Part shown: in pieces, positions 1 through 64,000 of the stretch
How the letters are laid out: the number at the start of each line of letters is the position of its first letter
Position numbering within the stretch: the first letter of the stretch is position 1
Source: Pseudomonas xionganensis
Lineage (GTDB): Bacteria; Pseudomonadota; Gammaproteobacteria; Pseudomonadales; Pseudomonadaceae
Length of the DNA stretch: 64,000 nucleotides
Assembly (NCBI RefSeq): GCF_009763245.1
Contig: NZ_WKJZ01000001.1
Span: forward strand, 620,001-684,000
Direction: 5' to 3'
Position numbers and translations under genes: made by a program
The notes under the pieces: generated by a model
What the model was told of the DNA's origin: nothing
The model's input: only the letters and a program-made list of their open reading frames with translations
Databases searched by the model: none

Positions 1-350
1 AGGATGCGCCCCAGGTGCTCCAGGCCCTCGGCCGGGCTGCCCAGTTGCAGCTCCACCTCGATGGCCAGCACCCGCAGGCGATTTTCCGCATTGCGTCCGA
101 CCTCGGCGCTGGCCCGGCAGCTCAGGGGTTCGGCCTGTTGTTTGAACTTGCGCAGGGCGAACAGCAGGCTGTCGGTCAGGCAGTTGGCCACTGCACTGAG
201 CAGCAACTGCACCGGGCTGGGGCCGGCGTTCTGACCCAGCGGTGGTGGTTCATCGGCCAGCAGCGGCGGGGTGGCGTCGTCGAATTGCAGCAGGCAGCGG
301 TAATCGGCCTGTTGCTGCAGGCTGAGGCGGATAAAGCTGGATTCGCTCAT
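1..350 (-). CDS. OsmC-family protein (3' end outside window)
   Basis: Reading the minus strand from the ATG at 350 gives a protein beginning MSESSFIRLSLQQQADYRCL that runs off the left edge of the window. The segment GPSPVQLLLSAVANCLTDSL carries the helix and active-site cysteine typical of OsmC/Ohr-like peroxidase folds (GP-P-LL--A---C pattern). About 116 residues are visible. It is transcribed divergently from the BigR-like repressor gene, so the two share the 112-bp region 351-462, which suggests a role in sulfur or thiol handling. The family call is from motif recognition; the second OsmC cysteine would lie outside the window. Confidence 0.75.
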   Translation of the reverse strand, partial: MSESSFIRLSLQQQADYRCLLQFDDATPPLLADEPPPLGQNAGPSPVQLLLSAVANCLTDSLLFALRKFKQQAEPLSCRASAEVGRNAENRLRVLAIEVELQLGSPAEGLEHLGRI

Positions 351-410
351 GGGCGGGGTCCTCGCGGGCTGATCACTGCAGTTAAGCAGTACTGGACGAA
401 TGGGGCTTGA

Positions 411-462
411 AGAATAATATATAAAAACATAAATTGTATTTGTCTTAAGTGAAAGGTGAGCC
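411..462. promoter_or_regulatory. AT-rich divergent control region of bigR-like operon
   Basis: The stretch from about 415 to 450 is almost pure A/T in a GC-rich genome and contains an imperfect dyad around AAACATAAATTGTATTT (429-445). BigR/SqrR repressors are known to autoregulate through AT-rich operators at this position, so it is a plausible autoregulatory site. No experimental or alignment support is available here. Confidence 0.4.
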
Positions 463-789
463 ATGTCCAGCCACGAACCCATTCTCGATATCCAGCAGTT
501 GCGCGCCAATGCCGGTGCCGCCGGGCAGCTGCTCAAGGCGCTGGGTAACCCGGATCGTCTGCTGCTGCTGTGCCAGCTGTCCCAGGGCGAGCGCAATGTC
601 AGTGAACTGGAGGCGTTGCTCGGTATCCAGCAGCCGACCCTGTCCCAGCAGTTGGCGGTACTGCGTCGTGAGGGGTTGGTGGATACCCGCCGTGAGGGCA
701 AGCAGATCTATTACCGCATCTGCAGCCCGGCGGCCCTGGCGGTGATCAACACCCTGTATCAGCTGTTCTGTGAGGGCACGGCAACATGA
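463..789 (+). CDS. bigR: ArsR-family sulfide/persulfide-sensing repressor (BigR/SqrR type)
   Basis: A 108-residue winged-helix repressor of the ArsR/SmtB fold. The recognition helix region is around residues 45-75 (ELEALLGIQQPTLSQQLAVL). Two cysteines, Cys37 (LLLLCQL) and Cys103 (QLFCEG), sit in the places where BigR/SqrR form a disulfide or polysulfide bridge; the metal-binding motif of classical ArsR is not seen. It overlaps the next gene by 4 nt, and both downstream membrane genes match the pmpA-pmpB pair of the Xylella/Agrobacterium bigR operon. The persulfide dioxygenase (blh) of that operon is not present here. The start is the ATG at 463. Confidence 0.8.
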   Translation: MSSHEPILDIQQLRANAGAAGQLLKALGNPDRLLLLCQLSQGERNVSELEALLGIQQPTLSQQLAVLRREGLVDTRREGKQIYYRICSPAALAVINTLYQLFCEGTAT

Positions 790-1217
790 GTATCGACTGG
801 ATCAACTTCACCCCCTGGGCGTCCCTGGCGGGCGGGGCCCTGATTGGCCTCGCGGCCAGTCTGTTTGTCCTGGGCAACGGCCGTATCGCCGGTATCAGTG
901 GCCTGCTCGGCAGCGTGCTGGAGGGCGGCGAGGGGCGTGGCGAGAAGGCCCTGTTTCTGCTCGGGCTGTTACTGGCACCGCTGCTCTGGGGGCTGTTTGC
1001 CGCGTTGCCGGTGATCGAGTTTCACAGCAGCTGGCTGGGCCTGGTACTGGCCGGGCTGCTGGTCGGCGTTGGCACCCGCTATGGCTCGGGCTGCACCAGC
1101 GGTCATGGCGTCTGTGGCATCTCGCGTCTGTCGCCGCGCTCCATGGTGGCGACCCTGGTGTTTATGGCCGCGGGCTTTGCCACCGTCTACATCATCCGTC
1201 ATCTGCTGGGGGCTTGA
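786..1217 (+). CDS. YeeE/YedE-family membrane protein, first half (PmpA-like)
   Basis: A 143-residue protein with about four hydrophobic segments and the signature RYGSGCTSGHGVCGISR (residues about 98-114), which holds the two conserved cysteines of the YeeE/YedE (sulf_transp) family. The E. coli YeeE relative moves thiosulfate, so a sulfur-compound transport role is likely. It starts 4 nt inside bigR and ends 2 nt before the second half, an arrangement of coupled translation. In this branch the transporter is split into two genes. Confidence 0.82.
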   Translation: MSIDWINFTPWASLAGGALIGLAASLFVLGNGRIAGISGLLGSVLEGGEGRGEKALFLLGLLLAPLLWGLFAALPVIEFHSSWLGLVLAGLLVGVGTRYGSGCTSGHGVCGISRLSPRSMVATLVFMAAGFATVYIIRHLLGA

Positions 1218-1219
1218 GC

Positions 1220-1639
1220 ATGCGCAAACTGGTTGCCTTTCTCGCGGGCCTGCTCTTCGGTCTTGGCCTGTTGCTGGCCGGCATGGCCAACCCGGCCAAG
1301 GTACTGGCCTTTCTCGACCTGGCGGGTGTCTGGGACCCGTCCCTGGCCCTGGTCATGGCGGGCGCCATCGGCGTGGCGGCCGGCCCTCTGACCTGGGCGC
1401 GTACGCGCGCCACCTCGCTGCTGGGGGCGCCGATGCAGTTGCCGGTCAAGCGCGAGCTGGACCGACGCCTGATCGGCGGCAGCCTGCTGTTCGGTATCGG
1501 CTGGGGTATCGCCGGTATCTGTCCGGGCCCGGCTGTGGCCATTCTGCTCACCGGGCACTGGCAGATCATCGTCTTCGTGCTGGCCATGTTGGCTGGTATG
1601 GGGCTGTTCCACGCGCTGGAGTCCCGGCGCGCCTCTTGA
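1220..1639 (+). CDS. YeeE/YedE-family membrane protein, second half (PmpB-like, DUF6691)
   Basis: A 139-residue membrane protein starting MRKLVAFLAGLLFGLGLLLA at the ATG at 1220. It carries the partner signature IAGICPGPAV (residues about 97-106) with one conserved cysteine, which corresponds to the C-terminal half of full-length YeeE. Four hydrophobic helices are visible. It lies 2 nt after the first half and 13 nt before the DUF2892 gene, so all four genes form one operon under the BigR-like repressor. Confidence 0.82.
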   Translation: MRKLVAFLAGLLFGLGLLLAGMANPAKVLAFLDLAGVWDPSLALVMAGAIGVAAGPLTWARTRATSLLGAPMQLPVKRELDRRLIGGSLLFGIGWGIAGICPGPAVAILLTGHWQIIVFVLAMLAGMGLFHALESRRAS

Positions 1640-1652
1640 TCGGGAGATCATC

Positions 1653-1841
1653 ATGAAAAGCAACGTGGGTACATTGGATCGCAGTTTGCGTATCGCCGCC
1701 GGCCTGGTGCTGATCGGCCTCAGCCTGTCCGGCGTGATCGGCCTGTGGGGCCTGATCGGTGTGGTGCCGCTGGCCACCGGAGTCTTCCGCTTCTGCCCGG
1801 CCTATCCGCTGCTGGGCATCAATACCTGCAAGAAGTCCTGA
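1653..1841 (+). CDS. DUF2892 (YgaP transmembrane-like) inner-membrane protein
   Basis: A 62-residue protein with the DUF2892 pattern: N-terminal NVGTLDRSLRI, one helix at about residues 14-32, GVVPLATGVFRFCPAYPLLG, and a C-terminal cysteine (NTCKKS). The same domain forms the membrane part of YgaP, a rhodanese linked to sulfur chemistry. Here it stands alone as the last gene of the bigR operon. GGGAGATCATC before the ATG supplies a ribosome binding site. Confidence 0.8.
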   Translation: MKSNVGTLDRSLRIAAGLVLIGLSLSGVIGLWGLIGVVPLATGVFRFCPAYPLLGINTCKKS

Positions 1842-1885
1842 TGACCTAGCCGGCGCCTGGATGGGCGCCGGCTTAGCCTTGTTAG

Positions 1886-2075
1886 CCGTTGAAAAACGTA
1901 GGCGAGGCAGCCAGTGCAAGGCAAAAACAGGCGAAGAAGCGGAGTTTACGAGCTGTAAATGAGCATTACTCGCTTCGCTCGCCCCTTCGGGGCCGCACTG
2001 AAGTGCGTTAGCCGCAAGCGGCTTTCTGAGCCTGTTTTTAACGTAGCAATGGCAACGCAGGTAGTTTTTCAACAG
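1886..2075. repeat. Structured intergenic repeat, copy A
   Basis: An approximately 190-bp imperfect palindrome. It starts CCGTTGAAAAACGTAGG and ends GTAGTTTTTCAACAGC. Inside are the arms AAAAACAGGC (1923-1932) and GCCTGTTTTT (2030-2039), and a hairpin TTTAC-GAGCT-GTAAA (1945-1959) followed by TGAGCA. Three small perfect hairpins follow at 1981-1993, 1994-2007 and 2010-2023. Copies B and C are at 30351-30490 and 61505-61689. It fills the gap between convergent genes and contains the aguA stop codon. Confidence 0.85.
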
Positions 2076-3187
2076 CGCTGTTGCGGCGCCGGTTGCTGCT
2101 GGGTGATGCAGTGGATATTGCCACCGCCCAGGAGTATCTCCCGGCCCGGTACCATCACCACCCGGTGGGCGGGGAAGATGCGCTTGAGGATGGCTTCGGC
2201 CTCGGCGTCCTTCGGGTCGTCGAACCTGGGCGCGATAATGCCGCCGTTGACGATCAGAAAGTTGACGTAGGAGCCGGCCAGGCGGATCGACGGATCGCGT
2301 TCCTGGGTGCTGTCCACCAGGTCGACCCCGGCGCATTCCTCGTCACTGGCGTAGATCGGCCCGGGGATCGGCATCTTGTGTACGGTCAGCTGACGGCCCT
2401 TGGCATCCCGGGCGTTTTCCAGCACGGCCATGGCCGCCTGGCAGCGCGGATAGTTGGGGTCGCTGGGGTCGTCGGTCCAGGCCAGCAGCACCTCGCCGGG
2501 GCGCACGTAGCAGCAGAAGTTGTCGACGTGGCCGTCGGTTTCGTCGTTGTACAGGCCGTCCGGTAGCCAGATGATCGTATCCACCGCCAGATGGCTGCGC
2601 AGCACCGCCTCGATATCCTCGCGGCTCATCTGCGGGTTGCGGTTGCGGTTGAGCAGGCACTCTTCGGTGGTGATCAGGGTGCCTTCGCCATCCACATGGA
2701 TGGAGCCGCCTTCCAGCACGAAGCCTTCGGTGCGGTAACGCTGGCAGCGCTCGATTTCCAGCACCTTGCGCGCCACCTGATCGTCGCGCTGCCAGGGCCA
2801 GTACAGGCCGCCGTCGAAGCCGCCCCAGGCGTTGAAGGTCCAGTCCACACCACGCACGTCGCCGCTGTCATTGGTGACAAAGGTGGGGCCGGTGTCGCGC
2901 ACCCAGGCGTCGTCGGTGCTGATTTCCACCAGGCGAATGCGCTCGCTATCCAGGCGGGCGCGGGCGTTTTCGTACTGGGAGGCAGAGACACAGACGGTGA
3001 CCGGCTCGAATTCGGCAATGGCATGGGCCACGGCGCTGAAGGCAGCCTGGGCCGGCTTGCCGCCCAGGCGCCAGTTGTCCGGACGCTCGGGCCAGACCAT
3101 CCAGGTCTGGCTGTGGGGTTCCCATTCGGCCGGCATGCGAAAGCCGTCGGCCCGCGGGGTGGTGGTCAGGGTGGTCATAGTGGGCAC
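2069..3187 (-). CDS. aguA: Agmatine deiminase
   Basis: Converts agmatine to N-carbamoylputrescine in the arginine-decarboxylase route to putrescine. The 372-residue protein (family about 365-370) shows [13 protein letters not shown] (substrate guanidinium pocket), [17 protein letters not shown] and the C-terminal nucleophile motif [11 protein letters not shown] with the catalytic cysteine. The last residues [10 protein letters not shown] and the stop lie in repeat copy A, so the tail has been rewritten by that element. A start at Met4 (3178) is equally possible. The TetR gene lies upstream in the same direction. The usual aguB partner is missing between them. Confidence 0.93.
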
Positions 3188-3296
3188 CGGGTCTAGGGTT
3201 GGGCCTGCTCTTCACCGGGGGTGAGAGGCAGGGTGGGTTGTTTAAAACTAGTCGCCGCTGCACGGCGGCGCCATGCGGCAGCGCTTTTGCAGATTT

Positions 3297-3370
3297 ATAT
3301 CCGATAAAAATCGGTATTGAAAGGCAATATTATAAATAGACCGGCTTTTTATCGGATTTTTATCGGATAT
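3297..3370 (-). promoter_or_regulatory. aguA promoter with inverted operator pair
   Basis: The 16-mer ATATCCGATAAAAATC occurs at 3297-3312 on the plus strand and again at 3355-3370 on the minus strand. Between them the minus strand reads TATAAT (3334-3329), a perfect -10 box for aguA; the upstream operator copy overlaps the -35 position. Each copy is itself a partial dyad (CCGATAAAAATCGG at 3301-3314). The natural reader is the TetR protein encoded next door. The distance to the aguA start leaves a leader of about 135 nt. Confidence 0.65.
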
Positions 3371-3408
3371 AGGTCGAGATGTTATCTGCCCGGCGGGTGC
3401 TGGGCTGC

Positions 3409-4047
3409 TTAGAGGGGCTGCAGTCGCTTGGGCAGGTACGGCGGCAGATACAGGCCCAGGTAGGCATCGAACACGCGCATGCCTTCCTCGGCCATGCGCG
3501 GGGTGATGGCGCCGTGCAGTTGCACCGAGCGGGCATAGACGCGGTCGCCGAGTTCCATGGCCAGGGCGAAGACATCGATATCTGTCGGCAGTTGTGGCAG
3601 GGCGAAATGACGCTCGAACAGGTGCTGCATCAGTCGGCCCAGTTCCAGGTCGTGCTGGCGGTCGGCCTGGGTCACCTCGGCCAGGCCATGCTGGGCCAGG
3701 ATCAGCTGGCGGGCGGCGCTGTCGGCGGCATAGATGGCCAGCATGCGTTGCTCGACGATACGCGACAGGTCGCGCCAGTCGCGCAGCCCGTCATGCTCGA
3801 CCGGCAGCTCCAGGCTGGCGCGGAAGGCAGCATGGATATCGGCGGTGAGGGCTTCGAGCAGGGCCGGCACGCTGGCGAAGAAGTGGTAGACCGAGGAGGG
3901 TGGAATCGCCGCCCGTTCGGCCACGGCGTAGATCGACAGGCTGGCCACGCCCTGTTCGGCCAGCAGTTCGCGGGCGGCGGCGAGAATCCCGGCGATGCGG
4001 GTCTGGCTGCTGGCGCGGGGTTTGCGGGCAGTGGCAGGGCGGCTCAT
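3409..4047 (-). CDS. TetR-family regulator, probable AguR-like
   Basis: A 212-residue repressor with an N-terminal helix-turn-helix at about residues 15-60 (ILAAARELLAEQGVASLSIY, then IPPSSVYHFFASVPALLEAL) and a variable ligand-binding C-terminal domain. It lies directly upstream of aguA in the same direction. In P. aeruginosa the TetR protein AguR represses aguBA and responds to agmatine and N-carbamoylputrescine, so the same job is likely here. The inverted operator pair at 3297-3370 is its best candidate target. Family assignment is firm; the effector is inferred from context. Confidence 0.8.
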   Translation of the reverse strand: MSRPATARKPRASSQTRIAGILAAARELLAEQGVASLSIYAVAERAAIPPSSVYHFFASVPALLEALTADIHAAFRASLELPVEHDGLRDWRDLSRIVEQRMLAIYAADSAARQLILAQHGLAEVTQADRQHDLELGRLMQHLFERHFALPQLPTDIDVFALAMELGDRVYARSVQLHGAITPRMAEEGMRVFDAYLGLYLPPYLPKRLQPL

Positions 4048-4366
4048 GGCGATTCTCTGGGCAGGCGAAGCCGCTATTGGACGCCAGGGCTGCGGCTCAA
4101 GGCAAGCCTGGGCAGGGCGAGTGATCGTCTGTCAGCAGGCTGGAAAAGCGCGCAGCGGTTTCAAGCCTTTGGGCAAGCACCGTCAGCGGTACGATGGATG
4201 TAGAAAGCGACATCCACCCTACGCTATGGCCGAGGTGGCCATAGGGCTGCGGTTTGGATGCCTAGCCCGGTAGGGTGGATGACGCTCTTTTCATCCACCA
4301 TGGGGTTTGCGGCTGGTGGATGGGTAAAGCGCCATCCACCCTACAACTGCCGCTGGCATGTCCGTC
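4048..4366. repeat. Gene-free 319-bp gap with GTAGGGTGGATG inverted repeats
   Basis: No credible gene is seen here. Two related palindromic elements fill it. The first, 4189-4222, is a simple hairpin (GTACGATGGATG / CATCCACCCTAC). The second, 4270-4344, has outer arms GTAGGGTGGATGACGCT and AGCGCCATCCACCCTAC with one mismatch and an inner hairpin CATCCACCA / TGGTGGATG. A close relative of the second is at 42787-42855 and a shorter form at 36277-36308. The gap also holds whatever promoter drives the TetR gene. Confidence 0.75.
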
Positions 4367-5434
4367 CTACGGCGTGCCAATAAACTGCGCCCAGGCGCTT
4401 TCCACTGCGGCGCTGTGCTTTTCCGGCAGCGGGTCGGTGGCATACAGGCGGCGCTTGGTTTCCCGATCCGGATAGAGGCCGGGCTGGTTGCGCAGGGCTT
4501 CGTCGAGGAAGGCGGCGGAGTCGGCGTTGGCGTTGGGGAACAGGGTCTCGGTGGTGATCAGGGCGGCCACTTCCGGCTGCAGCAGGAAGTTGATGAACTG
4601 GTGCGCCAGATCCGGGCGCTGGGCGTTGGCCGGGATCACCAGGTTGTCGATAAAGATCACCGAGCCTTCATTCGGCACCAGAAAGCGCACCGGCTGACCG
4701 GCATCGGCGGCGGCCAGGGCGTCGCCGACCCAGGCCATGGCGACGCACAGACGGCCATTGCTGAGGTCATCGATATAACGCTCGCTGTCCACATAACGCA
4801 GGTTGGGGCGCAGCTCGCCGAGCAGCTTGGCCGAGCGCTCGATGCGGCTCGGGGCGCTGCGCACCAGGCTGCGGCCCTGGTAGTTGAGCAACAGCGACAG
4901 GGTTTCGCTGGAGGCGTCCAGCACGCTGATGCCGCAGCTGGCCAGGCGACTGCTCTGTTCGGCGTCGAACAGCAGGCTCCAGCTGTCCGGCAGCGGCCCG
5001 CCGAAGGCGGCTTCGGCCTGCGGCGTGTTGATCGCCAGGCCCACGGCGCCCCAGAGGTAGGGCACGGCGTGGCGGTTGTTGGGGTCGTGGGCGGCCATGG
5101 CGCTGAGCAGCTGCTTGTCCAGATGCTGGCGGTTGGGCAGCTGGCTGACATCCAGGGCTTGCAGTTGATTGTTTTTCAGCAGGGTCGGCAGCACATCGTG
5201 GGAGGGCACGGCGATGTCCATCGGCTCGCCGCTGGCGAACAGCGCGTCCAGTTCCTCGGCAGTGGCGTAGGTGCGGTACTCCACGCGCACACCGGTCTCC
5301 TGTTCGAAACGCTTGAGCACCTGGGGGGCGATATAGTCGTTCCAGTTGTGCACACGCAGGACATCTTCGGCCAGGCCCGGCAATGGCAGCAGCAGTGGGG
5401 GCAGGGCCAGGAGGGCGGTAAGTAGGCGGCGCAT
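4367..5434 (-). CDS. Orphan PotF-like periplasmic polyamine-binding protein
   Basis: A 355-residue periplasmic solute-binding protein of the PotD/PotF family. The start at 5434 gives a clean signal peptide (MRRLLTALLALPPLLL to GLAED). Family markers are VHNWNDYIAPQVLKRFEQET, PSHDVLPTLLKNNQ, VPYLWGAVGLAINT and the C-terminal INFLLQPEVAALIT. It has no permease or ATPase beside it and probably loads the SpuFGH or another transporter. The hairpin 5554-5579 separates it from the upstream spuI gene. It is diverged from the SpuD and SpuE paralogues, so ligand choice cannot be told. Confidence 0.85.
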   Translation of the reverse strand: MRRLLTALLALPPLLLPLPGLAEDVLRVHNWNDYIAPQVLKRFEQETGVRVEYRTYATAEELDALFASGEPMDIAVPSHDVLPTLLKNNQLQALDVSQLPNRQHLDKQLLSAMAAHDPNNRHAVPYLWGAVGLAINTPQAEAAFGGPLPDSWSLLFDAEQSSRLASCGISVLDASSETLSLLLNYQGRSLVRSAPSRIERSAKLLGELRPNLRYVDSERYIDDLSNGRLCVAMAWVGDALAAADAGQPVRFLVPNEGSVIFIDNLVIPANAQRPDLAHQFINFLLQPEVAALITTETLFPNANADSAAFLDEALRNQPGLYPDRETKRRLYATDPLPEKHSAAVESAWAQFIGTP

Positions 5435-5546
5435 CGGTTTCTCCCCTGTATTGATCCGTCCGGGTCGTGGCTGCCTGCTCTTTCTGCAGGCAAGCCGCTG
5501 GCTTGTCGCAGGCGAGGGCCGGCAACCAGAAGGTCGGAGTGGCTTG

Positions 5547-5579
5547 GATAAAACAACGCCGGCGCAAGGGCCGGCGTTG
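5547..5579 (-). terminator. Rho-independent terminator after spuI
   Basis: On the minus strand, arms CAACGCCGGC and GCCGGCGTTG (5579-5570 and 5563-5554) with a 6-nt loop are followed by a GTTTTATCC T-rich tail. It lies 10 nt past the spuI stop codon and before the orphan binding-protein gene. Confidence 0.8.
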
Positions 5580-5588
5580 GGTATGGCG

Positions 5589-6968
5589 TCAAACGGTGTG
5601 CAGGTACCAGTTGTACTCAAGGTCGGAAATGGTGGTTTCAAACTCCTGCAACTCGGCTTCCTTGCAGGCCACGAAGATATCGATGTACTTCGGGTCGATG
5701 TACTTGTTCAGCACTTCGCTGTCGTCCAGCTCGCGCAAGGCATCGCGCAGGTTGTTCGGCAGGCTCTGCTCCAGCTGCTCGTAGGAGTTGCCCTCGATCG
5801 GCTCACCCGGCTCGATCTGGTTGGTCAGGCCGTGGTGGATACCGGCGAGGATCGAGGCCAGCATCAGGTAGGGGTTGGCATCGGCCCCGGCCACGCGGTG
5901 CTCGATGCGCACGGCATCGGCGCTGCCGGTGGGCACGCGTACGGCCACGGTGCGGTTGTCCAGGGCCCAGCTCGGCGCGTTGGGTACGTAGAACTGCGCG
6001 CCGAAACGGCGGTAGGAGTTCACGTTGGGACAGAGGAAGGCCATGGTCGCCGACATGGTGTCGAGGATGCCGCCGATGGCGTGACGCAGCGGCTGGTTCT
6101 GCAGGGGATCGTCGGCGGCGAAGATGTTCTTGCCGGTCTTCTTGTCCAGCAGCGAGATATGCACATGCAGCCCGTTACCAGCCTGGCCCGGGTAGGGCTT
6201 GGCCATAAAGGTTGAGTCCATCTCGTGGTCGTAGGCGATGTTCTTGATCAGGCGCTTGAGCAGCAGGGCGTAGTCACAGGCCTTGATCGCGTCTTCGACG
6301 TGATGCAGGTTGACCTCGAACTGCGCCGGGGCGCTTTCCTTGACGATGGCGTCGGCCGGAATGCCCTGTTCCTTGGCGGCTTCGAGAATGTCCTGCAGGC
6401 AGTCGACGTACTCGTCGAGGTCGTCGATCAGGTACACCTGGGTCGAATGCGGGCGCTTGCCCGACATCGGCGAGCGCGGCGGCTGCGGGCGGCCGTTCAC
6501 GTTCTCCTGGTCGATCAGGTAGAACTCCAGTTCGAAGGCGGCGCAGATGCGCAGGCCCATGTCATCGAACTTTTCCACCACCTGACGCAGCACTTCCCGC
6601 GGGTCGGCAAAGAAGGGCGCGCCGTCCAGTTCGTGCATGGTCATCAGCAGCTGGGCGGTGGGGCGCTTCTGCCAGGGCTCATTGCACAGGGTGTTGGGGA
6701 TGGGGAAGCAGATACGGTCGGCATCGCCGATATCCAGGCCCAGGCCGGTGCTTTCCACGGTGGCGCCATTGATATCCAGGGCAAACAGCGAGGCGGGCAG
6801 GTTGATGCCCTTTTCATACACTTTGTGCAGTGCGTTACGGTCGATACGCTTGCCGCGTACCACGCCGTTCATATCTGCAATAAGAAGGTCGACGAACTGG
6901 ACCTCAGGATGTTCCTTAAGGAACGCGTTCGCTTCATTAAGCTGAACGGCACGCGGGGGTACCGACAT
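5589..6968 (-). CDS. spuI: Gamma-glutamylpolyamine synthetase (SpuI/PauA, glutamine synthetase fold)
   Basis: ATP-dependent ligation of glutamate to putrescine or related amines, the first step of the gamma-glutamyl polyamine route. The 459-residue protein has the glutamine synthetase layout: N-terminal beta-grasp, FELEFYLIDQEN (metal ligands), GNGLHVHISLLD and NSYRRFGAQFYVPN, then EHRVAGADANPYLMLA. It is transcribed divergently from spuA. Three candidates of this family in Pseudomonas differ in amine preference, which cannot be read here. A minor alternative is a glutamine synthetase-like protein of another amine. Confidence 0.9.
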   Translation of the reverse strand: MSVPPRAVQLNEANAFLKEHPEVQFVDLLIADMNGVVRGKRIDRNALHKVYEKGINLPASLFALDINGATVESTGLGLDIGDADRICFPIPNTLCNEPWQKRPTAQLLMTMHELDGAPFFADPREVLRQVVEKFDDMGLRICAAFELEFYLIDQENVNGRPQPPRSPMSGKRPHSTQVYLIDDLDEYVDCLQDILEAAKEQGIPADAIVKESAPAQFEVNLHHVEDAIKACDYALLLKRLIKNIAYDHEMDSTFMAKPYPGQAGNGLHVHISLLDKKTGKNIFAADDPLQNQPLRHAIGGILDTMSATMAFLCPNVNSYRRFGAQFYVPNAPSWALDNRTVAVRVPTGSADAVRIEHRVAGADANPYLMLASILAGIHHGLTNQIEPGEPIEGNSYEQLEQSLPNNLRDALRELDDSEVLNKYIDPKYIDIFVACKEAELQEFETTISDLEYNWYLHTV

Positions 6969-7000
6969 GATGCAACACCTTTCTTGTTAAAAATATCAAT

Positions 7001-7014
7001 CATGCAAATGCATG
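7001..7014. promoter_or_regulatory. Palindrome upstream of spuI
   Basis: CATGCA-AA-TGCATG is a perfect 6+2+6 dyad 33 nt upstream of the spuI start, within the 276-bp divergent spuI/spuA control region (6969-7244). It is a candidate operator; no regulator is assigned. Confidence 0.35.
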
Positions 7015-7244
7015 GGTATGAGTCAATCTTAAACACTTGTGACTGTCAAGAGAGGCCTATTCTGCCCTAAAAGAGGGCGTCACGACCAATTTCAGGGCGC
7101 CGTGGGTCATGCGCTGCCGGCGTGAAGCCTTGCCGGTCGCGGTGCTCAGTGGCCTGTGTTCGATTTTTTACATGGCTATTGTGAAAAAAAATGAACAAGG
7201 CTAAGCTCGGCTCAAACCCATAACAGCAATAAAACGGGTGTCTC

Positions 7245-7997
7245 ATGTCTCGCCAGCCGATCATCGGCGTCAGTGCCTGCACCAAGCAGATCGGGCACAA
7301 CATCTACCACACCGCGGGTGACAAGTACCTGCAGGCTGTCGTGCATGCAGCCGGCGGTATGCCGATCATCATCCCGGCGCTGGGCGATCAGGTCGATCAG
7401 GATTATCTGCTCGATCATATCGACGGCCTGGTCTTTCCCGGCTCGCCCTCCAATGTCGAGCCTCATCACTACAGCGGCCCGGCTAGCGAGCCCGGCACCC
7501 TGCACGATGCGGCCCGCGACAGCACCACTATTCCCTTGATTAAAGCAGCAATTGCCCGAGGCATTCCGGTGCTCGGCATCTGTCGCGGTTTTCAGGAGAT
7601 GAACGTGGCCTTCGGCGGCACCCTGCACCAGAAGGTGCAGGAGGTCGAAGGCTACATGGATCACCGCGAGCCCGAAGGGCTGCCAGCGGATCAGCAATAT
7701 GGCCTGCGTCACCTGCTGCATGTGCAGCCGGGCGGGCTGCTCGACGGCATCGGCTTGCCGCGCGAGTTCATGATCAATTCCATTCATGGCCAGGGCGTTG
7801 AACGTCTGGCGCCGGGCCTTCACGTAGAAGCGCTGGCGCCTGACGGGTTGATCGAAGCCTTCTCCGTCGAAGGCGCCAAAAGCTTTGCCTTGGGGGTGCA
7901 ATGGCATCCCGAATGGCAGGTACGATCCAACCCGAATTATCTCGCCATCTTCCAGGCCTTTGGTGAGGCTTGCAGGAAGAAGGCGGGGCAACGCTGA
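7245..7997 (+). CDS. spuA: Gamma-glutamyl-GABA hydrolase, class I amidotransferase fold (SpuA/PuuD)
   Basis: Removes the glutamyl group from gamma-glutamyl-aminobutyrate (or related intermediates) to release GABA. The 250-residue protein holds the nucleophile elbow GICRGFQEMN with Cys113 and the His221/Glu223 pair in QWHPEW. Family length is about 250. It opens the spuABCDEFGH run; spuB follows 43 nt later. The upstream sequence 7150-7240 is AT-rich and probably holds the promoter. Confidence 0.92.
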   Translation: MSRQPIIGVSACTKQIGHNIYHTAGDKYLQAVVHAAGGMPIIIPALGDQVDQDYLLDHIDGLVFPGSPSNVEPHHYSGPASEPGTLHDAARDSTTIPLIKAAIARGIPVLGICRGFQEMNVAFGGTLHQKVQEVEGYMDHREPEGLPADQQYGLRHLLHVQPGGLLDGIGLPREFMINSIHGQGVERLAPGLHVEALAPDGLIEAFSVEGAKSFALGVQWHPEWQVRSNPNYLAIFQAFGEACRKKAGQR

Positions 7998-8040
7998 GAC
8001 GACTATATATAAGTCGCCTCTCACCAACCCTGAGGTCTCT

Positions 8041-9399
8041 ATGAGCACCAAACTAGACCAGCTTTCGAGCTGGCTGAAAGAACGCAAAATCACCGAAGTT
8101 GAATGCTTGATCAGCGATCTTACCGGCATCGCCCGTGGCAAGATTTCGCCGACCAACAAGTTCCTCGACGAGAAGGGCATGCGCCTCCCCGAGAGTGTGC
8201 TGCTGCAGACCGTGACCGGCGACTATGTCGAGGACGATATCTATTACGACCTGCTGGACGAGGCCGACATCGATATGTTCTGCCGTCCGGACGAGAACGC
8301 CGTATTTATGGTGCCCTGGGCCATCGAGCCCACCGCCATGGTGATTCACGACACCTTCGACAAGCAGGGCAACCCCATCGAGCTGTCGCCGCGCAACATT
8401 CTCAAGAATGTGCTCAAGCTCTATGCCGACAAGGGCTGGAAGCCCATCGTCGCACCGGAAATGGAGTTCTACCTGACCAAACGCAACAGCGACCCGGATT
8501 TCCCGCTGGAAGCGCCGATGGGCCGCTCCGGCCGTCCGGAAGTAGGTCGTCAGTCGTTCTCCATCGACGCGGCCAACGAATTCGACCCGCTGTTCGAGGA
8601 CGTTTACGACTGGTGTGAATTCCAGGGCCTGGACCTGGACACGCTGATCCACGAAGACGGCCCGGCGCAGATGGAAATCAACTTCCGTCACGGCGAAGCC
8701 CTGCACCTGGCCGACCAGATCACCGTGTTCAAGCGCACCATGCGTGAAGCGGCGCTCAAGCACGACGTGGCCGCCACCTTTATGGCCAAGCCGATCACCG
8801 ATCAGCCGGGCAGCGCCATGCACATCCACCAGAGTGTGGTGGACATCAAGACCGGCAAGAACCTGTTCTCCAATGCCGACGGCAGCATGAGCCAGCTGTT
8901 CCTCAACCATATCGGTGGCCTGCAGAAGTACATCCCCGAGTTGCTGCCGCTGTTCGCCCCCAACGTCAACTCGTTCCGCCGCTTCCTGCCCGATACCTCG
9001 GCGCCGGTAAACGTCGAATGGGGCGAGGAAAACCGCACCGTGGGCCTGCGCGTACCGGAAGCCGGGCCGCAGAACCGCCGCGTGGAAAACCGCCTGGCCG
9101 GCGCCGATGCCAACCCCTATCTGGTCCTGGCGGCATCCTTGCTGTGCGGCTACATGGGCATGGTCGGCGACGTCAAGCCCAGCGCGCCGGTCAAGGGCCG
9201 TGGTTACGAGCGCCGCAATCTGCGCCTGCCGATCACCATCGAGCACGCCCTGGAGCGCATGGAAGCCTGCAAGGATGCCGAGAAGTACCTGGGCGAGAAG
9301 TTCATGCGCGGCTATGTCGCGGTGAAGCGCGCCGAGCATGAGAACTACAAGCGGGTAATCAGCTCCTGGGAGCGTGAATTCCTGCTGCTGTCGGTGTAA
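8041..9399 (+). CDS. spuB: Gamma-glutamylpolyamine synthetase paralogue (SpuB)
   Basis: A 452-residue glutamine-synthetase-fold ligase, second copy in the cluster. Markers are APEMEFYLTKRN, GSAMHIHQSVVD, NVNSFRRFLPD and ENRLAGADANPYLVLA. Compared with SpuI it keeps the metal and ATP residues but differs in the N-terminal 60 residues and the substrate loop, consistent with a different amine. In P. aeruginosa, SpuB is induced by polyamines with spuA and spuC. I use the ATG at 8041, after TGAGGTCTCT. Confidence 0.92.
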   Translation: MSTKLDQLSSWLKERKITEVECLISDLTGIARGKISPTNKFLDEKGMRLPESVLLQTVTGDYVEDDIYYDLLDEADIDMFCRPDENAVFMVPWAIEPTAMVIHDTFDKQGNPIELSPRNILKNVLKLYADKGWKPIVAPEMEFYLTKRNSDPDFPLEAPMGRSGRPEVGRQSFSIDAANEFDPLFEDVYDWCEFQGLDLDTLIHEDGPAQMEINFRHGEALHLADQITVFKRTMREAALKHDVAATFMAKPITDQPGSAMHIHQSVVDIKTGKNLFSNADGSMSQLFLNHIGGLQKYIPELLPLFAPNVNSFRRFLPDTSAPVNVEWGEENRTVGLRVPEAGPQNRRVENRLAGADANPYLVLAASLLCGYMGMVGDVKPSAPVKGRGYERRNLRLPITIEHALERMEACKDAEKYLGEKFMRGYVAVKRAEHENYKRVISSWEREFLLLSV

Positions 9400-9511
9400 G
9401 ACCCGGCCGCTGCCGCGGGTGATCCCCGCGGCACGCGGCCACGAATAGCGGGGGCCTGCGAAGGGCGGGCCCTTTATTGATGGCTGTGTCTGAGTGACCT
9501 GCTGCGCACCC

Positions 9512-9560
9512 TGTAGGAGCGGATTGATCCGCGAAATTCGCGGCTGAAGCCGCTCCCACA
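9512..9560. repeat. REP-type palindrome between spuB and spuC
   Basis: TGTAGGAGCGG ... CCGCTCCCACA is the classic Pseudomonas REP outline, with an inner perfect hairpin CCGCGAA-A-TTCGCGG (9529-9543). It occupies the otherwise empty 220-bp gap and may stabilise the upstream mRNA 3' end. Confidence 0.85.
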
Positions 9561-9619
9561 GAAGGCCGATCCGCGCATCAGCAGATCTTCCGGACATTGC
9601 CTTATTGATAGGTGTTGAA

Positions 9620-12249
<2,630 letters not shown>

Positions 12250-12267
12250 GCAACAAGCAACACCCTG

Positions 12268-13411
<1,144 letters not shown>

Positions 13412-13463
13412 TTCAAACACCCGGCCGCGGGGGTCGGGCGTCAATTTTGCGGGAGTTTTGGTA

Positions 13464-14606
13464 ATGGCAGTTGCATCCAGTGCCTATAAAAAGGTTCTTG
13501 AGGGTGATCAACGACCCAAAGAGGTGTTGGTCAAGATCGACAGGGTCACCAAGAAATTCGACGAAACCGTCGCGGTGGACGATGTCTCCCTGACCATCAA
13601 CAAGGGCGAAATCTTCGCCCTGCTCGGCGGCTCCGGTTCGGGCAAGTCCACCCTGCTGCGCATGCTTGCCGGCTTCGAGCGGCCCACCGAGGGGCGCATC
13701 ATCCTCGACGGTGAAGACATCACCGACCTGCCGCCCTACGAACGGCCGATCAACATGATGTTCCAGTCCTACGCCCTGTTCCCGCACATGAGCGTGGCCG
13801 ACAACATCGCCTTCGGCCTCAAGCAGGACAAGCTGCCCAAAGCCGAGATCGACGCCCGCGTCGAGGAAATGCTCAAGCTGGTGCACATGACCCAGTACGC
13901 CAAGCGCAAGCCGCATCAGCTGTCCGGTGGCCAGCGTCAGCGTGTGGCCCTGGCCCGCTCCCTGGCCAAGCGTCCCAAGCTGCTGCTGCTGGACGAACCC
14001 ATGGGTGCTCTGGACAAGAAGCTGCGCTCGCAGATGCAGCTTGAGCTTGTCGAGATCATCGAGCGCGTGGGCGTGACCTGCGTGATGGTGACCCACGACC
14101 AGGAAGAGGCCATGACCATGGCCCAGCGCATCGCCATCATGCACCTGGGCTGGATCGCCCAGATCGGCAGCCCGGTGGACATCTACGAGACCCCGACCAG
14201 CCGCCTGGTCTGCGAATTTATCGGCAGCGTCAACCTGTTCGAGGGTCAGGTGGTGGAAGACGCCGAAGACCACGCGCTGATCGACAGCCCGGACCTGGAG
14301 CGTAATATCTACGTCGGTCACGGCGTCAGCACCTCGGTGCAGGACAAGAGCATCACCTACGCCATCCGCCCGGAAAAGCTGATCGTCACCACCGAACAGC
14401 CGAGCTGCGAGTACAACTGGTCCCGCGGCACCGTGCACGACATCGCCTATCTGGGCGGCCACTCGGTATTCCACGTCGAACTGCCCAGCGGCAAGATCGT
14501 CCAGTCCTTTGTTGCCAACGCCGAACGCCGTGGCGCCCGCCCAACCTGGGACGACCAGGTCTACGTCTGGTGGGAGGACGATAGCGGGGTGGCATTGCGC
14601 TCATGA
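13464..14606 (+). CDS. spuF: Polyamine ABC transporter ATPase SpuF (PotG-like)
   Basis: A 380-residue ABC ATPase. Walker A is GGSGSGKST (residues 55-63), the signature LSGGQRQRVALARSL, Walker B LLLLDEPMGALD and the H-loop VMVTHDQEEAM. The C-terminal ~110 residues form the TOBE regulatory domain of the PotA/PotG group (YAIRPEKLIVT). It powers SpuGH at the inner membrane. The stop overlaps the spuG start by 4 nt. The ATG at 13464 is preferred to a TTG two codons upstream. Confidence 0.93.
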   Translation: MAVASSAYKKVLEGDQRPKEVLVKIDRVTKKFDETVAVDDVSLTINKGEIFALLGGSGSGKSTLLRMLAGFERPTEGRIILDGEDITDLPPYERPINMMFQSYALFPHMSVADNIAFGLKQDKLPKAEIDARVEEMLKLVHMTQYAKRKPHQLSGGQRQRVALARSLAKRPKLLLLDEPMGALDKKLRSQMQLELVEIIERVGVTCVMVTHDQEEAMTMAQRIAIMHLGWIAQIGSPVDIYETPTSRLVCEFIGSVNLFEGQVVEDAEDHALIDSPDLERNIYVGHGVSTSVQDKSITYAIRPEKLIVTTEQPSCEYNWSRGTVHDIAYLGGHSVFHVELPSGKIVQSFVANAERRGARPTWDDQVYVWWEDDSGVALRS

Positions 14607-15514
14607 ACATTCAACGAAGCCTCCTGCGCCGCCTGCCCAAGGGTCGCCACTTCGTAATCGGAGTGCCGTTCCTGTGGCTGTTTATGTTCTTCCTGCTGCC
14701 CTTCGTCATCGTGATGAAGATCAGCTTTGCCGAAGCCGACGTGGCCATCCCGCCGTACACCGAGGTGTACGCCTGGGCGGAAAACAAACTGTCGATCATC
14801 ATCAACCTGGGTAACTACATCTTCCTCACCGAGGATGCCCTGTACCTGGCGGCCTATCTGGGCTCACTGAAGACGGCGTTCTTCAGCACCCTGCTGTGCC
14901 TGCTGATCGGCTTCCCCATGGCCTATGCCATCGCCCGTGCCGACAAGGCCAAGCAGATGGTGTTCCTGCTGCTGATCATGATGCCGACCTGGACCGCGAT
15001 CCTGATCCGCGTCTACGCCTGGATGGGCATTCTCAGCAACAACGGTCTGCTCAACAGCGTCCTGCAGGGCATCGGCCTGATCAGTGAGCCGCTGCAGATC
15101 CTCAACACCAACGTTGCGGTGTATATCGGCATCGTCTACTCGTACCTGCCGTTTATGGTGCTGCCGTTGTTCGCCAACCTGGTCAAGCACGACCCCAGCC
15201 TGCTGGAAGCCGCTGCCGACCTGGGTTCCAGCCGCTACAACAGCTTCTGGAAGATCACCGTGCCGCTGGCCAAGAACGGCATCATCGCCGGTTGCATGCT
15301 GGTGTTTATCCCGGTGGTCGGTGAGTTCGTCATCCCCGAACTGCTCGGTGGCCCGGAGACCCTGATGATCGGCAAGGTGCTGTGGCAGGAGTTCTTCAAC
15401 AACCGCGACTGGCCTGTTGCCTCTGCTCTGGCTGTGGTGATGCTGGCGATTCTGATCGTTCCCATCATCTTGTTTAACCGCAACCAGGCTAAAGAGCTGG
15501 AGGGCCGGCCATGA
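14603..15514 (+). CDS. spuG: Polyamine ABC transporter permease SpuG (PotH-like)
   Basis: A 303-residue inner-membrane permease with six predicted helices and the cytoplasmic EAA loop EAAADLGSSRYNSFWKITVP (residues about 200-219), which docks on SpuF. Matches the PotH/PotB group (length 280-317). It overlaps spuF and spuH by 4 nt each, a translation-coupled arrangement. Confidence 0.93.
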   Translation: MNIQRSLLRRLPKGRHFVIGVPFLWLFMFFLLPFVIVMKISFAEADVAIPPYTEVYAWAENKLSIIINLGNYIFLTEDALYLAAYLGSLKTAFFSTLLCLLIGFPMAYAIARADKAKQMVFLLLIMMPTWTAILIRVYAWMGILSNNGLLNSVLQGIGLISEPLQILNTNVAVYIGIVYSYLPFMVLPLFANLVKHDPSLLEAAADLGSSRYNSFWKITVPLAKNGIIAGCMLVFIPVVGEFVIPELLGGPETLMIGKVLWQEFFNNRDWPVASALAVVMLAILIVPIILFNRNQAKELEGRP

Positions 15515-16404
15515 AGCGTTTCAGTTTCTCCAACTTTATGCTGTGGGCGGGCCTGGCCTTTATCTACCTGCCGATGCTGATCCTGGTCATCTACTCGTTC
15601 AACGCCTCGCGGCTGGTAACGGTGTGGGGTGGCTGGTCGCTGAAGTGGTACATCGGCCTGCTCGACAACACCCAGCTGATGAACTCGGTGATGCGCTCCC
15701 TGGAAATCGCCTGCTACACCGCGATTGCCGCCGTGGCGCTGGGCACCATGGCCGCCTTCGTGCTGACCCGGGTGACCCGCTTCAAGGGCCGTACCCTGTT
15801 CGGTGGCCTGGTCACCGCACCGCTGGTCATGCCCGAGGTGATCACCGGTCTGTCGCTGCTGCTGCTGTTCGTGGCCATGGCCCAGCTGATCGGCTGGCCT
15901 GCCGAGCGTGGCATCCTGACCATCTGGATCGCCCACACCACCTTCTGTTCCGCCTATGTGGCGGTGGTGGTGTCGTCGCGTCTGCGTGAGCTGGACCTGT
16001 CCATCGAGGAGGCGGCCATGGACCTGGGCGCCAAGCCGTGGAAGGTGTTCTTCCTGATCACCATCCCGATGATCGCGCCGTCCCTGGCGGCCGGCGGCAT
16101 GATGTCCTTCGCCCTGTCCCTGGACGATCTGGTACTAGCCAGCTTTGTCTCCGGCCCGGGCTCCACCACCCTGCCGATGGAGGTGTTCTCCGCCGTGCGT
16201 CTGGGCGTGAAGCCGGAAATCAACGCCGTGGCCAGCCTGATCCTGCTGGCGGTGTCCTTCGCCACCTTCCTGGTCTGGTTCTTCGCCCACCGCGCCGAGG
16301 AAAAGCGCAAGAAGGCCCTGCAACAGGCCATGGACGAAAGCACCGGCGCCGCCCTGATGGCCGGCCCGGACAGCCGCCGCGATCCATCCCAGGTGCATGC
16401 CTGA
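15511..16404 (+). CDS. spuH: Polyamine ABC transporter permease SpuH (PotI-like)
   Basis: A 297-residue permease with six helices and the EAA loop EEAAMDLGAKPWKVFFLITI (residues about 170). It forms the heterodimeric channel with SpuG. The C-terminal 35 residues (from AHRAEEKRKK) are a charged cytoplasmic tail. It is the last gene of the spu run and is followed by a strong terminator. Confidence 0.93.
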   Translation: MKRFSFSNFMLWAGLAFIYLPMLILVIYSFNASRLVTVWGGWSLKWYIGLLDNTQLMNSVMRSLEIACYTAIAAVALGTMAAFVLTRVTRFKGRTLFGGLVTAPLVMPEVITGLSLLLLFVAMAQLIGWPAERGILTIWIAHTTFCSAYVAVVVSSRLRELDLSIEEAAMDLGAKPWKVFFLITIPMIAPSLAAGGMMSFALSLDDLVLASFVSGPGSTTLPMEVFSAVRLGVKPEINAVASLILLAVSFATFLVWFFAHRAEEKRKKALQQAMDESTGAALMAGPDSRRDPSQVHA

Positions 16405-16423
16405 GGCTAACCCGCAGTAAACC

Positions 16424-16457
16424 CACAAGGGCCACGTCAGTGGCCCTTGTGCTTTCT
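16424..16457 (+). terminator. Terminator of the spu operon
   Basis: Arms CACAAGGGCCAC (16424-16435) and GTGGCCCTTGTG (16440-16451) with loop GTCA form a perfect 12-bp stem, followed by CTTTCT. It lies 19 nt after the spuH stop. Confidence 0.82.
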
Positions 16458-16528
16458 CGGCCCGGCGCTTGCGGCCTGCGCCGATCTTGGTTACAACCTC
16501 AGGTACGTGCCCATCTGGATTGCCCGCC

Positions 16529-17491
16529 ATGACCGACTCCAATCCCACCGACAGCTCGGTCTACAAAACCCTGCTGGAGTCGACCAAAGCCATCCCCTGG
16601 AAGATCGACTGGGCGACCATGACCTTCGCCTATATCGGCCCGCAGATCGAAACCCTGCTCGGCTGGCCCCAGGCCAGCTGGCTCAGCGCCAACGACTGGG
16701 CCGAACGCATGCACCCCGAAGACCGCGAGCGGGTGGTCAACTTCTGCGTCAGCCAGTCCCAGTGCGGTATCGATCACGAGGCCGACTACCGCGCCCTGAC
16801 CCAGAGTGGCGACTATATGTGGATTCGCGATGTGGTCCATGTGCTGCGCAATGAAGCCGGCGAGGTCGAGGCCCTGATCGGCTTTATGTTCGATATCAGC
16901 GAGCGCAAGCAGACCGAACAACAGCTGCTGCAACTGCAGAAGCAGCTGGAAGAATTCTCCTACCAGGACGGCCTGACCGGCGTGGCCAACCGGCGCATGT
17001 TCGACAGCCGCTTCGAGGTGGAGTGGGCCAACGCCCAGCGCAGTGGTCAGCCGCTGTCACTGATCCTGCTGGATATCGACTACTTCAAGCAGTACAACGA
17101 CCACTACGGCCATATCCAGGGCGACGACTGCCTGAAGCTGGTCGGCCAGGCCCTGAGCCAGGCCGCCGTGCGTCCACGCGATCTGGTGGCCCGCTACGGC
17201 GGTGAGGAGTTCGCCCTGCTGCTACCGGAAACCGATGCCAGTGCGGCGGCGCAAGTGGCCGAACGCTGCCGCCAGCTGATCCGCGAACGGCAGATCCACC
17301 ACGCCCAGTCCCAGGTTGCGCCGCTGCTGACCGTCAGCCTCGGGGTCGGCACCCGGGTGCCGGGAAGCCATGAGCTGCCACTGAGCTTTCTCGAAAGCGT
17401 GGACCGCCTGCTCTACCAGGCCAAGCATCAGGGCCGTGACCGTGTCGTGGCCCATGCCCAGGAGCCACGCAATAACGAGCGGGCAGGCTAA
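16529..17491 (+). CDS. PAS-GGDEF diguanylate cyclase
   Basis: A 320-residue soluble protein. Residues about 10-125 form a PAS domain of the PAS_3 type (ending in GFMFDISERKQTEQQ), linked by a short coiled coil to a GGDEF domain (residues about 150-312). The active-site loop reads RYGGEEF, the catalytic variant, and an RPRD inhibitory I-site stands five residues before it, so c-di-GMP synthesis with feedback inhibition is expected. The neighbour genes give no specific target. The ATG at 16529 follows the spu terminator and defines a complete PAS domain. Confidence 0.88.
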   Translation: MTDSNPTDSSVYKTLLESTKAIPWKIDWATMTFAYIGPQIETLLGWPQASWLSANDWAERMHPEDRERVVNFCVSQSQCGIDHEADYRALTQSGDYMWIRDVVHVLRNEAGEVEALIGFMFDISERKQTEQQLLQLQKQLEEFSYQDGLTGVANRRMFDSRFEVEWANAQRSGQPLSLILLDIDYFKQYNDHYGHIQGDDCLKLVGQALSQAAVRPRDLVARYGGEEFALLLPETDASAAAQVAERCRQLIRERQIHHAQSQVAPLLTVSLGVGTRVPGSHELPLSFLESVDRLLYQAKHQGRDRVVAHAQEPRNNERAG

Positions 17492-17598
17492 CAGGCTGCA
17501 CGCCGGGCTGAGTTGCACCTGCGTCCCCGACGGCTTACCCGTTCGTTGCAACCAGGCGATGCCGCAAAAGACAACACAGGTCGTTTGCAACAGCCTGT
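17491..17598. repeat. Inverted-repeat spacer between convergent genes
   Basis: ACAGGCTG (17491-17498) and CAGCCTGT (17591-17598) are exact inverted ends that touch the stop codons of both flanking genes. The right end reads GCAACAGCCTGT, also found at 11010-11023 in the spuC-spuD gap. It may be a decayed relative of the three structured elements (A-C), whose ends also carry CAGGC-GTTG. Confidence 0.45.
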
Positions 17599-17966
17599 CA
17601 ATGGGCCAGCAATAACGCAATGGCAAGCACAATGCCCAATGTCGCCACCCACAGATTGACCGCCATGCCCCATTTACCGGAATAACCCGTCGGAAAATCT
17701 GACGGGGTGAGAGTTTTCAGGACATTGGCATATTGTTTTGATGAGTACACCGCAATAAATGAGCCGGACAATATAAAGAACAACCCGGCCACAATGGTCA
17801 GCTGCATCGAAATAGAGTTAGACGCCGCGCCGGATAACACCTTGATCAAAATGCCGGAACGTTCAATCAGAAAACCAAAGGCAATCAGCGCAATGCTGGT
17901 TCTATTCCAGGCCAGCAAGGTGCGCTCGGCTGCAAACAAGACACGGGGATCTTTTTGTTCAGTCAT
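17598..17966 (-). CDS. DUF202 (YidH-like) inner-membrane protein
   Basis: A 122-residue protein with the DUF202 hallmark RVLFAAERTLLAWNRTSIALIAFGF and three hydrophobic helices (residues about 25-45, 60-80, 100-120). The function of this family is unknown; YidH/YidG of E. coli are inner-membrane relatives. I choose the ATG at 17966, just upstream of the conserved block. It is convergent with the GGDEF gene. Confidence 0.85.
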   Translation of the reverse strand: MTEQKDPRVLFAAERTLLAWNRTSIALIAFGFLIERSGILIKVLSGAASNSISMQLTIVAGLFFILSGSFIAVYSSKQYANVLKTLTPSDFPTGYSGKWGMAVNLWVATLGIVLAIALLLAH

Positions 17967-18153
17967 ACAGTGCCTCAAAGCGGGTGGTTGGCATGGCGTC
18001 TGCCCATACACGCGTGCCGTTGGGCGATGCCCTAGGTGCCGATGATCATAGTGGATATCTGGGCTGGGTGATTAGGCCCGCCTCGCTGGGCACTGCTAAG
18101 GATTTGAAGCAGTGGCTGGCGCAGCCTAAGCCGCATCCGCCACGTTGTTTTAT

Positions 18154-18594
18154 CTAAGATAGCGGCTTGCCTCTGACTTTATAGACAAGAAAGTTTATTG
18201 CGGCGAAGAGCAAGCAAACGCTTAAAAAGAAAGCGCTAACAAGGGTGAAGAAATAAACCTCATCCCAGCGCTTTATCCTGGCTTCATTGGGGTTATTTTC
18301 GGCGTAATAGACACCGACAGTGCGCCCTATTTCCCAGTGCGGGTACCCCATCGCCCGGCCCTCGACACGGACAGTCGTGCCGTCTGAGTCAAACTCTACT
18401 ATGGCTTGGGTGTTGGTCTGTGTCGGCTTGCCATTGGTCGTGGTAGACGAAGTGCTTTTACTGCCAAGAGCAACCACAGTCCCCTCGGTCACGGCCATAC
18501 CGTTGATATAGGCGGTTTCCTCTGTGTAGAAATACACAGTGGAACATAGCAGGGCAATAACAATAATTAATGCAGGGATATAGCGAAGAGGCAT
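18154..18594 (-). CDS. DUF3592-like membrane protein
   Basis: A 146-residue protein with a helix at each end (residues about 7-25 and 108-132) enclosing an extracytoplasmic beta-rich part; VYYAENNPNEARI matches the V-Y-P-P---ARI pattern of DUF3592. The start at 18594 is preceded on the minus strand by CTCAAGGAGAATTT, a strong ribosome binding site, so the longer reading from 18642 is rejected. Function unknown. It lies in a run of small minus-strand genes whose base composition is lower in GC than the surroundings and which include two attC-like sites. Confidence 0.72.
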   Translation of the reverse strand: MPLRYIPALIIVIALLCSTVYFYTEETAYINGMAVTEGTVVALGSKSTSSTTTNGKPTQTNTQAIVEFDSDGTTVRVEGRAMGYPHWEIGRTVGVYYAENNPNEARIKRWDEVYFFTLVSAFFLSVCLLFAAINFLVYKVRGKPLS

Positions 18595-18690
18595 AAATTC
18601 TCCTTGAGTAAAACGATTAAACCAGCGGGTAGACAAAAGCACAGTCTTTGGCTGTGCAGTGCCCGAAGTGAACGACAGATGAGCGCACTA

Positions 18691-19215
18691 TCAGCGCTCA
18701 CCTGCAAGAGCATCGCCAACAGCAACACCGCATTCGGGGCAGGAGCTTGCTGACAAGCCGAGCACATGCCCGTTATGGCAGAGGCGTGCAGGGGCTTGCT
18801 TCTCAAGTTGAAGGTATGAATACAGCGTGGCAAAAGCCGCGTAATAGAAGAATAACCAATGCCCTGAAAAGAGCCTGATAGTGGACGTTGAGGCAGAAGC
18901 GTGGCTTGAAGACGTGGCGAAGGACAGTGCAAAGTTCAGAAAGGTATAGCCGAACAGCGCATAGACCATATATCGCATCAGCTTCGGGCAGCCTCTGAGA
19001 GCGGCCTTCCACATTCTTTTCTTGGGCAGCCCTCTGGCCAGAAACCTGGCGCATAAAGCGGTAGGAATCCATACCACAAAGAGGCCATGGTGGAGAAACC
19101 ACGGCTCTTCGCTAAAGAGTGAAGAGCCTAATATTGATGATATATGTTCGGCAAGGCTGATAATAAAACCAAGGCCTGCAAGTACCATAAATATGACGGT
19201 AATCTTTGATTTCAC
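18691..19215 (-). CDS. Hypothetical four-helix membrane protein with C-terminal CxxC
   Basis: A 174-residue protein with about four predicted helices (residues 5-25, 38-58, 82-102, 118-136) and a cytoplasmic tail holding a possible zinc ribbon, CHNGH-15-CPEC. No family is recognised. TATAAGGAGCCATAG precedes the ATG and contains a good ribosome binding site. An attC-like site (19236-19309) is immediately upstream, where the previous cassette would end. Confidence 0.65.
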   Translation of the reverse strand: MKSKITVIFMVLAGLGFIISLAEHISSILGSSLFSEEPWFLHHGLFVVWIPTALCARFLARGLPKKRMWKAALRGCPKLMRYMVYALFGYTFLNFALSFATSSSHASASTSTIRLFSGHWLFFYYAAFATLYSYLQLEKQAPARLCHNGHVLGLSASSCPECGVAVGDALAGER

Positions 19216-19235
19216 TATGGCTCCTTATAGTGAGA

Positions 19236-19309
19236 GCTAAAGTTTGGTTAAGGAGTGTGCTATAGCTCGTCCCAGTGAGCGGAGTGTGCAGTTTGAGCAG
19301 TTTTTAGAC
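19236..19309 (-). repeat. attC-like recombination site 1
   Basis: On the minus strand the boxes read GTCTAAA (19309-19303), GCTCAAACT, CCTTAACCAAA and CTTTAGC (19242-19236). The outer boxes pair CTAAA/TTTAG. The inner boxes TCAA and TTAA pair with one extrahelical C, the known asymmetry of integron attC sites. The central 12-mer CCAGTGAGCGGA (plus 19272-19283) is identical in site 2. It follows the DUF2846 gene by 13 nt. The core triplet is altered (CTT in place of GTT), so it may be inactive. Confidence 0.55.
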
Positions 19310-19322
19310 ACGCTTTACATGT

Positions 19323-19949
19323 TTAGAGACTTAAAAGTTTTGACTTCCTGTCTTCAAATTCTTCGTTTGTTATTGTGCCTTCATTTCTAAGTGCACTGAG
19401 CTTTCGGATTTCGTCCGCAATCAATGCATTGTTGTTTTTTGAGATCGGCTGTGCCGCCTTAGCTGCTCCTTGCATTATTGGGGCGGAATCTTGAGTTGAG
19501 GCGTCAAGGGAATTTCCGGTAGTTGATAGTTTATAATTTTGTATTTCTTTAAGGGCTGTATCCTTATCAACCAATAAAAGTCGTGTGCCCATTACTGCAA
19601 AATAGTTCTGGATTGTGAGCTTTATAAAATATGTTTCGCCTGGCTTTGTATAAAGTTGCAGCTTTCTATCGATGAGGCCATTTGCGTTTACATGAATTTC
19701 ATGGTGGCCGGCTTGTGCTAAGTAGTGCAGGTAGCCTTTGTTGTGTAATGGGTAAGGAAGTTGTTCGCCATTGTGTAAAATGGGCAACCCAACCCCGCCT
19801 GCGGTGAAAGCCCATGGTCTATATATGTATATTTGCGACTTGTCAGCAGGCGGCTCGGCGATGTTTGTAAATTCAGGCCCAGACGCGGCGCAGCCTGATA
19901 GGTATGCAGCGCCAGCAAGTATGGTAGCTTTGAGTAGATTTTTAAGCAT
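19323..19949 (-). CDS. DUF2846 lipoprotein with C-terminal SHOCT domain
   Basis: A 208-residue predicted lipoprotein: signal peptide with lipobox LSGC (Cys20), then a DUF2846 beta-sandwich (QIYIYRPWAF ... GLPILHNGEQL ... ETYFIKLTI, residues about 38-130), a linker and a C-terminal SHOCT motif (EIRKLSALRNEGTITNEEFE, residues about 182-201). DUF2846 proteins are of unknown function. The gene is clearly AT-richer than its neighbours, suggesting recent acquisition, and is flanked on both sides by attC-like sites as a single-gene cassette would be. Confidence 0.8.
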   Translation of the reverse strand: MLKNLLKATILAGAAYLSGCAASGPEFTNIAEPPADKSQIYIYRPWAFTAGGVGLPILHNGEQLPYPLHNKGYLHYLAQAGHHEIHVNANGLIDRKLQLYTKPGETYFIKLTIQNYFAVMGTRLLLVDKDTALKEIQNYKLSTTGNSLDASTQDSAPIMQGAAKAAQPISKNNNALIADEIRKLSALRNEGTITNEEFEDRKSKLLSL

Positions 19950-19987
19950 TTTTTCCTAATTTTTAACTGGAATAAATATTATCTGGA

Positions 19988-20065
19988 GCCTAGCCTTTGG
20001 TTAAAGGCGGGTCTTAGCCCGTTCCAGTGAGCGGAACGAACGGTTTGAATTAGTTGTTATAAGCC
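19988..20065 (-). repeat. attC-like recombination site 2
   Basis: On the minus strand: GGCTTATAAC (20065-20056), ATTCAAACCG, a central part with CCGTTCGTTCC / GGAACGG, CCTTTAACCAAA and GGCTAGGC (19995-19988). GCTTA pairs with TAGGC (one wobble). TTCAAA pairs with TTTAA leaving one extrahelical C, as in true attC sites. The stop codon of the upstream gene overlaps the first box, a common feature of cassettes. It shares CCAGTGAGCGGA (20024-20035) and TTAACCAAA with site 1. Confidence 0.58.
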
Positions 20066-20590
20066 ATTTTTGTAGGCTAATGAAAGTTCAGCAAAGAACT
20101 CTTGCCTCAATTGTAGTAAATCCTCCCGGACATCATCCATTTCCTTTTCAGTTAATCCTGCTTTTCCGATGTAGTACTGGCGTCGGAGGGTTTTTAAAAA
20201 GTCAGTGTATTTCCTGAGCTTAAGCGAAGAAGACTCTAAGCCGAGCAGTAGCAACTTGGATTCTGCAACAGTAATATTTTTTGCTTCACTAAAATATTCT
20301 GCCTTAACAAGGTCTAGCTGTTCGGACCTTTCTTTTGGCCATTCTCTATCGTCGTTCTCTACTCGTACACACTCAGCAACTAAAGCCCAATACTTTAGCG
20401 CTACATGCGAGAAAACTTCTACGTGAGCAGCAACCTGTTCTAAGGCGTCGTAATGGCGTTTCGTTATATCTTTTCTTGACTCATGCCTGTGATTTAACTT
20501 TGTCACCACGTAAGTGCTAGCAAAGCCGATTATTCCGCCGAGGCCGATTTTTATTGCGGTATCTATGACTTCGATTGCTGTGGTCGGCAC
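20057..20590 (-). CDS. Hypothetical protein, N-terminal helix plus coiled coil
   Basis: A 177-residue protein, family not recognised. One membrane helix at about residues 12-30 is followed by a long, charged, mostly helical domain (residues 35-170) with coiled-coil character. The stop codon lies in attC-like site 2, which makes this gene a cassette candidate. Its AT-rich composition matches the neighbour lipoprotein gene and not the chromosome. ATG at 20590 chosen as the only in-frame start before the helix. Confidence 0.65.
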   Translation of the reverse strand: MPTTAIEVIDTAIKIGLGGIIGFASTYVVTKLNHRHESRKDITKRHYDALEQVAAHVEVFSHVALKYWALVAECVRVENDDREWPKERSEQLDLVKAEYFSEAKNITVAESKLLLLGLESSSLKLRKYTDFLKTLRRQYYIGKAGLTEKEMDDVREDLLQLRQEFFAELSLAYKNGL

Positions 20591-20643
20591 GGTGACCCCT
20601 ATGTTTTATAACAGTGATTAGGTTGGATGGTTATATCTAGGAG

Positions 20644-20665
20644 TTATTTCCACATATGGAAATAA
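20644..20665. other. Palindrome upstream of the cassette-like genes
   Basis: TTATTTCCA-CATA-TGGAAATAA is a perfect 9+4+9 inverted repeat in AT-rich DNA 54 nt upstream of the 20590 start. It may be an operator for the minus-strand run. Confidence 0.4.
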
Positions 20666-20703
20666 ATGGCTAAATCCAAGTGTTAAGTATCTATATATAG
20701 ACA

Positions 20704-21042
20704 TCAGGGTAGCTCCAGCCGATCTTCCAGACCCAGTCGCATCACGCTTTCCTTATCCAGCAGCCAGGTCTTGAGCGTGGGCTGCCAATGACCGCCTGCT
20801 TGTTTGATCTGCTGTTGCAGTTCCTCTTCCCGGTAGTGGATGCGCAGGTGCAGTGGCGCGGCAGGGGTGTCGGGGCGCGGGGAGGAGGGTTTCAAAAGCG
20901 GTTTGCGCGGGACTATCAGTTCGACAGTGGGGTGGCGCATACCCAGGGCTGGATTGTCGCGATAGGGCAGGTCGGCGCCGTAGCGTTCGACCAGGTGTTG
21001 GGTGCCGTTTTGCCCGGGCTTGAGGGTTTTGATCACATCCAT
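20704..21042 (-). CDS. Small conserved hypothetical protein
   Basis: A 112-residue soluble protein, GC-rich. The N-terminus VIKTLKPGQNGTQHLVERYG and the C-terminal block EELQQQIKQAGGHWQPTLKTWLL recall a small family I have seen near mobile elements in proteobacteria, but I cannot name a domain. The middle (residues 45-65) is proline-rich and probably disordered. It marks the edge of the foreign-looking region. Confidence 0.6.
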   Translation of the reverse strand: MDVIKTLKPGQNGTQHLVERYGADLPYRDNPALGMRHPTVELIVPRKPLLKPSSPRPDTPAAPLHLRIHYREEELQQQIKQAGGHWQPTLKTWLLDKESVMRLGLEDRLELP

Positions 21043-21143
21043 GCGTGGGTGCCTTTGGCAGCAGTCCTGCCGGCAGTCTGCCGCTCTGCTGTTTTTTCCT
21101 CAAGCCTGAAAGCCCGCAGGTTCTGCGGGCTGTAGTCGCCCGC

Positions 21144-22649
21144 TTACTCGTGAGTGGGCGTCAGGCTTTGCAGCAGCCGATAGTAGAACCCGCTGGCATT
21201 GGCCAGGGTATCGATCGCCACGCGTTCATTGGTGCCGTGCATGCGCGGCAGATCTTCGCGTTCCATCAGCAGGGGGCTAAAGCGAAAGACGTTATCGGTC
21301 AGGGGTTCGTAGTGACGTGAGTCGGTGCCGCCCACGGTGAGGTTGGGGCTGACCAGGGTGTTGCCAAAGCTTTGCCGGATAACCTCGGCAAACTGCTGGT
21401 AGGCCGCGCCCTGCACATCGGTCACGGCGGAGGGTTCGCGGCCGCCGGGCATGACCTTGATGCGGATCTGCTCGTCATTTACCGCCTGGCGCACATGCTC
21501 GGTCACGCTGGCGATGCTGTCGCGGGCGTGGATGCGCAGGTTGAGGGTGGCGCGGGCGCTGGGTGGCAGGACGTTCTCCTTGATCCCGGCACGCAGCAGG
21601 GTGGGGGATAGGGAGGTTTGCAGCTGGGCGGCGCCAGCCGGGCTGGCGGCCAGTTGTCGTTCTACCAGCGGGCCGAACAGCCAGAGGTTGGCGAAGATCA
21701 CCCGGTAGCCGAAGGATTGCGCCGGGGTAAAGCTGGCCAGCAGCTCGCCGGTGGGGCCGTCGAAGCCACGGGCAAAGGGGGCGGCGCCGACGCGCTGCAG
21801 GGCGGCGCTAAGGCGGCCAATGGCGGTTTGCGCGAACGGCGGCGGCTGCGAGGAATGACCGCCCTGGGCCTGGGCTTCCAGCACCAGGCTGACGTAACCC
21901 TTTTCCCCGATGCCGACCACGGCCAGGTCCTGGCTGATACCGGGGATCTGGTTGCGCACGACAAAGCCGCCTTCGTCGCTGACCCAGTGCAGCCGCTGGC
22001 CCTGGGCCTGCAGGGCTTCGGCGATGCGTCGGTTGCCCTGGTGACCGCCGATTTCCTCATCGTGGCCAAAGGCGAAGAGCACGTCGCGCTCGGGGACGAA
22101 GCCTTGCGCCAGCAGGGTTTCCGCAGCCTCCAGCATGGCCACCATGGAGCCCTTGCTGTCGATGGCGCCGCGGCCCCAGACAAAGCCGTCGGCAATGGCG
22201 CCGGAGAAGGGCGGGTAGTGCCACTGATCTTCCGTGCCGGGGGCCACCGGCACCACGTCCTGATGCGCCATCAGCAGCACGGCGGGCAGGCTGCGGTCGC
22301 GGCCGGGCCAGCGCAACAACAGGCTGGGGCTGCCGGTGTGCTCGCGCGTGCTGGCGGCCATCAGGCGCGGGTAGTGTTGCGCCAGCCAGTCGGCCATGCC
22401 GGCAAAGGCGGCGTCGCTGGCTGCCAGCTGGCTGGCGGGGGCGCCGACCTGATGGGACAGGGTCGGCAGCTGGATGGCGGCGCTGAGGCTGGCGGCGGCG
22501 CGCTGGGCATCGAGGCCGGCGGGCAGGCTGACCGGCTGATCATTGTATTGGGGGGCGGGCAGCAGCCAGGTGCGGCCCAGCAGCACGGCGGCCAGGGCCA
22601 GCAGCGCGAGCAGCACGAGCACAGCCAGGCGTTGCAGCAGTCGGGGCAT
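21144..22649 (-). CDS. M20-family zinc peptidase, membrane-anchored
   Basis: A 501-residue M20 (carboxypeptidase S-like) metallopeptidase. Residues 5-24 form a membrane anchor or uncleaved signal. Zinc-binding motifs are AHQDVVPV, the bridging Asp in GRGAIDSKGSM, GHDEEIGG with the catalytic Glu pair, and the distal His in GGTDSRHYEPL. The lid/dimerisation insert holds GHSSQPP. The start at 22649 fits the transmembrane anchor. It shares orientation with the upstream acylase gene (gap 49 nt), so both may be co-transcribed. The substrate is unknown, perhaps peptides or N-acyl amino acids. Confidence 0.87.
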   Translation of the reverse strand: MPRLLQRLAVLVLLALLALAAVLLGRTWLLPAPQYNDQPVSLPAGLDAQRAAASLSAAIQLPTLSHQVGAPASQLAASDAAFAGMADWLAQHYPRLMAASTREHTGSPSLLLRWPGRDRSLPAVLLMAHQDVVPVAPGTEDQWHYPPFSGAIADGFVWGRGAIDSKGSMVAMLEAAETLLAQGFVPERDVLFAFGHDEEIGGHQGNRRIAEALQAQGQRLHWVSDEGGFVVRNQIPGISQDLAVVGIGEKGYVSLVLEAQAQGGHSSQPPPFAQTAIGRLSAALQRVGAAPFARGFDGPTGELLASFTPAQSFGYRVIFANLWLFGPLVERQLAASPAGAAQLQTSLSPTLLRAGIKENVLPPSARATLNLRIHARDSIASVTEHVRQAVNDEQIRIKVMPGGREPSAVTDVQGAAYQQFAEVIRQSFGNTLVSPNLTVGGTDSRHYEPLTDNVFRFSPLLMEREDLPRMHGTNERVAIDTLANASGFYYRLLQSLTPTHE

Positions 22650-22698
22650 GGGGTGGTTCCTCGTTGGCTTGCGCCCCGTGGGTGCGGGGCGCAAGGGG

Positions 22699-25074
22699 TC
22701 AGGGGATCAGGCGCAGCTGGCTGCGGCTGTGGGCGCGGATGGCGTCGGCGTCCAGGGGCATGGGTCGGTAGTCGCCGCGCAGATAGGCCTCGGCCTGGTC
22801 GCGGTAGTGGGCATCGAACAGCACGCCGCTCTGCCCGACCGGGTTGATGCCCAGGGCGCTGCGGGCGTCGGCCAGGTCGATCAGGCGCCGGGTGGAGGGG
22901 CCATACACCACCGACCAGGGCGCCGGGCCGAGTTTGTGCGAGAGGTTGTTGGGCGTCTCGTGGCCGCCGGGGGCGGGGAAGGGGCCGACGTTGAACAGCA
23001 GGTCCAGCGGTGCCTTCTGCCCCAGCGGGTGGCCGTGGCTCAGCGGATGGGCCTGGCCCCACTGCCAGCTGGCCGGATCGTTACCCAGTTGCTGGCGCAG
23101 GTGGGCCAGGCTGGCTTGCCAGGCGGCGCTGACGATGGCCTCGCGGGTTTCCTGGGCGGTGGTGTCCTGGCGGTTCCACCAGGGGGCGGTGGCATCGGCC
23201 GCCAGGCGCGGCAGGGCGCTGTCGATGACCCGGGTCTGCAGCAGGGTGTCGAAGAAGGCCTGGCCCAGTTCGTCGGCCATGGCCTCGAAGGCCAGCTGAT
23301 AGACCAGCTGGTTGAACAGCACGGCAGCGCGGCTGTTCAGACGGTGATCGCCATCCCAGGCCAGCAGTTCCTGCACCAGGGCCTGCTCCTGTTCGTCCCG
23401 GGCGGCGCTGCGCAGCGCCTCGGCCAGGGGCGCCAGCAGGCGCTGGGGGTAGTCGGTGCGGGTGTCCAGTTGCAGGGCCTGGCTGTTCTGCGTGTCCCAT
23501 TTCACCTGCTCGTCGCTGAGCAGGTCGTCCAGGCGCTGGCCGCGGTCGGCCAGGTTGTAGTAGCCGGGGATTTCGATACCGGCCGGCGAGACGGGCTGGT
23601 AGTTGGCCGAGAGGATATAGCCGCGCGCCGGGTTCTCTTCCTGGGGGTTGGCGCTGAAGGGGTGGAAGCCGTCCTTCTCCGCTTCGCCAGTGGTACCGTC
23701 GAGGATAAAGTTCGGATTGACCCCGGCCGGGCGGCGCGGCAGTTTGGCCGCCGCCCACCAGCCGATATCACCGCCGGCATTGGCCCACACCACGTTCAGG
23801 CCGGGGGCTTCGATCTTCTCCACGGCGCTGCGGGCTTTCTCCAGGCTGTCGGCGCGATTGAGCTGGTAGAAGCCGTCGAGTATGGGGTTGTCGGTTTCCA
23901 GAAAGGCCCACCACATGGCAATCGGCGTGCTGGCATTGCTGTGGTTGAGCGCGCTGTTGATGATCGGGCCGTGTGGCGAGCGCTTGAGGGTCAGTTTGAC
24001 CGGCTCGGCATCCTTGACGCGGATCACTTCCTCGCGGCTTTCCAGATCGACCCATTGGCCGCGATACCAGACCTGCTCGGGGTTGTCCGGGTTGGTTTTT
24101 TCGGCGATCAGATCCAGGTCGTCGTTCTGGAACATGGTGATGCTCCAGGCAAAATCCTGGTTGTGACCCAGGGAGGCCACCGGGTTGAGCGCCTGATGAT
24201 GACCGTACAGGCTGAAGCCGGGGTAACTCAGGTTGGCTTCGTACCACACCGCCGGCACGGCGAAGCGGATATGCGGGTCGCCGGCCAGCAGCGGTTTGCC
24301 GCTGGCGGTGCGGCTGCCGGACACCGCCCAGGCGTTGCTGCCTTCGAACTGCGGCAGGCCGGCCTGGGCCAGGGCGTCGAGGCTGAGGCGGGCGATGGCG
24401 CCCAGGTCCTGCCAGTCACCCGCAGCCAGGGGCTGGCCGACCACGCCCTGGGGCTGCCAGTCCAGATCAAAGACCTTGAGGTAGTCGGTGCCCAGTTGGT
24501 CACGGATATGGGTCAGCACCGGCTCGGTGCGAAACGCGGCGGCGAAGCTGTAGGCCATATAGCCGGCCACGCTCAGGGTGTCGGCGCTGGTGAAGGGCCG
24601 TGGCTCGATGCCCAGCAGGTCGAACTCCAGAGGCACAGGGCCCTTGGCCTGGAACTGGTTGATGCCGTCCAGGTAGGCCAGCAGCGCCTGGGTAGAGGGC
24701 AGCGCGGGGTCCAGTTTGGCGGCATAGCGGTCGGCGTGTTCGCGGATGCCCAGGGTGCGGAACAGACGGTCGGTTTCCAGCAGCGGGCTGCCGAGGATTT
24801 CCGCCAGCTCGCCGCGGGCCAGGCGGCGCAGGATTTCCATCTGGAACAGGCGATCCTGGGCGTGGACGAAGCCCAGGGCGCGGTACATATCCAGTTCATG
24901 CTCGGCCTGGATATGCGGCACGCCCCGCTCATCGAAATCCACCAGCACCTGCGCCTGCAGGGATTGCAGTTGCAGCTGACCGCTGCGTTGTGGCTGTTTG
25001 CCGTCGACATACCAGTAGGCGCCGGCGGCAGCGGCGGCGACGATCAGGGCCAGGGCGGTCAGGCTGCGTTTCAT
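22699..25074 (-). CDS. hacB: Penicillin-acylase family Ntn hydrolase, probable AHL acylase (HacB-like)
   Basis: A 791-residue exported acylase. Signal peptide at residues 1-20, alpha chain to Gly245, then the autocatalytic junction Gly245-Ser246 in FEGSNAWAVSG; Ser246 becomes the beta-chain nucleophile. Further family marks are GDPHIRFAVPAVWYE, SITMFQNDDLDL and PHGPIIN. In P. aeruginosa the HacB acylase gene (PA0305) sits just after spuH and cleaves long-chain acyl-homoserine lactones. Here it is separated from spuH by the cassette-like region. Substrate is inferred; the fold is certain. Confidence 0.85.
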   Translation of the reverse strand: MKRSLTALALIVAAAAAGAYWYVDGKQPQRSGQLQLQSLQAQVLVDFDERGVPHIQAEHELDMYRALGFVHAQDRLFQMEILRRLARGELAEILGSPLLETDRLFRTLGIREHADRYAAKLDPALPSTQALLAYLDGINQFQAKGPVPLEFDLLGIEPRPFTSADTLSVAGYMAYSFAAAFRTEPVLTHIRDQLGTDYLKVFDLDWQPQGVVGQPLAAGDWQDLGAIARLSLDALAQAGLPQFEGSNAWAVSGSRTASGKPLLAGDPHIRFAVPAVWYEANLSYPGFSLYGHHQALNPVASLGHNQDFAWSITMFQNDDLDLIAEKTNPDNPEQVWYRGQWVDLESREEVIRVKDAEPVKLTLKRSPHGPIINSALNHSNASTPIAMWWAFLETDNPILDGFYQLNRADSLEKARSAVEKIEAPGLNVVWANAGGDIGWWAAAKLPRRPAGVNPNFILDGTTGEAEKDGFHPFSANPQEENPARGYILSANYQPVSPAGIEIPGYYNLADRGQRLDDLLSDEQVKWDTQNSQALQLDTRTDYPQRLLAPLAEALRSAARDEQEQALVQELLAWDGDHRLNSRAAVLFNQLVYQLAFEAMADELGQAFFDTLLQTRVIDSALPRLAADATAPWWNRQDTTAQETREAIVSAAWQASLAHLRQQLGNDPASWQWGQAHPLSHGHPLGQKAPLDLLFNVGPFPAPGGHETPNNLSHKLGPAPWSVVYGPSTRRLIDLADARSALGINPVGQSGVLFDAHYRDQAEAYLRGDYRPMPLDADAIRAHSRSQLRLIP

Positions 25075-25196
25075 GGATTGTCCTTGTTATGGAGATGGCG
25101 CAGGCATTGTGCGGGCGTGGGCCGGGACTGGCATTGACCAAATGCGCGCGGCGTGAAAGTCTCTAGTCAATTGATCGCCCCGAAGTGGGTACAGCC

Positions 25197-26246
25197 ATGC
25201 CGCAGAACCTGCCGCCAAGCGCGGCCCTGAGTCACTCGCCGACCCTGCGCCGCCTGCTCTACGAGGCCCTGGCGACGCTGGGCTTCGACCCCACCGACAC
25301 CTACCGCCGCGCCTATGGGGGCGCCACCGTGGCGCCTCTGCTGCTGGACGGACGCCAGGAGCACGACAATGCCCCGCGTTTCTGGCAGGCCCTGGCGGGG
25401 ATCACCGGGGATGCCGATATTGGCTTGCACCTGGCTGAGGTGATGCAGCCCCGCCCTCTGGATGTGGTGGGCTATCTGCTGCTGGCCGCCCGCGACCTGG
25501 GCCAGGCCCTGGAGGCCTTTGTGCGCTTCCAGCACATCCTCTCCGGCGGTTTTGCCGCGCGCCTGGAACTGGCGGGTGAGCAGGCCCGGCTGATCTTCGA
25601 CCTGAACTACCGTGGTATTGGCTCCTTGCGCCAGCAGATGGAATGCCTGGCCCTGCTGCTGCTGAAGATGCTGGCCAGTGTCAGTGATGGTGAGTTTCGG
25701 ATTAGCGGGCTGGGTTTTCGTCACCTCGCACCGTCGCGCCTGAGCGAGCAGCGCCGCCTGTTTGGGTTGACCCCGGCCTTCGCCCAGGATCATGACGTCT
25801 TGGTCTTTGCCCGTGACCTGCTGGCCCGGCCCTCGCGCAGCGCCAACCCGCGGCTGTTTGCCGTGCTCTGGGGCGAAGCCGAACGCGAGCTGGCCGAGCT
25901 GCAGGAAAACCAGCTGCTCAACCGGGTGCGCTACTGGCTGGAGGTCAACCTGGGCCTGAGCCGCTGCGACCTGGCCGGTTGCGCCAGGGCCCTGGACTTG
26001 ACGCCGGCAGCCCTGCAGCGGGCCTTGCTGGAGCAGGCCAGCAGCTTTCGCCGCCTGCACGATGAGGTGCGCCGCGCCCGCGCCCTGCACCTGTTGCAGC
26101 AGGGCCTGGCGATTCGCGAGGTGGCGCGGGCGTGCGGGTTTGCCGAGCTGTCACCCTTCTACCGGGCCTTTCGCCGCTGGCAGGGGGAGACGCCTCAGGG
26201 CTATCGTCAGCTGCTCTCAGTCGCTGACGCTGAAACGCTGGCTTAG
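25197..26246 (+). CDS. AraC-family transcriptional regulator
   Basis: A 349-residue regulator with an OruR/ArgR-type N-terminal domain (Arabinose_bd group, residues about 20-205) and a C-terminal double helix-turn-helix (residues about 245-345; [20 protein letters not shown] and [20 protein letters not shown]). It is divergent from the acylase gene with 122 bp between them, so it may control it. Its 3' end overlaps the convergent chemoreceptor gene by 30 nt. A GTG at 25185 is an alternative start. Confidence 0.85.
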
Positions 26247-27716
26247 GCGACTCAGGCGTGCGGCCAGCTGGCTCAGTTCCTGGCCATCGTGATCCAGGGC
26301 ACGGGCATCGTCGAGGTTGCGTTCGGTCACCTGCTGCACCCCGAGCAGGTGCTGGCTGACCTCGGCGCTGACAGCGGCCTGTTGGTGGGTGGCCGTGGCA
26401 ATCAGCTCGTTCATCTGGGTGATGGCGGCAATATCCCGGGCCACGGCCGTCAGCAGCTCGGCGGTGTGGGCGCTGTCGCTTACGCAGCTGCGCACGCTGT
26501 CGCGGCTCTGCTGCATGGTGCTGGTGGCCTGTCGACTGCTCTGCTGCAGGCGGCTGATGATGTCCTGAATCTCTGCCGTGGAGGCGGCGGTTTTCTGCGC
26601 CAGGTTGCGCACCTCATCGGCGACCACGGCAAAGCCGCGGCCCTGCTCACCGGCCCGGGCGGCCTCGATGGCGGCATTCAGCGCCAGCAGGTTGGTCTGT
26701 TCGGCGATGGAGCGGATCACCTCCACCACCTTGCCGATCTGCTCGGCCTGTACGGCCAGGGCCTGCATGTCGCGCTCGCTGCCGTCGATATGACTGGCCA
26801 GCTTGTCGATCTCGCTGCGTACATGGTTGACCGCACGGCTGCCTTCACCGGCTTGCTGGTTGGCGGTCTGAGCGGCGCTGGCGGCTCGGTCGGCGTGCCC
26901 GGCTACCTCGTCGATGGCGCTGCTCATCTGCTGCATGGCACTGCTCATGTAGTGCACCTCGTCCTGCTGGCTGGCCGCGCCCTGGCGCAACTGCTCGGTG
27001 GCCTGCACCAGGCTGCTGCCCATGCGCTGCAGGCCCTGGGTGTCCTGGATCACCTCGCCGACCAGTTCTTCGAGCTGAGCGAGGAAATGGTTGAAGCGCA
27101 GGGCCACCTTGCCCTGGGTGAGGCTGCGGGTGCGCAGGTCGATGGCCTGGTCTTCGCGGCTCAGGCGCACCACGCTGTCCATCAGGGCGGCGCCTTCACG
27201 GGCTTCGCCGTAGGTCTGGCGGGCCAGATAGACCAGGATGGTCGCCTCCAGTACCACATAGAAGGCATGCAGGAAGATGATCGGCCAGCTGCCTTCGCGC
27301 ACCACCACCACACCGGCTTCCTGCAACTGCAGGGCGAAGAAGCTCAGGTGGTGCACGGCGATCACCCCGGCTGCCACCACGATGGGCAGCCAGTCGCGGT
27401 AATACACCAGAAAGGCCAGCAGCACGAAGATGCCGAAGTGCATTTCCAGAAGGCCGCCGGCCTGGTTGATATGCAGGGCCGACATGACCATAAACGCCGC
27501 GCCCATGGCGCAGCGCAGCAGGCGCCGGCCGGGGATCAGCTGGTGCAGGACGGTCATCGTCAGCGCCGTGCCGCCCCCTACCAGCAGGGCCTGGCCCCAG
27601 GTGCCGTGCCAGGCGGCCAAGCCCAGGGCATAGGCAAACATCAGCCAGAGTACGCCGAGCATGATGCGGTCGGCCTTGCGGTAATGCGTGTCGATCAGGG
27701 ACTGCAGGGTGCTCAT
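26217..27716 (-). CDS. Methyl-accepting chemotaxis protein with six-helix membrane domain
   Basis: A 499-residue chemoreceptor. The N-terminal 190 residues contain about six membrane helices and no periplasmic ligand domain, so it probably senses within or through the membrane. A HAMP-less linker follows. The signalling hairpin tip is [20 protein letters not shown] with [18 protein letters not shown]. Its last 10 codons overlap the end of the AraC gene on the other strand. The signal sensed is unknown. Confidence 0.88.
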
Positions 27717-27912
27717 GATGGCTCGGGCCTCGGCGCGGATTGCGCACTGGACGACTGTGACGGTGGCGGAGTGTCAAATGTAATCTTGTACAAAGTCTAA
27801 ACAATGTACAGCTTTTGTCTAGCTGTGTGGGTGGCCTGCCGTCGGATCGCCCGGTCGGCATCGAGCTGCTAGCCTGAAGGCATCAGCCCGGGCAGCGACT
27901 GGAGCGAATCGG

Positions 27913-28695
27913 ATGAGAAGCGGGTGGCTGGCGTTGCTGCTGGCCGGATGGATGCCGCTGTGCCAGGCGGCGGACGCCACGGTGCAGATCTGCCTCGGTG
28001 ACGGCAACGAGTGGCCGCCCTATACCTACTGGGAGCGGGTCGATGGCGAGGTCGATCGCAGCCGCCTGACCGGCTCGGCCAGCACCCTGGTGCTGACGGT
28101 GCTGCAACGCCTTGGCTTGCCCCATCGGGTGCGCTATATGCCCTGGGCGCGGGTGCAGCAGGAGTTGGCCGACTTTGCCGACAAGGGCCGCTGCGAGCTG
28201 ACCTGGGATGCCAGTTACAACGAGGAGCGGGCGGCCTATGCGCATTTCAGCGAGCCGCTGTACCAGGCTCACCTGGGCCTGTTCTATTCACAGCGACGCT
28301 TTATCACCGAGCCCCGGGCAGCCCTGGTGCAGCTGCACAATTATCGGGTCTGTGGGGTGATTGGCTATAACTATGAGGTCTACTCGATCGATTGGGATAT
28401 TCAGCGCTTTCCCAGTCTGCAGCAGAACCTCGACATGCTGGCGCGGCAGCGTTGCGATTTCTTCCCCAGCGAGATCGAGCCGCTCTACGGCGGTGTGGCC
28501 CTGGGGGCTTATGAGGCCGACGGGTTGCGCCATATCCGCCTGCCGGGGCACAAGGCCTTTCACCTGATGCTGAGCAAGGGCTCGGCTCGGGGGGAGGCGC
28601 TGATCAGTGCGATCAACCGCGAGCTGCGCGCGATGGCTGCCAGTGGCGAGGCCGAGGCGATCCGCCAGCGCTTCTTGCCGCCGGGGGTGGATTAG
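27913..28695 (+). CDS. Periplasmic solute-binding protein family 3
   Basis: A 260-residue exported protein, signal peptide MRSGWLALLLAGWMPLCQA. The fold is the amino-acid binding type II (SBP_bac_3): GNEWPPYTYWERVDG, then MPWARVQQELADFADKGRCE and LPGHKAFHLMLSKGS. No transporter genes are adjacent; such orphans in Pseudomonas often supply a chemoreceptor or sensor, and a chemoreceptor gene is divergent 196 bp away. Ligand unknown. Confidence 0.82.
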   Translation: MRSGWLALLLAGWMPLCQAADATVQICLGDGNEWPPYTYWERVDGEVDRSRLTGSASTLVLTVLQRLGLPHRVRYMPWARVQQELADFADKGRCELTWDASYNEERAAYAHFSEPLYQAHLGLFYSQRRFITEPRAALVQLHNYRVCGVIGYNYEVYSIDWDIQRFPSLQQNLDMLARQRCDFFPSEIEPLYGGVALGAYEADGLRHIRLPGHKAFHLMLSKGSARGEALISAINRELRAMAASGEAEAIRQRFLPPGVD

Positions 28696-28699
28696 CCCG

Positions 28700-29269
28700 T
28701 CATTCGCTCCAGGCGCAAAAGCAACCCACTGCCAGGCTGTTGCTGGCCGTCACCGCGCGGCCGGCGGCCAGGGCTTCGAGTATGGGTTCGATAAAGCTGT
28801 TGCTGGAGGTGCAGGTGGCGCCTTCGCTGTAGGGGCCGAAGTAGGCCAGGCGGCCCTCGCGGTCCCAGATCGCCACTGCCGGGCTGGCCGGGATCCGCTC
28901 GCTGCCGCTGAGCTCCGGCAGTGCCTGCAGGGCGCTCAGGATGGCCGGTAGCTGGCCGCGGCTGCCGGGCCTCTGCACCGCATGAAAGGTGACGCCGCGC
29001 GGGCCATAGTGTTCGATCAGCTCGGCCAGGTGCTGCTGGTTGCCGACATTGCACGGGCAGGCCGGGTCCCAGAAATGCACCAGGCGGATCGGCCCGGGGC
29101 CGGCCAGGTGCGCGGGCAGTTGCAGCACGTCACCCTGGAACAGTGCGGTCTGTTCGCTGAAGCTGCGCAGGTAGCGGCCCTCGTACCACCAGAAGGCGGC
29201 TAGCATGGCGGCGCCCCAGAGACCGAGCAGGAGAATGGCGAGTAGGGTCTTGCGCGTGGTGGCAGTCAT
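28700..29269 (-). CDS. Thioredoxin-fold membrane-anchored protein (DUF6436-like)
   Basis: A 189-residue protein with one N-terminal helix (residues 9-27) and a periplasmic thioredoxin-like domain. The redox site is CPC (HFWDPACPCNVGNQQH), not the usual CxxC, and a second CxC (GCFCAWSE) closes the protein. The strand RLVHFWDPAC matches the beta-strand and active-site helix of the fold. A role in thiol or metal chemistry at the inner membrane is likely. It ends 4 nt from the convergent binding-protein gene. I use the ATG at 29269. Confidence 0.7.
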   Translation of the reverse strand: MTATTRKTLLAILLLGLWGAAMLAAFWWYEGRYLRSFSEQTALFQGDVLQLPAHLAGPGPIRLVHFWDPACPCNVGNQQHLAELIEHYGPRGVTFHAVQRPGSRGQLPAILSALQALPELSGSERIPASPAVAIWDREGRLAYFGPYSEGATCTSSNSFIEPILEALAAGRAVTASNSLAVGCFCAWSE

Positions 29270-29390
29270 GGTCGACCTTCTATAAACAGATGCGCAGCTT
29301 GCCATGGCTGGCCCGACAGCTGAATATCCGCAACCCGATCTGCCCCGTGCAGAGTGCCCGGCCCGTACCCGCAGGATTGATGGAAGCCTT

Positions 29391-30323
29391 ATGCCAGAGC
29401 CCTTTCAGCCCGATCACCTGATTGCCAGCCTGCGACCCTTGAGCGCAGCCGCGCCACTGTCGGCGGCCGAGCAGGGCTATCGGCAGTTCTATGGCTTCGA
29501 CGATAGTCGGGTGGCCCACAGCCGGCTCGGCGTGGTCGAGCTGGCCGGTTATCGCATCGTCCTGCAGGCCTGGTGGCCCGAAGTGCCCAGGGCCAGCCTG
29601 ATTCTGCTGCACGGTTACTACGACCACAGCGGCCTGTACCGCCATGTGATTCACTGGGCGCTGCAGATGGGCTTTGCCGTGCTCACCTTCGATCTGCCCG
29701 GCCATGGCCTGTCCAGCGGCGCGCGGGCCAGCATTGGCGACTTTGCCGAGTATCAGCAGGTGCTCCACGGGGTGCTGGGCCAGGCCGCCGAGCTGGGCCT
29801 GCCGCAGCCCTGGCACCTGTGCGGGCAGAGCACCGGCGGGGCGATTCTGATCGACTACCTGCTCAGCGGTGAGCCGGGCCCGCAGGTGGGCGAGACCATA
29901 CTGCTGGCGCCGCTGGTGCGGCCGCGGGCCTGGGGCTGGTCGCAGCTCAGCTATCGGCTGATGAAGCCCTTTGTCGAGGAGATCCCGCGGCGTTTCAGCC
30001 ACAACTCCAGCGATGCGGCCTTTATCGATTTCGTCCACCACCGGGACCCGTTGCAGCCGCGCAATCTGCCCACCGCCTGGGTCGGTGCCCTCAGTCAGTG
30101 GGTGCCGCGGATCGAGTCGGCGTCCGCGAGTCGGCGCAGCCCGCTGATCATCCAGGGCGAGGCGGACATGACGGTGGCCTGGCGGCACAACCTTGAGGTG
30201 CTGCAGGACAAGTTCGCCGCCCCGCAGATCCTGCGCCTGGCCGAGGCGCGCCATCACCTGGCCAATGAGTCGGCCGAGCTGCGGCAACGTTATTTCGACT
30301 TTCTGCGCGAGCGCCTGAGCTGA
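29391..30323 (+). CDS. Alpha/beta hydrolase (serine aminopeptidase S33 / lysophospholipase group)
   Basis: A 310-residue hydrolase. The oxyanion strand is LILLHGYYDHSGLYRHV, the nucleophile elbow is CGQSTGG (Ser), an acid residue follows in QGEADMTV and the catalytic His in EARHHLANES. The HG-x-x-x-H pattern and the FDLPGHGLS strand match the monoacylglycerol lipase-like group. No signal peptide. Its substrate cannot be told. It is followed by repeat copy B. Confidence 0.84.
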   Translation: MPEPFQPDHLIASLRPLSAAAPLSAAEQGYRQFYGFDDSRVAHSRLGVVELAGYRIVLQAWWPEVPRASLILLHGYYDHSGLYRHVIHWALQMGFAVLTFDLPGHGLSSGARASIGDFAEYQQVLHGVLGQAAELGLPQPWHLCGQSTGGAILIDYLLSGEPGPQVGETILLAPLVRPRAWGWSQLSYRLMKPFVEEIPRRFSHNSSDAAFIDFVHHRDPLQPRNLPTAWVGALSQWVPRIESASASRRSPLIIQGEADMTVAWRHNLEVLQDKFAAPQILRLAEARHHLANESAELRQRYFDFLRERLS

Positions 30324-30350
30324 CGGCTAAGGTGCAGGGCGCCCGATTTG

Positions 30351-30490
30351 CAGGCCGTTGAAAAACGTAGGCGAGGCAGGCAAGACAAGGCGAAAACGGC
30401 CGAAAAAGCGCAGTTTACGTGTTGTAAATGAGCATTTTGAGGCCGTTTTCAACGCAGTATTGCCAACGCAGGTAGTTTTTCAGCGGCCTG
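30351..30490. repeat. Structured intergenic repeat, copy B
   Basis: A 140-bp palindromic element with terminal repeats CAGGCCGTTGAAAAAC (30351-30366) and GTTTTTCAGCGGCCTG (30475-30490), 15 of 16 complementary. Inner arms GAAAACGGCC (30392-30401) and GGCCGTTTTC (30441-30450) are perfectly complementary. The apical hairpin is TTTAC-GTGTT-GTAAA (30414-30428), followed by TGAGCA. It lies between two convergent genes. Confidence 0.87.
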
Positions 30491-30501
30491 TTAGCCGCAT
30501 G

Positions 30502-31269
30502 TCAGATCCCTTGTGGTGCTGGCGCCAGGCTCTCGCTGCTGCGACCCACCGCCAGGCCTTCGCGCAGGGCGGCCAGGGCAGCCTGGTAATAGGCCTGGCC
30601 GGCTGGCGCCTGGGCGAAGTCGACAAACTCCTGCAGCTCGGCATCGCTCAGCTCGCGGTAAACGTGCAGCAGGGTGTTGTCGATATCGCCATTGACCTGG
30701 GCCACCAGGCGCTGGCGCTGGCTGTCCAGCAAGGCCAGGGCGTTGCCGCCGCCGAGCAGGCCGGGAAGCATCTGGCTCAGGCTGTCGGCGGCCACCCCGG
30801 CCAGGGCCAGGCTGACCTCGGCGCCAGCCTCGGCAGCCGGCAGGGCCTGGGCCAAGTGACGGATCAGCAGGCGCCGGGTGGCGCTGGCCTCAATCCGCGG
30901 CAGGCCGCTGGCATAGCGCGCCAGCTGGTCGCTGCGGGTAGCCAGCAGTTCGGCGCTGACGATCTTGCGCCCGAGGACGGACTGGAAAAACTCCAGCGCG
31001 GCCGTCGGCTCGGCCAGATGGGCGCGCAGACCGGCCTGGGCGCGCTGGTCCACTGCCTGCGGGGCGAAACGCTGGTTACTGTTGTCCACCAGGGCCTGGA
31101 ACAGCGCCGGTGGCAGGTTGTTGCGGTAGCGCTCCTGGGTGGCCTGCAGGGCATCGCTGAAGTGCATGCGCTGCTGTGGCCAGCCGGCGGCCTGATACAG
31201 CAGCAGGTAGTCATCGCCCAGGGCAGGCAGGCTGAGAAGCAGGGTAAGCAGTAGAGAGAGGGCGCGCAT
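30502..31269 (-). CDS. DUF2059 exported protein
   Basis: A 255-residue protein with signal peptide MRALSLLLTLLLSLPALGDD. The C-terminal region (residues about 190-240; LLHVYRELSDAELQEFVDFA, then GQAYYQAALAALREGL) matches DUF2059, a helical domain found in many periplasmic proteins. Function unknown. Start chosen for the signal peptide. Confidence 0.78.
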   Translation of the reverse strand: MRALSLLLTLLLSLPALGDDYLLLYQAAGWPQQRMHFSDALQATQERYRNNLPPALFQALVDNSNQRFAPQAVDQRAQAGLRAHLAEPTAALEFFQSVLGRKIVSAELLATRSDQLARYASGLPRIEASATRRLLIRHLAQALPAAEAGAEVSLALAGVAADSLSQMLPGLLGGGNALALLDSQRQRLVAQVNGDIDNTLLHVYRELSDAELQEFVDFAQAPAGQAYYQAALAALREGLAVGRSSESLAPAPQGI

Positions 31270-31388
31270 GGGGACTCCGTTCTGGGCGGCGGCTATTTTC
31301 GGCGGCTGGCCGGGGCTTGTCGAGCCGGACGCAGCCGCGCCCGATCGCCGCAGTTATCAGGCACCCTGCAGCTGCTAGAATCGCCGCC

Positions 31389-32015
31389 ATGATGACTTCC
31401 GATACCTTTACCGCGTGCCTGACACGCATCGTCGACGACCTGGCCGAGCAGGGCTGGTCGCTGCAGCCAGCCTTTGTTCCACAAGCTCTGACCCTGCAAC
31501 TGGCCGAAGAGTGCCGCAAGCGCGATGCAGAGGGTGCCCTGACGCCGGCCGGTGTCGGCCGTGGCGGGGCATTGCAGGTGCGCGAAGGGGTGCGCGGCGA
31601 CCATATCCAGTGGCTGGAACCAGGGCAGTCGGCGGCCAGCGACCAGTATCTGCAGCGTCTGGACGAGCTGCGTCTGGCCCTGAATCAGGGCTTGTACCTG
31701 GGGCTGGAGGATTTCGAGGGGCACTTTGCCCTGTACCCGCCGGGTGCCTTCTACCAGAAGCATGTGGATCGCTTCCGCGACGATGATCGGCGCACAGTGT
31801 CGGCGGTGTTTTATCTCAATGCAGACTGGCAGGCCGAGCAGGGTGGCGCCCTGCGTCTGTATCTGAACGATGGCAGTACCCGCGATGTACTGCCCCAGGC
31901 CGGCACCCTGCTGCTGTTTCTCTCCGCCGACCTGCCCCATGAGGTGCTGCCGGCCAGCCGCGAGCGTCTGTCACTGACCGGCTGGTTTCGCCGTCGCGGC
32001 GAGCAGCCGTTGTAG
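31389..32015 (+). CDS. 2-oxoglutarate/Fe(II) oxygenase, prolyl hydroxylase type (PPHD-like)
   Basis: A 208-residue dioxygenase. The iron ligands are His125 and Asp127 (QKHVDRF) and His184 (LPHEVLP), with Arg193 for 2-oxoglutarate. Size and motifs match the bacterial EGLN-type prolyl hydroxylases; the Pseudomonas member (PPHD) hydroxylates elongation factor Tu. The start is one of two adjacent ATG codons at 31389. It stands alone between convergent or divergent neighbours. EF-Tu as substrate is inferred from the family. Confidence 0.82.
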   Translation: MMTSDTFTACLTRIVDDLAEQGWSLQPAFVPQALTLQLAEECRKRDAEGALTPAGVGRGGALQVREGVRGDHIQWLEPGQSAASDQYLQRLDELRLALNQGLYLGLEDFEGHFALYPPGAFYQKHVDRFRDDDRRTVSAVFYLNADWQAEQGGALRLYLNDGSTRDVLPQAGTLLLFLSADLPHEVLPASRERLSLTGWFRRRGEQPL

Positions 32016-32034
32016 CCGGGACTCAAGCCGGGGT

Positions 32035-32586
32035 TCAGTGGCCCCAGATCCGAATCTGCCCCTGCAGATTGCTCAGATCGCGGATTTCCAGGCGGCCCAG
32101 GGTGCTGGAGCCCGGCGCGCCGGCATCGCCGATGCCGAGATCGCCGGCCACGCGCATGCGGATGGTCAGCGGCGTGGTGATCAGGCCGTCGGCCATCAGC
32201 TGATCGCTGGTGCTTTTCAGATCCGGCAGGGCCAGTTGCAGCTTCTGTGTGCCGCCCTGGTTGACCACGTCGATCTTCAGGGTCGGGGCATTGACCAGGG
32301 CGCTGTTGAAGTACAGCTTGGCCGGCCCATAAGCCACACCGGCCGGGCAGTCGCCCGGGGCCAGGCAGCCGTTGTCGATCTGCAGGTTGCGCAGTTGCAG
32401 GCTGCCACCGTCGTCTTCCCAGCTGATTTTCGAGGCGTTGAGCTTCATATCCAGGGTCAGGGTGATGCCGGCCTGGCCGGCGATATCGCTCAGGCTCTGG
32501 TTATCCAGTGGTTGCAGATCGGCCTGGGCCTGGCCAAGGGGCAGCAGGCTGGCGAGCAGAAGCAGGCGGCGAATTGACTGGGGCAT
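32035..32586 (-). CDS. Exported DUF6160-like protein
   Basis: A 183-residue secreted protein: signal peptide MPQSIRRLLLLASLLPLGQA, then LQPLDNQSLSDIAGQAGITL, the LD-LS-I-GQAGI pattern found in a Pseudomonas family of surface or pilus-related proteins of unknown function. The rest is beta-rich (LRNLQIDNGC, LGRLEIRDLSN). It is convergent with the oxygenase gene (gap 19 nt). Confidence 0.65.
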   Translation of the reverse strand: MPQSIRRLLLLASLLPLGQAQADLQPLDNQSLSDIAGQAGITLTLDMKLNASKISWEDDGGSLQLRNLQIDNGCLAPGDCPAGVAYGPAKLYFNSALVNAPTLKIDVVNQGGTQKLQLALPDLKSTSDQLMADGLITTPLTIRMRVAGDLGIGDAGAPGSSTLGRLEIRDLSNLQGQIRIWGH

Positions 32587-32820
32587 GGCGGCGTATCCTT
32601 CGCAGGAACAGAGATGGCGCCAGTCTGTTCGCGCGCGGGAGCTGGCACCATGGTCGCTGGCGTTGTCCCGCCTAAGGATAGGTGGGGGCGGCTGGCGAGT
32701 CGGCCCTGTGGCGTGACCGTCCTGGCAGTTTGCCGGCAGCCCCCGGCCCTTTGATGGGGCGGCTGGCCGGTGGCTGGGCGCCGGGTGTTACATTGCGTGA
32801 CCCACAAGCAGGAGGTGGTA

Positions 32821-33315
32821 ATGGAAAAGCTCTTGGTCAGTCGCTGCCTGCTGGGCCACCCGGTGCGCTATGACGGCGGCGGTCATGGCCCGCTGGCGGC
32901 CCTGCAGCGTTGGCAGGCTGAAGGCCGGGTGGTGGCGCTGTGCCCGGAAGTGGCTGGCGGCCTGCCGACGCCCCGCGCGCCCGCGGAAATTGCCGGCGGC
33001 CAGGGTGCCAAGGTACTGGACGGTCAGCTGCCGGTGCTGACGATCGAGGGTGAGGATGTGACGGCCGCCTTTGTCAGCGGTGCCGAACTGGCCCTCAAGC
33101 TGGTGCGTCAGCATGGCATCCGCCTAGCCCTGCTCAAGGCGCGCAGCCCGTCGTGCGGCAATCTGGAAAACTACGATGGCAGCTTTAGCGGTGTGCGTGT
33201 GCCCGGTGAGGGCGTCACCGCCGCGGCCCTGCGCCGGGCCGGGGTGCGGGTGTTCAATGAGGAACAGCTGGATCAGCTGACGGCCGAGCTGGCGCGGCTG
33301 GATGGCCAGTTCTAG
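32821..33315 (+). CDS. DUF523 protein (2-thiouracil desulfurase-like)
   Basis: A 164-residue protein with the DUF523 cysteine pattern: VSRCLLGHPVRYDG (Cys10), LCPEVAGGLPTPRAPAEI and KARSPSCGNLENYDG. Some members bind an Fe-S cluster and remove sulfur from thiouracil; that activity is only inferred here. AGGAGGTGGTA before the ATG at 32821 is a near-perfect ribosome binding site and rules out longer starts. Terminated by the hairpin at 33330-33357. Confidence 0.82.
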   Translation: MEKLLVSRCLLGHPVRYDGGGHGPLAALQRWQAEGRVVALCPEVAGGLPTPRAPAEIAGGQGAKVLDGQLPVLTIEGEDVTAAFVSGAELALKLVRQHGIRLALLKARSPSCGNLENYDGSFSGVRVPGEGVTAAALRRAGVRVFNEEQLDQLTAELARLDGQF

Positions 33316-33329
33316 GGGGTTAGCCAATA

Positions 33330-33357
33330 AAAAAGGGAAGCCGAAGCTTCCCTTTTT
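33330..33357. terminator. Bidirectional terminator
   Basis: Arms AAAAAGGGAAGC (33330-33341) and GCTTCCCTTTTT (33346-33357) around loop CGAA form a perfect stem with A/T runs on both sides. It can end both the DUF523 gene (+) and serA (-). Confidence 0.9.
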
Positions 33358-33372
33358 GCATCACGCGAACGC

Positions 33373-34602
33373 TTAGAACAGCACGCGGCTGCGGATGGTG
33401 CCGTTGACGTGCTGCAGCTTCTCCAGCGCCAGGTCCGAGTACTCGGCGTCGACGTCGATGACCACGTAGCCGACCTTGTCGTTGGTCTGCAGGAACTGGC
33501 CGGAGATGTTGATGCCGTTGTCGGCGAACACCTTGTTGATCTCGCTCATCACGCCCGGGATATTGGCGTGGATGTGCAGCAGGCGGTGCTTGCCCGGATG
33601 CGCCGGCAGGGCCACTTCGGGGAAGTTGACCGAGGACACCGAGGTGCCGTTGTCGCTGTACTTGACCAGTTTCTCGGCCACTTCCAGGCCGATGTTGGCC
33701 TGGGCTTCGGCGGTGGAACCACCGATGTGCGGAGTCAGGATCACGCGATCCAGGCCGCGCAGCGGGCTTTCGAATTCTTCGTCGTTGGACTTGGGCTCGA
33801 CCGGGAACACGTCGATGGCGGCGCCGATCAGGTGCTCGTCCTTGATAGCTTCAGCCAGGTGCTCCAGCTCGACCACGGTGCCGCGGGCGGCGTTGATCAG
33901 GATGCCGCCCTTCTTCATGGCGCGGATTTCCTTCTCGCCGATCATCCACTGGGTGGACGGCAGCTCCGGCACATGCAGCGACACGATGTCGCACATGCCC
34001 AGCAGCTCATAGAGATTGCCGACCTGCTGCGCGTTGCCCAGGGGCAGCTTGGTCACCACGTCGTAGAAGAACACCTGCATGCCGAGGGCTTCGGCGAGTA
34101 CCGAGAGCTGGGTGCCGATGGAACCGTAGCCGACAATACCCAGCTTCTTACCCCGGATTTCGAAGGAGTTGGCCGCCGATTTGATCCAGCCGCCACGGTG
34201 GCAGGAGGCGTTCTTCTCGGGGATGCCGCGCAGCAGCAGGATGGCCTGGGCCAGTACCAGCTCGGCCACCGAGCGGGTGTTGGAGTAGGGCGCGTTGAAC
34301 ACCGCGATGCCGCGCTCGCGGGCAGCGTCCAGGTCGACCTGGTTGGTGCCGATGCAGAAGCAGCCCACTGCCACCAGCTTCTTGGCGCAGTCGAACACCT
34401 CGGCGGTGAGCTGGGTGCGCGAGCGGATGCCGATAAAGTGGGCGTCGGCGATCTTGGCTTTCAGCTCGTCGTCGGACAGGGCGCCCTTGAGGTACTCGAT
34501 ATTGCTGTAGCCGGCCGCCTTCAGGGTATCCACCGCATTCTGGTGGACGCCTTCGAGAAGAAGGAACTTGATCTTGCTCTTGTCGAGGGAGGTCTTGCTC
34601 AT
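33373..34602 (-). CDS. serA: D-3-phosphoglycerate dehydrogenase
   Basis: First step of serine synthesis; SerA of this type can also reduce 2-oxoglutarate to D-2-hydroxyglutarate. The 409-residue protein shows the substrate domain, the NAD motif LGIVGYGSIGTQLSVLAEAL (GxGxxG), catalytic LINAARGTVVELEHL and LTPHIGGSTAEAQ (His), and a C-terminal ACT domain (residues about 335-409; HIHANIPGVMSEINKVFADN) for serine feedback. Divergent from the D-2-hydroxyglutarate dehydrogenase-like gene. Confidence 0.96.
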   Translation of the reverse strand: MSKTSLDKSKIKFLLLEGVHQNAVDTLKAAGYSNIEYLKGALSDDELKAKIADAHFIGIRSRTQLTAEVFDCAKKLVAVGCFCIGTNQVDLDAARERGIAVFNAPYSNTRSVAELVLAQAILLLRGIPEKNASCHRGGWIKSAANSFEIRGKKLGIVGYGSIGTQLSVLAEALGMQVFFYDVVTKLPLGNAQQVGNLYELLGMCDIVSLHVPELPSTQWMIGEKEIRAMKKGGILINAARGTVVELEHLAEAIKDEHLIGAAIDVFPVEPKSNDEEFESPLRGLDRVILTPHIGGSTAEAQANIGLEVAEKLVKYSDNGTSVSSVNFPEVALPAHPGKHRLLHIHANIPGVMSEINKVFADNGINISGQFLQTNDKVGYVVIDVDAEYSDLALEKLQHVNGTIRSRVLF

Positions 34603-34703
34603 CGGAGTACCTTTGGATCCCGCTGGAAATGGTCAGGGCAATCGCCGGCATCAGGCGCCGGCCGTGCCCCGCAAGTCGGCCCATGGGGCGATTTGCGGGG
34701 GTG

Positions 34704-34719
34704 CGTATGCTAGCATACG
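34704..34719. promoter_or_regulatory. Perfect 16-bp palindrome in the serA / oxidase divergent region
   Basis: CGTATGCTAGCATACG is a perfect dyad. Just to its left, CCCCGCAA (34667-34674) and TTGCGGGG (34693-34700) form another inverted repeat. Both lie in the 190-bp region between the serA and oxidase starts and could control both genes. Confidence 0.5.
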
Positions 34720-34792
34720 AGCCCCGCGAAACACCTACCCTGGCAGATGAAGCGTACTCAGGGTGACCATGAATCGTTTGAGAGTTCCGTAG

Positions 34793-36184
34793 ATGACCAA
34801 CCCTGCGCTGATCGAAGAGCTGAAGACCCTGGTTGAGCCCGGCAAGGTGCTGACCGATGCCGATTCCCTGAACGCCTTCGGCAAGGACTGGACCAAGCAT
34901 TACGCCCCGGCCCCCAGCGCCATCGTCTTCCCCAAGAGCATCGAACAGGTGCAGGCCATCGTGCGCTGGGCCAACCAGCACAAGGTCGCCCTGGTGCCGT
35001 CCGGCGGCCGCACGGGCCTCTCCGCCGGCGCTGTCGCCGCCAATGGCGAGGTGGTGGTGTCCTTCGACTATATGAACCAGATTCTTGCCTTCAACGAGTA
35101 CGACCGCACCGCGGTGTGCCAGCCGGGGGTAGTCACCCAGCAGCTGCAGCAGTTCGCCGAGGACAAGGGCCTGTACTACCCGGTGGATTTCGCCTCTGCC
35201 GGCTCCAGCCAGATTGGCGGCAATATCGGCACCAATGCCGGCGGCATCAAGGTGATTCGCTACGGCATGACCCGCAACTGGGTGGCCGGCCTGAAGGTCG
35301 TCACCGGTACCGGCGAGCTGCTGGAGCTGAACAAGGACCTGATCAAGAACGCCACCGGCTACGACATGCGTCAGCTGTTTATCGGCGCCGAGGGCACCCT
35401 GGGCTTTGTCGTCGAGGCCACCATGCGCCTGGACCGCGCGCCGAAGAACCTCACCGCCATGGTGCTCGGCACCCCGGACTTCGACTCGATCATGCCGGTG
35501 CTGCACGCCTTCCAGAACAAGCTGGACCTGACCGCTTTCGAGTTCTTCTCCGACAAGGCCCTGGCCAAGATCATGGCCCGTGGCGACGTGCCGGCGGCCT
35601 TCGAAACCGACTGCCCGTTCTACGCCCTGCTGGAGTTTGAAGCCACCACCGAGGAAGTCGCCGAGGCGGCCCTGGCCACCTTCGAGCATTGTGTCGAGCA
35701 GGGCTGGGTGTTGGACGGCGTGATGAGCCAGAGCGAGCAGCAGCTGCAGAACCTGTGGAAGCTGCGTGAGTACATCTCCGAGACCATCAGCCACTGGACG
35801 CCTTACAAGAACGACATTTCGGTGACTGTTTCGCAAGTGCCGGCCTTCCTCAAGGACATCGATGCCATTGTCGAGGCCAACTACCCGGATTTCGAGGTGG
35901 TGTGGTTCGGCCATATCGGCGACGGCAACCTGCACCTGAATATCCTCAAGCCCGAAGCGCTGAGCAAGGACGAGTTCTTCGCCAAGTGCGCCATCGTCAA
36001 CCAGTGGGTGTTCGAGACCGTGCAGAAGTACAACGGCTCGATCAGCGCCGAGCATGGCGTGGGCATGACCAAGCGCGACTACCTGCACTACAGCCGCTCG
36101 GAGGCGGAGATTGCCTATATGAAGGCGATCAAGCAGGTGTTCGATCCCAACGGCATCATGAACCCGGGCAAAATTTTCGCCTGA
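34793..36184 (+). CDS. FAD-linked oxidase, probable D-2-hydroxyglutarate dehydrogenase
   Basis: A 463-residue flavoprotein of the FAD_binding_4/FAD-oxidase_C group. The FAD-binding part shows ALVPSGGRTGLSAGAV and NIGTNAGGIKVIRYGMTRNW; the C-terminal metal site is WFGHIGDGNLHLN with SAEHGVGMTKRDYLHY. In Pseudomonas this enzyme recycles D-2-hydroxyglutarate made by SerA, and the divergent serA neighbour fits that role. D-lactate dehydrogenase or glycolate oxidase subunit is a less likely reading. Confidence 0.87.
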   Translation: MTNPALIEELKTLVEPGKVLTDADSLNAFGKDWTKHYAPAPSAIVFPKSIEQVQAIVRWANQHKVALVPSGGRTGLSAGAVAANGEVVVSFDYMNQILAFNEYDRTAVCQPGVVTQQLQQFAEDKGLYYPVDFASAGSSQIGGNIGTNAGGIKVIRYGMTRNWVAGLKVVTGTGELLELNKDLIKNATGYDMRQLFIGAEGTLGFVVEATMRLDRAPKNLTAMVLGTPDFDSIMPVLHAFQNKLDLTAFEFFSDKALAKIMARGDVPAAFETDCPFYALLEFEATTEEVAEAALATFEHCVEQGWVLDGVMSQSEQQLQNLWKLREYISETISHWTPYKNDISVTVSQVPAFLKDIDAIVEANYPDFEVVWFGHIGDGNLHLNILKPEALSKDEFFAKCAIVNQWVFETVQKYNGSISAEHGVGMTKRDYLHYSRSEAEIAYMKAIKQVFDPNGIMNPGKIFA

Positions 36185-36196
36185 ATCATCGAGCCC

Positions 36197-36261
36197 TGTA
36201 GGAGCGGGCCATGCCCGCGATACTTTAAGACGAGCGTTTCGCGGGCATGGCCCGCTCCTAC
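36197..36261. repeat. Inverted pair of REP sequences
   Basis: GTAGGAGCGGGCCATGCCCG and three more bases (36198-36220) is repeated in perfect inverted form at 36239-36261, giving a 23-bp arm around an 18-nt spacer. This is a standard Pseudomonas REP doublet (BIME-like) just after the oxidase gene. Confidence 0.88.
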
Positions 36262-36276
36262 GAACAAGACAGCTCT

Positions 36277-36308
36277 GTAGGGTGGAAAGCCGCGCAGCGT
36301 TTCCACCA
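36277..36308. repeat. Short GTAGGGTGGA-type hairpin
   Basis: GTAGGGTGGAAAGCCGCGCAG with TTTCCACCAT gives arms GGTGGAAA / TTTCCACC. It looks like a short relative of the elements at 4270-4344 and 42787-42855 and ends 14 nt before the ribosome binding site of the next gene. Confidence 0.6.
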
Positions 36309-36329
36309 TTGCGATCTTCAGGAGTCTCC

Positions 36330-36995
36330 ATGAGCTACCAGCACCACTACACCGACGGCACCCCGATCCACTTTCCCATGGGCAAGGTGGTGTGCATCGG
36401 CCGCAACTATGCCGAGCATGCCGCCGAACTGAACAACCCGGTGCCCAGCGAGCCTTTGCTGTTTATCAAACCGGGCAGCTGCGTGGTGCCGCTGGACGAG
36501 GGTTTCGTGATTCCCGACGACCGTGGCGACGTGCACTTCGAAGCGGAAATCGCCGTGCTGATCGGCAAGCCACTGTCGAAAAAGCCCTCTGCCGAGGAAG
36601 TGCTGGACGCCATCTCCGGTTTTGCTCCGGCCCTGGACCTGACCCTGCGCGACCTGCAGGCCCAGCTCAAGGCCAAGGGTTACCCCTGGGAAGTGGCCAA
36701 GAGCTTCGACGGCGCCTGCGTGCTGGCGCCCTTCGTGCCGGGTGATGCAGTGGAAGATCTGACCGATATCGGTATCCGCCTGAGCATCAACGATGCAGTG
36801 CGCCAGGACGGCAATAGCCGCGACATGCTCAACCCCATCCTGCCGATGATCCAGCATATCTGCGGCCACTTCAGCCTGCAGGCCGGCGACGTGATCCTTA
36901 CCGGCACCCCGGCCGGGGTCGGCCCGCTGAGCAAGGGCGACGTCCTGGAGCTGGAACTGCTGGGGCATAGCCGCTTCGTCAGTCACGTGCTGTGA
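36330..36995 (+). CDS. Fumarylacetoacetate hydrolase (FAH) family protein
   Basis: A 221-residue enzyme with the FAH fold. Metal ligands are in DVHFEAEIAVLIGK (two Glu) and the catalytic His in IGRNYAEHAAEL; DVILTGTPAGVGPL is the family C-terminal signature. Relatives act as acylpyruvases, oxaloacetate decarboxylases or tautomerases, and no choice can be made here. CAGGAGTCTCC precedes the ATG at 36330. Confidence 0.86.
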   Translation: MSYQHHYTDGTPIHFPMGKVVCIGRNYAEHAAELNNPVPSEPLLFIKPGSCVVPLDEGFVIPDDRGDVHFEAEIAVLIGKPLSKKPSAEEVLDAISGFAPALDLTLRDLQAQLKAKGYPWEVAKSFDGACVLAPFVPGDAVEDLTDIGIRLSINDAVRQDGNSRDMLNPILPMIQHICGHFSLQAGDVILTGTPAGVGPLSKGDVLELELLGHSRFVSHVL

Positions 36996-37168
36996 CGCGC
37001 CTTGTCTCATAGTGTTTGCGCGGGTACGCGGTTGAGGTGTCTGGTAGCTCTCATGTGTAAGTTGATTAAGCTTGGCTTCAGCTGAGCCCTTTATCTTCAG
37101 GCTGTTATGCCGATCGGGCGGTCGCCTGTGCGGTTTTTCTTGGCGCATTTAGTCCATGGGGCAGTTCG

Positions 37169-38086
37169 ATGATTGTAGTCATTACCTTCAAGCGCATTCT
37201 CTTTTGCGCACTTCTGATGGCATTGCTGTTGGTTGGGTTATTTGCCCAGCAGCATCGTCTGTTTGAGCGTGCCTGGTATGCAGCGTTGGAGTTGTACGAG
37301 CTCAGGTGGGGCGATAAGCCGTCCATGCGTTTGAACGATTATCGCGTTGTGATCGAAGCCAAACAGGTTGAGGGCCTTGAGGAGCTATCTGCACTGACCT
37401 ACGACCCGGATCGCAATAGCTTATTCAGTGTAGTGCGTGGGCCGACACGAATTATCGAATTGAGCCTTGAGGGTGAGCTGCTGCGTGAGGTCGCTTTACG
37501 GGGCGTCTCCGATCCCGAGGCCATCGAGTATGTGCAACGCGATACCTACGTGGTGGCTGATGAGCAAGATCAGCGCTTGATCAAGGTCGTGCTCAGCGAG
37601 GGTGTTGATTCAGTTGATGTTGCAGGCTTTCAACAGCTGTCCTTAGGTATCGGCCTGAACGGCAACAAGGGTTTTGAAGGGCTAGCCTGGGATAGCGAGC
37701 GCCAGCGGTTGCTGGTGGCCAAAGAGCGTGATCCGGTGAGGATCTTTGAAATTGTTGGTTTTCCCCATGTCGACGCGCATAAGCCTCTTGACTTACAGGT
37801 AAACATCGATACTAAACGGGATGCCCGATTGTTTGTGCGGGATCTGTCGAGCCTGGATTACGACACGAGTACAGGGCACCTGCTGGCCTTATCCCATGAG
37901 TCTTACATGGTCTTGGAAGTCGATAGCAAGGGTAAGCCTGTCAGTCGCCTGTCGCTGCTGAAAGGCATGCAGGGATTATCCAAGCGGGTACCGCAGGCCG
38001 AGGGGGTGGCCAGCGACAATGCAGGCAACCTTTACCTGATCAGCGAACCCAATCTGTTCTACGTATTCCGCAAGCCCGCCGACTAG
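37169..38086 (+). CDS. SdiA-regulated domain protein (YjiK-like)
   Basis: A 305-residue protein with one N-terminal helix (residues 8-26) and a beta-propeller-type SdiA-regulated domain (GLEELSALTYDPDRNSLFSV, GVSDPEAIEYV, NKGFEGLAWDSERQRLLVAK, RDLSSLDYDTSTGHLL, QAEGVASDNAGNLYLISEPN). Function unknown; some relatives are surface or periplasmic proteins. Its stop codon lies in the 65-bp palindrome at 38083-38147. The codon usage is less GC-biased than its neighbours. Confidence 0.84.
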   Translation: MIVVITFKRILFCALLMALLLVGLFAQQHRLFERAWYAALELYELRWGDKPSMRLNDYRVVIEAKQVEGLEELSALTYDPDRNSLFSVVRGPTRIIELSLEGELLREVALRGVSDPEAIEYVQRDTYVVADEQDQRLIKVVLSEGVDSVDVAGFQQLSLGIGLNGNKGFEGLAWDSERQRLLVAKERDPVRIFEIVGFPHVDAHKPLDLQVNIDTKRDARLFVRDLSSLDYDTSTGHLLALSHESYMVLEVDSKGKPVSRLSLLKGMQGLSKRVPQAEGVASDNAGNLYLISEPNLFYVFRKPAD

Positions 38087-38147
38087 GGTCTGTTGCCATT
38101 TTCCGCGCAACCCACAGGGCCGCGAATGAAACGGCAACAGACCCTAG
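38083..38147. repeat. 65-bp palindrome spanning two stop codons
   Basis: CTAGGGTCTGTTGCC (38083-38097) and GGCAACAGACCCTAG (38133-38147) are perfect 15-bp inverted arms. Pairing continues inwards imperfectly through ATTTTCCGCG / CGCGAATGAAAC. Both convergent genes stop in it (TAG at 38084-38086 and, on the minus strand, at 38146-38144). It could act as a bidirectional terminator or be a small mobile element. Confidence 0.85.
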
Positions 38148-38479
38148 GAGGACTGATCATCCAGGGCGGCATCGGGTGCGTTCTTCTGCACCGACTCGAT
38201 ACCGTTCTGGCAGCTGGCGGCGCTGGTATACATCTGGCTCTGGCCGACCACCTGGCCATTGGTGGCCTTGAGCACAAAGTAGTGCTTGTCGTTGCTGGAG
38301 GCCTTGGTTTCGAAGGCACCGTCGCGCTGTGAGTTCTTCCTCACCGACTCGATGCCGTTCAGGGCCGAGTCCTTGGCCTTGTACAGTTCGCTGGTGAGGA
38401 TGACCTGGCCGTTGCTGGCCAGCAGGTTGAAATGGAACTGGCCGTCTTTGGCCTTCTTCAGCTCGAATTTGCCGGACAT
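38144..38479 (-). CDS. YegP-family protein (two DUF1508 repeats)
   Basis: A 111-residue protein made of two tandem DUF1508 units: FELKKAKDGQFHFNLLASNG with QVILTSELY, then KHYFVLKATNGQVVGQSQMY with SCQNGIESVQKNA. Each unit is a beta-sheet plus helix. Function unknown. It ends within the 65-bp palindrome. Terminator or tail changes caused by that element probably define its last residues (DDQSS). Confidence 0.88.
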   Translation of the reverse strand: MSGKFELKKAKDGQFHFNLLASNGQVILTSELYKAKDSALNGIESVRKNSQRDGAFETKASSNDKHYFVLKATNGQVVGQSQMYTSAASCQNGIESVQKNAPDAALDDQSS

Positions 38480-38551
38480 GACGCACTCCTTGTGGGTAGG
38501 GACCGGCTTTAGCCTAGCCCCTGCAGCGCATCCTGCCAGTACCGGCGCAGC

Positions 38552-39223
38552 CTAGCGCTTGAGGGTCTTGACCCCGTCGGCGGTGCCCAGCAGCAGGAGG
38601 TCGGCGGGGCGGGCGGCGAACAGGCCGTTGGTGACTACCCCGACTATGGCGTTGATATCCGCCTCCAGCTTCACCGGATCGCTGATCTGCATGTTGTGCA
38701 CGTCGAGGATGATATTGCCGTTATCGGTCAGCACGCCCTCGCGGTACACCGGGTCGCCGCCCAGGCGCACCAGCTGGCGCGCAACATGGCTGCGGGCCAT
38801 GGGGATCACTTCCACCGGCAGGGGGAAGTTGCCCAGTACCGGCACCAGCTTGCTGGCGTCGGCGATGCAGATAAAGGTCTGTGCCACGGCGGCGACGATC
38901 TTCTCCCGGGTCAGGGCCGCGCCGCCGCCCTTGATCAGATTGAGGCGCTCGTCGCTTTCGTCGGCGCCGTCGATGTAGAACTCCAGATCGCTGACGCTGT
39001 TCAGGTCGTAGACTGGAATGCCGTGGCGCTTGAGGCGCTCGGCGGTGGCCTCGGAGCTGGCCACGGCGCCGTCGAAGTCGAACTTGTACTTGGCCAGGGC
39101 ATCGATAAAGCAGTTGGCGGTGGAGCCGGTGCCGACGCCGATCACGCTCTTGGCTTCGAGTTTGGGGAGGATGAAGTCGACGGCGGCCTGGGCCACTGCC
39201 TGCTTGAGTTGATCCTGGTTCAT
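38552..39223 (-). CDS. rpiA: Ribose-5-phosphate isomerase A
   Basis: Interconverts ribose-5-P and ribulose-5-P in the pentose phosphate pathway. The 223-residue protein has all family motifs: [51 protein letters not shown] and [16 protein letters not shown]. The ATG at 39223 gives the usual MNQDQLKQ start; an upstream Met at 39235 has no better support. Divergent from ilvA. Confidence 0.96.
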
Positions 39224-39372
39224 GCCGGGTTCCACGGGAAAGGAGTTGGGGGAATAAGGGGGCGGATTATAGCCCCATCTGCCGGCAAAGCCCCCTGTAT
39301 TCCTGTGGTCGCCCGCGCCGGCCCTGGGGTAGACTCGCGGGCTTAGTCCGTCCAGCCGCCAGCGAAGCCGCC

Positions 39373-40887
39373 ATGCTCGAACAGTACGTCAAGATGATCC
39401 TCACCTCCCGCGTCTATGACGTGGCGGAGCAAACCCCCCTGCAGCCGGCCAACCAGCTGTCCGAGCGCTTCGCCAACCAGATTCTGCTCAAGCGCGAAGA
39501 CCTGCAGCCGGTGTTCTCCTTCAAGATTCGCGGCGCCTACAACAAGCTGGCCCAGCTCACGGCCGAGGAGCAGGCCCGTGGCGTGGTCACCGCCTCGGCC
39601 GGCAACCATGCCCAGGGCCTGGCCCTGGCGGCCAAGGTGCTGGGGGTCAAGGCCACCATCGTGATGCCCAAGACCACCCCGGAGATCAAGGTGCACGGCG
39701 TACGTTCCCGAGGCGGCAAGGTTGTGCTGCACGGCGACAGCTTCCCCGAGGCCCTGGCTCACTCGCTCAAGCTGGTGGAAGAGAAGGGCTACACCTATAT
39801 CCACCCCTACGATGATCCCTACACCATCGCCGGCCAGGGCACGGTGGCCATGGAGATCCTGCGTCAGCAACCGGGCCAGCTGGACGCCATCTTCGTGCCC
39901 TGCGGCGGTGGCGGCCTGATCGCCGGCATCGCCGCCTACGTGAAATACCTGCGCCCGGAGATCAAGGTGATCGGTGTCGAGCCGGATGACTCCAACTGCC
40001 TGCAGGCGGCCATGGCCGCCGGTGAGCGGGTGGTGCTGCCGAGCGTCGGGCTGTTCGCCGACGGTGTGGCGGTGGCGCAGATCGGCGCCCACACCTTCGA
40101 GGTGTGCAAGGATCATGTGGATGAGGTGATCACCGTCAGCACCGACGAGATCTGCGCGGCGATCAAGGACATCTACGACGACACCCGCTCCATCACCGAG
40201 CCGGCCGGCGCCCTGAGTGTGGCCGGGATCAAGAAGTACGTGGAGCGTGAAGGCTGCACTGGCCAGGTGCTGGTCGGCATCGACTCCGGGGCCAACGTCA
40301 ACTTCGATCGTCTGCGCCATGTGGCCGAGCGTGCCGAGCTGGGCGAGAAGCGCGAAGCCATTATCGCCGTGACCATCCCCGAGCAGCCGGGCAGCTTCAA
40401 GACCTTCTGCGAGGCCATCGGCAAGCGCCAGATCACCGAGTTCAACTACCGCTACCACAGCGACAGGGAAGCCCATATCTTCGTCGGCGTGCAGACCCAC
40501 CCGGAAACCGACCCCCGTGCCGCGCTGGTGGAAAGCCTGCGCAACCAGGGCTTCCCGGTGCAGGACCTGACCGACAACGAACTGGCCAAGTTGCATATCC
40601 GCCATATGGTCGGCGGCCATGCCGCGGCGGTGCCGGATGAATGCGTGTTCCGTTTCGAGTTCCCCGAGCGCCCCGGTGCTCTGTTCAATTTCTTACAAAA
40701 ACTCGGTGGGCGCTGGAATATCTCGATGTTCCACTACCGCAACCATGGCGCTGCCGATGGCCGGGTGTTGGCCGCGCTACAGGTGCCCCATGAGGAACGT
40801 CATCTGATTCCGGCGGCCCTGGACGCCATTGGTTACCCCTACTGGGATGAGTCGGATAACCCGGCCTATCGCCTGTTTCTCGGTTGA
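39373..40887 (+). CDS. ilvA: Threonine deaminase (biosynthetic)
   Basis: First step of isoleucine synthesis: threonine to 2-oxobutanoate. The 504-residue protein has a PLP domain with the cofactor lysine in [14 protein letters not shown], the glycine loop [10 protein letters not shown] and the serine-rich [10 protein letters not shown], followed by two C-terminal ACT-like domains (residues about 330-415 and 420-504) that mediate isoleucine and valine control. That length separates it from the catabolic TdcB. Confidence 0.95.
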
Positions 40888-40900
40888 TTAGGAGTTTGCT

Positions 40901-41341
40901 GTGGAACACTACCCGTTGCTGAAAATGCTGCACATGTTGCCCGGTATCCTCCTGCTGATCGGCGTGCCCGTGCACCTGTTTATGCTGTGGAAAGCCCAGC
41001 GCAGTGGCGATGCAGCTGTCCTGCAGCGCAAGCTCAAGCGCACCCGCCTGATCAGCCTGCCGGTGCTCGGTCTGCTGGCCCTGAGCCTGCCGGTTACCGG
41101 CATGGTGCTGGTGGATATGGTTGGCTGGCCCCTGAGCCAGACCTGGCTGCTGGCCAGTAGCCTGCTGTTTGTCGTGCTGATGCTGGTTGGCCTGCTGCTG
41201 GCCGGGCGCCTCGGTGCCTGGCAGGCGCTGAACGGCGCACCGGCACCCAAGCGTCTGCTGGGCTTTTGCGCGGTTTATGCCGGGCTGATTCTGTTGCTGC
41301 TGCTGGTGATCATGGGGCTGATGGGCGCCAAGCCGGCCTGA
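40901..41341 (+). CDS. Hypothetical four-helix membrane protein (DUF2269-like)
   Basis: A 146-residue inner-membrane protein with four hydrophobic helices (residues about 10-28, 47-68, 78-98, 120-140). The first (LKMLHMLPGILLLIGVPVHL) resembles the DUF2269 group, with a conserved histidine. TAGGAGTTTGCT followed by GTG at 40901 defines a GTG start. It lies 13 nt after ilvA and is probably co-transcribed. Function unknown. Confidence 0.7.
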   Translation: MEHYPLLKMLHMLPGILLLIGVPVHLFMLWKAQRSGDAAVLQRKLKRTRLISLPVLGLLALSLPVTGMVLVDMVGWPLSQTWLLASSLLFVVLMLVGLLLAGRLGAWQALNGAPAPKRLLGFCAVYAGLILLLLLVIMGLMGAKPA

Positions 41342-41342
41342 C

Positions 41343-42713
41343 TCAGGCCGCGTCTGCCAGCTCGGCGCTAAGCGCCTCGACCTGCTGCTGGCGTTGGATC
41401 TGCTCCAGCTCGGCCCCAGGGTTCAGGGACGACCATTCGGGGTGGGCGCGGGCCTTGTTCAGGGCCTCGGGCAGCTGGCCCTGGCGCCAGCTGTCGTCCT
41501 CGGGCAGCTTCACTTCGATGCGCTGCTGCGCGGCATGGCCGCGGGCATCCAGGGCGCGCAACAGCTGGCGCTGACGCAGGGCCAGCAGGCGCAGCACGGC
41601 ATCATCCAGGGTCAGTTCGCGCTGGCCGCTCAGCTTGCCTTTTAACCGCGCGCCATAGCTGCGCAGGGTCTGGGCACTGCCGCCGATCAGGGCGCCCAGG
41701 GCTGCCGCTGCGCCCAGGGTAATACCACCCACCAGCAGGTCGATACCGACCCCGGTGGCAGCGCCGGCGGCCATGCCGCCGCCAACCTTTACGCCGACCT
41801 GCTTGAGGGTTTCCGGGTTGAATAGGTCATCGCCCCAGCGTCCGTCCAGCAGCGGCAGGTCGCTGGCCTGGGCGTCCCCGGCGCGGAAGGCATACAGACG
41901 CAGCAGCGCCTCGACACAGCGCTGTTCGCGCTGGCGGATGCGCTGGCGCAGCTGTTCGATGGCCACCGCTTCTGCCTGGCTGGCCACGCCCTGGCGGCAG
42001 GCGGCGGCGTCCAGCAGCAGTTCGGCAATCAGCCGGGTGCCGGCCTGATGCCGGGCCTGGCGCTGCTGCTCGTGGTGTTCGATCAGGCGCTGCAACTGCG
42101 GGCGGGCCTTCTCCAGCAGCAGGGCCAGGCTCTCGTACAGGCGTCGCTCGCCATCCAGGGGCGGCGCCACGCTGTCGAAACCGACCAGGGCGTGCAGGCC
42201 CAGACGGGCCAGGGCTGCGCGCCACTCATCCTCGCGATGGCCTTGGCCGGCGACGAAGTTGAGCACCGGCAGCAGCGGCTTGCCGGCCATGGCCAGCACC
42301 GCCAGCTCGTCGCGGTACTTGGCCAGCACCGGCTCGCGGGCGTCGATCACATACAGGCCGGCATCCGAGGCCAGCAGCTGGCGCAGCACCTTGGCCTCCT
42401 GCTCGAAGCGCTGTCGCGCCTCGCTGCCATCGAGAAAACGCGCCAGTCGTGCCGGGCCATCCAGGCGTTCGCCGGGGCGGTCGAGGCGTTCCAGGTAGTC
42501 GAGCAGGGCGATGGCATCTTCCAGGCCGGGGGTGTCGTACAGCTCCAGCAGCGCCTGCCCCGCCACCGACAGACGCGCGCCTTCGACATGGCGGGTGGTG
42601 CTGGCCCGGGGCGAGACCTCGCCAAAGCCCGCGTCGCGGGTCAGGGTGCGCAGCAGCGAGGTCTTGCCCACATTGGTATGGCCGACCACGGCGAGTTTCA
42701 GTGGTGTGCTCAT
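41343..42713 (-). CDS. GTPase with DUF3482 C-terminal domain
   Basis: A 456-residue P-loop GTPase. G1 is GHTNVGKTS (residues 11-19), G3 is DTPGLEDA, and the C-terminal half is DUF3482 with a glycine/alanine-rich hydrophobic segment (VGGGMAAGAATGVGIDLLVG ... TLGAAAALGALIGG), which likely inserts in the membrane. It always seems to pair with a DUF2868 protein, and that gene is upstream here. Function unknown. The start at 42713 puts the P-loop at the usual place. It nearly abuts the convergent 40901 gene. Confidence 0.83.
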   Translation of the reverse strand: MSTPLKLAVVGHTNVGKTSLLRTLTRDAGFGEVSPRASTTRHVEGARLSVAGQALLELYDTPGLEDAIALLDYLERLDRPGERLDGPARLARFLDGSEARQRFEQEAKVLRQLLASDAGLYVIDAREPVLAKYRDELAVLAMAGKPLLPVLNFVAGQGHREDEWRAALARLGLHALVGFDSVAPPLDGERRLYESLALLLEKARPQLQRLIEHHEQQRQARHQAGTRLIAELLLDAAACRQGVASQAEAVAIEQLRQRIRQREQRCVEALLRLYAFRAGDAQASDLPLLDGRWGDDLFNPETLKQVGVKVGGGMAAGAATGVGIDLLVGGITLGAAAALGALIGGSAQTLRSYGARLKGKLSGQRELTLDDAVLRLLALRQRQLLRALDARGHAAQQRIEVKLPEDDSWRQGQLPEALNKARAHPEWSSLNPGAELEQIQRQQQVEALSAELADAA

Positions 42714-42786
42714 TGACCCTCTCCCCCGGCCCCTCTCCCGCAAGCGGGGGGGGGGTGTCCGCTGCTGCGGTGTTTGTTCAGGCTTT

Positions 42787-42855
42787 GTAGGGTGGGTGGC
42801 GCTTTATCCATCCACCGACCGCGATGGTGGATGAAGACAGCGTCATCCACCCTAC
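42787..42855. repeat. GTAGGGTGG palindromic element between paired genes
   Basis: Outer arms GTAGGGTGGGTGGCGCT (42787-42803) and AGCGTCATCCACCCTAC (42839-42855), inner hairpin CATCCACC / GGTGGATG. It closely resembles 4270-4344. Just left, 42717-42760 holds the CCCTCTCCC-type repeat with CCCGCAAGCGGG. Confidence 0.78.
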
Positions 42856-42869
42856 GGGCATGTGCAGGT

Positions 42870-44264
42870 TTAATCATGCCCCGTCTCCAGCCAGCTAAAT
42901 GACGCACTGTCGCTGTAGCTGAGCTGCAGTTTGTCCAGAGCCTGGTGCCAGTCGGCCAGGCGTTCGCTGTCCAGGCTCTGCCCCGGTTCAGGGGGGAGCA
43001 GCCAGATACGGGTGTGGGCGGCGCTGCGAGCCAGCTCGCCAAGCAGCGCCAGGCTGCCACGATCCGGCGAGCGGCGCGGGTCGCAGGCGATCAGCAGGCG
43101 TTCGGCCGGGTAGCGCGCCAGCTGATCGAGCAACTGGCGACGCTGTTCGCGGCTGTCGAGGATGCCGGCATCCTGTATTCCGGCCGGCAGGGGCGGTGGC
43201 CAGGAGCGTTGCGGGTCCAGTTCGATGGCCAGCAGCAGGGCGCCCTGAGTGGGCAGCTGGCTGCTGCCGGCCTGGGGCTGGTGCAGCTGGGCGGGGGCCA
43301 GGTCGCACACCCCCAGGCGTTCGCTGCCCGGTTGCAGGCGCTCGGCCAGCAGGGCGTAGCCGGGCAGGCTCAGATCCAGCTGCAGGCGTCCACGGCCGTG
43401 CTGCCAGCGCCACAGGCAGAGCAGCATCAGGCCCAGACGTGGCAGGATGCCGTAGACCAGCAGCACCCCGAGCAGCCAGCTGGCCCAGATCTGTCGCGGC
43501 GCTTCGCCAGCCAGGGGCGCCTCGCCGCTGGCGCGGATCAAGTCGCTGTCCGGTAGGGGGAAGCCGAACAGGGCGGGCAAGGCGCCCAGGCCCTGGGTCA
43601 GGGCGATAAAGCTGTGGCTGCCGAGCAGGGTGGTTTCCCAGACGAAGCCATAGCGCCGGGTGCTGAGCAGCGCCAGGCAGGCCAGCAGCGCGATCAGCAG
43701 GGCCAGCAGCCACAGGCCATGGCCGAGCAGGCCCAGCAGCCAGCGGTTGAGGCCCCGGCGCTGCAACAACAGCAGCAAGGCCGGGCCCAGCTGGGCGGCG
43801 CTGGCATCACGCGCCAGCTTCTCGCTGAGCCACAGCCACAGGCGGCCCAGGGCGGCGTTATGGCGGCTGCCCAGGCTCAGGCTGATCAGCCAGCCCAGCA
43901 GCATCAGCAGGTTAAGGCCGAGCAGGCTGCCCAGGGCCCAGAACAGGTTGACCGGGCGCTGGCCATCGCCCAGGGCTGCCCAGGCCAGGCCCGCGCCGCT
44001 GAGCAGGGCCAGCAGGCCCAGCAGCAGGATGGCCAGGCGCGCACCCTGCAGCCAATGTTGCTGAGCCTGCAGTTGGCCATCCCGGGCAGCCAGCCACAGG
44101 GCGCGGGCCTCGATTCGCCCGGGCAGGTCGGTCGCGGTGCGTCGGGCGTGGCGGTTGGCTTCGGCATCGTCGAGGGGGCCGCTGTGCTCCTCACGCAGGC
44201 GCAGGGTTTCGCACAGCCACAGGCGTTGCAGCGGGTCGATGGAGGGGTGTTCGGCTGGGTTCAC
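42870..44264 (-). CDS. DUF2868 membrane protein
   Basis: A 464-residue protein with an N-terminal soluble part, two central hydrophobic pairs (residues about 75-135 and 160-260, including LLALLIALLACLALLSTRRY) and a C-terminal soluble domain that resembles a nucleotide-binding or sensor module (LLIACDPRRSPDRGSLALLG). DUF2868 is usually found beside the DUF3482 GTPase, as here, so the two probably work together at the inner membrane. Function unknown. Confidence 0.82.
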   Translation of the reverse strand: MNPAEHPSIDPLQRLWLCETLRLREEHSGPLDDAEANRHARRTATDLPGRIEARALWLAARDGQLQAQQHWLQGARLAILLLGLLALLSGAGLAWAALGDGQRPVNLFWALGSLLGLNLLMLLGWLISLSLGSRHNAALGRLWLWLSEKLARDASAAQLGPALLLLLQRRGLNRWLLGLLGHGLWLLALLIALLACLALLSTRRYGFVWETTLLGSHSFIALTQGLGALPALFGFPLPDSDLIRASGEAPLAGEAPRQIWASWLLGVLLVYGILPRLGLMLLCLWRWQHGRGRLQLDLSLPGYALLAERLQPGSERLGVCDLAPAQLHQPQAGSSQLPTQGALLLAIELDPQRSWPPPLPAGIQDAGILDSREQRRQLLDQLARYPAERLLIACDPRRSPDRGSLALLGELARSAAHTRIWLLPPEPGQSLDSERLADWHQALDKLQLSYSDSASFSWLETGHD

Positions 44265-44442
44265 GCGGCGTTCCAGGGGGCCAGATCAGTGCAGAGCATA
44301 ACCCCATGGGCCCGTGCATGGCAGGGGCGTGCCGGGGGTGTACGGACGGCGCCGGGCCGTCTAGGCTGCAAGCAGGCCGGTAGCCTTTCTGCCTATATCT
44401 GCTCCGGCCCTTTTATCGAAAACCATAAAAGCGAGTATTCCC

Positions 44443-45618
44443 TTGAAGTTACCGCACCTGGACTGGGTCAATCAGGATTCACCCTTTTTGCGCCAGCATC
44501 AGCGGGGCTTTCGTACCCTGGCCTTCGAGGACGAACTGGAACAGGCCTACAAGCGCTATCACGCCAACGCGTTTCTGGGCCGCATGCGCTGGGCGTTGCT
44601 GGTGGCCATGCTGCTGGCCCTGCTGTTTGTGGTGATCGATGCGTTCAACCTGCCGGATCCCTTGCGCGGGCAGATTCTCGCTCTGCGGCTGGGGGTGATC
44701 CAGCCGCTGCTGTTGCTGGCCTGGCTGGCGACCTATCGCTACGGTTTGCGTGATTATCTGCAGCTGATCGGCGGCCTTGTCGCGCTGCTGTCCGGTCTGG
44801 CGGTGGTGGGCATCATCGGCCTCGCCCGCTATCACGCCTTCCCGTTGCCCTATGAGGGCATCATCCTGGTCACGGTGTTCTTCTATTTCCTCACCGGCTT
44901 GCGCTTTACCACGGCGGTGCTCTGTGGCTGGGTGAGCTTTATGGCCTATATCGCGACCGAGCTGAGCCTGCGCCAGGGGCTGACGGGGGAGGCGCTGATC
45001 AACAATGCGATGTTTCTCGGCCTGGCCAATGTGATCGGCTCAGTGGGCTGTTATTCCCTGGAGTACACCACCCGGCAGAACTTTCTCGCCCACGGCCTGT
45101 TGCAGGATCTGGCCGAGAAGGACTTTCTCACCGGCCTGCTTAATCGCCGTGCCTTTACCGAGCGAGCCGAACGCAGCTGGCGGCAGGCCCAGCGTGAGCG
45201 GCATGCCCTGGGCGTGGTGATGATGGATGTGGATTTCTTCAAGCGCTACAACGACCACTATGGCCACGCCGCCGGCGACGAAGCCCTGCGCCAGGTGGCG
45301 CGGGTGATCGGTGAGCATGCCCGGCGCCCGCTGGACTGCGCGGCCCGTTATGGTGGCGAAGAATTTGTCGGCATCTGGTATGACCTCAATGAACAGCAGA
45401 TGCTGGGGATTCTGGAGAAAATCCGCAGCAGCACCGAAGCCCTGGCGCTGGCCCATGCCTATTCGGATGCGGCCCCGGTGGTGACGCTCAGCATCGGCCT
45501 GGCCTACCTGCCTCCACAGCCTCATCAGAGCCTGGAAGATGCCCTGCGTCTGGCCGATGTGGCCCTGTATCTGGCCAAGGAACAGGGGCGCAATCGGGTG
45601 GTGTGCAAGCAGCCTTGA
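44443..45618 (+). CDS. Membrane-bound GGDEF diguanylate cyclase
   Basis: A 391-residue protein. Residues about 45-205 hold six membrane helices in a MASE-like sensor region. The GGDEF domain (residues about 220-388) reads RYGGEEF with an RPLD inhibitory site five residues before it, so it should make c-di-GMP. The only good start I find is TTG at 44443; the first in-frame ATG (residue 48) would cut into helix 1. Regulator signals unknown. It is followed by folA. Confidence 0.83.
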   Translation: MKLPHLDWVNQDSPFLRQHQRGFRTLAFEDELEQAYKRYHANAFLGRMRWALLVAMLLALLFVVIDAFNLPDPLRGQILALRLGVIQPLLLLAWLATYRYGLRDYLQLIGGLVALLSGLAVVGIIGLARYHAFPLPYEGIILVTVFFYFLTGLRFTTAVLCGWVSFMAYIATELSLRQGLTGEALINNAMFLGLANVIGSVGCYSLEYTTRQNFLAHGLLQDLAEKDFLTGLLNRRAFTERAERSWRQAQRERHALGVVMMDVDFFKRYNDHYGHAAGDEALRQVARVIGEHARRPLDCAARYGGEEFVGIWYDLNEQQMLGILEKIRSSTEALALAHAYSDAAPVVTLSIGLAYLPPQPHQSLEDALRLADVALYLAKEQGRNRVVCKQP

Positions 45619-45676
45619 GCCCGCCCATCGCAGGACGGGCTTCAATCTGCGGCGCCGACTGGGTATGCTCGCCGGC

Positions 45677-46189
45677 ATGAAAAACTCCCTGCCTCTCTGC
45701 CTGATCGCCGCCCTCGCACAAAACCGTGTGATCGGTCGTGACAACCAGCTGCCCTGGCATCTGCCGGCGGACCTCAAGCACTTCAAGGCGCTGACCTTGG
45801 GCAAGCCGATCATCATGGGCCGTAAGACCTGGGATTCCCTCGGCCGCCCCCTGCCCGGACGACTCAACCTGGTGGTCAGCCGTCAGCCCGGCCTGCAGCT
45901 GCAGGGTGCCGAGGTGTTCCCCAGCCTGGACGCGGCCCTGGAGCGCGCCGAGGCCTGGGCCCGCGAAGAAGACGCCGAAGAACTGATGCTGATCGGCGGT
46001 GCCCAGCTCTACGAACTGGGCCTGGCCCGGGCCGAGCGCCTGTACCTGACCCGGGTCGGGCTGGAGCCCCAGGGCGATGCCTGGTTTCCCGTGTTTGCCG
46101 AAGCGGACTGGCACCTGTCCTCGGCCATTGAACATCCAGAAGGGCTGGAAACGCCGGGTTATGTGTTCGAGGTGTGGGACCGCAAGTAG
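45677..46189 (+). CDS. folA: Dihydrofolate reductase
   Basis: NADPH-dependent reduction of dihydrofolate. The 170-residue protein has LIAALAQNRVIGRDNQLPWH, the LPADLKHFKALTLGKPIIMG helix, GRKTWDSLGRPLPGR and LMLIGGAQLYELGL, all standard for chromosomal FolA. The ATG at 45677 gives the usual N-terminus; a Met at 45665 would add four residues. Confidence 0.95.
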   Translation: MKNSLPLCLIAALAQNRVIGRDNQLPWHLPADLKHFKALTLGKPIIMGRKTWDSLGRPLPGRLNLVVSRQPGLQLQGAEVFPSLDAALERAEAWAREEDAEELMLIGGAQLYELGLARAERLYLTRVGLEPQGDAWFPVFAEADWHLSSAIEHPEGLETPGYVFEVWDRK

Positions 46190-46276
46190 CCGGCGTCTTT
46201 CATTGACATCGGTTAAGGCAGCCGGGCCCCGGCTCCGCTAGCCTTGATCCCTGTATTTCCGCCGGCCGGTTAACCC

Positions 46277-46924
46277 ATGAACAAGCCCGAGACCACTCGC
46301 GACGAGGCCGATGCCATCGCCGCGCTCTTTATCCGTCATCCCCTGTGGGAAGATGCCCTGGCCATGCTGCTGGGCACCGCCATGGTGGCCCTGGGCATCA
46401 CGCTATACAGCCAGGCCGGGCTGCTCACCGGCGGCACCGTGGGTCTGGCCTTTCTGCTCAAGTACTGGCTGGGCTGGCCCTTTGGTCTGGTGTTCTTTGG
46501 CCTCAACCTGCCGTTCTATGCCCTGGCCCTGTGGCGTATGGGGCTGTCCTTTACCCTGCGCACCTTCTGCGCGGTGGCCCTGGTGTCGCTGCTGGCCGAG
46601 CTGACCCCGCAGTGGATTGCCTTCGCTCATCTCAACCCGCTCTATGGCGCGCTGTTCGGCGGCTTCGCCATGGGCCTGGGGCTGCTGATGCTGTTTCGCC
46701 ACAAGGCCAGCCTGGGCGGGGTGAATATCCTGGCCCTGTACCTGCAGAGCCGCTTCGACCTGCGTGCCGGCAAGGTGCAGATGGGCATCGACGTGCTGAT
46801 CGTGCTGGGCGCGGTGCTGATCGTGCCGCTGGACAAGGTGGCCCTGTCGATCCTTGGCGCGGTGGCGCTGAATATGGTGCTGGCGATCAACCATCGGGCC
46901 GGGCGTTATATGGGCGTCAGCTGA
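46277..46924 (+). CDS. YitT-family membrane protein
   Basis: A 215-residue inner-membrane protein with five or six helices. Motifs of the YitT/DUF161 group are ITLYSQAGLLTGGTVGLAFL, GLNLPFYALALWRMG and RHKASLGGVNILALYLQSRF. Function unknown. It is followed by a bidirectional terminator. Confidence 0.86.
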   Translation: MNKPETTRDEADAIAALFIRHPLWEDALAMLLGTAMVALGITLYSQAGLLTGGTVGLAFLLKYWLGWPFGLVFFGLNLPFYALALWRMGLSFTLRTFCAVALVSLLAELTPQWIAFAHLNPLYGALFGGFAMGLGLLMLFRHKASLGGVNILALYLQSRFDLRAGKVQMGIDVLIVLGAVLIVPLDKVALSILGAVALNMVLAINHRAGRYMGVS

Positions 46925-46929
46925 AACGC

Positions 46930-46956
46930 AAGAGCCCGGCGCTAGGCCGGGCTCTT
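46930..46956. terminator. Bidirectional terminator between yitT-like gene and ilvD
   Basis: AAGAGCCCGGC (46930-46940) and GCCGGGCTCTT (46946-46956) form an 11-bp perfect stem with loop GCTAG. It lies between convergent stops. Confidence 0.85.
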
Positions 46957-46973
46957 GTAGGCGCAGGTGCTGT

Positions 46974-48821
46974 TTATGGCACCAGTTTGTCCAGCAGGGC
47001 CTTGTCGCGCACCGCGCCCTTGTCGGCGCTGGTGGCCAGCAGGGCGTAGGCTTTCAGCGCCGTGGTCACTTTGCGCGGACGGTTTTCCACCGGTTTCCAG
47101 CCTTTCTTGTCCTGTTCCACGCGGCGCGCGGCCAGCTCTTCATCGCTGACCAGCAGGTTGATCGAGCGCTCGTGGATATTGATCAGGATCTTGTCGCCTT
47201 CGCGCACCAGGCCGATGGCGCCGCCCGCGGCGGCTTCCGGCGAGGCGTGGCCGATGGACAGGCCCGAGGTGCCGCCGGAGAAACGGCCGTCGGTGAGCAG
47301 GGCGCAGGCCTTGCCCAGGCCCTTGGACTTCAGGTAGCTGGTCGGGTAGAGCATTTCCTGCATGCCCGGGCCGCCTTTCGGACCTTCGTAGCGGATGATG
47401 ACGATATCGCCGGCCTGCACTTCATCGGCGAGGATGCCGCGCACGGCGCTGTCCTGGCTTTCGAAGATCTTCGCGGTGCCTTCGAACACGTGGATGGACT
47501 CGTCTACCCCGGCGGTTTTCACCACGCAGCCGTCGACGGCGATATTGCCGTAGAGCACGGCCAGGCCGCCCTCCTGGGAGTAGGCGTGCTCGACGCTGCG
47601 GATGCAGCCGTTTTCGCGGTCGTCATCCACGCTGTCCCAGCGGGTGCTCTGGCTGAATGCGGTCTGGGTCGGGATGCCCGCCGGGCCGGCCTTGAAGAAG
47701 GTGTGCACGGCCTCGTCCTGGGTCTGGGTGATATCCCATTGGGCGATGGCATCCGCCATGCTCTTGCTGTGCACGGTGGCCACTTCGGTGTGCAGCAGGC
47801 CGCCTCTAGCCAGCTCGCCGAGGATGGAGATCACCCCGCCGGCGCGGTGCACGTCTTCCATATGGTACTTCTGGATATTCGGCGCCACCTTGCACAGCTG
47901 CGGCACCTGGCGCGACAGGCGATCGATGTCGCGCAGGTCGAAGGCCACTTCGCCTTCCTGGGCGGCAGCCAGCAGATGGAGGATGGTGTTGGTCGAGCCA
48001 CCCATGGCGATGTCCAGCATCATGGCGTTCTCGAAGGCCTTGAAGTTGGCCACGTTGCGCGGCAGCACCGACTCGTCGCCCTCGCCGTAGTAACGCTGGC
48101 ACAGCTCGACGATCAGGCGGCCGGCGCGCAGGAACAGCTGTTCGCGATCGCTGTGGGTGGCCAGGGTCGAGCCGTTGCCGGGCAGCGACAGGCCCAGGGC
48201 CTCGGTCAGGCAGTTCATCGAGTTGGCGGTGAACATGCCCGAGCAGCTGCCGCAGGTGGGGCAGGCGCTGCGCTCGTATTCGGCGACCTTCTCGTCGCTG
48301 GCCGTGTCGTCGGCGGCGATCACCATGGCGTCGACCAGGTCCAGGCCGTGGCTGGCCAGCTTGGTCTTGCCCGCTTCCATCGGCCCGCCAGAGACGAATA
48401 CCACCGGAATGTTCAGGCGCAGGGCGGCCATCAGCATGCCGGGGGTGATCTTGTCGCAGTTGCTGATGCAGACGATGGCGTCGGCGCAGTGAGCGTTGAC
48501 CATGTACTCGACGGAGTCGGCGATGATCTCGCGGCTCGGCAGGGAATAGAGCATGCCGTCGTGGCCCATGGCGATGCCGTCGTCCACCGCGATGGTGTTG
48601 AATTCCTTGGCCACGCCGCCGGCGCGCTCGATCTCGCGGGCCACCAGCTGGCCCATGTCTTTCAGGTGTACATGGCCGGGCACGAACTGGGTGAAGGAGT
48701 TGGCGACGGCGATGATCGGCTTCTTGAAGTCTTCGTCCTTCATCCCGGTGGCGCGCCACAGGGCACGGGCGCCGGCCATGTTGCGGCCTTGGGTGGAGGT
48801 TTTCGAGCGGTAATCGGGCAT
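46974..48821 (-). CDS. ilvD: Dihydroxy-acid dehydratase
   Basis: Penultimate step of valine and isoleucine synthesis, Fe-S dependent. The 615-residue protein has [11 protein letters not shown] and [20 protein letters not shown] (cluster cysteines) and [20 protein letters not shown]. The C-terminal [11 protein letters not shown] signature is intact. [20 protein letters not shown] at 48821 is the usual start; a Met three codons earlier is possible. Together with ilvA it makes the window rich in branched-chain synthesis genes. Confidence 0.96.
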
Positions 48822-49071
48822 GACGAACATCCTGCGGGCTTAATCGGGTCAGGGGCGGCCGGCACTGGGGCTGGGCGAGTATTGGGGCCTATGGTGAGCC
48901 GGGATCAGGCCCAAGGCAAACGGATGTAAGCATTTGCCGGGCTGTGGCCTGGGGCGGTGCGGGATGGGGCACCGACCTGGCCGGGTCTCGAACGCCTGGG
49001 TGGGGCGGCAGTGGGGTGATTCTAATCCCACTGCGCGCCGGGGCGAAAGCGCGGCGCGTCCGGTGGCCGGG
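48822..49071. other. Gene-free 250-bp spacer before ilvD
   Basis: GC-rich sequence without a credible gene, clear terminator or repeat. It must hold the ilvD promoter. Confidence 0.5.
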
Positions 49072-49929
49072 CTAGTCGATGCGCTCGACGCCGCGCAGGC
49101 GCTCGGCGCGGCGGCGCAGCAGCTCGATGGTGACCAGCAGGGCGATGGACACCAGAATCAGCAGGGTGGCGATGGCCAGGATGCTTGGGTTGATCTGCTC
49201 GCGCAGGCCCGAGAACATCTGCCGCGGAATGGTGCGCTGCTGCGGGCCGGCCATAAACAGGATCACCACCACCTCGTCGAAGGAGGTGATAAAGGCAAAC
49301 AGCGCACCCGAGATCACCCCTGGGCGGATAAGCGGCATGATGATGTCGAAGAATACCCGCAGCGGCGTGGCCCCCAGGTTCAGGGCGGCGCGGGCCAGGC
49401 TGTAGTCGAAGCCGGTGAGGGTGGCGGTGACGGTGATGATGACAAAGGGCGTACCCAAAGCCGCATGAGCGATGATCACGCCGAGGTAATTGCCGGCCAG
49501 GCCCAGATCGGAATAGAAGAAGAACATGCCGGCGGCGGTGATGATCAGCGGCACGATCATCGGTGACAGCAGCAGGGCGGTGATCAGCCGCCGCGCCGGC
49601 ATATCGTCGCGGGCCAGGCCCACGGCGGCGCAGGTGCCCAGCACGGTGGCGATCAGGGTGGCGAAGATGCCGATCAGAAAGCTGTTCTTGATCGCCAGCG
49701 TCCATTTCGTGTCACTGAAGATGGCTTCATACCAGCGCAGGGAGAAGGCTTCAGGCTGCAGGGTGAGCATGCCCTCGGTAAAGCTGAAGAAGGGCTCGAC
49801 ATTGAATGACAGCGGGATGATCACCAGGATCGGCAGAATCAGAAACAGCAGCACCAGCCAGGAGCTGGTTTTCAGCAGCCAGCTGCCCAGGTGGTGCCAG
49901 AAGCCGTAGTAGGCGGGAATCTTGGACAT
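49072..49929 (-). CDS. Polyamine-type ABC transporter permease (PotI/PotC-like)
   Basis: A 285-residue permease with six helices and an EAA-like loop ARAALNLGATPLRVFFDIIM (residues about 183-202). It partners the 49936-51168 permease to form the membrane channel. The last 20 residues are basic and cytoplasmic. The gene is the third and last of the second permease/binding protein run. The PotB/PotC group suits spermidine or putrescine uptake, but other cationic substrates are possible. Confidence 0.87.
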   Translation of the reverse strand: MSKIPAYYGFWHHLGSWLLKTSSWLVLLFLILPILVIIPLSFNVEPFFSFTEGMLTLQPEAFSLRWYEAIFSDTKWTLAIKNSFLIGIFATLIATVLGTCAAVGLARDDMPARRLITALLLSPMIVPLIITAAGMFFFYSDLGLAGNYLGVIIAHAALGTPFVIITVTATLTGFDYSLARAALNLGATPLRVFFDIIMPLIRPGVISGALFAFITSFDEVVVILFMAGPQQRTIPRQMFSGLREQINPSILAIATLLILVSIALLVTIELLRRRAERLRGVERID

Positions 49930-49935
49930 ATCAGC

Positions 49936-51168
49936 TCATCCCAGTTTGATATTGCTGGCGCCGACGAAGCGGTCGTAGACCCAGTACAGCAGCAGGATCA
50001 GGCCCAGCAGCAGCGAGCCCAGTGCCGCGGCCAGCTCCCAGTTGTTCGAGCGCTGCATATGGAAGGCGATGATATTGCTGATCATCTGCCCATCGGTGCC
50101 GCCGACCAGGGCCGGGGTGATGTAGTAGCCGACCGAGATGATAAACACCAGCAGCGCCCCGGCACTCAGCCCCGGCAGGGTCATGGGGAAATAGATGCGT
50201 GCGAAGGCCGGCAGCGGCTTGGCACCCAGGCTCATGGCGGCGCGCAGGTAGCTGGGGTCGATGCCGCGCATCACGCTGTACAGCGGCAGGATCATAAAGG
50301 GCAGAAGGATATGGGTCATGGCCACCACGGTGGCGAACGAGGTGTAGAGCATCTCGTAGGGTTGACCGATGACGCCGATGCCGAGCAGGAAGGAGTTGAT
50401 CACCCCGTTGGTCTGCAGCAGGGCGATCCAGGCCGTGGTACGCACCAGCAACGACGTCCAGAACGGCAGCAGCACCAGCACCATCAGCAGGTTGGCGCGG
50501 TTTTCCGGCAGCCCCGACAGGTAATAGGCCAGGGGATAGCCGAGCAGCGCGCAGAGCAGGGTGATGACCAGGGCCATATTCAGCGTCTTGGTATAGAGCT
50601 GTACATAGATCTGCGTGTCTTCGCGTACCTGGATGCCCTGCTCGGGGTGTATCTCCAGATCCAGCGCGGTGAGGTAGTAGTCATAGGTGTAGACCTGGCC
50701 GGCACGCTGAATGGCGAACCACAGCTGGGGCTTTTCCCAGTTCTTGTGCGCCTTGAGCAGGGTTTCGGCGCCTTCGGCTTGCAGCTGGCTCTCGCTCAGA
50801 CGGCCGACCCGGCGGGCACTGGCCTTGACCACGCTGGACATGCCGGTATAGGCCCGGTTGAACTCTTCGGCCAGCTTGCCCGACAGGCGCTCGGCGTTGA
50901 GCTTGTGCAACTCCACGGCGAAGGTCTGCAGGGTCTGGCGGTCCGGCGTGCTCTTGCCGTCCCAGCGCTGCAGTTCGCTGAGGGTTTGCGGAATCAGTTC
51001 GGCCACGATCGGATGGTGCACGCTGCGCCACAGCATGCTGGCAATCGGGGCGACGAAGGTAATCAGGATAAACACCAGCAGCGGTACCACGAACAGAAAG
51101 GCGGTGAGGCGTTTCTTGTTGCGGGCATTGGCGGCCTGGCCGGCTTCTAGGGTGGTCAGGGAGGACAA
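49936..51168 (-). CDS. Polyamine-type ABC transporter permease with long periplasmic loop (PotH/PotB-like)
   Basis: A 410-residue permease, about 120 residues longer than PotB/PotH. The extra part (residues about 45-185) lies between helix 1 and helix 2 and is charged and helical (TFAVELHKLNAERLSGKLAE), so it should form a periplasmic domain. The remaining helices and EAA-like loop LRAAMSLGAKPLPAFARIYF (residues about 304-323) are normal. The loop could help dock the binding protein. Its stop is 6 nt from the next permease start. Confidence 0.86.
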   Translation of the reverse strand: MSSLTTLEAGQAANARNKKRLTAFLFVVPLLVFILITFVAPIASMLWRSVHHPIVAELIPQTLSELQRWDGKSTPDRQTLQTFAVELHKLNAERLSGKLAEEFNRAYTGMSSVVKASARRVGRLSESQLQAEGAETLLKAHKNWEKPQLWFAIQRAGQVYTYDYYLTALDLEIHPEQGIQVREDTQIYVQLYTKTLNMALVITLLCALLGYPLAYYLSGLPENRANLLMVLVLLPFWTSLLVRTTAWIALLQTNGVINSFLLGIGVIGQPYEMLYTSFATVVAMTHILLPFMILPLYSVMRGIDPSYLRAAMSLGAKPLPAFARIYFPMTLPGLSAGALLVFIISVGYYITPALVGGTDGQMISNIIAFHMQRSNNWELAAALGSLLLGLILLLYWVYDRFVGASNIKLG

Positions 51169-51190
51169 GGCGTTACTCCAACAATCATGG

Positions 51191-51232
51191 TGAGGCAGCC
51201 CTCACCCCAACCCCTCTCCCGGGGGAGAGGGG
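51191..51232. other. Double hairpin between binding protein and permease genes
   Basis: Small hairpin TGAGG / CCTCA (51191-51204) and CCCCTCTCCC (51211-51220) / GGGAGAGGGG (51223-51232). Such CCCTCTCCC elements are dispersed in many proteobacterial genomes. It follows the binding-protein stop on the minus strand and may stabilise that mRNA. A related sequence is at 42717-42760. Confidence 0.6.
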
Positions 51233-51244
51233 CTTTTACAGGCG

Positions 51245-52318
51245 TTACTTCAGCAGCCACTCATTGAACTTCTCGCCGAGGGACTCGCCATAGTCGGCCC
51301 AGAACTCGGAACCGGCCTGGATGCCCTTGTCCAGGTGGGCGGTGGGCAGGTGCGGCGCGGCACTCTGGTCAGCCAGGGGCATGGACGACTTGCGGGTCGG
51401 GCCGTAGGCCACGTCCGGCATGCCGGCCAGGGGCTTGGAGCCGGTGGCGTACTTGATGAACTCCATGGCCAGCTCCTTCTTCGGCGAGCCCTTGACGATG
51501 GCCCAGGCATCCAGGTCATAGACATGGCCGTCCCAGACGATCACGAAGGGTTTGTTCTCCTGGCGAATGGCATCGTAGAAGCGCCCGTTGGCCGACTGCA
51601 CCAGCACCGCGCCGCCGTCGTTGAGCAGCTGCGGGGCCTGGGACCAGGAGTCGAACCAGACGATGTCGTTCTTGATAGTGGCCAGCTTGTCGAAGGCGCG
51701 CTGCTGGCCTTCCGGGGTGGACAGCACTTCATAGACATCCTTGGGCGCCACGCCGTCGGCCAGCAGTGCCCACTCCATGTTTACCTGGGGGCGCTTGCGC
51801 ATGGCGCGCTTGCCGGGGATCTTGGCGGTGTCGAAGAAGTCGGTGATGCTCGCCGCCTTGGTGCCACCGATGGTCTGCTCGTTATAGGCGAACACCACCG
51901 ACCAGACGATATTGCCCACTGCGCAGTCGCTGGCCAGGGCCTCGGGGATAAAGTCGTCGGCGGCCGGAGTGCCGTCCACACCCTCGGGCAGCACGCTGTG
52001 GTCGAGGGTTTCCAGCAGGCCTTCGGAGCAGGCGCGCTCCAGGTCGATCACTTCGAAGTCGACCACATCCCACTGGATATTGCCGGACTCGACCTGGGCC
52101 TTGATCTCGGCCACGCCACCGGAGTAATCCTCGAACAGCACCTTGACCCCGCTGTCCTTCATATAGGGATCGACCACGTGTTTCTGTTGCGCCGCGCCAT
52201 AGGCGCCGCCCCAGGACACCACGGTCAGGCTGTCCTGGGCGCTGGCGGCAAAGCTTGCCGTGCCCAGGGCCGCAGCCAGGGCGAAGGTGGAAAAGCGGGT
52301 AGTCAGTGTTCTAGCCAT
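51245..52318 (-). CDS. Periplasmic polyamine-type binding protein
   Basis: A 357-residue exported binding protein of the SBP_bac_6/8 group, signal peptide cleaved near ASFAASA-QD. Motifs are LTVVSWGGAYGAAQQKHVVD, WDVVDFEVIDLERACSEG and DLDAWAIVKGSPKKELAMEF. The early tryptophan-glycine motif (SWGGAYG) distinguishes it from the NW-(S/N)DY PotF group, so its ligand may not be a polyamine in the strict sense. It lies between ATPase and permease genes in one operon. Confidence 0.85.
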   Translation of the reverse strand: MARTLTTRFSTFALAAALGTASFAASAQDSLTVVSWGGAYGAAQQKHVVDPYMKDSGVKVLFEDYSGGVAEIKAQVESGNIQWDVVDFEVIDLERACSEGLLETLDHSVLPEGVDGTPAADDFIPEALASDCAVGNIVWSVVFAYNEQTIGGTKAASITDFFDTAKIPGKRAMRKRPQVNMEWALLADGVAPKDVYEVLSTPEGQQRAFDKLATIKNDIVWFDSWSQAPQLLNDGGAVLVQSANGRFYDAIRQENKPFVIVWDGHVYDLDAWAIVKGSPKKELAMEFIKYATGSKPLAGMPDVAYGPTRKSSMPLADQSAAPHLPTAHLDKGIQAGSEFWADYGESLGEKFNEWLLK

Positions 52319-52348
52319 TACGATGCTCCATTGCTTCGGTTGGTAGGG

Positions 52349-53455
52349 TCACGCGACGGGACGATCCAGGGCCTGGCTGTCTTGCGGCAGCCAGGCCAGG
52401 GCGACTTCTTCCTTGGCACTGAGTTGCGGGGCGCTGCTGTCATTCATGTTCTTGACCACCAGTTCGGTGCCATCGGCAGTCTCGAAGTGGTAGCGGATGT
52501 ATTCGCCGACATAGTGGCGGGTGACGAAACGCGCCATCACCTGATTGCCGGCGCCGCCCAGGCGGTCGTTGAAGCTGAGCTTCTCCGGGCGGATGGAAAC
52601 CGTGGTCGGCTGGCCCACCTCGGTGCAGTTGGCCTTGAGGGTGCTGACCAGGCCGCCATCTTCCAGGCGCACCTGCACGCTGTCTTCGCCCACGCTTTCG
52701 ATCACGCCCTTGAGCTTGTTGCTCTCGCCGATAAAGTCGGCGACGAACAGGTTGGCCGGGCGCTCATAGAGCACATGGGGCGGCGCGCACTGCTGGACGA
52801 TGCCGTTGTTGAACACGGCGATGCGGTCGCTCATGGTCAGGGCCTCGGTCTGGTCGTGGGTCACATAGATCACGGTGAAACCGAGCTGCTCGTGCAGGCG
52901 CTTGATCTCGAACTGCATCTGCTCGCGCAGCTTCTTGTCCAGGGCGCCCAGGGGTTCGTCCATCAGCACGATATCCGGGGCGAAGATCAGCGCCCGGGCC
53001 AGGGCCACGCGCTGGCGCTGGCCGCCGGAGAGCTGGCCGGGATAGCGGTTGCCGAAGTCCAGCAGTTCCACCAGGGACAGGTATTCGTCGACCTTGGCGC
53101 GGATCTCGTCCTTGGGCCGTTTGCGGATCTTCAGCGGATAGGCCAGGTTCTCGCGCAGGGTCATATGGGGGAACAGGGCGTACTGCTGGAACACCATGCC
53201 GATATTGCGCGCGTAGGGGGCGATGCTGGTGACCGAGCGGCCGTTGATCAGGATCTCGCCGCTGGTCACATCCTCAAAACCGGCGAGCATCATCAGGCAG
53301 GTGGTCTTGCCGGAGCCGGAGGGGCCGAGCAGGGTGATAAATTCGCCCTTGGCCACATCCAGGTTGAAATCCTTGACCACCAGGCTCTTGTGGTCGTAGG
53401 TCTTCTTGACGTTGGTGAATTGCAGGAACGCTTTGTCCCCAGCCAGGTCAGCCAT
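52349..53455 (-). CDS. Polyamine-type ABC transporter ATPase (PotA-like)
   Basis: A 368-residue ABC ATPase. Walker A GPSGSGKTT (residues 44-52), signature LSGGQRQRVALARALI, Walker B DIVLMDEPLGALD, H-loop VIYVTHDQTEALT, and a TOBE domain at the C-terminus (PTTVSIRPEKLSFND). First gene of the ATPase, binding protein, permease, permease run. I choose MADLAGDKAF at 53455; a GRG-led Met upstream at 53467 lacks a better ribosome site. Confidence 0.88.
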   Translation of the reverse strand: MADLAGDKAFLQFTNVKKTYDHKSLVVKDFNLDVAKGEFITLLGPSGSGKTTCLMMLAGFEDVTSGEILINGRSVTSIAPYARNIGMVFQQYALFPHMTLRENLAYPLKIRKRPKDEIRAKVDEYLSLVELLDFGNRYPGQLSGGQRQRVALARALIFAPDIVLMDEPLGALDKKLREQMQFEIKRLHEQLGFTVIYVTHDQTEALTMSDRIAVFNNGIVQQCAPPHVLYERPANLFVADFIGESNKLKGVIESVGEDSVQVRLEDGGLVSTLKANCTEVGQPTTVSIRPEKLSFNDRLGGAGNQVMARFVTRHYVGEYIRYHFETADGTELVVKNMNDSSAPQLSAKEEVALAWLPQDSQALDRPVA

Positions 53456-53743
53456 ACCCCTCCCCATATTCCTTGAAAACGAACCGGCGGCTTATGGCCT
53501 GTGGTTCGACTGTGCAAAGCGGCGGGCCTCGTTTCTTCTGGTGTCGGGCCAACCTTGTTTGCCACTGAGATAGCAATATGCAGGCCAGCCGTTGGCAAAG
53601 CTACGGCTGACGCATCGTTCAGCTTTTCAAGCCTAGTACAGGGGCGTATTTACGCCAGGCCGAGTGAGGCGCTGGGTAACACTTTGGGGCAGGATGAGGC
53701 GCTGCACCTGCCGCCATGCGCGCGGCAGGTGCATGAAGGGAGG
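53456..53743. other. 288-bp region upstream of the second transporter
   Basis: No credible gene. It contains the promoter for the ATPase gene and the 3' side of the RlmI gene. I see no clear terminator or repeat. Confidence 0.4.
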
Positions 53744-54940
53744 TTAGCTATTGGGCAGCAGCCGGCAGGTCAGGCTCTTGATATAGCGGGTTTCGGCAAT
53801 GGCCGGGTGCACCGGGTGATCCGGGCCCTGGGCGCCGCGTTCGAGCAGCTGGATATTGCGATCCAGATGACGGGCGCTGGTCAGCAGGATGTTCTGCAGG
53901 TTGTCTTCCTCCAGGTGCATGGAGCAGCTGGCGCTGACCAGGATGCCGTCCTTGTTGAGCAGGCGCATGGCGGTTTCGTTGAGGCGGCGGTAGGCGGCCT
54001 CGCCGTTCTTGATGTCCTTCTTGCGCTTGATAAAGGCGGGTGGATCGGCGATCACCACGTCGAAGCGTTCTTCGGCGCTCTTCAGTTCGCGCAGGGCGGC
54101 AAATACATCGCCTTCCACGCAGGTGACCTTTTCGGCGCAGCCATTGAGGGTGGCATTGCGTTCCACACCATCGAGGGCAAAGCCCGAGGCGTCCACGCAG
54201 AACACTTCGCTGGCACCAAAGGCCGCCGCCTGTACGCCCCAGCCGCCGATATAGCTGAACAGGTCGAGTACGCGCTTGCCCTTGACGTAAGGCGCCAGGC
54301 GCGCGCGATTCATGCGGTGGTCGTAGAACCAGCCGGTCTTCTGCCCTTCGATCACCGGTGCCTCGAACTTCACCCCGTTCTCTTCTAGGGCAACCCACTC
54401 CGGCACCACGCCGAAGGCGGTGTCGACATAACGCTCCAGGCCCTCGGCATCGCGGGCGGCGGAGTCGTTCTTGAACAGGATGCCGCTGGGCTTGCACACC
54501 TGGATCAGGGCGGCCAGTACGTCGTCCTTGTGTCGTTCCATCGTGGCGGAAGCCAGCTGCACCACCAGAATGTCGAAGAAACGATCCACCACCAGACCTG
54601 GCAGCAGGTCGGAGTCGCCGTACACCAGGCGGTAGCAGGGCTGCTCGAACAGACGCTCGCGCAGGCTCAGGCAGACGTTGAGGCGGTGCACCAGCAGGGA
54701 TTTGTCCAGCACGTGCTTGGTGTCGCGTGACAGCAGGCGCGCGCAGATCAGGTTGTTCGGGCTCATGGCCACCACGCCCAGAGGCTTGCCACCGGCGGCT
54801 TCGAGAATGGCCTGATCGCCTGCGGCAAAGCCGTGCAGCGGGGTGGCTGCGACGTCGATCTCGTTGCTGTAGACCCACAGATGGCCGGCGCGCAGGCGTC
54901 GATCGGCATTGGCTTTCAGGCGCAGGCTGGGCAGGGACAT
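53744..54940 (-). CDS. rlmI: 23S rRNA 5-methylcytosine methyltransferase (RlmI-like)
   Basis: A 398-residue SAM-dependent methyltransferase with an N-terminal PUA domain (residues about 1-75; LRAGHLWVYSNEID) and Rossmann domain: VLDLFSYIGGWGVQAAAFGA (SAM motif I), FCVDASGFALDGVERN, the catalytic ADPPAF and LVSASCSMHLEEDN with a cysteine. It fits RlmI, which modifies C1962 of 23S rRNA; a sister enzyme is possible. It is divergent from the HDOD gene. Confidence 0.9.
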   Translation of the reverse strand: MSLPSLRLKANADRRLRAGHLWVYSNEIDVAATPLHGFAAGDQAILEAAGGKPLGVVAMSPNNLICARLLSRDTKHVLDKSLLVHRLNVCLSLRERLFEQPCYRLVYGDSDLLPGLVVDRFFDILVVQLASATMERHKDDVLAALIQVCKPSGILFKNDSAARDAEGLERYVDTAFGVVPEWVALEENGVKFEAPVIEGQKTGWFYDHRMNRARLAPYVKGKRVLDLFSYIGGWGVQAAAFGASEVFCVDASGFALDGVERNATLNGCAEKVTCVEGDVFAALRELKSAEERFDVVIADPPAFIKRKKDIKNGEAAYRRLNETAMRLLNKDGILVSASCSMHLEEDNLQNILLTSARHLDRNIQLLERGAQGPDHPVHPAIAETRYIKSLTCRLLPNS

Positions 54941-55074
54941 AGGGGCGGGCTCCGGGAGAAAAAGAGCGGAATTATAGCGGGTTCATCAGCGTCGCGGCGG
55001 TTACAAAAGTCAGCTGCCGAAGTCTTCGCCCTTTGGCTAGACTGTGGCCTGTTTCTCATTTCCGGTTGTCCGTC

Positions 55075-55935
55075 ATGGCCCAAGAGCTTTCCGCCGAATA
55101 TATCCAGCAGGTGCTGCAGGGCATCAGTGTGCCGCCGCAGCCGCAGATCATGGTGGATCTGCAGATGGAGCAGATCATGCCATCGCCGGATCTGAAGGCC
55201 ATCGCCAAGCTGATCAGCCAGGATCCGGGCTTGTCCGGGGCCTTGCTCAAGCTGGTCAACTCGCCCTTTTTCGGTCTGACCAACCGCATTGCCTCGATCC
55301 AGCAGGCGGTCAACCTGCTGGGCTGCAATACGGTGATCAACCTGATCAATGCCCAGTCGATCCGCGGCGAGCTGACCGACGAGGCCATCGTCACCCTCAA
55401 CCGCTTCTGGGACACCGCCCAGGATGTGGCCATGACCTGCCTGAGCCTGGCCAAGCGCATCGGCTACCAGGCCGCCGATGAGGCCTATACCCTGGGGCTG
55501 TTCCACAACTGCGGCATCCCGCTGATGATCAAGCGCTTTCCGCACTATATGACGGTGCTGGAGGAGGCCTATGCCAGCGCCAGCGACGAGCGCCGTGTGG
55601 TCGACACCGAGAACCGCCTGCTCAATACCAACCATGCGGTGGTTGGCTATTACGTGGCCAAGTCGTGGAACCTGCCGCTGCACCTGTGCGAGGCCATCGC
55701 CAGCCATCACAACGCCCTGGCCATTTTCCGCGACGAGTCCGGCGACGCTCAGCTCAAGACCCTGTTGGCCATTCTCAAGATGGCCGAGCATATCTGCGCC
55801 AGCCACAAGGTGCTCGGTGGTCAGGCCTTCGATCATGAGTGGCAGTGCATCGAGCAGCTGGTGCTGGAGTATGTCGGGCTTTCCGAGTATGACTTCGAGA
55901 TGCTGCGCGAGAGCATCCGCGATCTCAGCCTCTGA
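55075..55935 (+). CDS. HDOD-domain signalling protein
   Basis: A 286-residue protein with the HDOD domain through residues about 20-215 (PSPDLKAIAKLISQDPGLSG, INSP-like KLVNSPFFG, LGLFHNCGIPLM, HAVVGYYVAKSWNLPLHL). The HN in LFHNCGIP replaces the catalytic HD of phosphodiesterases, so the domain is likely non-hydrolytic. Such proteins act in signal transduction or motility control. The start at 55075 gives the family N-terminus. It precedes mutM by 64 nt. Confidence 0.86.
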   Translation: MAQELSAEYIQQVLQGISVPPQPQIMVDLQMEQIMPSPDLKAIAKLISQDPGLSGALLKLVNSPFFGLTNRIASIQQAVNLLGCNTVINLINAQSIRGELTDEAIVTLNRFWDTAQDVAMTCLSLAKRIGYQAADEAYTLGLFHNCGIPLMIKRFPHYMTVLEEAYASASDERRVVDTENRLLNTNHAVVGYYVAKSWNLPLHLCEAIASHHNALAIFRDESGDAQLKTLLAILKMAEHICASHKVLGGQAFDHEWQCIEQLVLEYVGLSEYDFEMLRESIRDLSL

Positions 55936-55999
55936 GCCCTGCTGCCTCCACTGTGGATTGCTGGTAAGGTTGCCGGCGATTTTGCCTTGAAGTGCCACC

Positions 56000-56812
56000 A
56001 TGCCCGAATTGCCTGAAGTCGAAACCACCCGCCGCGGCATTGCTCCCTACCTGGAGGGCCAGCGCGTCAGTCGGGTGCTGGTGCGTGAACGCCGCTTGCG
56101 CTGGCCCATTCCAGAGGACCTGGATATTCAACTGTCCGGACAGCGCATCGAGTGTGTGGAGCGGCGCGCCAAGTATCTGTTGATCAAGGCCGAGAGCGGC
56201 AGCCTGATCAGCCACCTGGGCATGTCCGGCAGCCTGCGCCTGGTTCCGGTGGGCACCCCGGCGGCCAAGCATGAGCATGTGGATATCGAGCTGGAGTCGG
56301 GCCTGGCCCTGCGCTACACCGACCCGCGGCGTTTCGGCGCCCTGCTCTGGAGCAGCGACCCGCTGCAGCACGAGTTGCTGCGCAAGCTGGGTCCGGAGCC
56401 CTTGACCGAGCTGTTCGATGGCGAGCGTCTGTTCCAGCAGTCCCGTGGCCGCAGCATGGCGGTCAAGCCCTTTATCATGGATAACGCGGTGGTGGTCGGG
56501 GTCGGTAATATCTACGCCAGCGAAGCACTATTCGCCGCCGGTATCGACCCGCGCCGCGAGACCGGCTCCATCTCCCGGGCGCGTTATTTGAAACTGGCGG
56601 ATGAAATCAAACGCATCCTCGCCCATGCCATTGAGCGCGGTGGGACGACTCTGCGTGACTTTGTCGGCGGCGATGGTCAGCCGGGTTATTTCCAGCAGGA
56701 GCTGTTTGTCTACGGTCGTGGCGGCGAGTTCTGCAAGAACTGCGGCAGCACCCTTCGCGAGGTCAAGCTGGGCCAGCGGGCCAGTGTCTACTGCCCGCGC
56801 TGCCAGCGTTGA
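56000..56812 (+). CDS. mutM: Formamidopyrimidine-DNA glycosylase
   Basis: Removes 8-oxoguanine and Fapy lesions; base-excision repair. The 270-residue protein starts [13 protein letters not shown] with catalytic Pro2 and Glu3, has [11 protein letters not shown] (conserved Lys), the helix-two-turn-helix region [20 protein letters not shown] and a zinc finger CKNC-16-CPRC at the C-terminus. Complete and normal in length. Confidence 0.96.
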
Positions 56813-56849
56813 AACGAACCCGATAAAAATAAGAAACACCGAGGTCAAG

Positions 56850-57428
56850 ATGTCCGGTAATTACCTGCCTTCCAATCCCCTGGCCGAGTGGCTGGGGCGT
56901 ACGGTGCTGAAACTGATGGGCTGGCGTATCGAGGGCGAGTTGCCCAGGCTCGACAAGTTTGTCGCCATCGGCGCGCACCATACCTCCAACTGGGACTTCG
57001 TGATCTTTATCGCGCTGAAATTCGTGCTGCGCCTCAATGCCCGCTGGTTCGGCAAGCACAGCATTTTTCGCTGGCCCTTCGCCGGCCTGATGCGCGCCTG
57101 GGGTGGCATCCCGATCCGCCGCGACCGGCAGCTCAATACGGTTGAGCAGGCCGTACAGGCCTTTCGTGATAACCGTGAATTTATCCTGGTGTTGTCCCCG
57201 GAAGGCACGCGCAAGAAGGTCGAGCGCTGGAAAATGGGCTTCTACCATATCGCCCTGGGTGCTGGCGTACCCATCGTTCTGGGGGCCTTGGACTATGGCA
57301 ACCGGCGGGTGGTGATCGGGCCAACCTTTTACCCCACGGGCAACGAGCAGGCCGATCTGCGGGCCATGCTCGACTTCTTTCGCCCCTTTGTGCCGAAAAA
57401 GCCCGAATATGCCTTTCACGGCGATTGA
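56850..57428 (+). CDS. Acyltransferase, PlsC family
   Basis: A 192-residue 1-acyl-glycerol-3-phosphate acyltransferase-type protein. The catalytic HX4D box is AHHTSNWDFVIF and the phosphate-binding block is LSPEGTRKKVERW. It has no long membrane anchor. It follows mutM by 37 nt. The longer in-frame reading upstream lies inside mutM and is rejected. Confidence 0.86.
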   Translation: MSGNYLPSNPLAEWLGRTVLKLMGWRIEGELPRLDKFVAIGAHHTSNWDFVIFIALKFVLRLNARWFGKHSIFRWPFAGLMRAWGGIPIRRDRQLNTVEQAVQAFRDNREFILVLSPEGTRKKVERWKMGFYHIALGAGVPIVLGALDYGNRRVVIGPTFYPTGNEQADLRAMLDFFRPFVPKKPEYAFHGD

Positions 57429-57440
57429 CGCCGGTCACGC

Positions 57441-57467
57441 TGACAATTGTCAGAGCGCTGTTATAGT
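57441..57467 (+). promoter_or_regulatory. Candidate promoter with perfect palindrome
   Basis: TGACAATTGTCA (57441-57452) is a perfect 12-bp dyad, followed 9 nt later by TATAGT (57462-57467), a good -10 box. Together they form a plausible regulated promoter for the 57505 and 57846 genes. The -35 box is poor, so an activator or repressor may bind the dyad. Confidence 0.45.
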
Positions 57468-57504
57468 TGTTGTTACCGCCTCCTAATAGCTGAAGGATCG
57501 CCCC

Positions 57505-57834
57505 ATGAAACTGTTCCGCTCGACTGCTGTTGTTCTGGCTCTGACTACTGGTCTGCTGGCGCTGCCGGCCCATGCTCAGCAGAATGCCAGCGGTGACCCG
57601 ATGTATACCACTGAATATCCGAAGACTTTTTCCATGATTGGTGATCTTTTTATCGCTCGACCTTTTCTTATTGCAGCTACTGCTGTTGGAGCCGGTGTCT
57701 TTGTTGTGTCGCTGCCTTTTTCAGCGGCAGGTGGGAATATTAAAGAGGCCGGTCGATCACTGGTAGTTGAGCCAGGAATGGCTGCGTTTGTCCGTTGCCT
57801 AGGCTGTACGACTGTCGGTTACCGTAAGGACTGA
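57505..57834 (+). CDS. Small exported hypothetical protein
   Basis: A 109-residue protein with a signal peptide ([20 protein letters not shown], cleaved near HA-QQN). A second hydrophobic stretch at about residues 52-72 ([20 protein letters not shown]) could span a membrane. The tail has two cysteines ([14 protein letters not shown]). Homologues of the same layout occur in other pseudomonads; function unknown. It ends 11 nt before the Na/Pi gene. Confidence 0.72.
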
Positions 57835-57845
57835 TGTTGTCCTGA

Positions 57846-59708
57846 ATGCCTGAGCCTAGCTACAGTCTCCCGCATCAATGGCGTTCACTGGCCTGGCTGC
57901 TGCTATTTACCCTGTTGGCGCTCAGCTTCTGGTTGAGTGATGGCTGGCTGGCACTCTGTGCCGGCCTGGCATTGTTTCTGTTTGGCATGCAGTGCCTGGA
58001 AGAGGGTCTGCGTCAGCTGGCCGGCGGCCAGCTTGAACGCCTGCTGGCCCTGAGCACGGCCACGCCTTTCAAGAGCCTGATGTTTGGCATCACGGCCACC
58101 ATGCTGGTGCAGTCCAGCTCTCTGGTATCACTGCTGACCATTGCCTTTCTCGGCGCCGGCCTGATCCAGCTGGCGGCCGGTATCGCCATTATCTTCGGTG
58201 CCAACCTGGGTACCACCAGTGGTATCTGGCTGCTGGCCCTGGCCGGGCACAATGTCAGTCTGGCGCCCCTGGCCCTGCCGCTGCTGGTGTTCGGGGTGCT
58301 GAGCAGTTTCAACGGCCCACGCAGTCAGGCCATCGGTCGTGTGCTGTTGGGCGTGGCGTTTCTGTTTCTCGGCATCGATCAGATGAAGAGCGGCTTCTCC
58401 GCCGTGGCCGGGGATTTCGATCCGCTGCACTATCAGGTGCCCGGCTTTCTCGGAGCCTTGCTGTTCACCGGGATTGGTCTGTTGGTCACCGTGCTGCTGC
58501 AGTCCAGCCATGCCACCCTGATGTTGACCTTGACCGCCCTGGGCGGTGGCCAGCTGGGCCTGGAGCAGGGCCTGGCCATCGCCATCGGTTCCAATATGGG
58601 CAGTACCGTGACGGCCGTGATTGGCGCCCTGGGCGGCGCCCGTGCCGGTCAGCGCCTGGCCCTGGCCCATGTGCTGTTCAACCTGACCACGGGCGTGATT
58701 GCCCTGCTGTTGCTGATGCCTCTGGCTGCACTGGTGCAGAGCATCACCATGCCTCTGGGACTGGGCACTAACACCCTGATTCAACTGGCGCTGTTCCATA
58801 CCCTGTTCAACGCCATGGGGGTCAGCCTGTTCTGGCCGTGGCAGGGCTGGCTGGCCGGTCGTTTGCAGCGCTGGCTGCCGGACCCGGTAGAGCCGCCGGT
58901 GCTGATCACTGAACTGAGCCAGCCCGAACAACAGGAGCAACAGGTCAGTCATGCCCGTTATCTCGATGACAGCGCCCTGGCCAGCGCCGACAGTGCCGCC
59001 CATGCGGTGGTTCGCGAGCTGCAACACCTGGGGCGCTTGAGCCTGGAGGTGATTTGCCATGCCCTGTATCTGCCGGTGGACCAGCTGCTGCGTGAGCGCC
59101 CAGACGAGGACGTTCTCAATGCCCGCCCCGAGCCCCATGCCCTGGACGCCGAGCAGCTGTATCAGCGGCATATCAAGGGGGTGTATGGCGATCTGCTCGA
59201 CTACATGGGGCGTTTGGAAGTCAATCTGGATGAGGCACATCAGCGCTTCTGGGTCAGTTGCCAGCTGGCCGCCCTGCAGCTGGTGGATGCGGTCAAGGAT
59301 GCCAAGCATCTGCAGAAGAACCTCGGCCGTTATCTGCGTGCCGAGGATGGTGAGGTGCGTCAGGCCTATGTGGATCTGCGCCGTCACCTGCTGGGTGTGC
59401 TGCACGAGATGCGCGCGCTGGGCCATCTGGAGCTGCCCGAACAGGCCTGGAGCGAGCGCCTGGAGTTGCTCGACAGCGAGGCTGCTACCTTCGACAAGCG
59501 CTTTCGCGAACACATCTTCGCCGGGGTGCGCGAGCGCCAGCTGACGGGGCAGCAGGCCGGTTCGCTGATGAACGATCTGGGCTATGTCAGCCGCATTACC
59601 CAGAGCCTGCGCAATGTGCTGATGCTGGGCCAGGGCGATGGCAATGAGCTGTTTCGGCCGTTGCGGCAGATGCTCGCCGAAGATGGACCCTTGATTCAGC
59701 TGACCTGA
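57846..59708 (+). CDS. Na/Pi cotransporter family protein with PhoU-like domain
   Basis: A 620-residue membrane protein of the NptA/YjbB (Na_Pi_cotrans) group. Two inverted repeats each carry the QSS motif (MLVQSSSLVSLLTIAFLGAG and VLLQSSHATLMLTLTALGGG), and GANLGTTSG and GSNMGSTVTAV mark the substrate loops. Residues about 360-600 form a PhoU-like helical cytoplasmic domain. Role in phosphate export or uptake is uncertain. Follows the small exported protein at 11 nt. Confidence 0.9.
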   Translation: MPEPSYSLPHQWRSLAWLLLFTLLALSFWLSDGWLALCAGLALFLFGMQCLEEGLRQLAGGQLERLLALSTATPFKSLMFGITATMLVQSSSLVSLLTIAFLGAGLIQLAAGIAIIFGANLGTTSGIWLLALAGHNVSLAPLALPLLVFGVLSSFNGPRSQAIGRVLLGVAFLFLGIDQMKSGFSAVAGDFDPLHYQVPGFLGALLFTGIGLLVTVLLQSSHATLMLTLTALGGGQLGLEQGLAIAIGSNMGSTVTAVIGALGGARAGQRLALAHVLFNLTTGVIALLLLMPLAALVQSITMPLGLGTNTLIQLALFHTLFNAMGVSLFWPWQGWLAGRLQRWLPDPVEPPVLITELSQPEQQEQQVSHARYLDDSALASADSAAHAVVRELQHLGRLSLEVICHALYLPVDQLLRERPDEDVLNARPEPHALDAEQLYQRHIKGVYGDLLDYMGRLEVNLDEAHQRFWVSCQLAALQLVDAVKDAKHLQKNLGRYLRAEDGEVRQAYVDLRRHLLGVLHEMRALGHLELPEQAWSERLELLDSEAATFDKRFREHIFAGVRERQLTGQQAGSLMNDLGYVSRITQSLRNVLMLGQGDGNELFRPLRQMLAEDGPLIQLT

Positions 59709-59781
59709 GTGCGGGTGCTTTATCGATCCAGCCCATGGCCGTGCAGGGTGGATAAGCGCGTCTGGCGCCCTTCAGTCGGGT

Positions 59782-61488
59782 TCAGGGCTTGATCGGCGCC
59801 ATGATGGCGCTCTCGCCGATGCCTCGTGGGTCACTGGCGGCCTGCACCTGTCCCGTGGTTTTCTCCCAGAGCAGCACCTGCTGATTGCCGTACGGGCGTG
59901 TGGTGGCTTTCAGCTGATGGCCCAGGGCCTGTAACCCGGCTATTTCCTCGGCGTTCAGGCTGCCCGGCTCATATTCGATCAGATCGGGGCGGAACTGATG
60001 GTGGTAGCGGCCAACTGCAGGCCAGGTGGCAATGGGCGCTCCGTCCAGATATTGCAGCGCCGCCAGCAGCACCATGCTGGGAATGCGGCTGCCACCCGGG
60101 GTGCCGAAGCTGGTGAATTCGCTGGCACTTTCGATAAAGGTCGGGCTCATGGACGACAGTGGGCGCTTGCCGGCGGCAATCGCATTGGCCTGGCTGCCGG
60201 CCAGACCGTAGGCATTGGCGCCCTGCACATCGGCGGCGAAGTCATCCATTTCGTTGTTCAGCAGCACCCCGGTGCCCGGCACGGTAAAGGCGGCGCCGAA
60301 CGGCAGGTTGATCGACAGGGTGGCGGCCACGGCATTGCCGGAGGCGTCGAGCACAGTGAAATGGGTGGTGTGGTCACCCTCCTGCCAGCTGCCGGCGGGT
60401 GGCAGGCTATCGCTGGGGGTAGCCTTGTACGGGTCGATACTGGCGGCCAGGTGGCTAAGGTGAGCGGGGGCCAGCAGCTGTTTGATCGGACTGGCGACAA
60501 AGTCCGGGTCGCCCAGCAAGCCGCGATCGCGGTAGGCGCGGCGCAGGCTTTCCACTACCAGATGGCGGCGTTGCAGGGTATCGCTCTGCTGCCAGGGCAG
60601 CTGCTGCAGGATCAGCAGGCTCTGGGCGATGGCCAGCCCGCCGGCGGAGGGCGGCGGTGCACTGATCAGTTCGCGGCCTTCGGCCAGGGCGACCCGCAGC
60701 GGTTGGCGCTCGACCACTCGGTACTGGGCCAGATCTTCAAGGGTCCAGATGCCGCCTGCGGCGCGTACGCCCGCCACCAGACGCTGGGCCAATTCGCCCT
60801 GATAGAAGCCGGCAAAGCCCTGCTCACCCAGGCGTTCCAGGGTGTCGGCCAGTTCGGGCTGGCGCAGCAGGGCCAGTTCCTCGGGGATCTCCCCCTGATC
60901 GAGAAACAGGCGGGCGGTTTCCGCGTCGTCGCGCATGGCCGCCAGGCGCCAACCGGCCCGCTCACGGTAGACCCGATCGACACTGAAGCCACTGCGGGCC
61001 AGGCGGATGGCTGGTGCCAGGGCGTCGCGCAGGGGCAGTTGGCCGAAGCGTTCGGCCAGCTCCACCAGGGCGGCGGGCAAGCCGGGGATGGCGGCAGCCA
61101 GGGTGCCATCCAGGGACAGGGATCTTTGCACCTGGCCATCGACCCGATAGAGATAGGCATGGGCCGCCAGGGGTGCGCGCTCGCGGGCATCGAGAAAACG
61201 GTAGCGCGGCGTCTGGCCTGCCTCGCGCAAGAGAAAGAAACCGCCACCGCCCAGGCCCGAGCCATAGGGCTCCACCACCGCCAGGGCGGCGCTGATGGCG
61301 ATGGCGGCATCGAAGGCATTGCCGCCCAGGGCCAGGGTTTCCTGCCCGGCTACGGTGGCGGCCGGGTGGGCCGTGGCAATGGCGGCCTGGTTCGGTGCAC
61401 TGGCGGCCTGACTGGCCAGGGCGCAGAGCGCAAGCAGTGCGCCGCCCATGGCGCGCAGAAGGAGATGGCCGCGGATCAGGCGGCGCAT
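59782..61488 (-). CDS. ggt: Gamma-glutamyltranspeptidase
   Basis: Periplasmic gamma-glutamyltransferase/hydrolase (glutathione and gamma-glutamyl peptides). The 568-residue precursor has a signal peptide (LLLRAMGGALLALCALASQA), NaFDAAIAISAALAVVEPYG with GSGLGGGGFF, and the autocleavage Thr374 in DHTTHFTVLD, which becomes the beta-subunit nucleophile. SSMSPTFIESASE is the oxyanion and lid region. It may release glutamate from extracellular gamma-glutamyl compounds, fitting the gamma-glutamyl theme of the spu genes. The start at 61488 avoids reading into the repeat. Confidence 0.93.
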   Translation of the reverse strand: MRRLIRGHLLLRAMGGALLALCALASQAASAPNQAAIATAHPAATVAGQETLALGGNAFDAAIAISAALAVVEPYGSGLGGGGFFLLREAGQTPRYRFLDARERAPLAAHAYLYRVDGQVQRSLSLDGTLAAAIPGLPAALVELAERFGQLPLRDALAPAIRLARSGFSVDRVYRERAGWRLAAMRDDAETARLFLDQGEIPEELALLRQPELADTLERLGEQGFAGFYQGELAQRLVAGVRAAGGIWTLEDLAQYRVVERQPLRVALAEGRELISAPPPSAGGLAIAQSLLILQQLPWQQSDTLQRRHLVVESLRRAYRDRGLLGDPDFVASPIKQLLAPAHLSHLAASIDPYKATPSDSLPPAGSWQEGDHTTHFTVLDASGNAVAATLSINLPFGAAFTVPGTGVLLNNEMDDFAADVQGANAYGLAGSQANAIAAGKRPLSSMSPTFIESASEFTSFGTPGGSRIPSMVLLAALQYLDGAPIATWPAVGRYHHQFRPDLIEYEPGSLNAEEIAGLQALGHQLKATTRPYGNQQVLLWEKTTGQVQAASDPRGIGESAIMAPIKP

Positions 61489-61504
61489 GCCGCAGGCCTT
61501 TGGA

Positions 61505-61689
61505 GAGCGTAGCGAGCGAAGGCCAGGCAAGGCGAATCAGGCTCGGCCGCGGAATGTACGAGTTGTACATGAGCAGGCCGAGCCTGATTTACTCGCTGCG
61601 CTCGCCCTCCGGGCCAGCCTTCGGCTGTTACTCTGCTTCGCTGTGTTGCAACGCAGCATGGCCGAGCGCAGTAGCTCTCCATTGGCCTG
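61505..61689. repeat. Structured intergenic repeat, copy C
   Basis: Outer arms GAGCGTAGCGAG (61505-61516) and CTCGCTGCGCTC (61592-61603) pair with one mismatch. Inner arms AATCAGGCTCGGCC (61535-61548) and GGCCGAGCCTGATT (61576-61589) are perfect. The apical hairpin is TGTAC-GAGTT-GTACA (61555-61569) followed by TGAGCA. Two mini-hairpins follow at 61604-61614 and 61616-61626. It fills the gap between ggt and the ferredoxin gene. Confidence 0.85.
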
Positions 61690-61989
<300 letters not shown>

Positions 61990-62001
61990 CTAAAACGGAT
62001 T

Positions 62002-62594
<593 letters not shown>

Positions 62595-62603
62595 ACCGCG
62601 CCA

Positions 62604-64000
62604 TCAGGCGTTCTTGAGCCGTTCGGCCAGCAGACTGCTGAGTTTGGCGGTCAGGCCATAGATCGACAGCTGCGGGTTGGCGCCGATGCTGGTGGGGAAC
62701 AGCGAGCCGTCGTGGATCGACAGATTGCTCAGCTGGTGATGCCGACCCAGGCTGTCGGTGACCGCCTGCTGCGGGTCCTCGCCCATGGCGCAGCCGCCCA
62801 TCACATGGGCACTGCCCAGGCGGGTGCGATACAGCGCAAGCTCCAGGCCGTCGATCAGCTGCCGGGCTTCCTTCAGGGTTTTTACATAGCCGGCATCGGC
62901 GTGCAGCGGCAGTACGGCCTTGGCCCCGGCGGCGAACTGGATCTCGGCCATGCTGTGAAAGGCGCGGCGCACGCCGTCCCAGGTGTAGTCGGTCATCTGG
63001 TAGTCGAGCACCGGGCTGCCGTCGCCGCGCAGCTCCACCCGGCCCTCGGCGCTGTCCGGGTGGAAGCCGTCGCGCAGCAGGGCGAGCATCACGTTGGTAT
63101 TGGGCAGCTGCTCCATGCGCAGGGCGTTGTCGATGCCGAAACGGCCGAGCAGGGTGGCGGTCAGGGCCGGCTGCAGGGGCGGTACTTCCAGCTTGTAGGA
63201 CAGGCGCCCGGCGGCGCCATCATCCCACTGGAAGTGGTCGGAGTAGATCGACTGCGGCGCGCCGTAGAAGGGGTTGATCACCTGCTCGAACAGGGCCGCG
63301 GAGAAGTTCACCAGGTGCAGAAAGGTGCGCTTGCCGGTGCGCTGATGCGGGTCCGGTGCATTGGAGCGCAGCAGAATGCCTGGGGTGTTGATGCCGCCGC
63401 CGGCCAGTACGTAGTGTTTGGCCTTGACCCGAATCTTGCGACCCGTGGGGGTGACGCTGCGTTCATCCATCCCCAGGCATTCGATGCCGGTGACCTGGTC
63501 GCCTTCGATCAGCAGGCGCTCCGCGCGGGCCAGATAGAGCAGTTCACCGCCCTTGTCCAGGGTCGCGGGGATGGTGGTGACCAGCATCGACTGCTTGGCG
63601 TTGGTCGGGCAGCCCATGCCGCAGTAGCCCAGGTTCCAGCAGCCGCGCACGTTGCGCGGAATTACCTGCCAGTCGTAGCCGAGCTGTTCGCAGCCGCGGC
63701 TGATCACCGCGTTGTTGGCGTTCGGCGGCACGGCCCAGGGGGCGACGCCCAGGCGCTGTTCCATGCGCTCGAACCAGGGCGCCATCTCCTCGGGGCTATG
63801 GCCTTGTACGCCATGTTCTTTGGCCCAGTGTTCCAGAGTCGGGGCGGGGGTGCGAAAGCTCGACGTCCAGTTGATCAAGGTGGTGCCGCCGACGGCGCGG
63901 CCCTGCATGATGGTGATGGCGCCGTCCTTGCTCATGCGGCCGATGCCTTCCTGATAGAGCTCGGCGTAGGCCTTGTCCTCCAGCATCTTGAAGTCGTCGC
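62604..64000 (-). CDS. GMC-family oxidoreductase (5' end outside window)
   Basis: At least 460 residues from a FAD-dependent glucose-methanol-choline-type dehydrogenase; the frame stays open to the right edge (upstream of a Met at 63986), so the N-terminal FAD-binding motif is missing from view. Visible parts are GRAVGGTTLINWTSSFRTPA, WNLGYCGMGCPTNAKQSMLV and HVMGGCAMGEDPQQAVTDSL with the active-site region and the C-terminal SIHDGSLFPTSIGANPQLSI. The substrate is probably an alcohol. Neighbour coaD-fdx order as in PAO1 supports assignment. Confidence 0.85.
   Translation of the reverse strand, partial: DDFKMLEDKAYAELYQEGIGRMSKDGAITIMQGRAVGGTTLINWTSSFRTPAPTLEHWAKEHGVQGHSPEEMAPWFERMEQRLGVAPWAVPPNANNAVISRGCEQLGYDWQVIPRNVRGCWNLGYCGMGCPTNAKQSMLVTTIPATLDKGGELLYLARAERLLIEGDQVTGIECLGMDERSVTPTGRKIRVKAKHYVLAGGGINTPGILLRSNAPDPHQRTGKRTFLHLVNFSAALFEQVINPFYGAPQSIYSDHFQWDDGAAGRLSYKLEVPPLQPALTATLLGRFGIDNALRMEQLPNTNVMLALLRDGFHPDSAEGRVELRGDGSPVLDYQMTDYTWDGVRRAFHSMAEIQFAAGAKAVLPLHADAGYVKTLKEARQLIDGLELALYRTRLGSAHVMGGCAMGEDPQQAVTDSLGRHHQLSNLSIHDGSLFPTSIGANPQLSIYGLTAKLSSLLAERLKNA

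Follow-up and report, generated by a model that had tools for sequence, protein, structure and literature searches.

Three intergenic elements in a 64,000-nucleotide stretch of the Pseudomonas xionganensis genome (hereafter the window), denoted A, B and C, were described in an earlier note as sharing one fold with compensatory base changes, and this pattern was attributed to selection for structure, in the form of a processed RNA, a transposable hairpin or a double-sided terminator. The locus raises the question of what kind of entity keeps such a fold, and whether the fold is recognized as duplex DNA, single-stranded DNA or RNA. According to our analysis, A, B and C are probably members of a widespread family of composite MITEs, with duplex ends read by a transposase and an interior that is constrained as a single strand, most likely as RNA.

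Anatomy of the elements

The sequences of A, B and C, their common fold and the apical hairpin followed by TGAGCA were all borne out, both by the sequence itself and by out-of-sample covariance matches. The replacement of a T-A by a G-C pair in the apical hairpin of C is real, and the next stems differ in sequence among the three elements, with perfect pairing in each. The extent originally given for B is exact; the real extents of A and C, put at 1886-2075 and 61505-61689, are slightly wider. The features are as follows.

1882-2079, + strand: element A, about 198 bp (R2 match, E 1.1e-24)
1923-1932, + strand: A, inner stem, 5' arm (sequence)
1945-1965, + strand: A, apical hairpin and TGAGCA core (sequence)
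about 1966-2022, + strand: A, inserted module of three hairpins, within the element
2030-2039, + strand: A, inner stem, 3' arm (sequence)
30351-30490, + strand: element B, 140 bp, with ends of type 1 and free of extra modules (R2 match, E 1.8e-40)
30351-30366, + strand: B, left terminal inverted repeat and outer stem (sequence)
30392-30401, + strand: B, inner stem, 5' arm (sequence)
30414-30434, + strand: B, apical hairpin and TGAGCA core (sequence)
30441-30450, + strand: B, inner stem, 3' arm (sequence)
30475-30490, - strand: B, right terminal inverted repeat and outer stem (sequence)
61493-61689, + strand: element C, 197 bp (R2 match, E 7.5e-19 over 61493-61628)
61535-61548, + strand: C, inner stem, 5' arm (sequence)
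61555-61575, + strand: C, apical hairpin and TGAGCA core (sequence)
61576-61589, + strand: C, inner stem, 3' arm (sequence)

For the covariance models R1 (65 positions, comprising the core and the inner stem) and R2 only other copies were used, with A, B and C left out of the alignments A1 and A2, so that the matches in the window are out of sample. In the 64 kb searched at E <= 10, R2 found A, B and C and nothing else, as did R1, with B at 3.1e-26, C at 2.2e-16 and A at 3e-12. Compared with dinucleotide shuffles, the RNA folds have z-scores of -3.97 (A), -8.55 (B) and -8.66 (C); in the minimum free energy fold of A alone, other pairings displace the apical hairpin. A and C owe their additional length to small internal hairpin modules, lacking in B and placed after the inner stem in C. 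The termini of B are CAGGCC..GGCCTG, and the left end of A is shorter than the type-1 consensus.

Element A is flanked by a 62-codon ORF and a gene for a PAD_porph-domain protein, and B by genes for an alpha/beta hydrolase and a DUF2059 protein, both gene pairs being convergent; C is located upstream of a gamma-glutamyltranspeptidase gene. The right end of A reaches into the PAD_porph-domain reading frame, the stop codon of which (2069-2071) is now inside the element; in the relative G266 (locus L201) the end of a different element appears to supply this stop, and most relatives shown use another one, as judged by eye. Elsewhere in the window, positions 7062-7241 of the - strand match the Pseudomonas sRNA P1 (Rfam RF00623) with 114 bits.

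In the family as a whole, the outer stem encloses an interior of constant order: a middle stem, an AAGGC/AACGC loop, the inner stem, a tandem GA/GA mismatch and a short stem, then a GCGGAG/TGA internal loop, the apical TAC..GTA hairpin and TGAGCA. The outer stem itself exists in several versions, starting with CAGGC(C/T)GTTGAAAAAC in type 1, where it is adjoined by GTAG, with GA(A/G)CCTGTT in type 2 and with GGGTCTGTACGAAAA in type 3. Types 1 and 2 show 34% ungapped identity, a value we set aside, since the two cores are out of register by one base. Among 40 type 1 elements, 22 measure exactly 140 bp (one 139 bp, one 141 bp, 16 longer), and so do 8 of 14 of type 2 (six longer), 140 bp being the commonest length in both; in type 3, 2 of 6 have this length and are the shortest, and four are longer; lengths of 154-156, 170, 184-186, and 196 bp and above recur. 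Without modules, copies hardly ever depart from 140 bp, whatever ends they carry. At least 11 of 14 terminal pairs are of the Watson-Crick type at the expected ends of 97 out of 237 unique cores, a count that allowed the right end a shift of at most 8 positions and includes chance motif matches and module-bearing copies. Three features go beyond what had been noticed in the window: the outer stem as a terminal inverted repeat, the fixed basic length and the spread of the family across classes.

A module of the GACTGCATGGATGCAGGAGGTAG type recurs beside the outer-stem GTAG in either arm, on the left in loci L260, L261, L265, L277 and L284 and on the right in L022 and L032. In L339 (G000:C1, near 2674300) the element is shortened, with GGCCG of the left outer stem joined to GGCCG of the inner stem and the core gone, as in repeat-mediated deletion.

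Conservation and distribution of the fold

Windows around the core were chosen by the core motif and the AACG spacing alone. In 120 distinct core windows 90.8% of the stem cells are paired, compared with 74.4% after shuffling and no more than 56% when the register is slid; after thinning to 32 windows at 85% identity, the values are 83.3% and 64.2% (shuffled), the copies not being independent of each other. In alignment A2 (21 sequences) pairing amounts to 95.0% vs 77.7%, and covariation to 0.553 vs 0.214. Alignment A3 comprises 42 matches from outside the genus of the window, mostly from other families or classes and two of them from Listeria; here 96.8% of cells are paired vs 76.2% and double changes occur in 19 of 21 pairs, the matches having been fitted to the model and hence leaning towards it. 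Over the full element, compensatory double changes are seen at 32 of the 41 predicted pairs (25 thinned sequences). Thus, the claim of conserved structure survives the comparison of covariation with chance in the core windows, A2, A3 and the full element. TGA and TGAGCA belonged to the search motif; the mismatches GA/GA and GCG.AG did not, and these are near-invariant across the 120 windows.

In the 3.96-Mb genome there are 26 occurrences of the motif TACGNNNTGTANNTGAGCA, against none of the reversed motif. Seven more copies possess different apical loops (L155, L156, L160, L162, L335, L336, L337) and one additional R1 match is found at C3:98031, so that the genome contains at least 34 copies. 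All of the 26 congeners, taken from the 29 nearest by one gene, carry the motif in 2 to 137 copies each, with 0 for the control in every one. The exact motif is found in just 8 of 145 genomes of the order, far more narrowly than the fold: R1 matches 132 of 369 genomes and 107 of 272 genera sampled from the class of the window, presumably the Gammaproteobacteria, and, in a sample of the phylum as a whole, 88 of 398 genomes, of which 50 belong to other classes; the copy counts per genome in both of these searches are lower bounds, with 13-14 candidates scored at most. A single family (f246) accounts for 40 of the 50 genomes from other classes, with E-values of about 1e-11 to 1e-3 and many of these genomes incomplete, while the strongest matches of other classes outside that family are in G912 (1.6e-18), G959 (3.5e-15), G968 (7.9e-14) and G955 (1.4e-13). 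R1 also matches a Rhodocyclaceae genome, a Bosea genome and, with E-values of 5e-13 and 3e-9, Listeria rustica at two distinct sites. The L. rustica fold copies lie within 3.3 kb (L092, 2585-2648 and 5769-5833) and differ in their outer stems, and one is situated near the 3' terminus of a frame resembling glmM.

A motif search of phage records gave no match; ten IMG/VR contigs contain the motif, and R1 matches all ten. Among the stretches, at least 119, returned by the motif scan, a fair number, mostly outside Pseudomonadales, were judged by eye to be devoid of the hairpin anatomy and look like chance matches. In another genome of the same class, a small SRP RNA gene has an element copy (L405, 1501-1701) immediately upstream of it.

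Mobility, strand sense and competing explanations

The elements are mobile, which supports the transposable hairpin among the options initially considered: relatives have empty sites, and targets are duplicated. For ten elements of genome G221 a site could be assigned in G345 (the two are 97% identical at one locus); four sites are empty, four occupied, one is rearranged and one has a single flank matched. In two of the empty sites CTAG is present once, and twice around the G221 element; the third reads CTGG, the G221 element being flanked by two CTAG, and the fourth has CTAA, the flanks in G221 being CTTG and CTAA. A type 2 element is absent from three of three relatives (G345, G206, G413), and TCA is duplicated in the occupied genome. 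Flanks of type 1 elements are identical over 4 bp in 21 of 40 cases (8.9 expected with flanks dealt at random) and those of type 2 over 3 bp in 9 of 14 (3.2 expected); type 3 does not exceed expectation, with 3 of 6 identical over 3 bp (3.0 expected) and 0 of 6 over 4 bp, nor do three rows of type 1b; as the rows include some orthologues, they are not independent. The matching targets vary (CTAG, CTAA, TTAA, TTAG, CTAC), and the duplications are 4-bp YTAR for type 1 and 3-bp TNA for type 2. As is characteristic of MITEs, the elements of these two types are short, devoid of a transposase gene and bounded by terminal inverted repeats, with target duplications and empty sites.

In the window itself the target duplication is not intact: B is flanked by TTTG and TTAG, C by GCCG and TCAC, and the left end of A is shortened. 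The core motif occurs at site B in none of the loci of 29 relatives (L165-L193), and at site A in one of 29 (G266, L201, a hybrid element; absent from L202-L229). This hybrid (G266:C23, core at about 1511-1529) combines a type-1 left end with a type-2 right end, which suggests recombination between elements.

Duplications of YTAR or TNA targets are typical of the IS5 and IS1031 groups of the IS5 family. The target size suggests that the transposase is perhaps IS5-like, although the agreement may be coincidental. As to an autonomous element, a scan of 1.9 Mb (overlaps included) with strict patterns revealed no opposed pairs of ends without a core, and one long pair of ends turned up (L061); nine isolated ends were listed, and the five examined had no autonomous partner. 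End-like matches in plasmids were in no annotated gene, except for two weak, unrelated ones, and among five plasmid flanks a gene for an IS91-family transposase, one for an ISAs1-family transposase and one for a recombinase were each found once, these being instances of gene proximity only. Neither source yielded a transposase bounded by the ends of the family.

Our reasoning on strand sense starts from the premise that, under a constraint acting on duplex DNA only, G-T and A-C mispairs would be equally common. In the inner stems G-T exceeds A-C by 75 to 21 (p 3e-8), after thinning by 50 to 13 (90% identity) and, with a weaker bias, by 31 to 12 (85%, p 0.005), and in intact thinned copies by 20 to 5; in A3, whose model favors G-U, the numbers are 22 and 6. 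The terminal 16 bp give 21 and 20, counted in 44 ungapped 140-mers that were chosen for Watson-Crick ends. In A1, a gapped alignment scored on its RNAalifold structure, G-T and A-C number 7 and 0 in the middle stem, 9 and 4 in the inner stem (not significant) and 28 and 12 in the outer stem, the last being at odds with ends read as duplex. Taken together, this suggests that the ends are recognized as duplex and that the interior between them folds as the strand carrying TGAGCA.

In the mechanism we favor, the outer 14-16 bp of each arm would be terminal inverted repeats, read as double-stranded DNA by a DDE transposase acting in trans; these ends would be interchangeable, in versions that differ in target duplication (YTAR, 4 bp, for type 1; TNA, 3 bp, for type 2). 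The interior of about 110 bp would be a conserved imperfect hairpin, kept by constraint on one single strand. This strand is more likely to be RNA than single-stranded DNA, for which the wobble bias would be expected too; the interior would then work, and bind its partner, as RNA.

The main rival is a palindrome that functions only as duplex DNA, the arms of which are recopied by intrastrand template switching and by gene conversion among copies, with no selection for the fold. Its basis is a locus shared by G221 and G345, where the ends of the element are common and both inner arms differ together; an exchange of arms there provides a non-selective route to paired changes. The hybrid element at site A in G266 and the lack of strand sense in the terminal 16 bp agree with such a history. 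However, correction of one arm by the other should erase mismatches, yet GA/GA and GCG.AG are near-invariant, and the excess of G-T over A-C in the inner stems is not expected; we therefore regard this explanation as unlikely.

Somewhat further from the evidence is a single-stranded DNA substrate of the attC or IS200/IS605 kind, i.e. a folded strand cut by a recombinase or an HUH transposase, to which we assign a low probability. It would account for a strand-specific fold with conserved unpaired bases, for the strong DNA fold of B (z -6.4 for the strand with TGAGCA and -5.6 for its complement) and for the GTAG beside the type 1 outer stem, as in GTAG-tagged REPs. On the other hand, the targets are variable, often match on both flanks and are single in the empty site, and the terminal inverted repeats are long; to our knowledge, neither attC-like nor IS200/IS605-like mechanisms give target duplications.

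Genomic setting bears on the double-sided terminator. According to a home-made GC3 gene caller, used for both of the counts given here, 89 elements have both neighbors called: 29 are in convergent and 9 in divergent gaps, and 20 and 31 in tandem gaps running along and against the TGAGCA strand, respectively; four other elements are inside a called frame. An earlier, cruder count in the genome of the window gave 12 tandem, 7 convergent and 6 divergent, the gaps of the window itself being 13, 4 and 7. The elements are thus rarer in divergent gaps, which lends the terminator weak support, but other Pseudomonas intergenic repeats are likewise described as more frequent in convergent than in divergent gaps (PMC2718517). 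Orientation to tandem neighbors is not significantly biased (20 vs 31, p=0.16), so that a simple read-through function is unsupported. An immobile host feature spread by duplication, be it a bidirectional terminator or an sRNA gene, would suit the mostly intergenic location and the 29 convergent vs 9 divergent of 89, but it is contradicted by empty sites with target duplications, by the lack of the core at site B in the loci of 29 relatives and by the unfixed orientation to tandem neighbors, and is hardly credible.

Relation to known systems

The usual bacterial MITE is defined by its sequence and has a single parent insertion sequence. In the hairpin family discussed here, it is the fold and the basic length of 140 bp that stay constant, whereas ends, stems and modules are subject to exchange. 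The core fold is shared by many families of one class and extends to other classes and to another phylum. We tentatively entertain the possibility, well short of a firm proposal, that these elements represent an RNA-bearing class of transposable elements crossing phyla, from Pseudomonadota to Listeria, in which a mobile hairpin of fixed length bears a strand-specific structured RNA, and the folded core, as opposed to the ends, is the heritable unit, persisting by the adoption of different transposase-specific ends. If the interior is a working RNA, this is a transposon-borne RNA family of which common environmental bacteria carry many copies and which falls outside the Rfam cut-offs; if it is not, mobile palindromes can covary without RNA function, which calls for caution in covariation-based RNA discovery.

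Several known systems were considered. Integron attC sites carry the core sites R''/R' (RYYYAAC...GTTRRRY), to which the ends GTTGAAAAAC...GTTTTTCAAC do not fit, as judged by eye. HEARO (RF02033)/omega-RNA gave no match in the genome of the window at E<=10. REPs are tied to RAYT tyrosine transposases, and we know of no target duplication made by the IS200/IS605 or REP type, which was rejected, as target duplications are present here. REP/REPIN and GTAG-tagged repeats are similar in being intergenic palindromes with many copies and a GTAG tag, but REPs are described as 20-40 bp long (PMC3733652, PMC3116915), whereas the hairpin family consists of 140-bp inverted-repeat units with target duplications. 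PATEs and SMRs of Haloquadratum are also gene-free mobile repeats, with PATEs palindromic and mobile elements inserted into mobile elements; in contrast, PATEs are described as lacking terminal inverted repeats, and both as lacking target duplication (PMC3119063). Coxiella QMITE2 is 150-190 bp long with 7-11 bp repeats (PMC5896051). A possible relative, going by its published description (PMC2718517), is R178 of the R178/R200 families of P. fluorescens, which measures 101 bp, has inverted repeats of 11 bp inside it and numbers 9-28 copies per genome.

MITEPsy1 of P. syringae pv. phaseolicola resembles the hairpin family in being small, gene-free and bounded by terminal inverted repeats with a 4-bp duplication; it is described as 100 bp long, with CTAG/YTAA duplicated, transposition demonstrated and an IS5-family element as the suspected mobilizer (PMC3189936). 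It is not the same element: its 100-bp copy (L344), located by the two published ends and compared by eye, has neither the core motif nor a long hairpin (DNA fold z -1.4 and -1.2).

A search of Rfam and of openly accessible literature found no description of the hairpin family, which is apparently unnamed, and no Rfam family reached its cut-off on the window elements or in 40 distant loci. The initial impression that there is no named family was therefore nearly right, except that one arm matches Rfam sX9 (RF02228), an sRNA of Xanthomonas, below threshold. The matches are antisense to the TGAGCA strand, the best scoring 33.7 bits against a 44-bit cut-off; 9 of the 10 best places of the sX9 model in the genome of the window are these elements, and at E<=10 it also matches 10 of 14 control genomes, none over the cut-off. 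The sX9 model differs in its length of 76 nt and its opposite strand, and R1 did not recognize one sX9-like locus of Xanthomonas sacchari; the spacing from GTAGCGAGC to TGTACAT looks the same by eye. Judged from these sequence matches, sX9, which has been ranked in the top 20 of annotated bacterial sRNAs by prevalence (PMC9029176), is a probable relative of the hairpin family.
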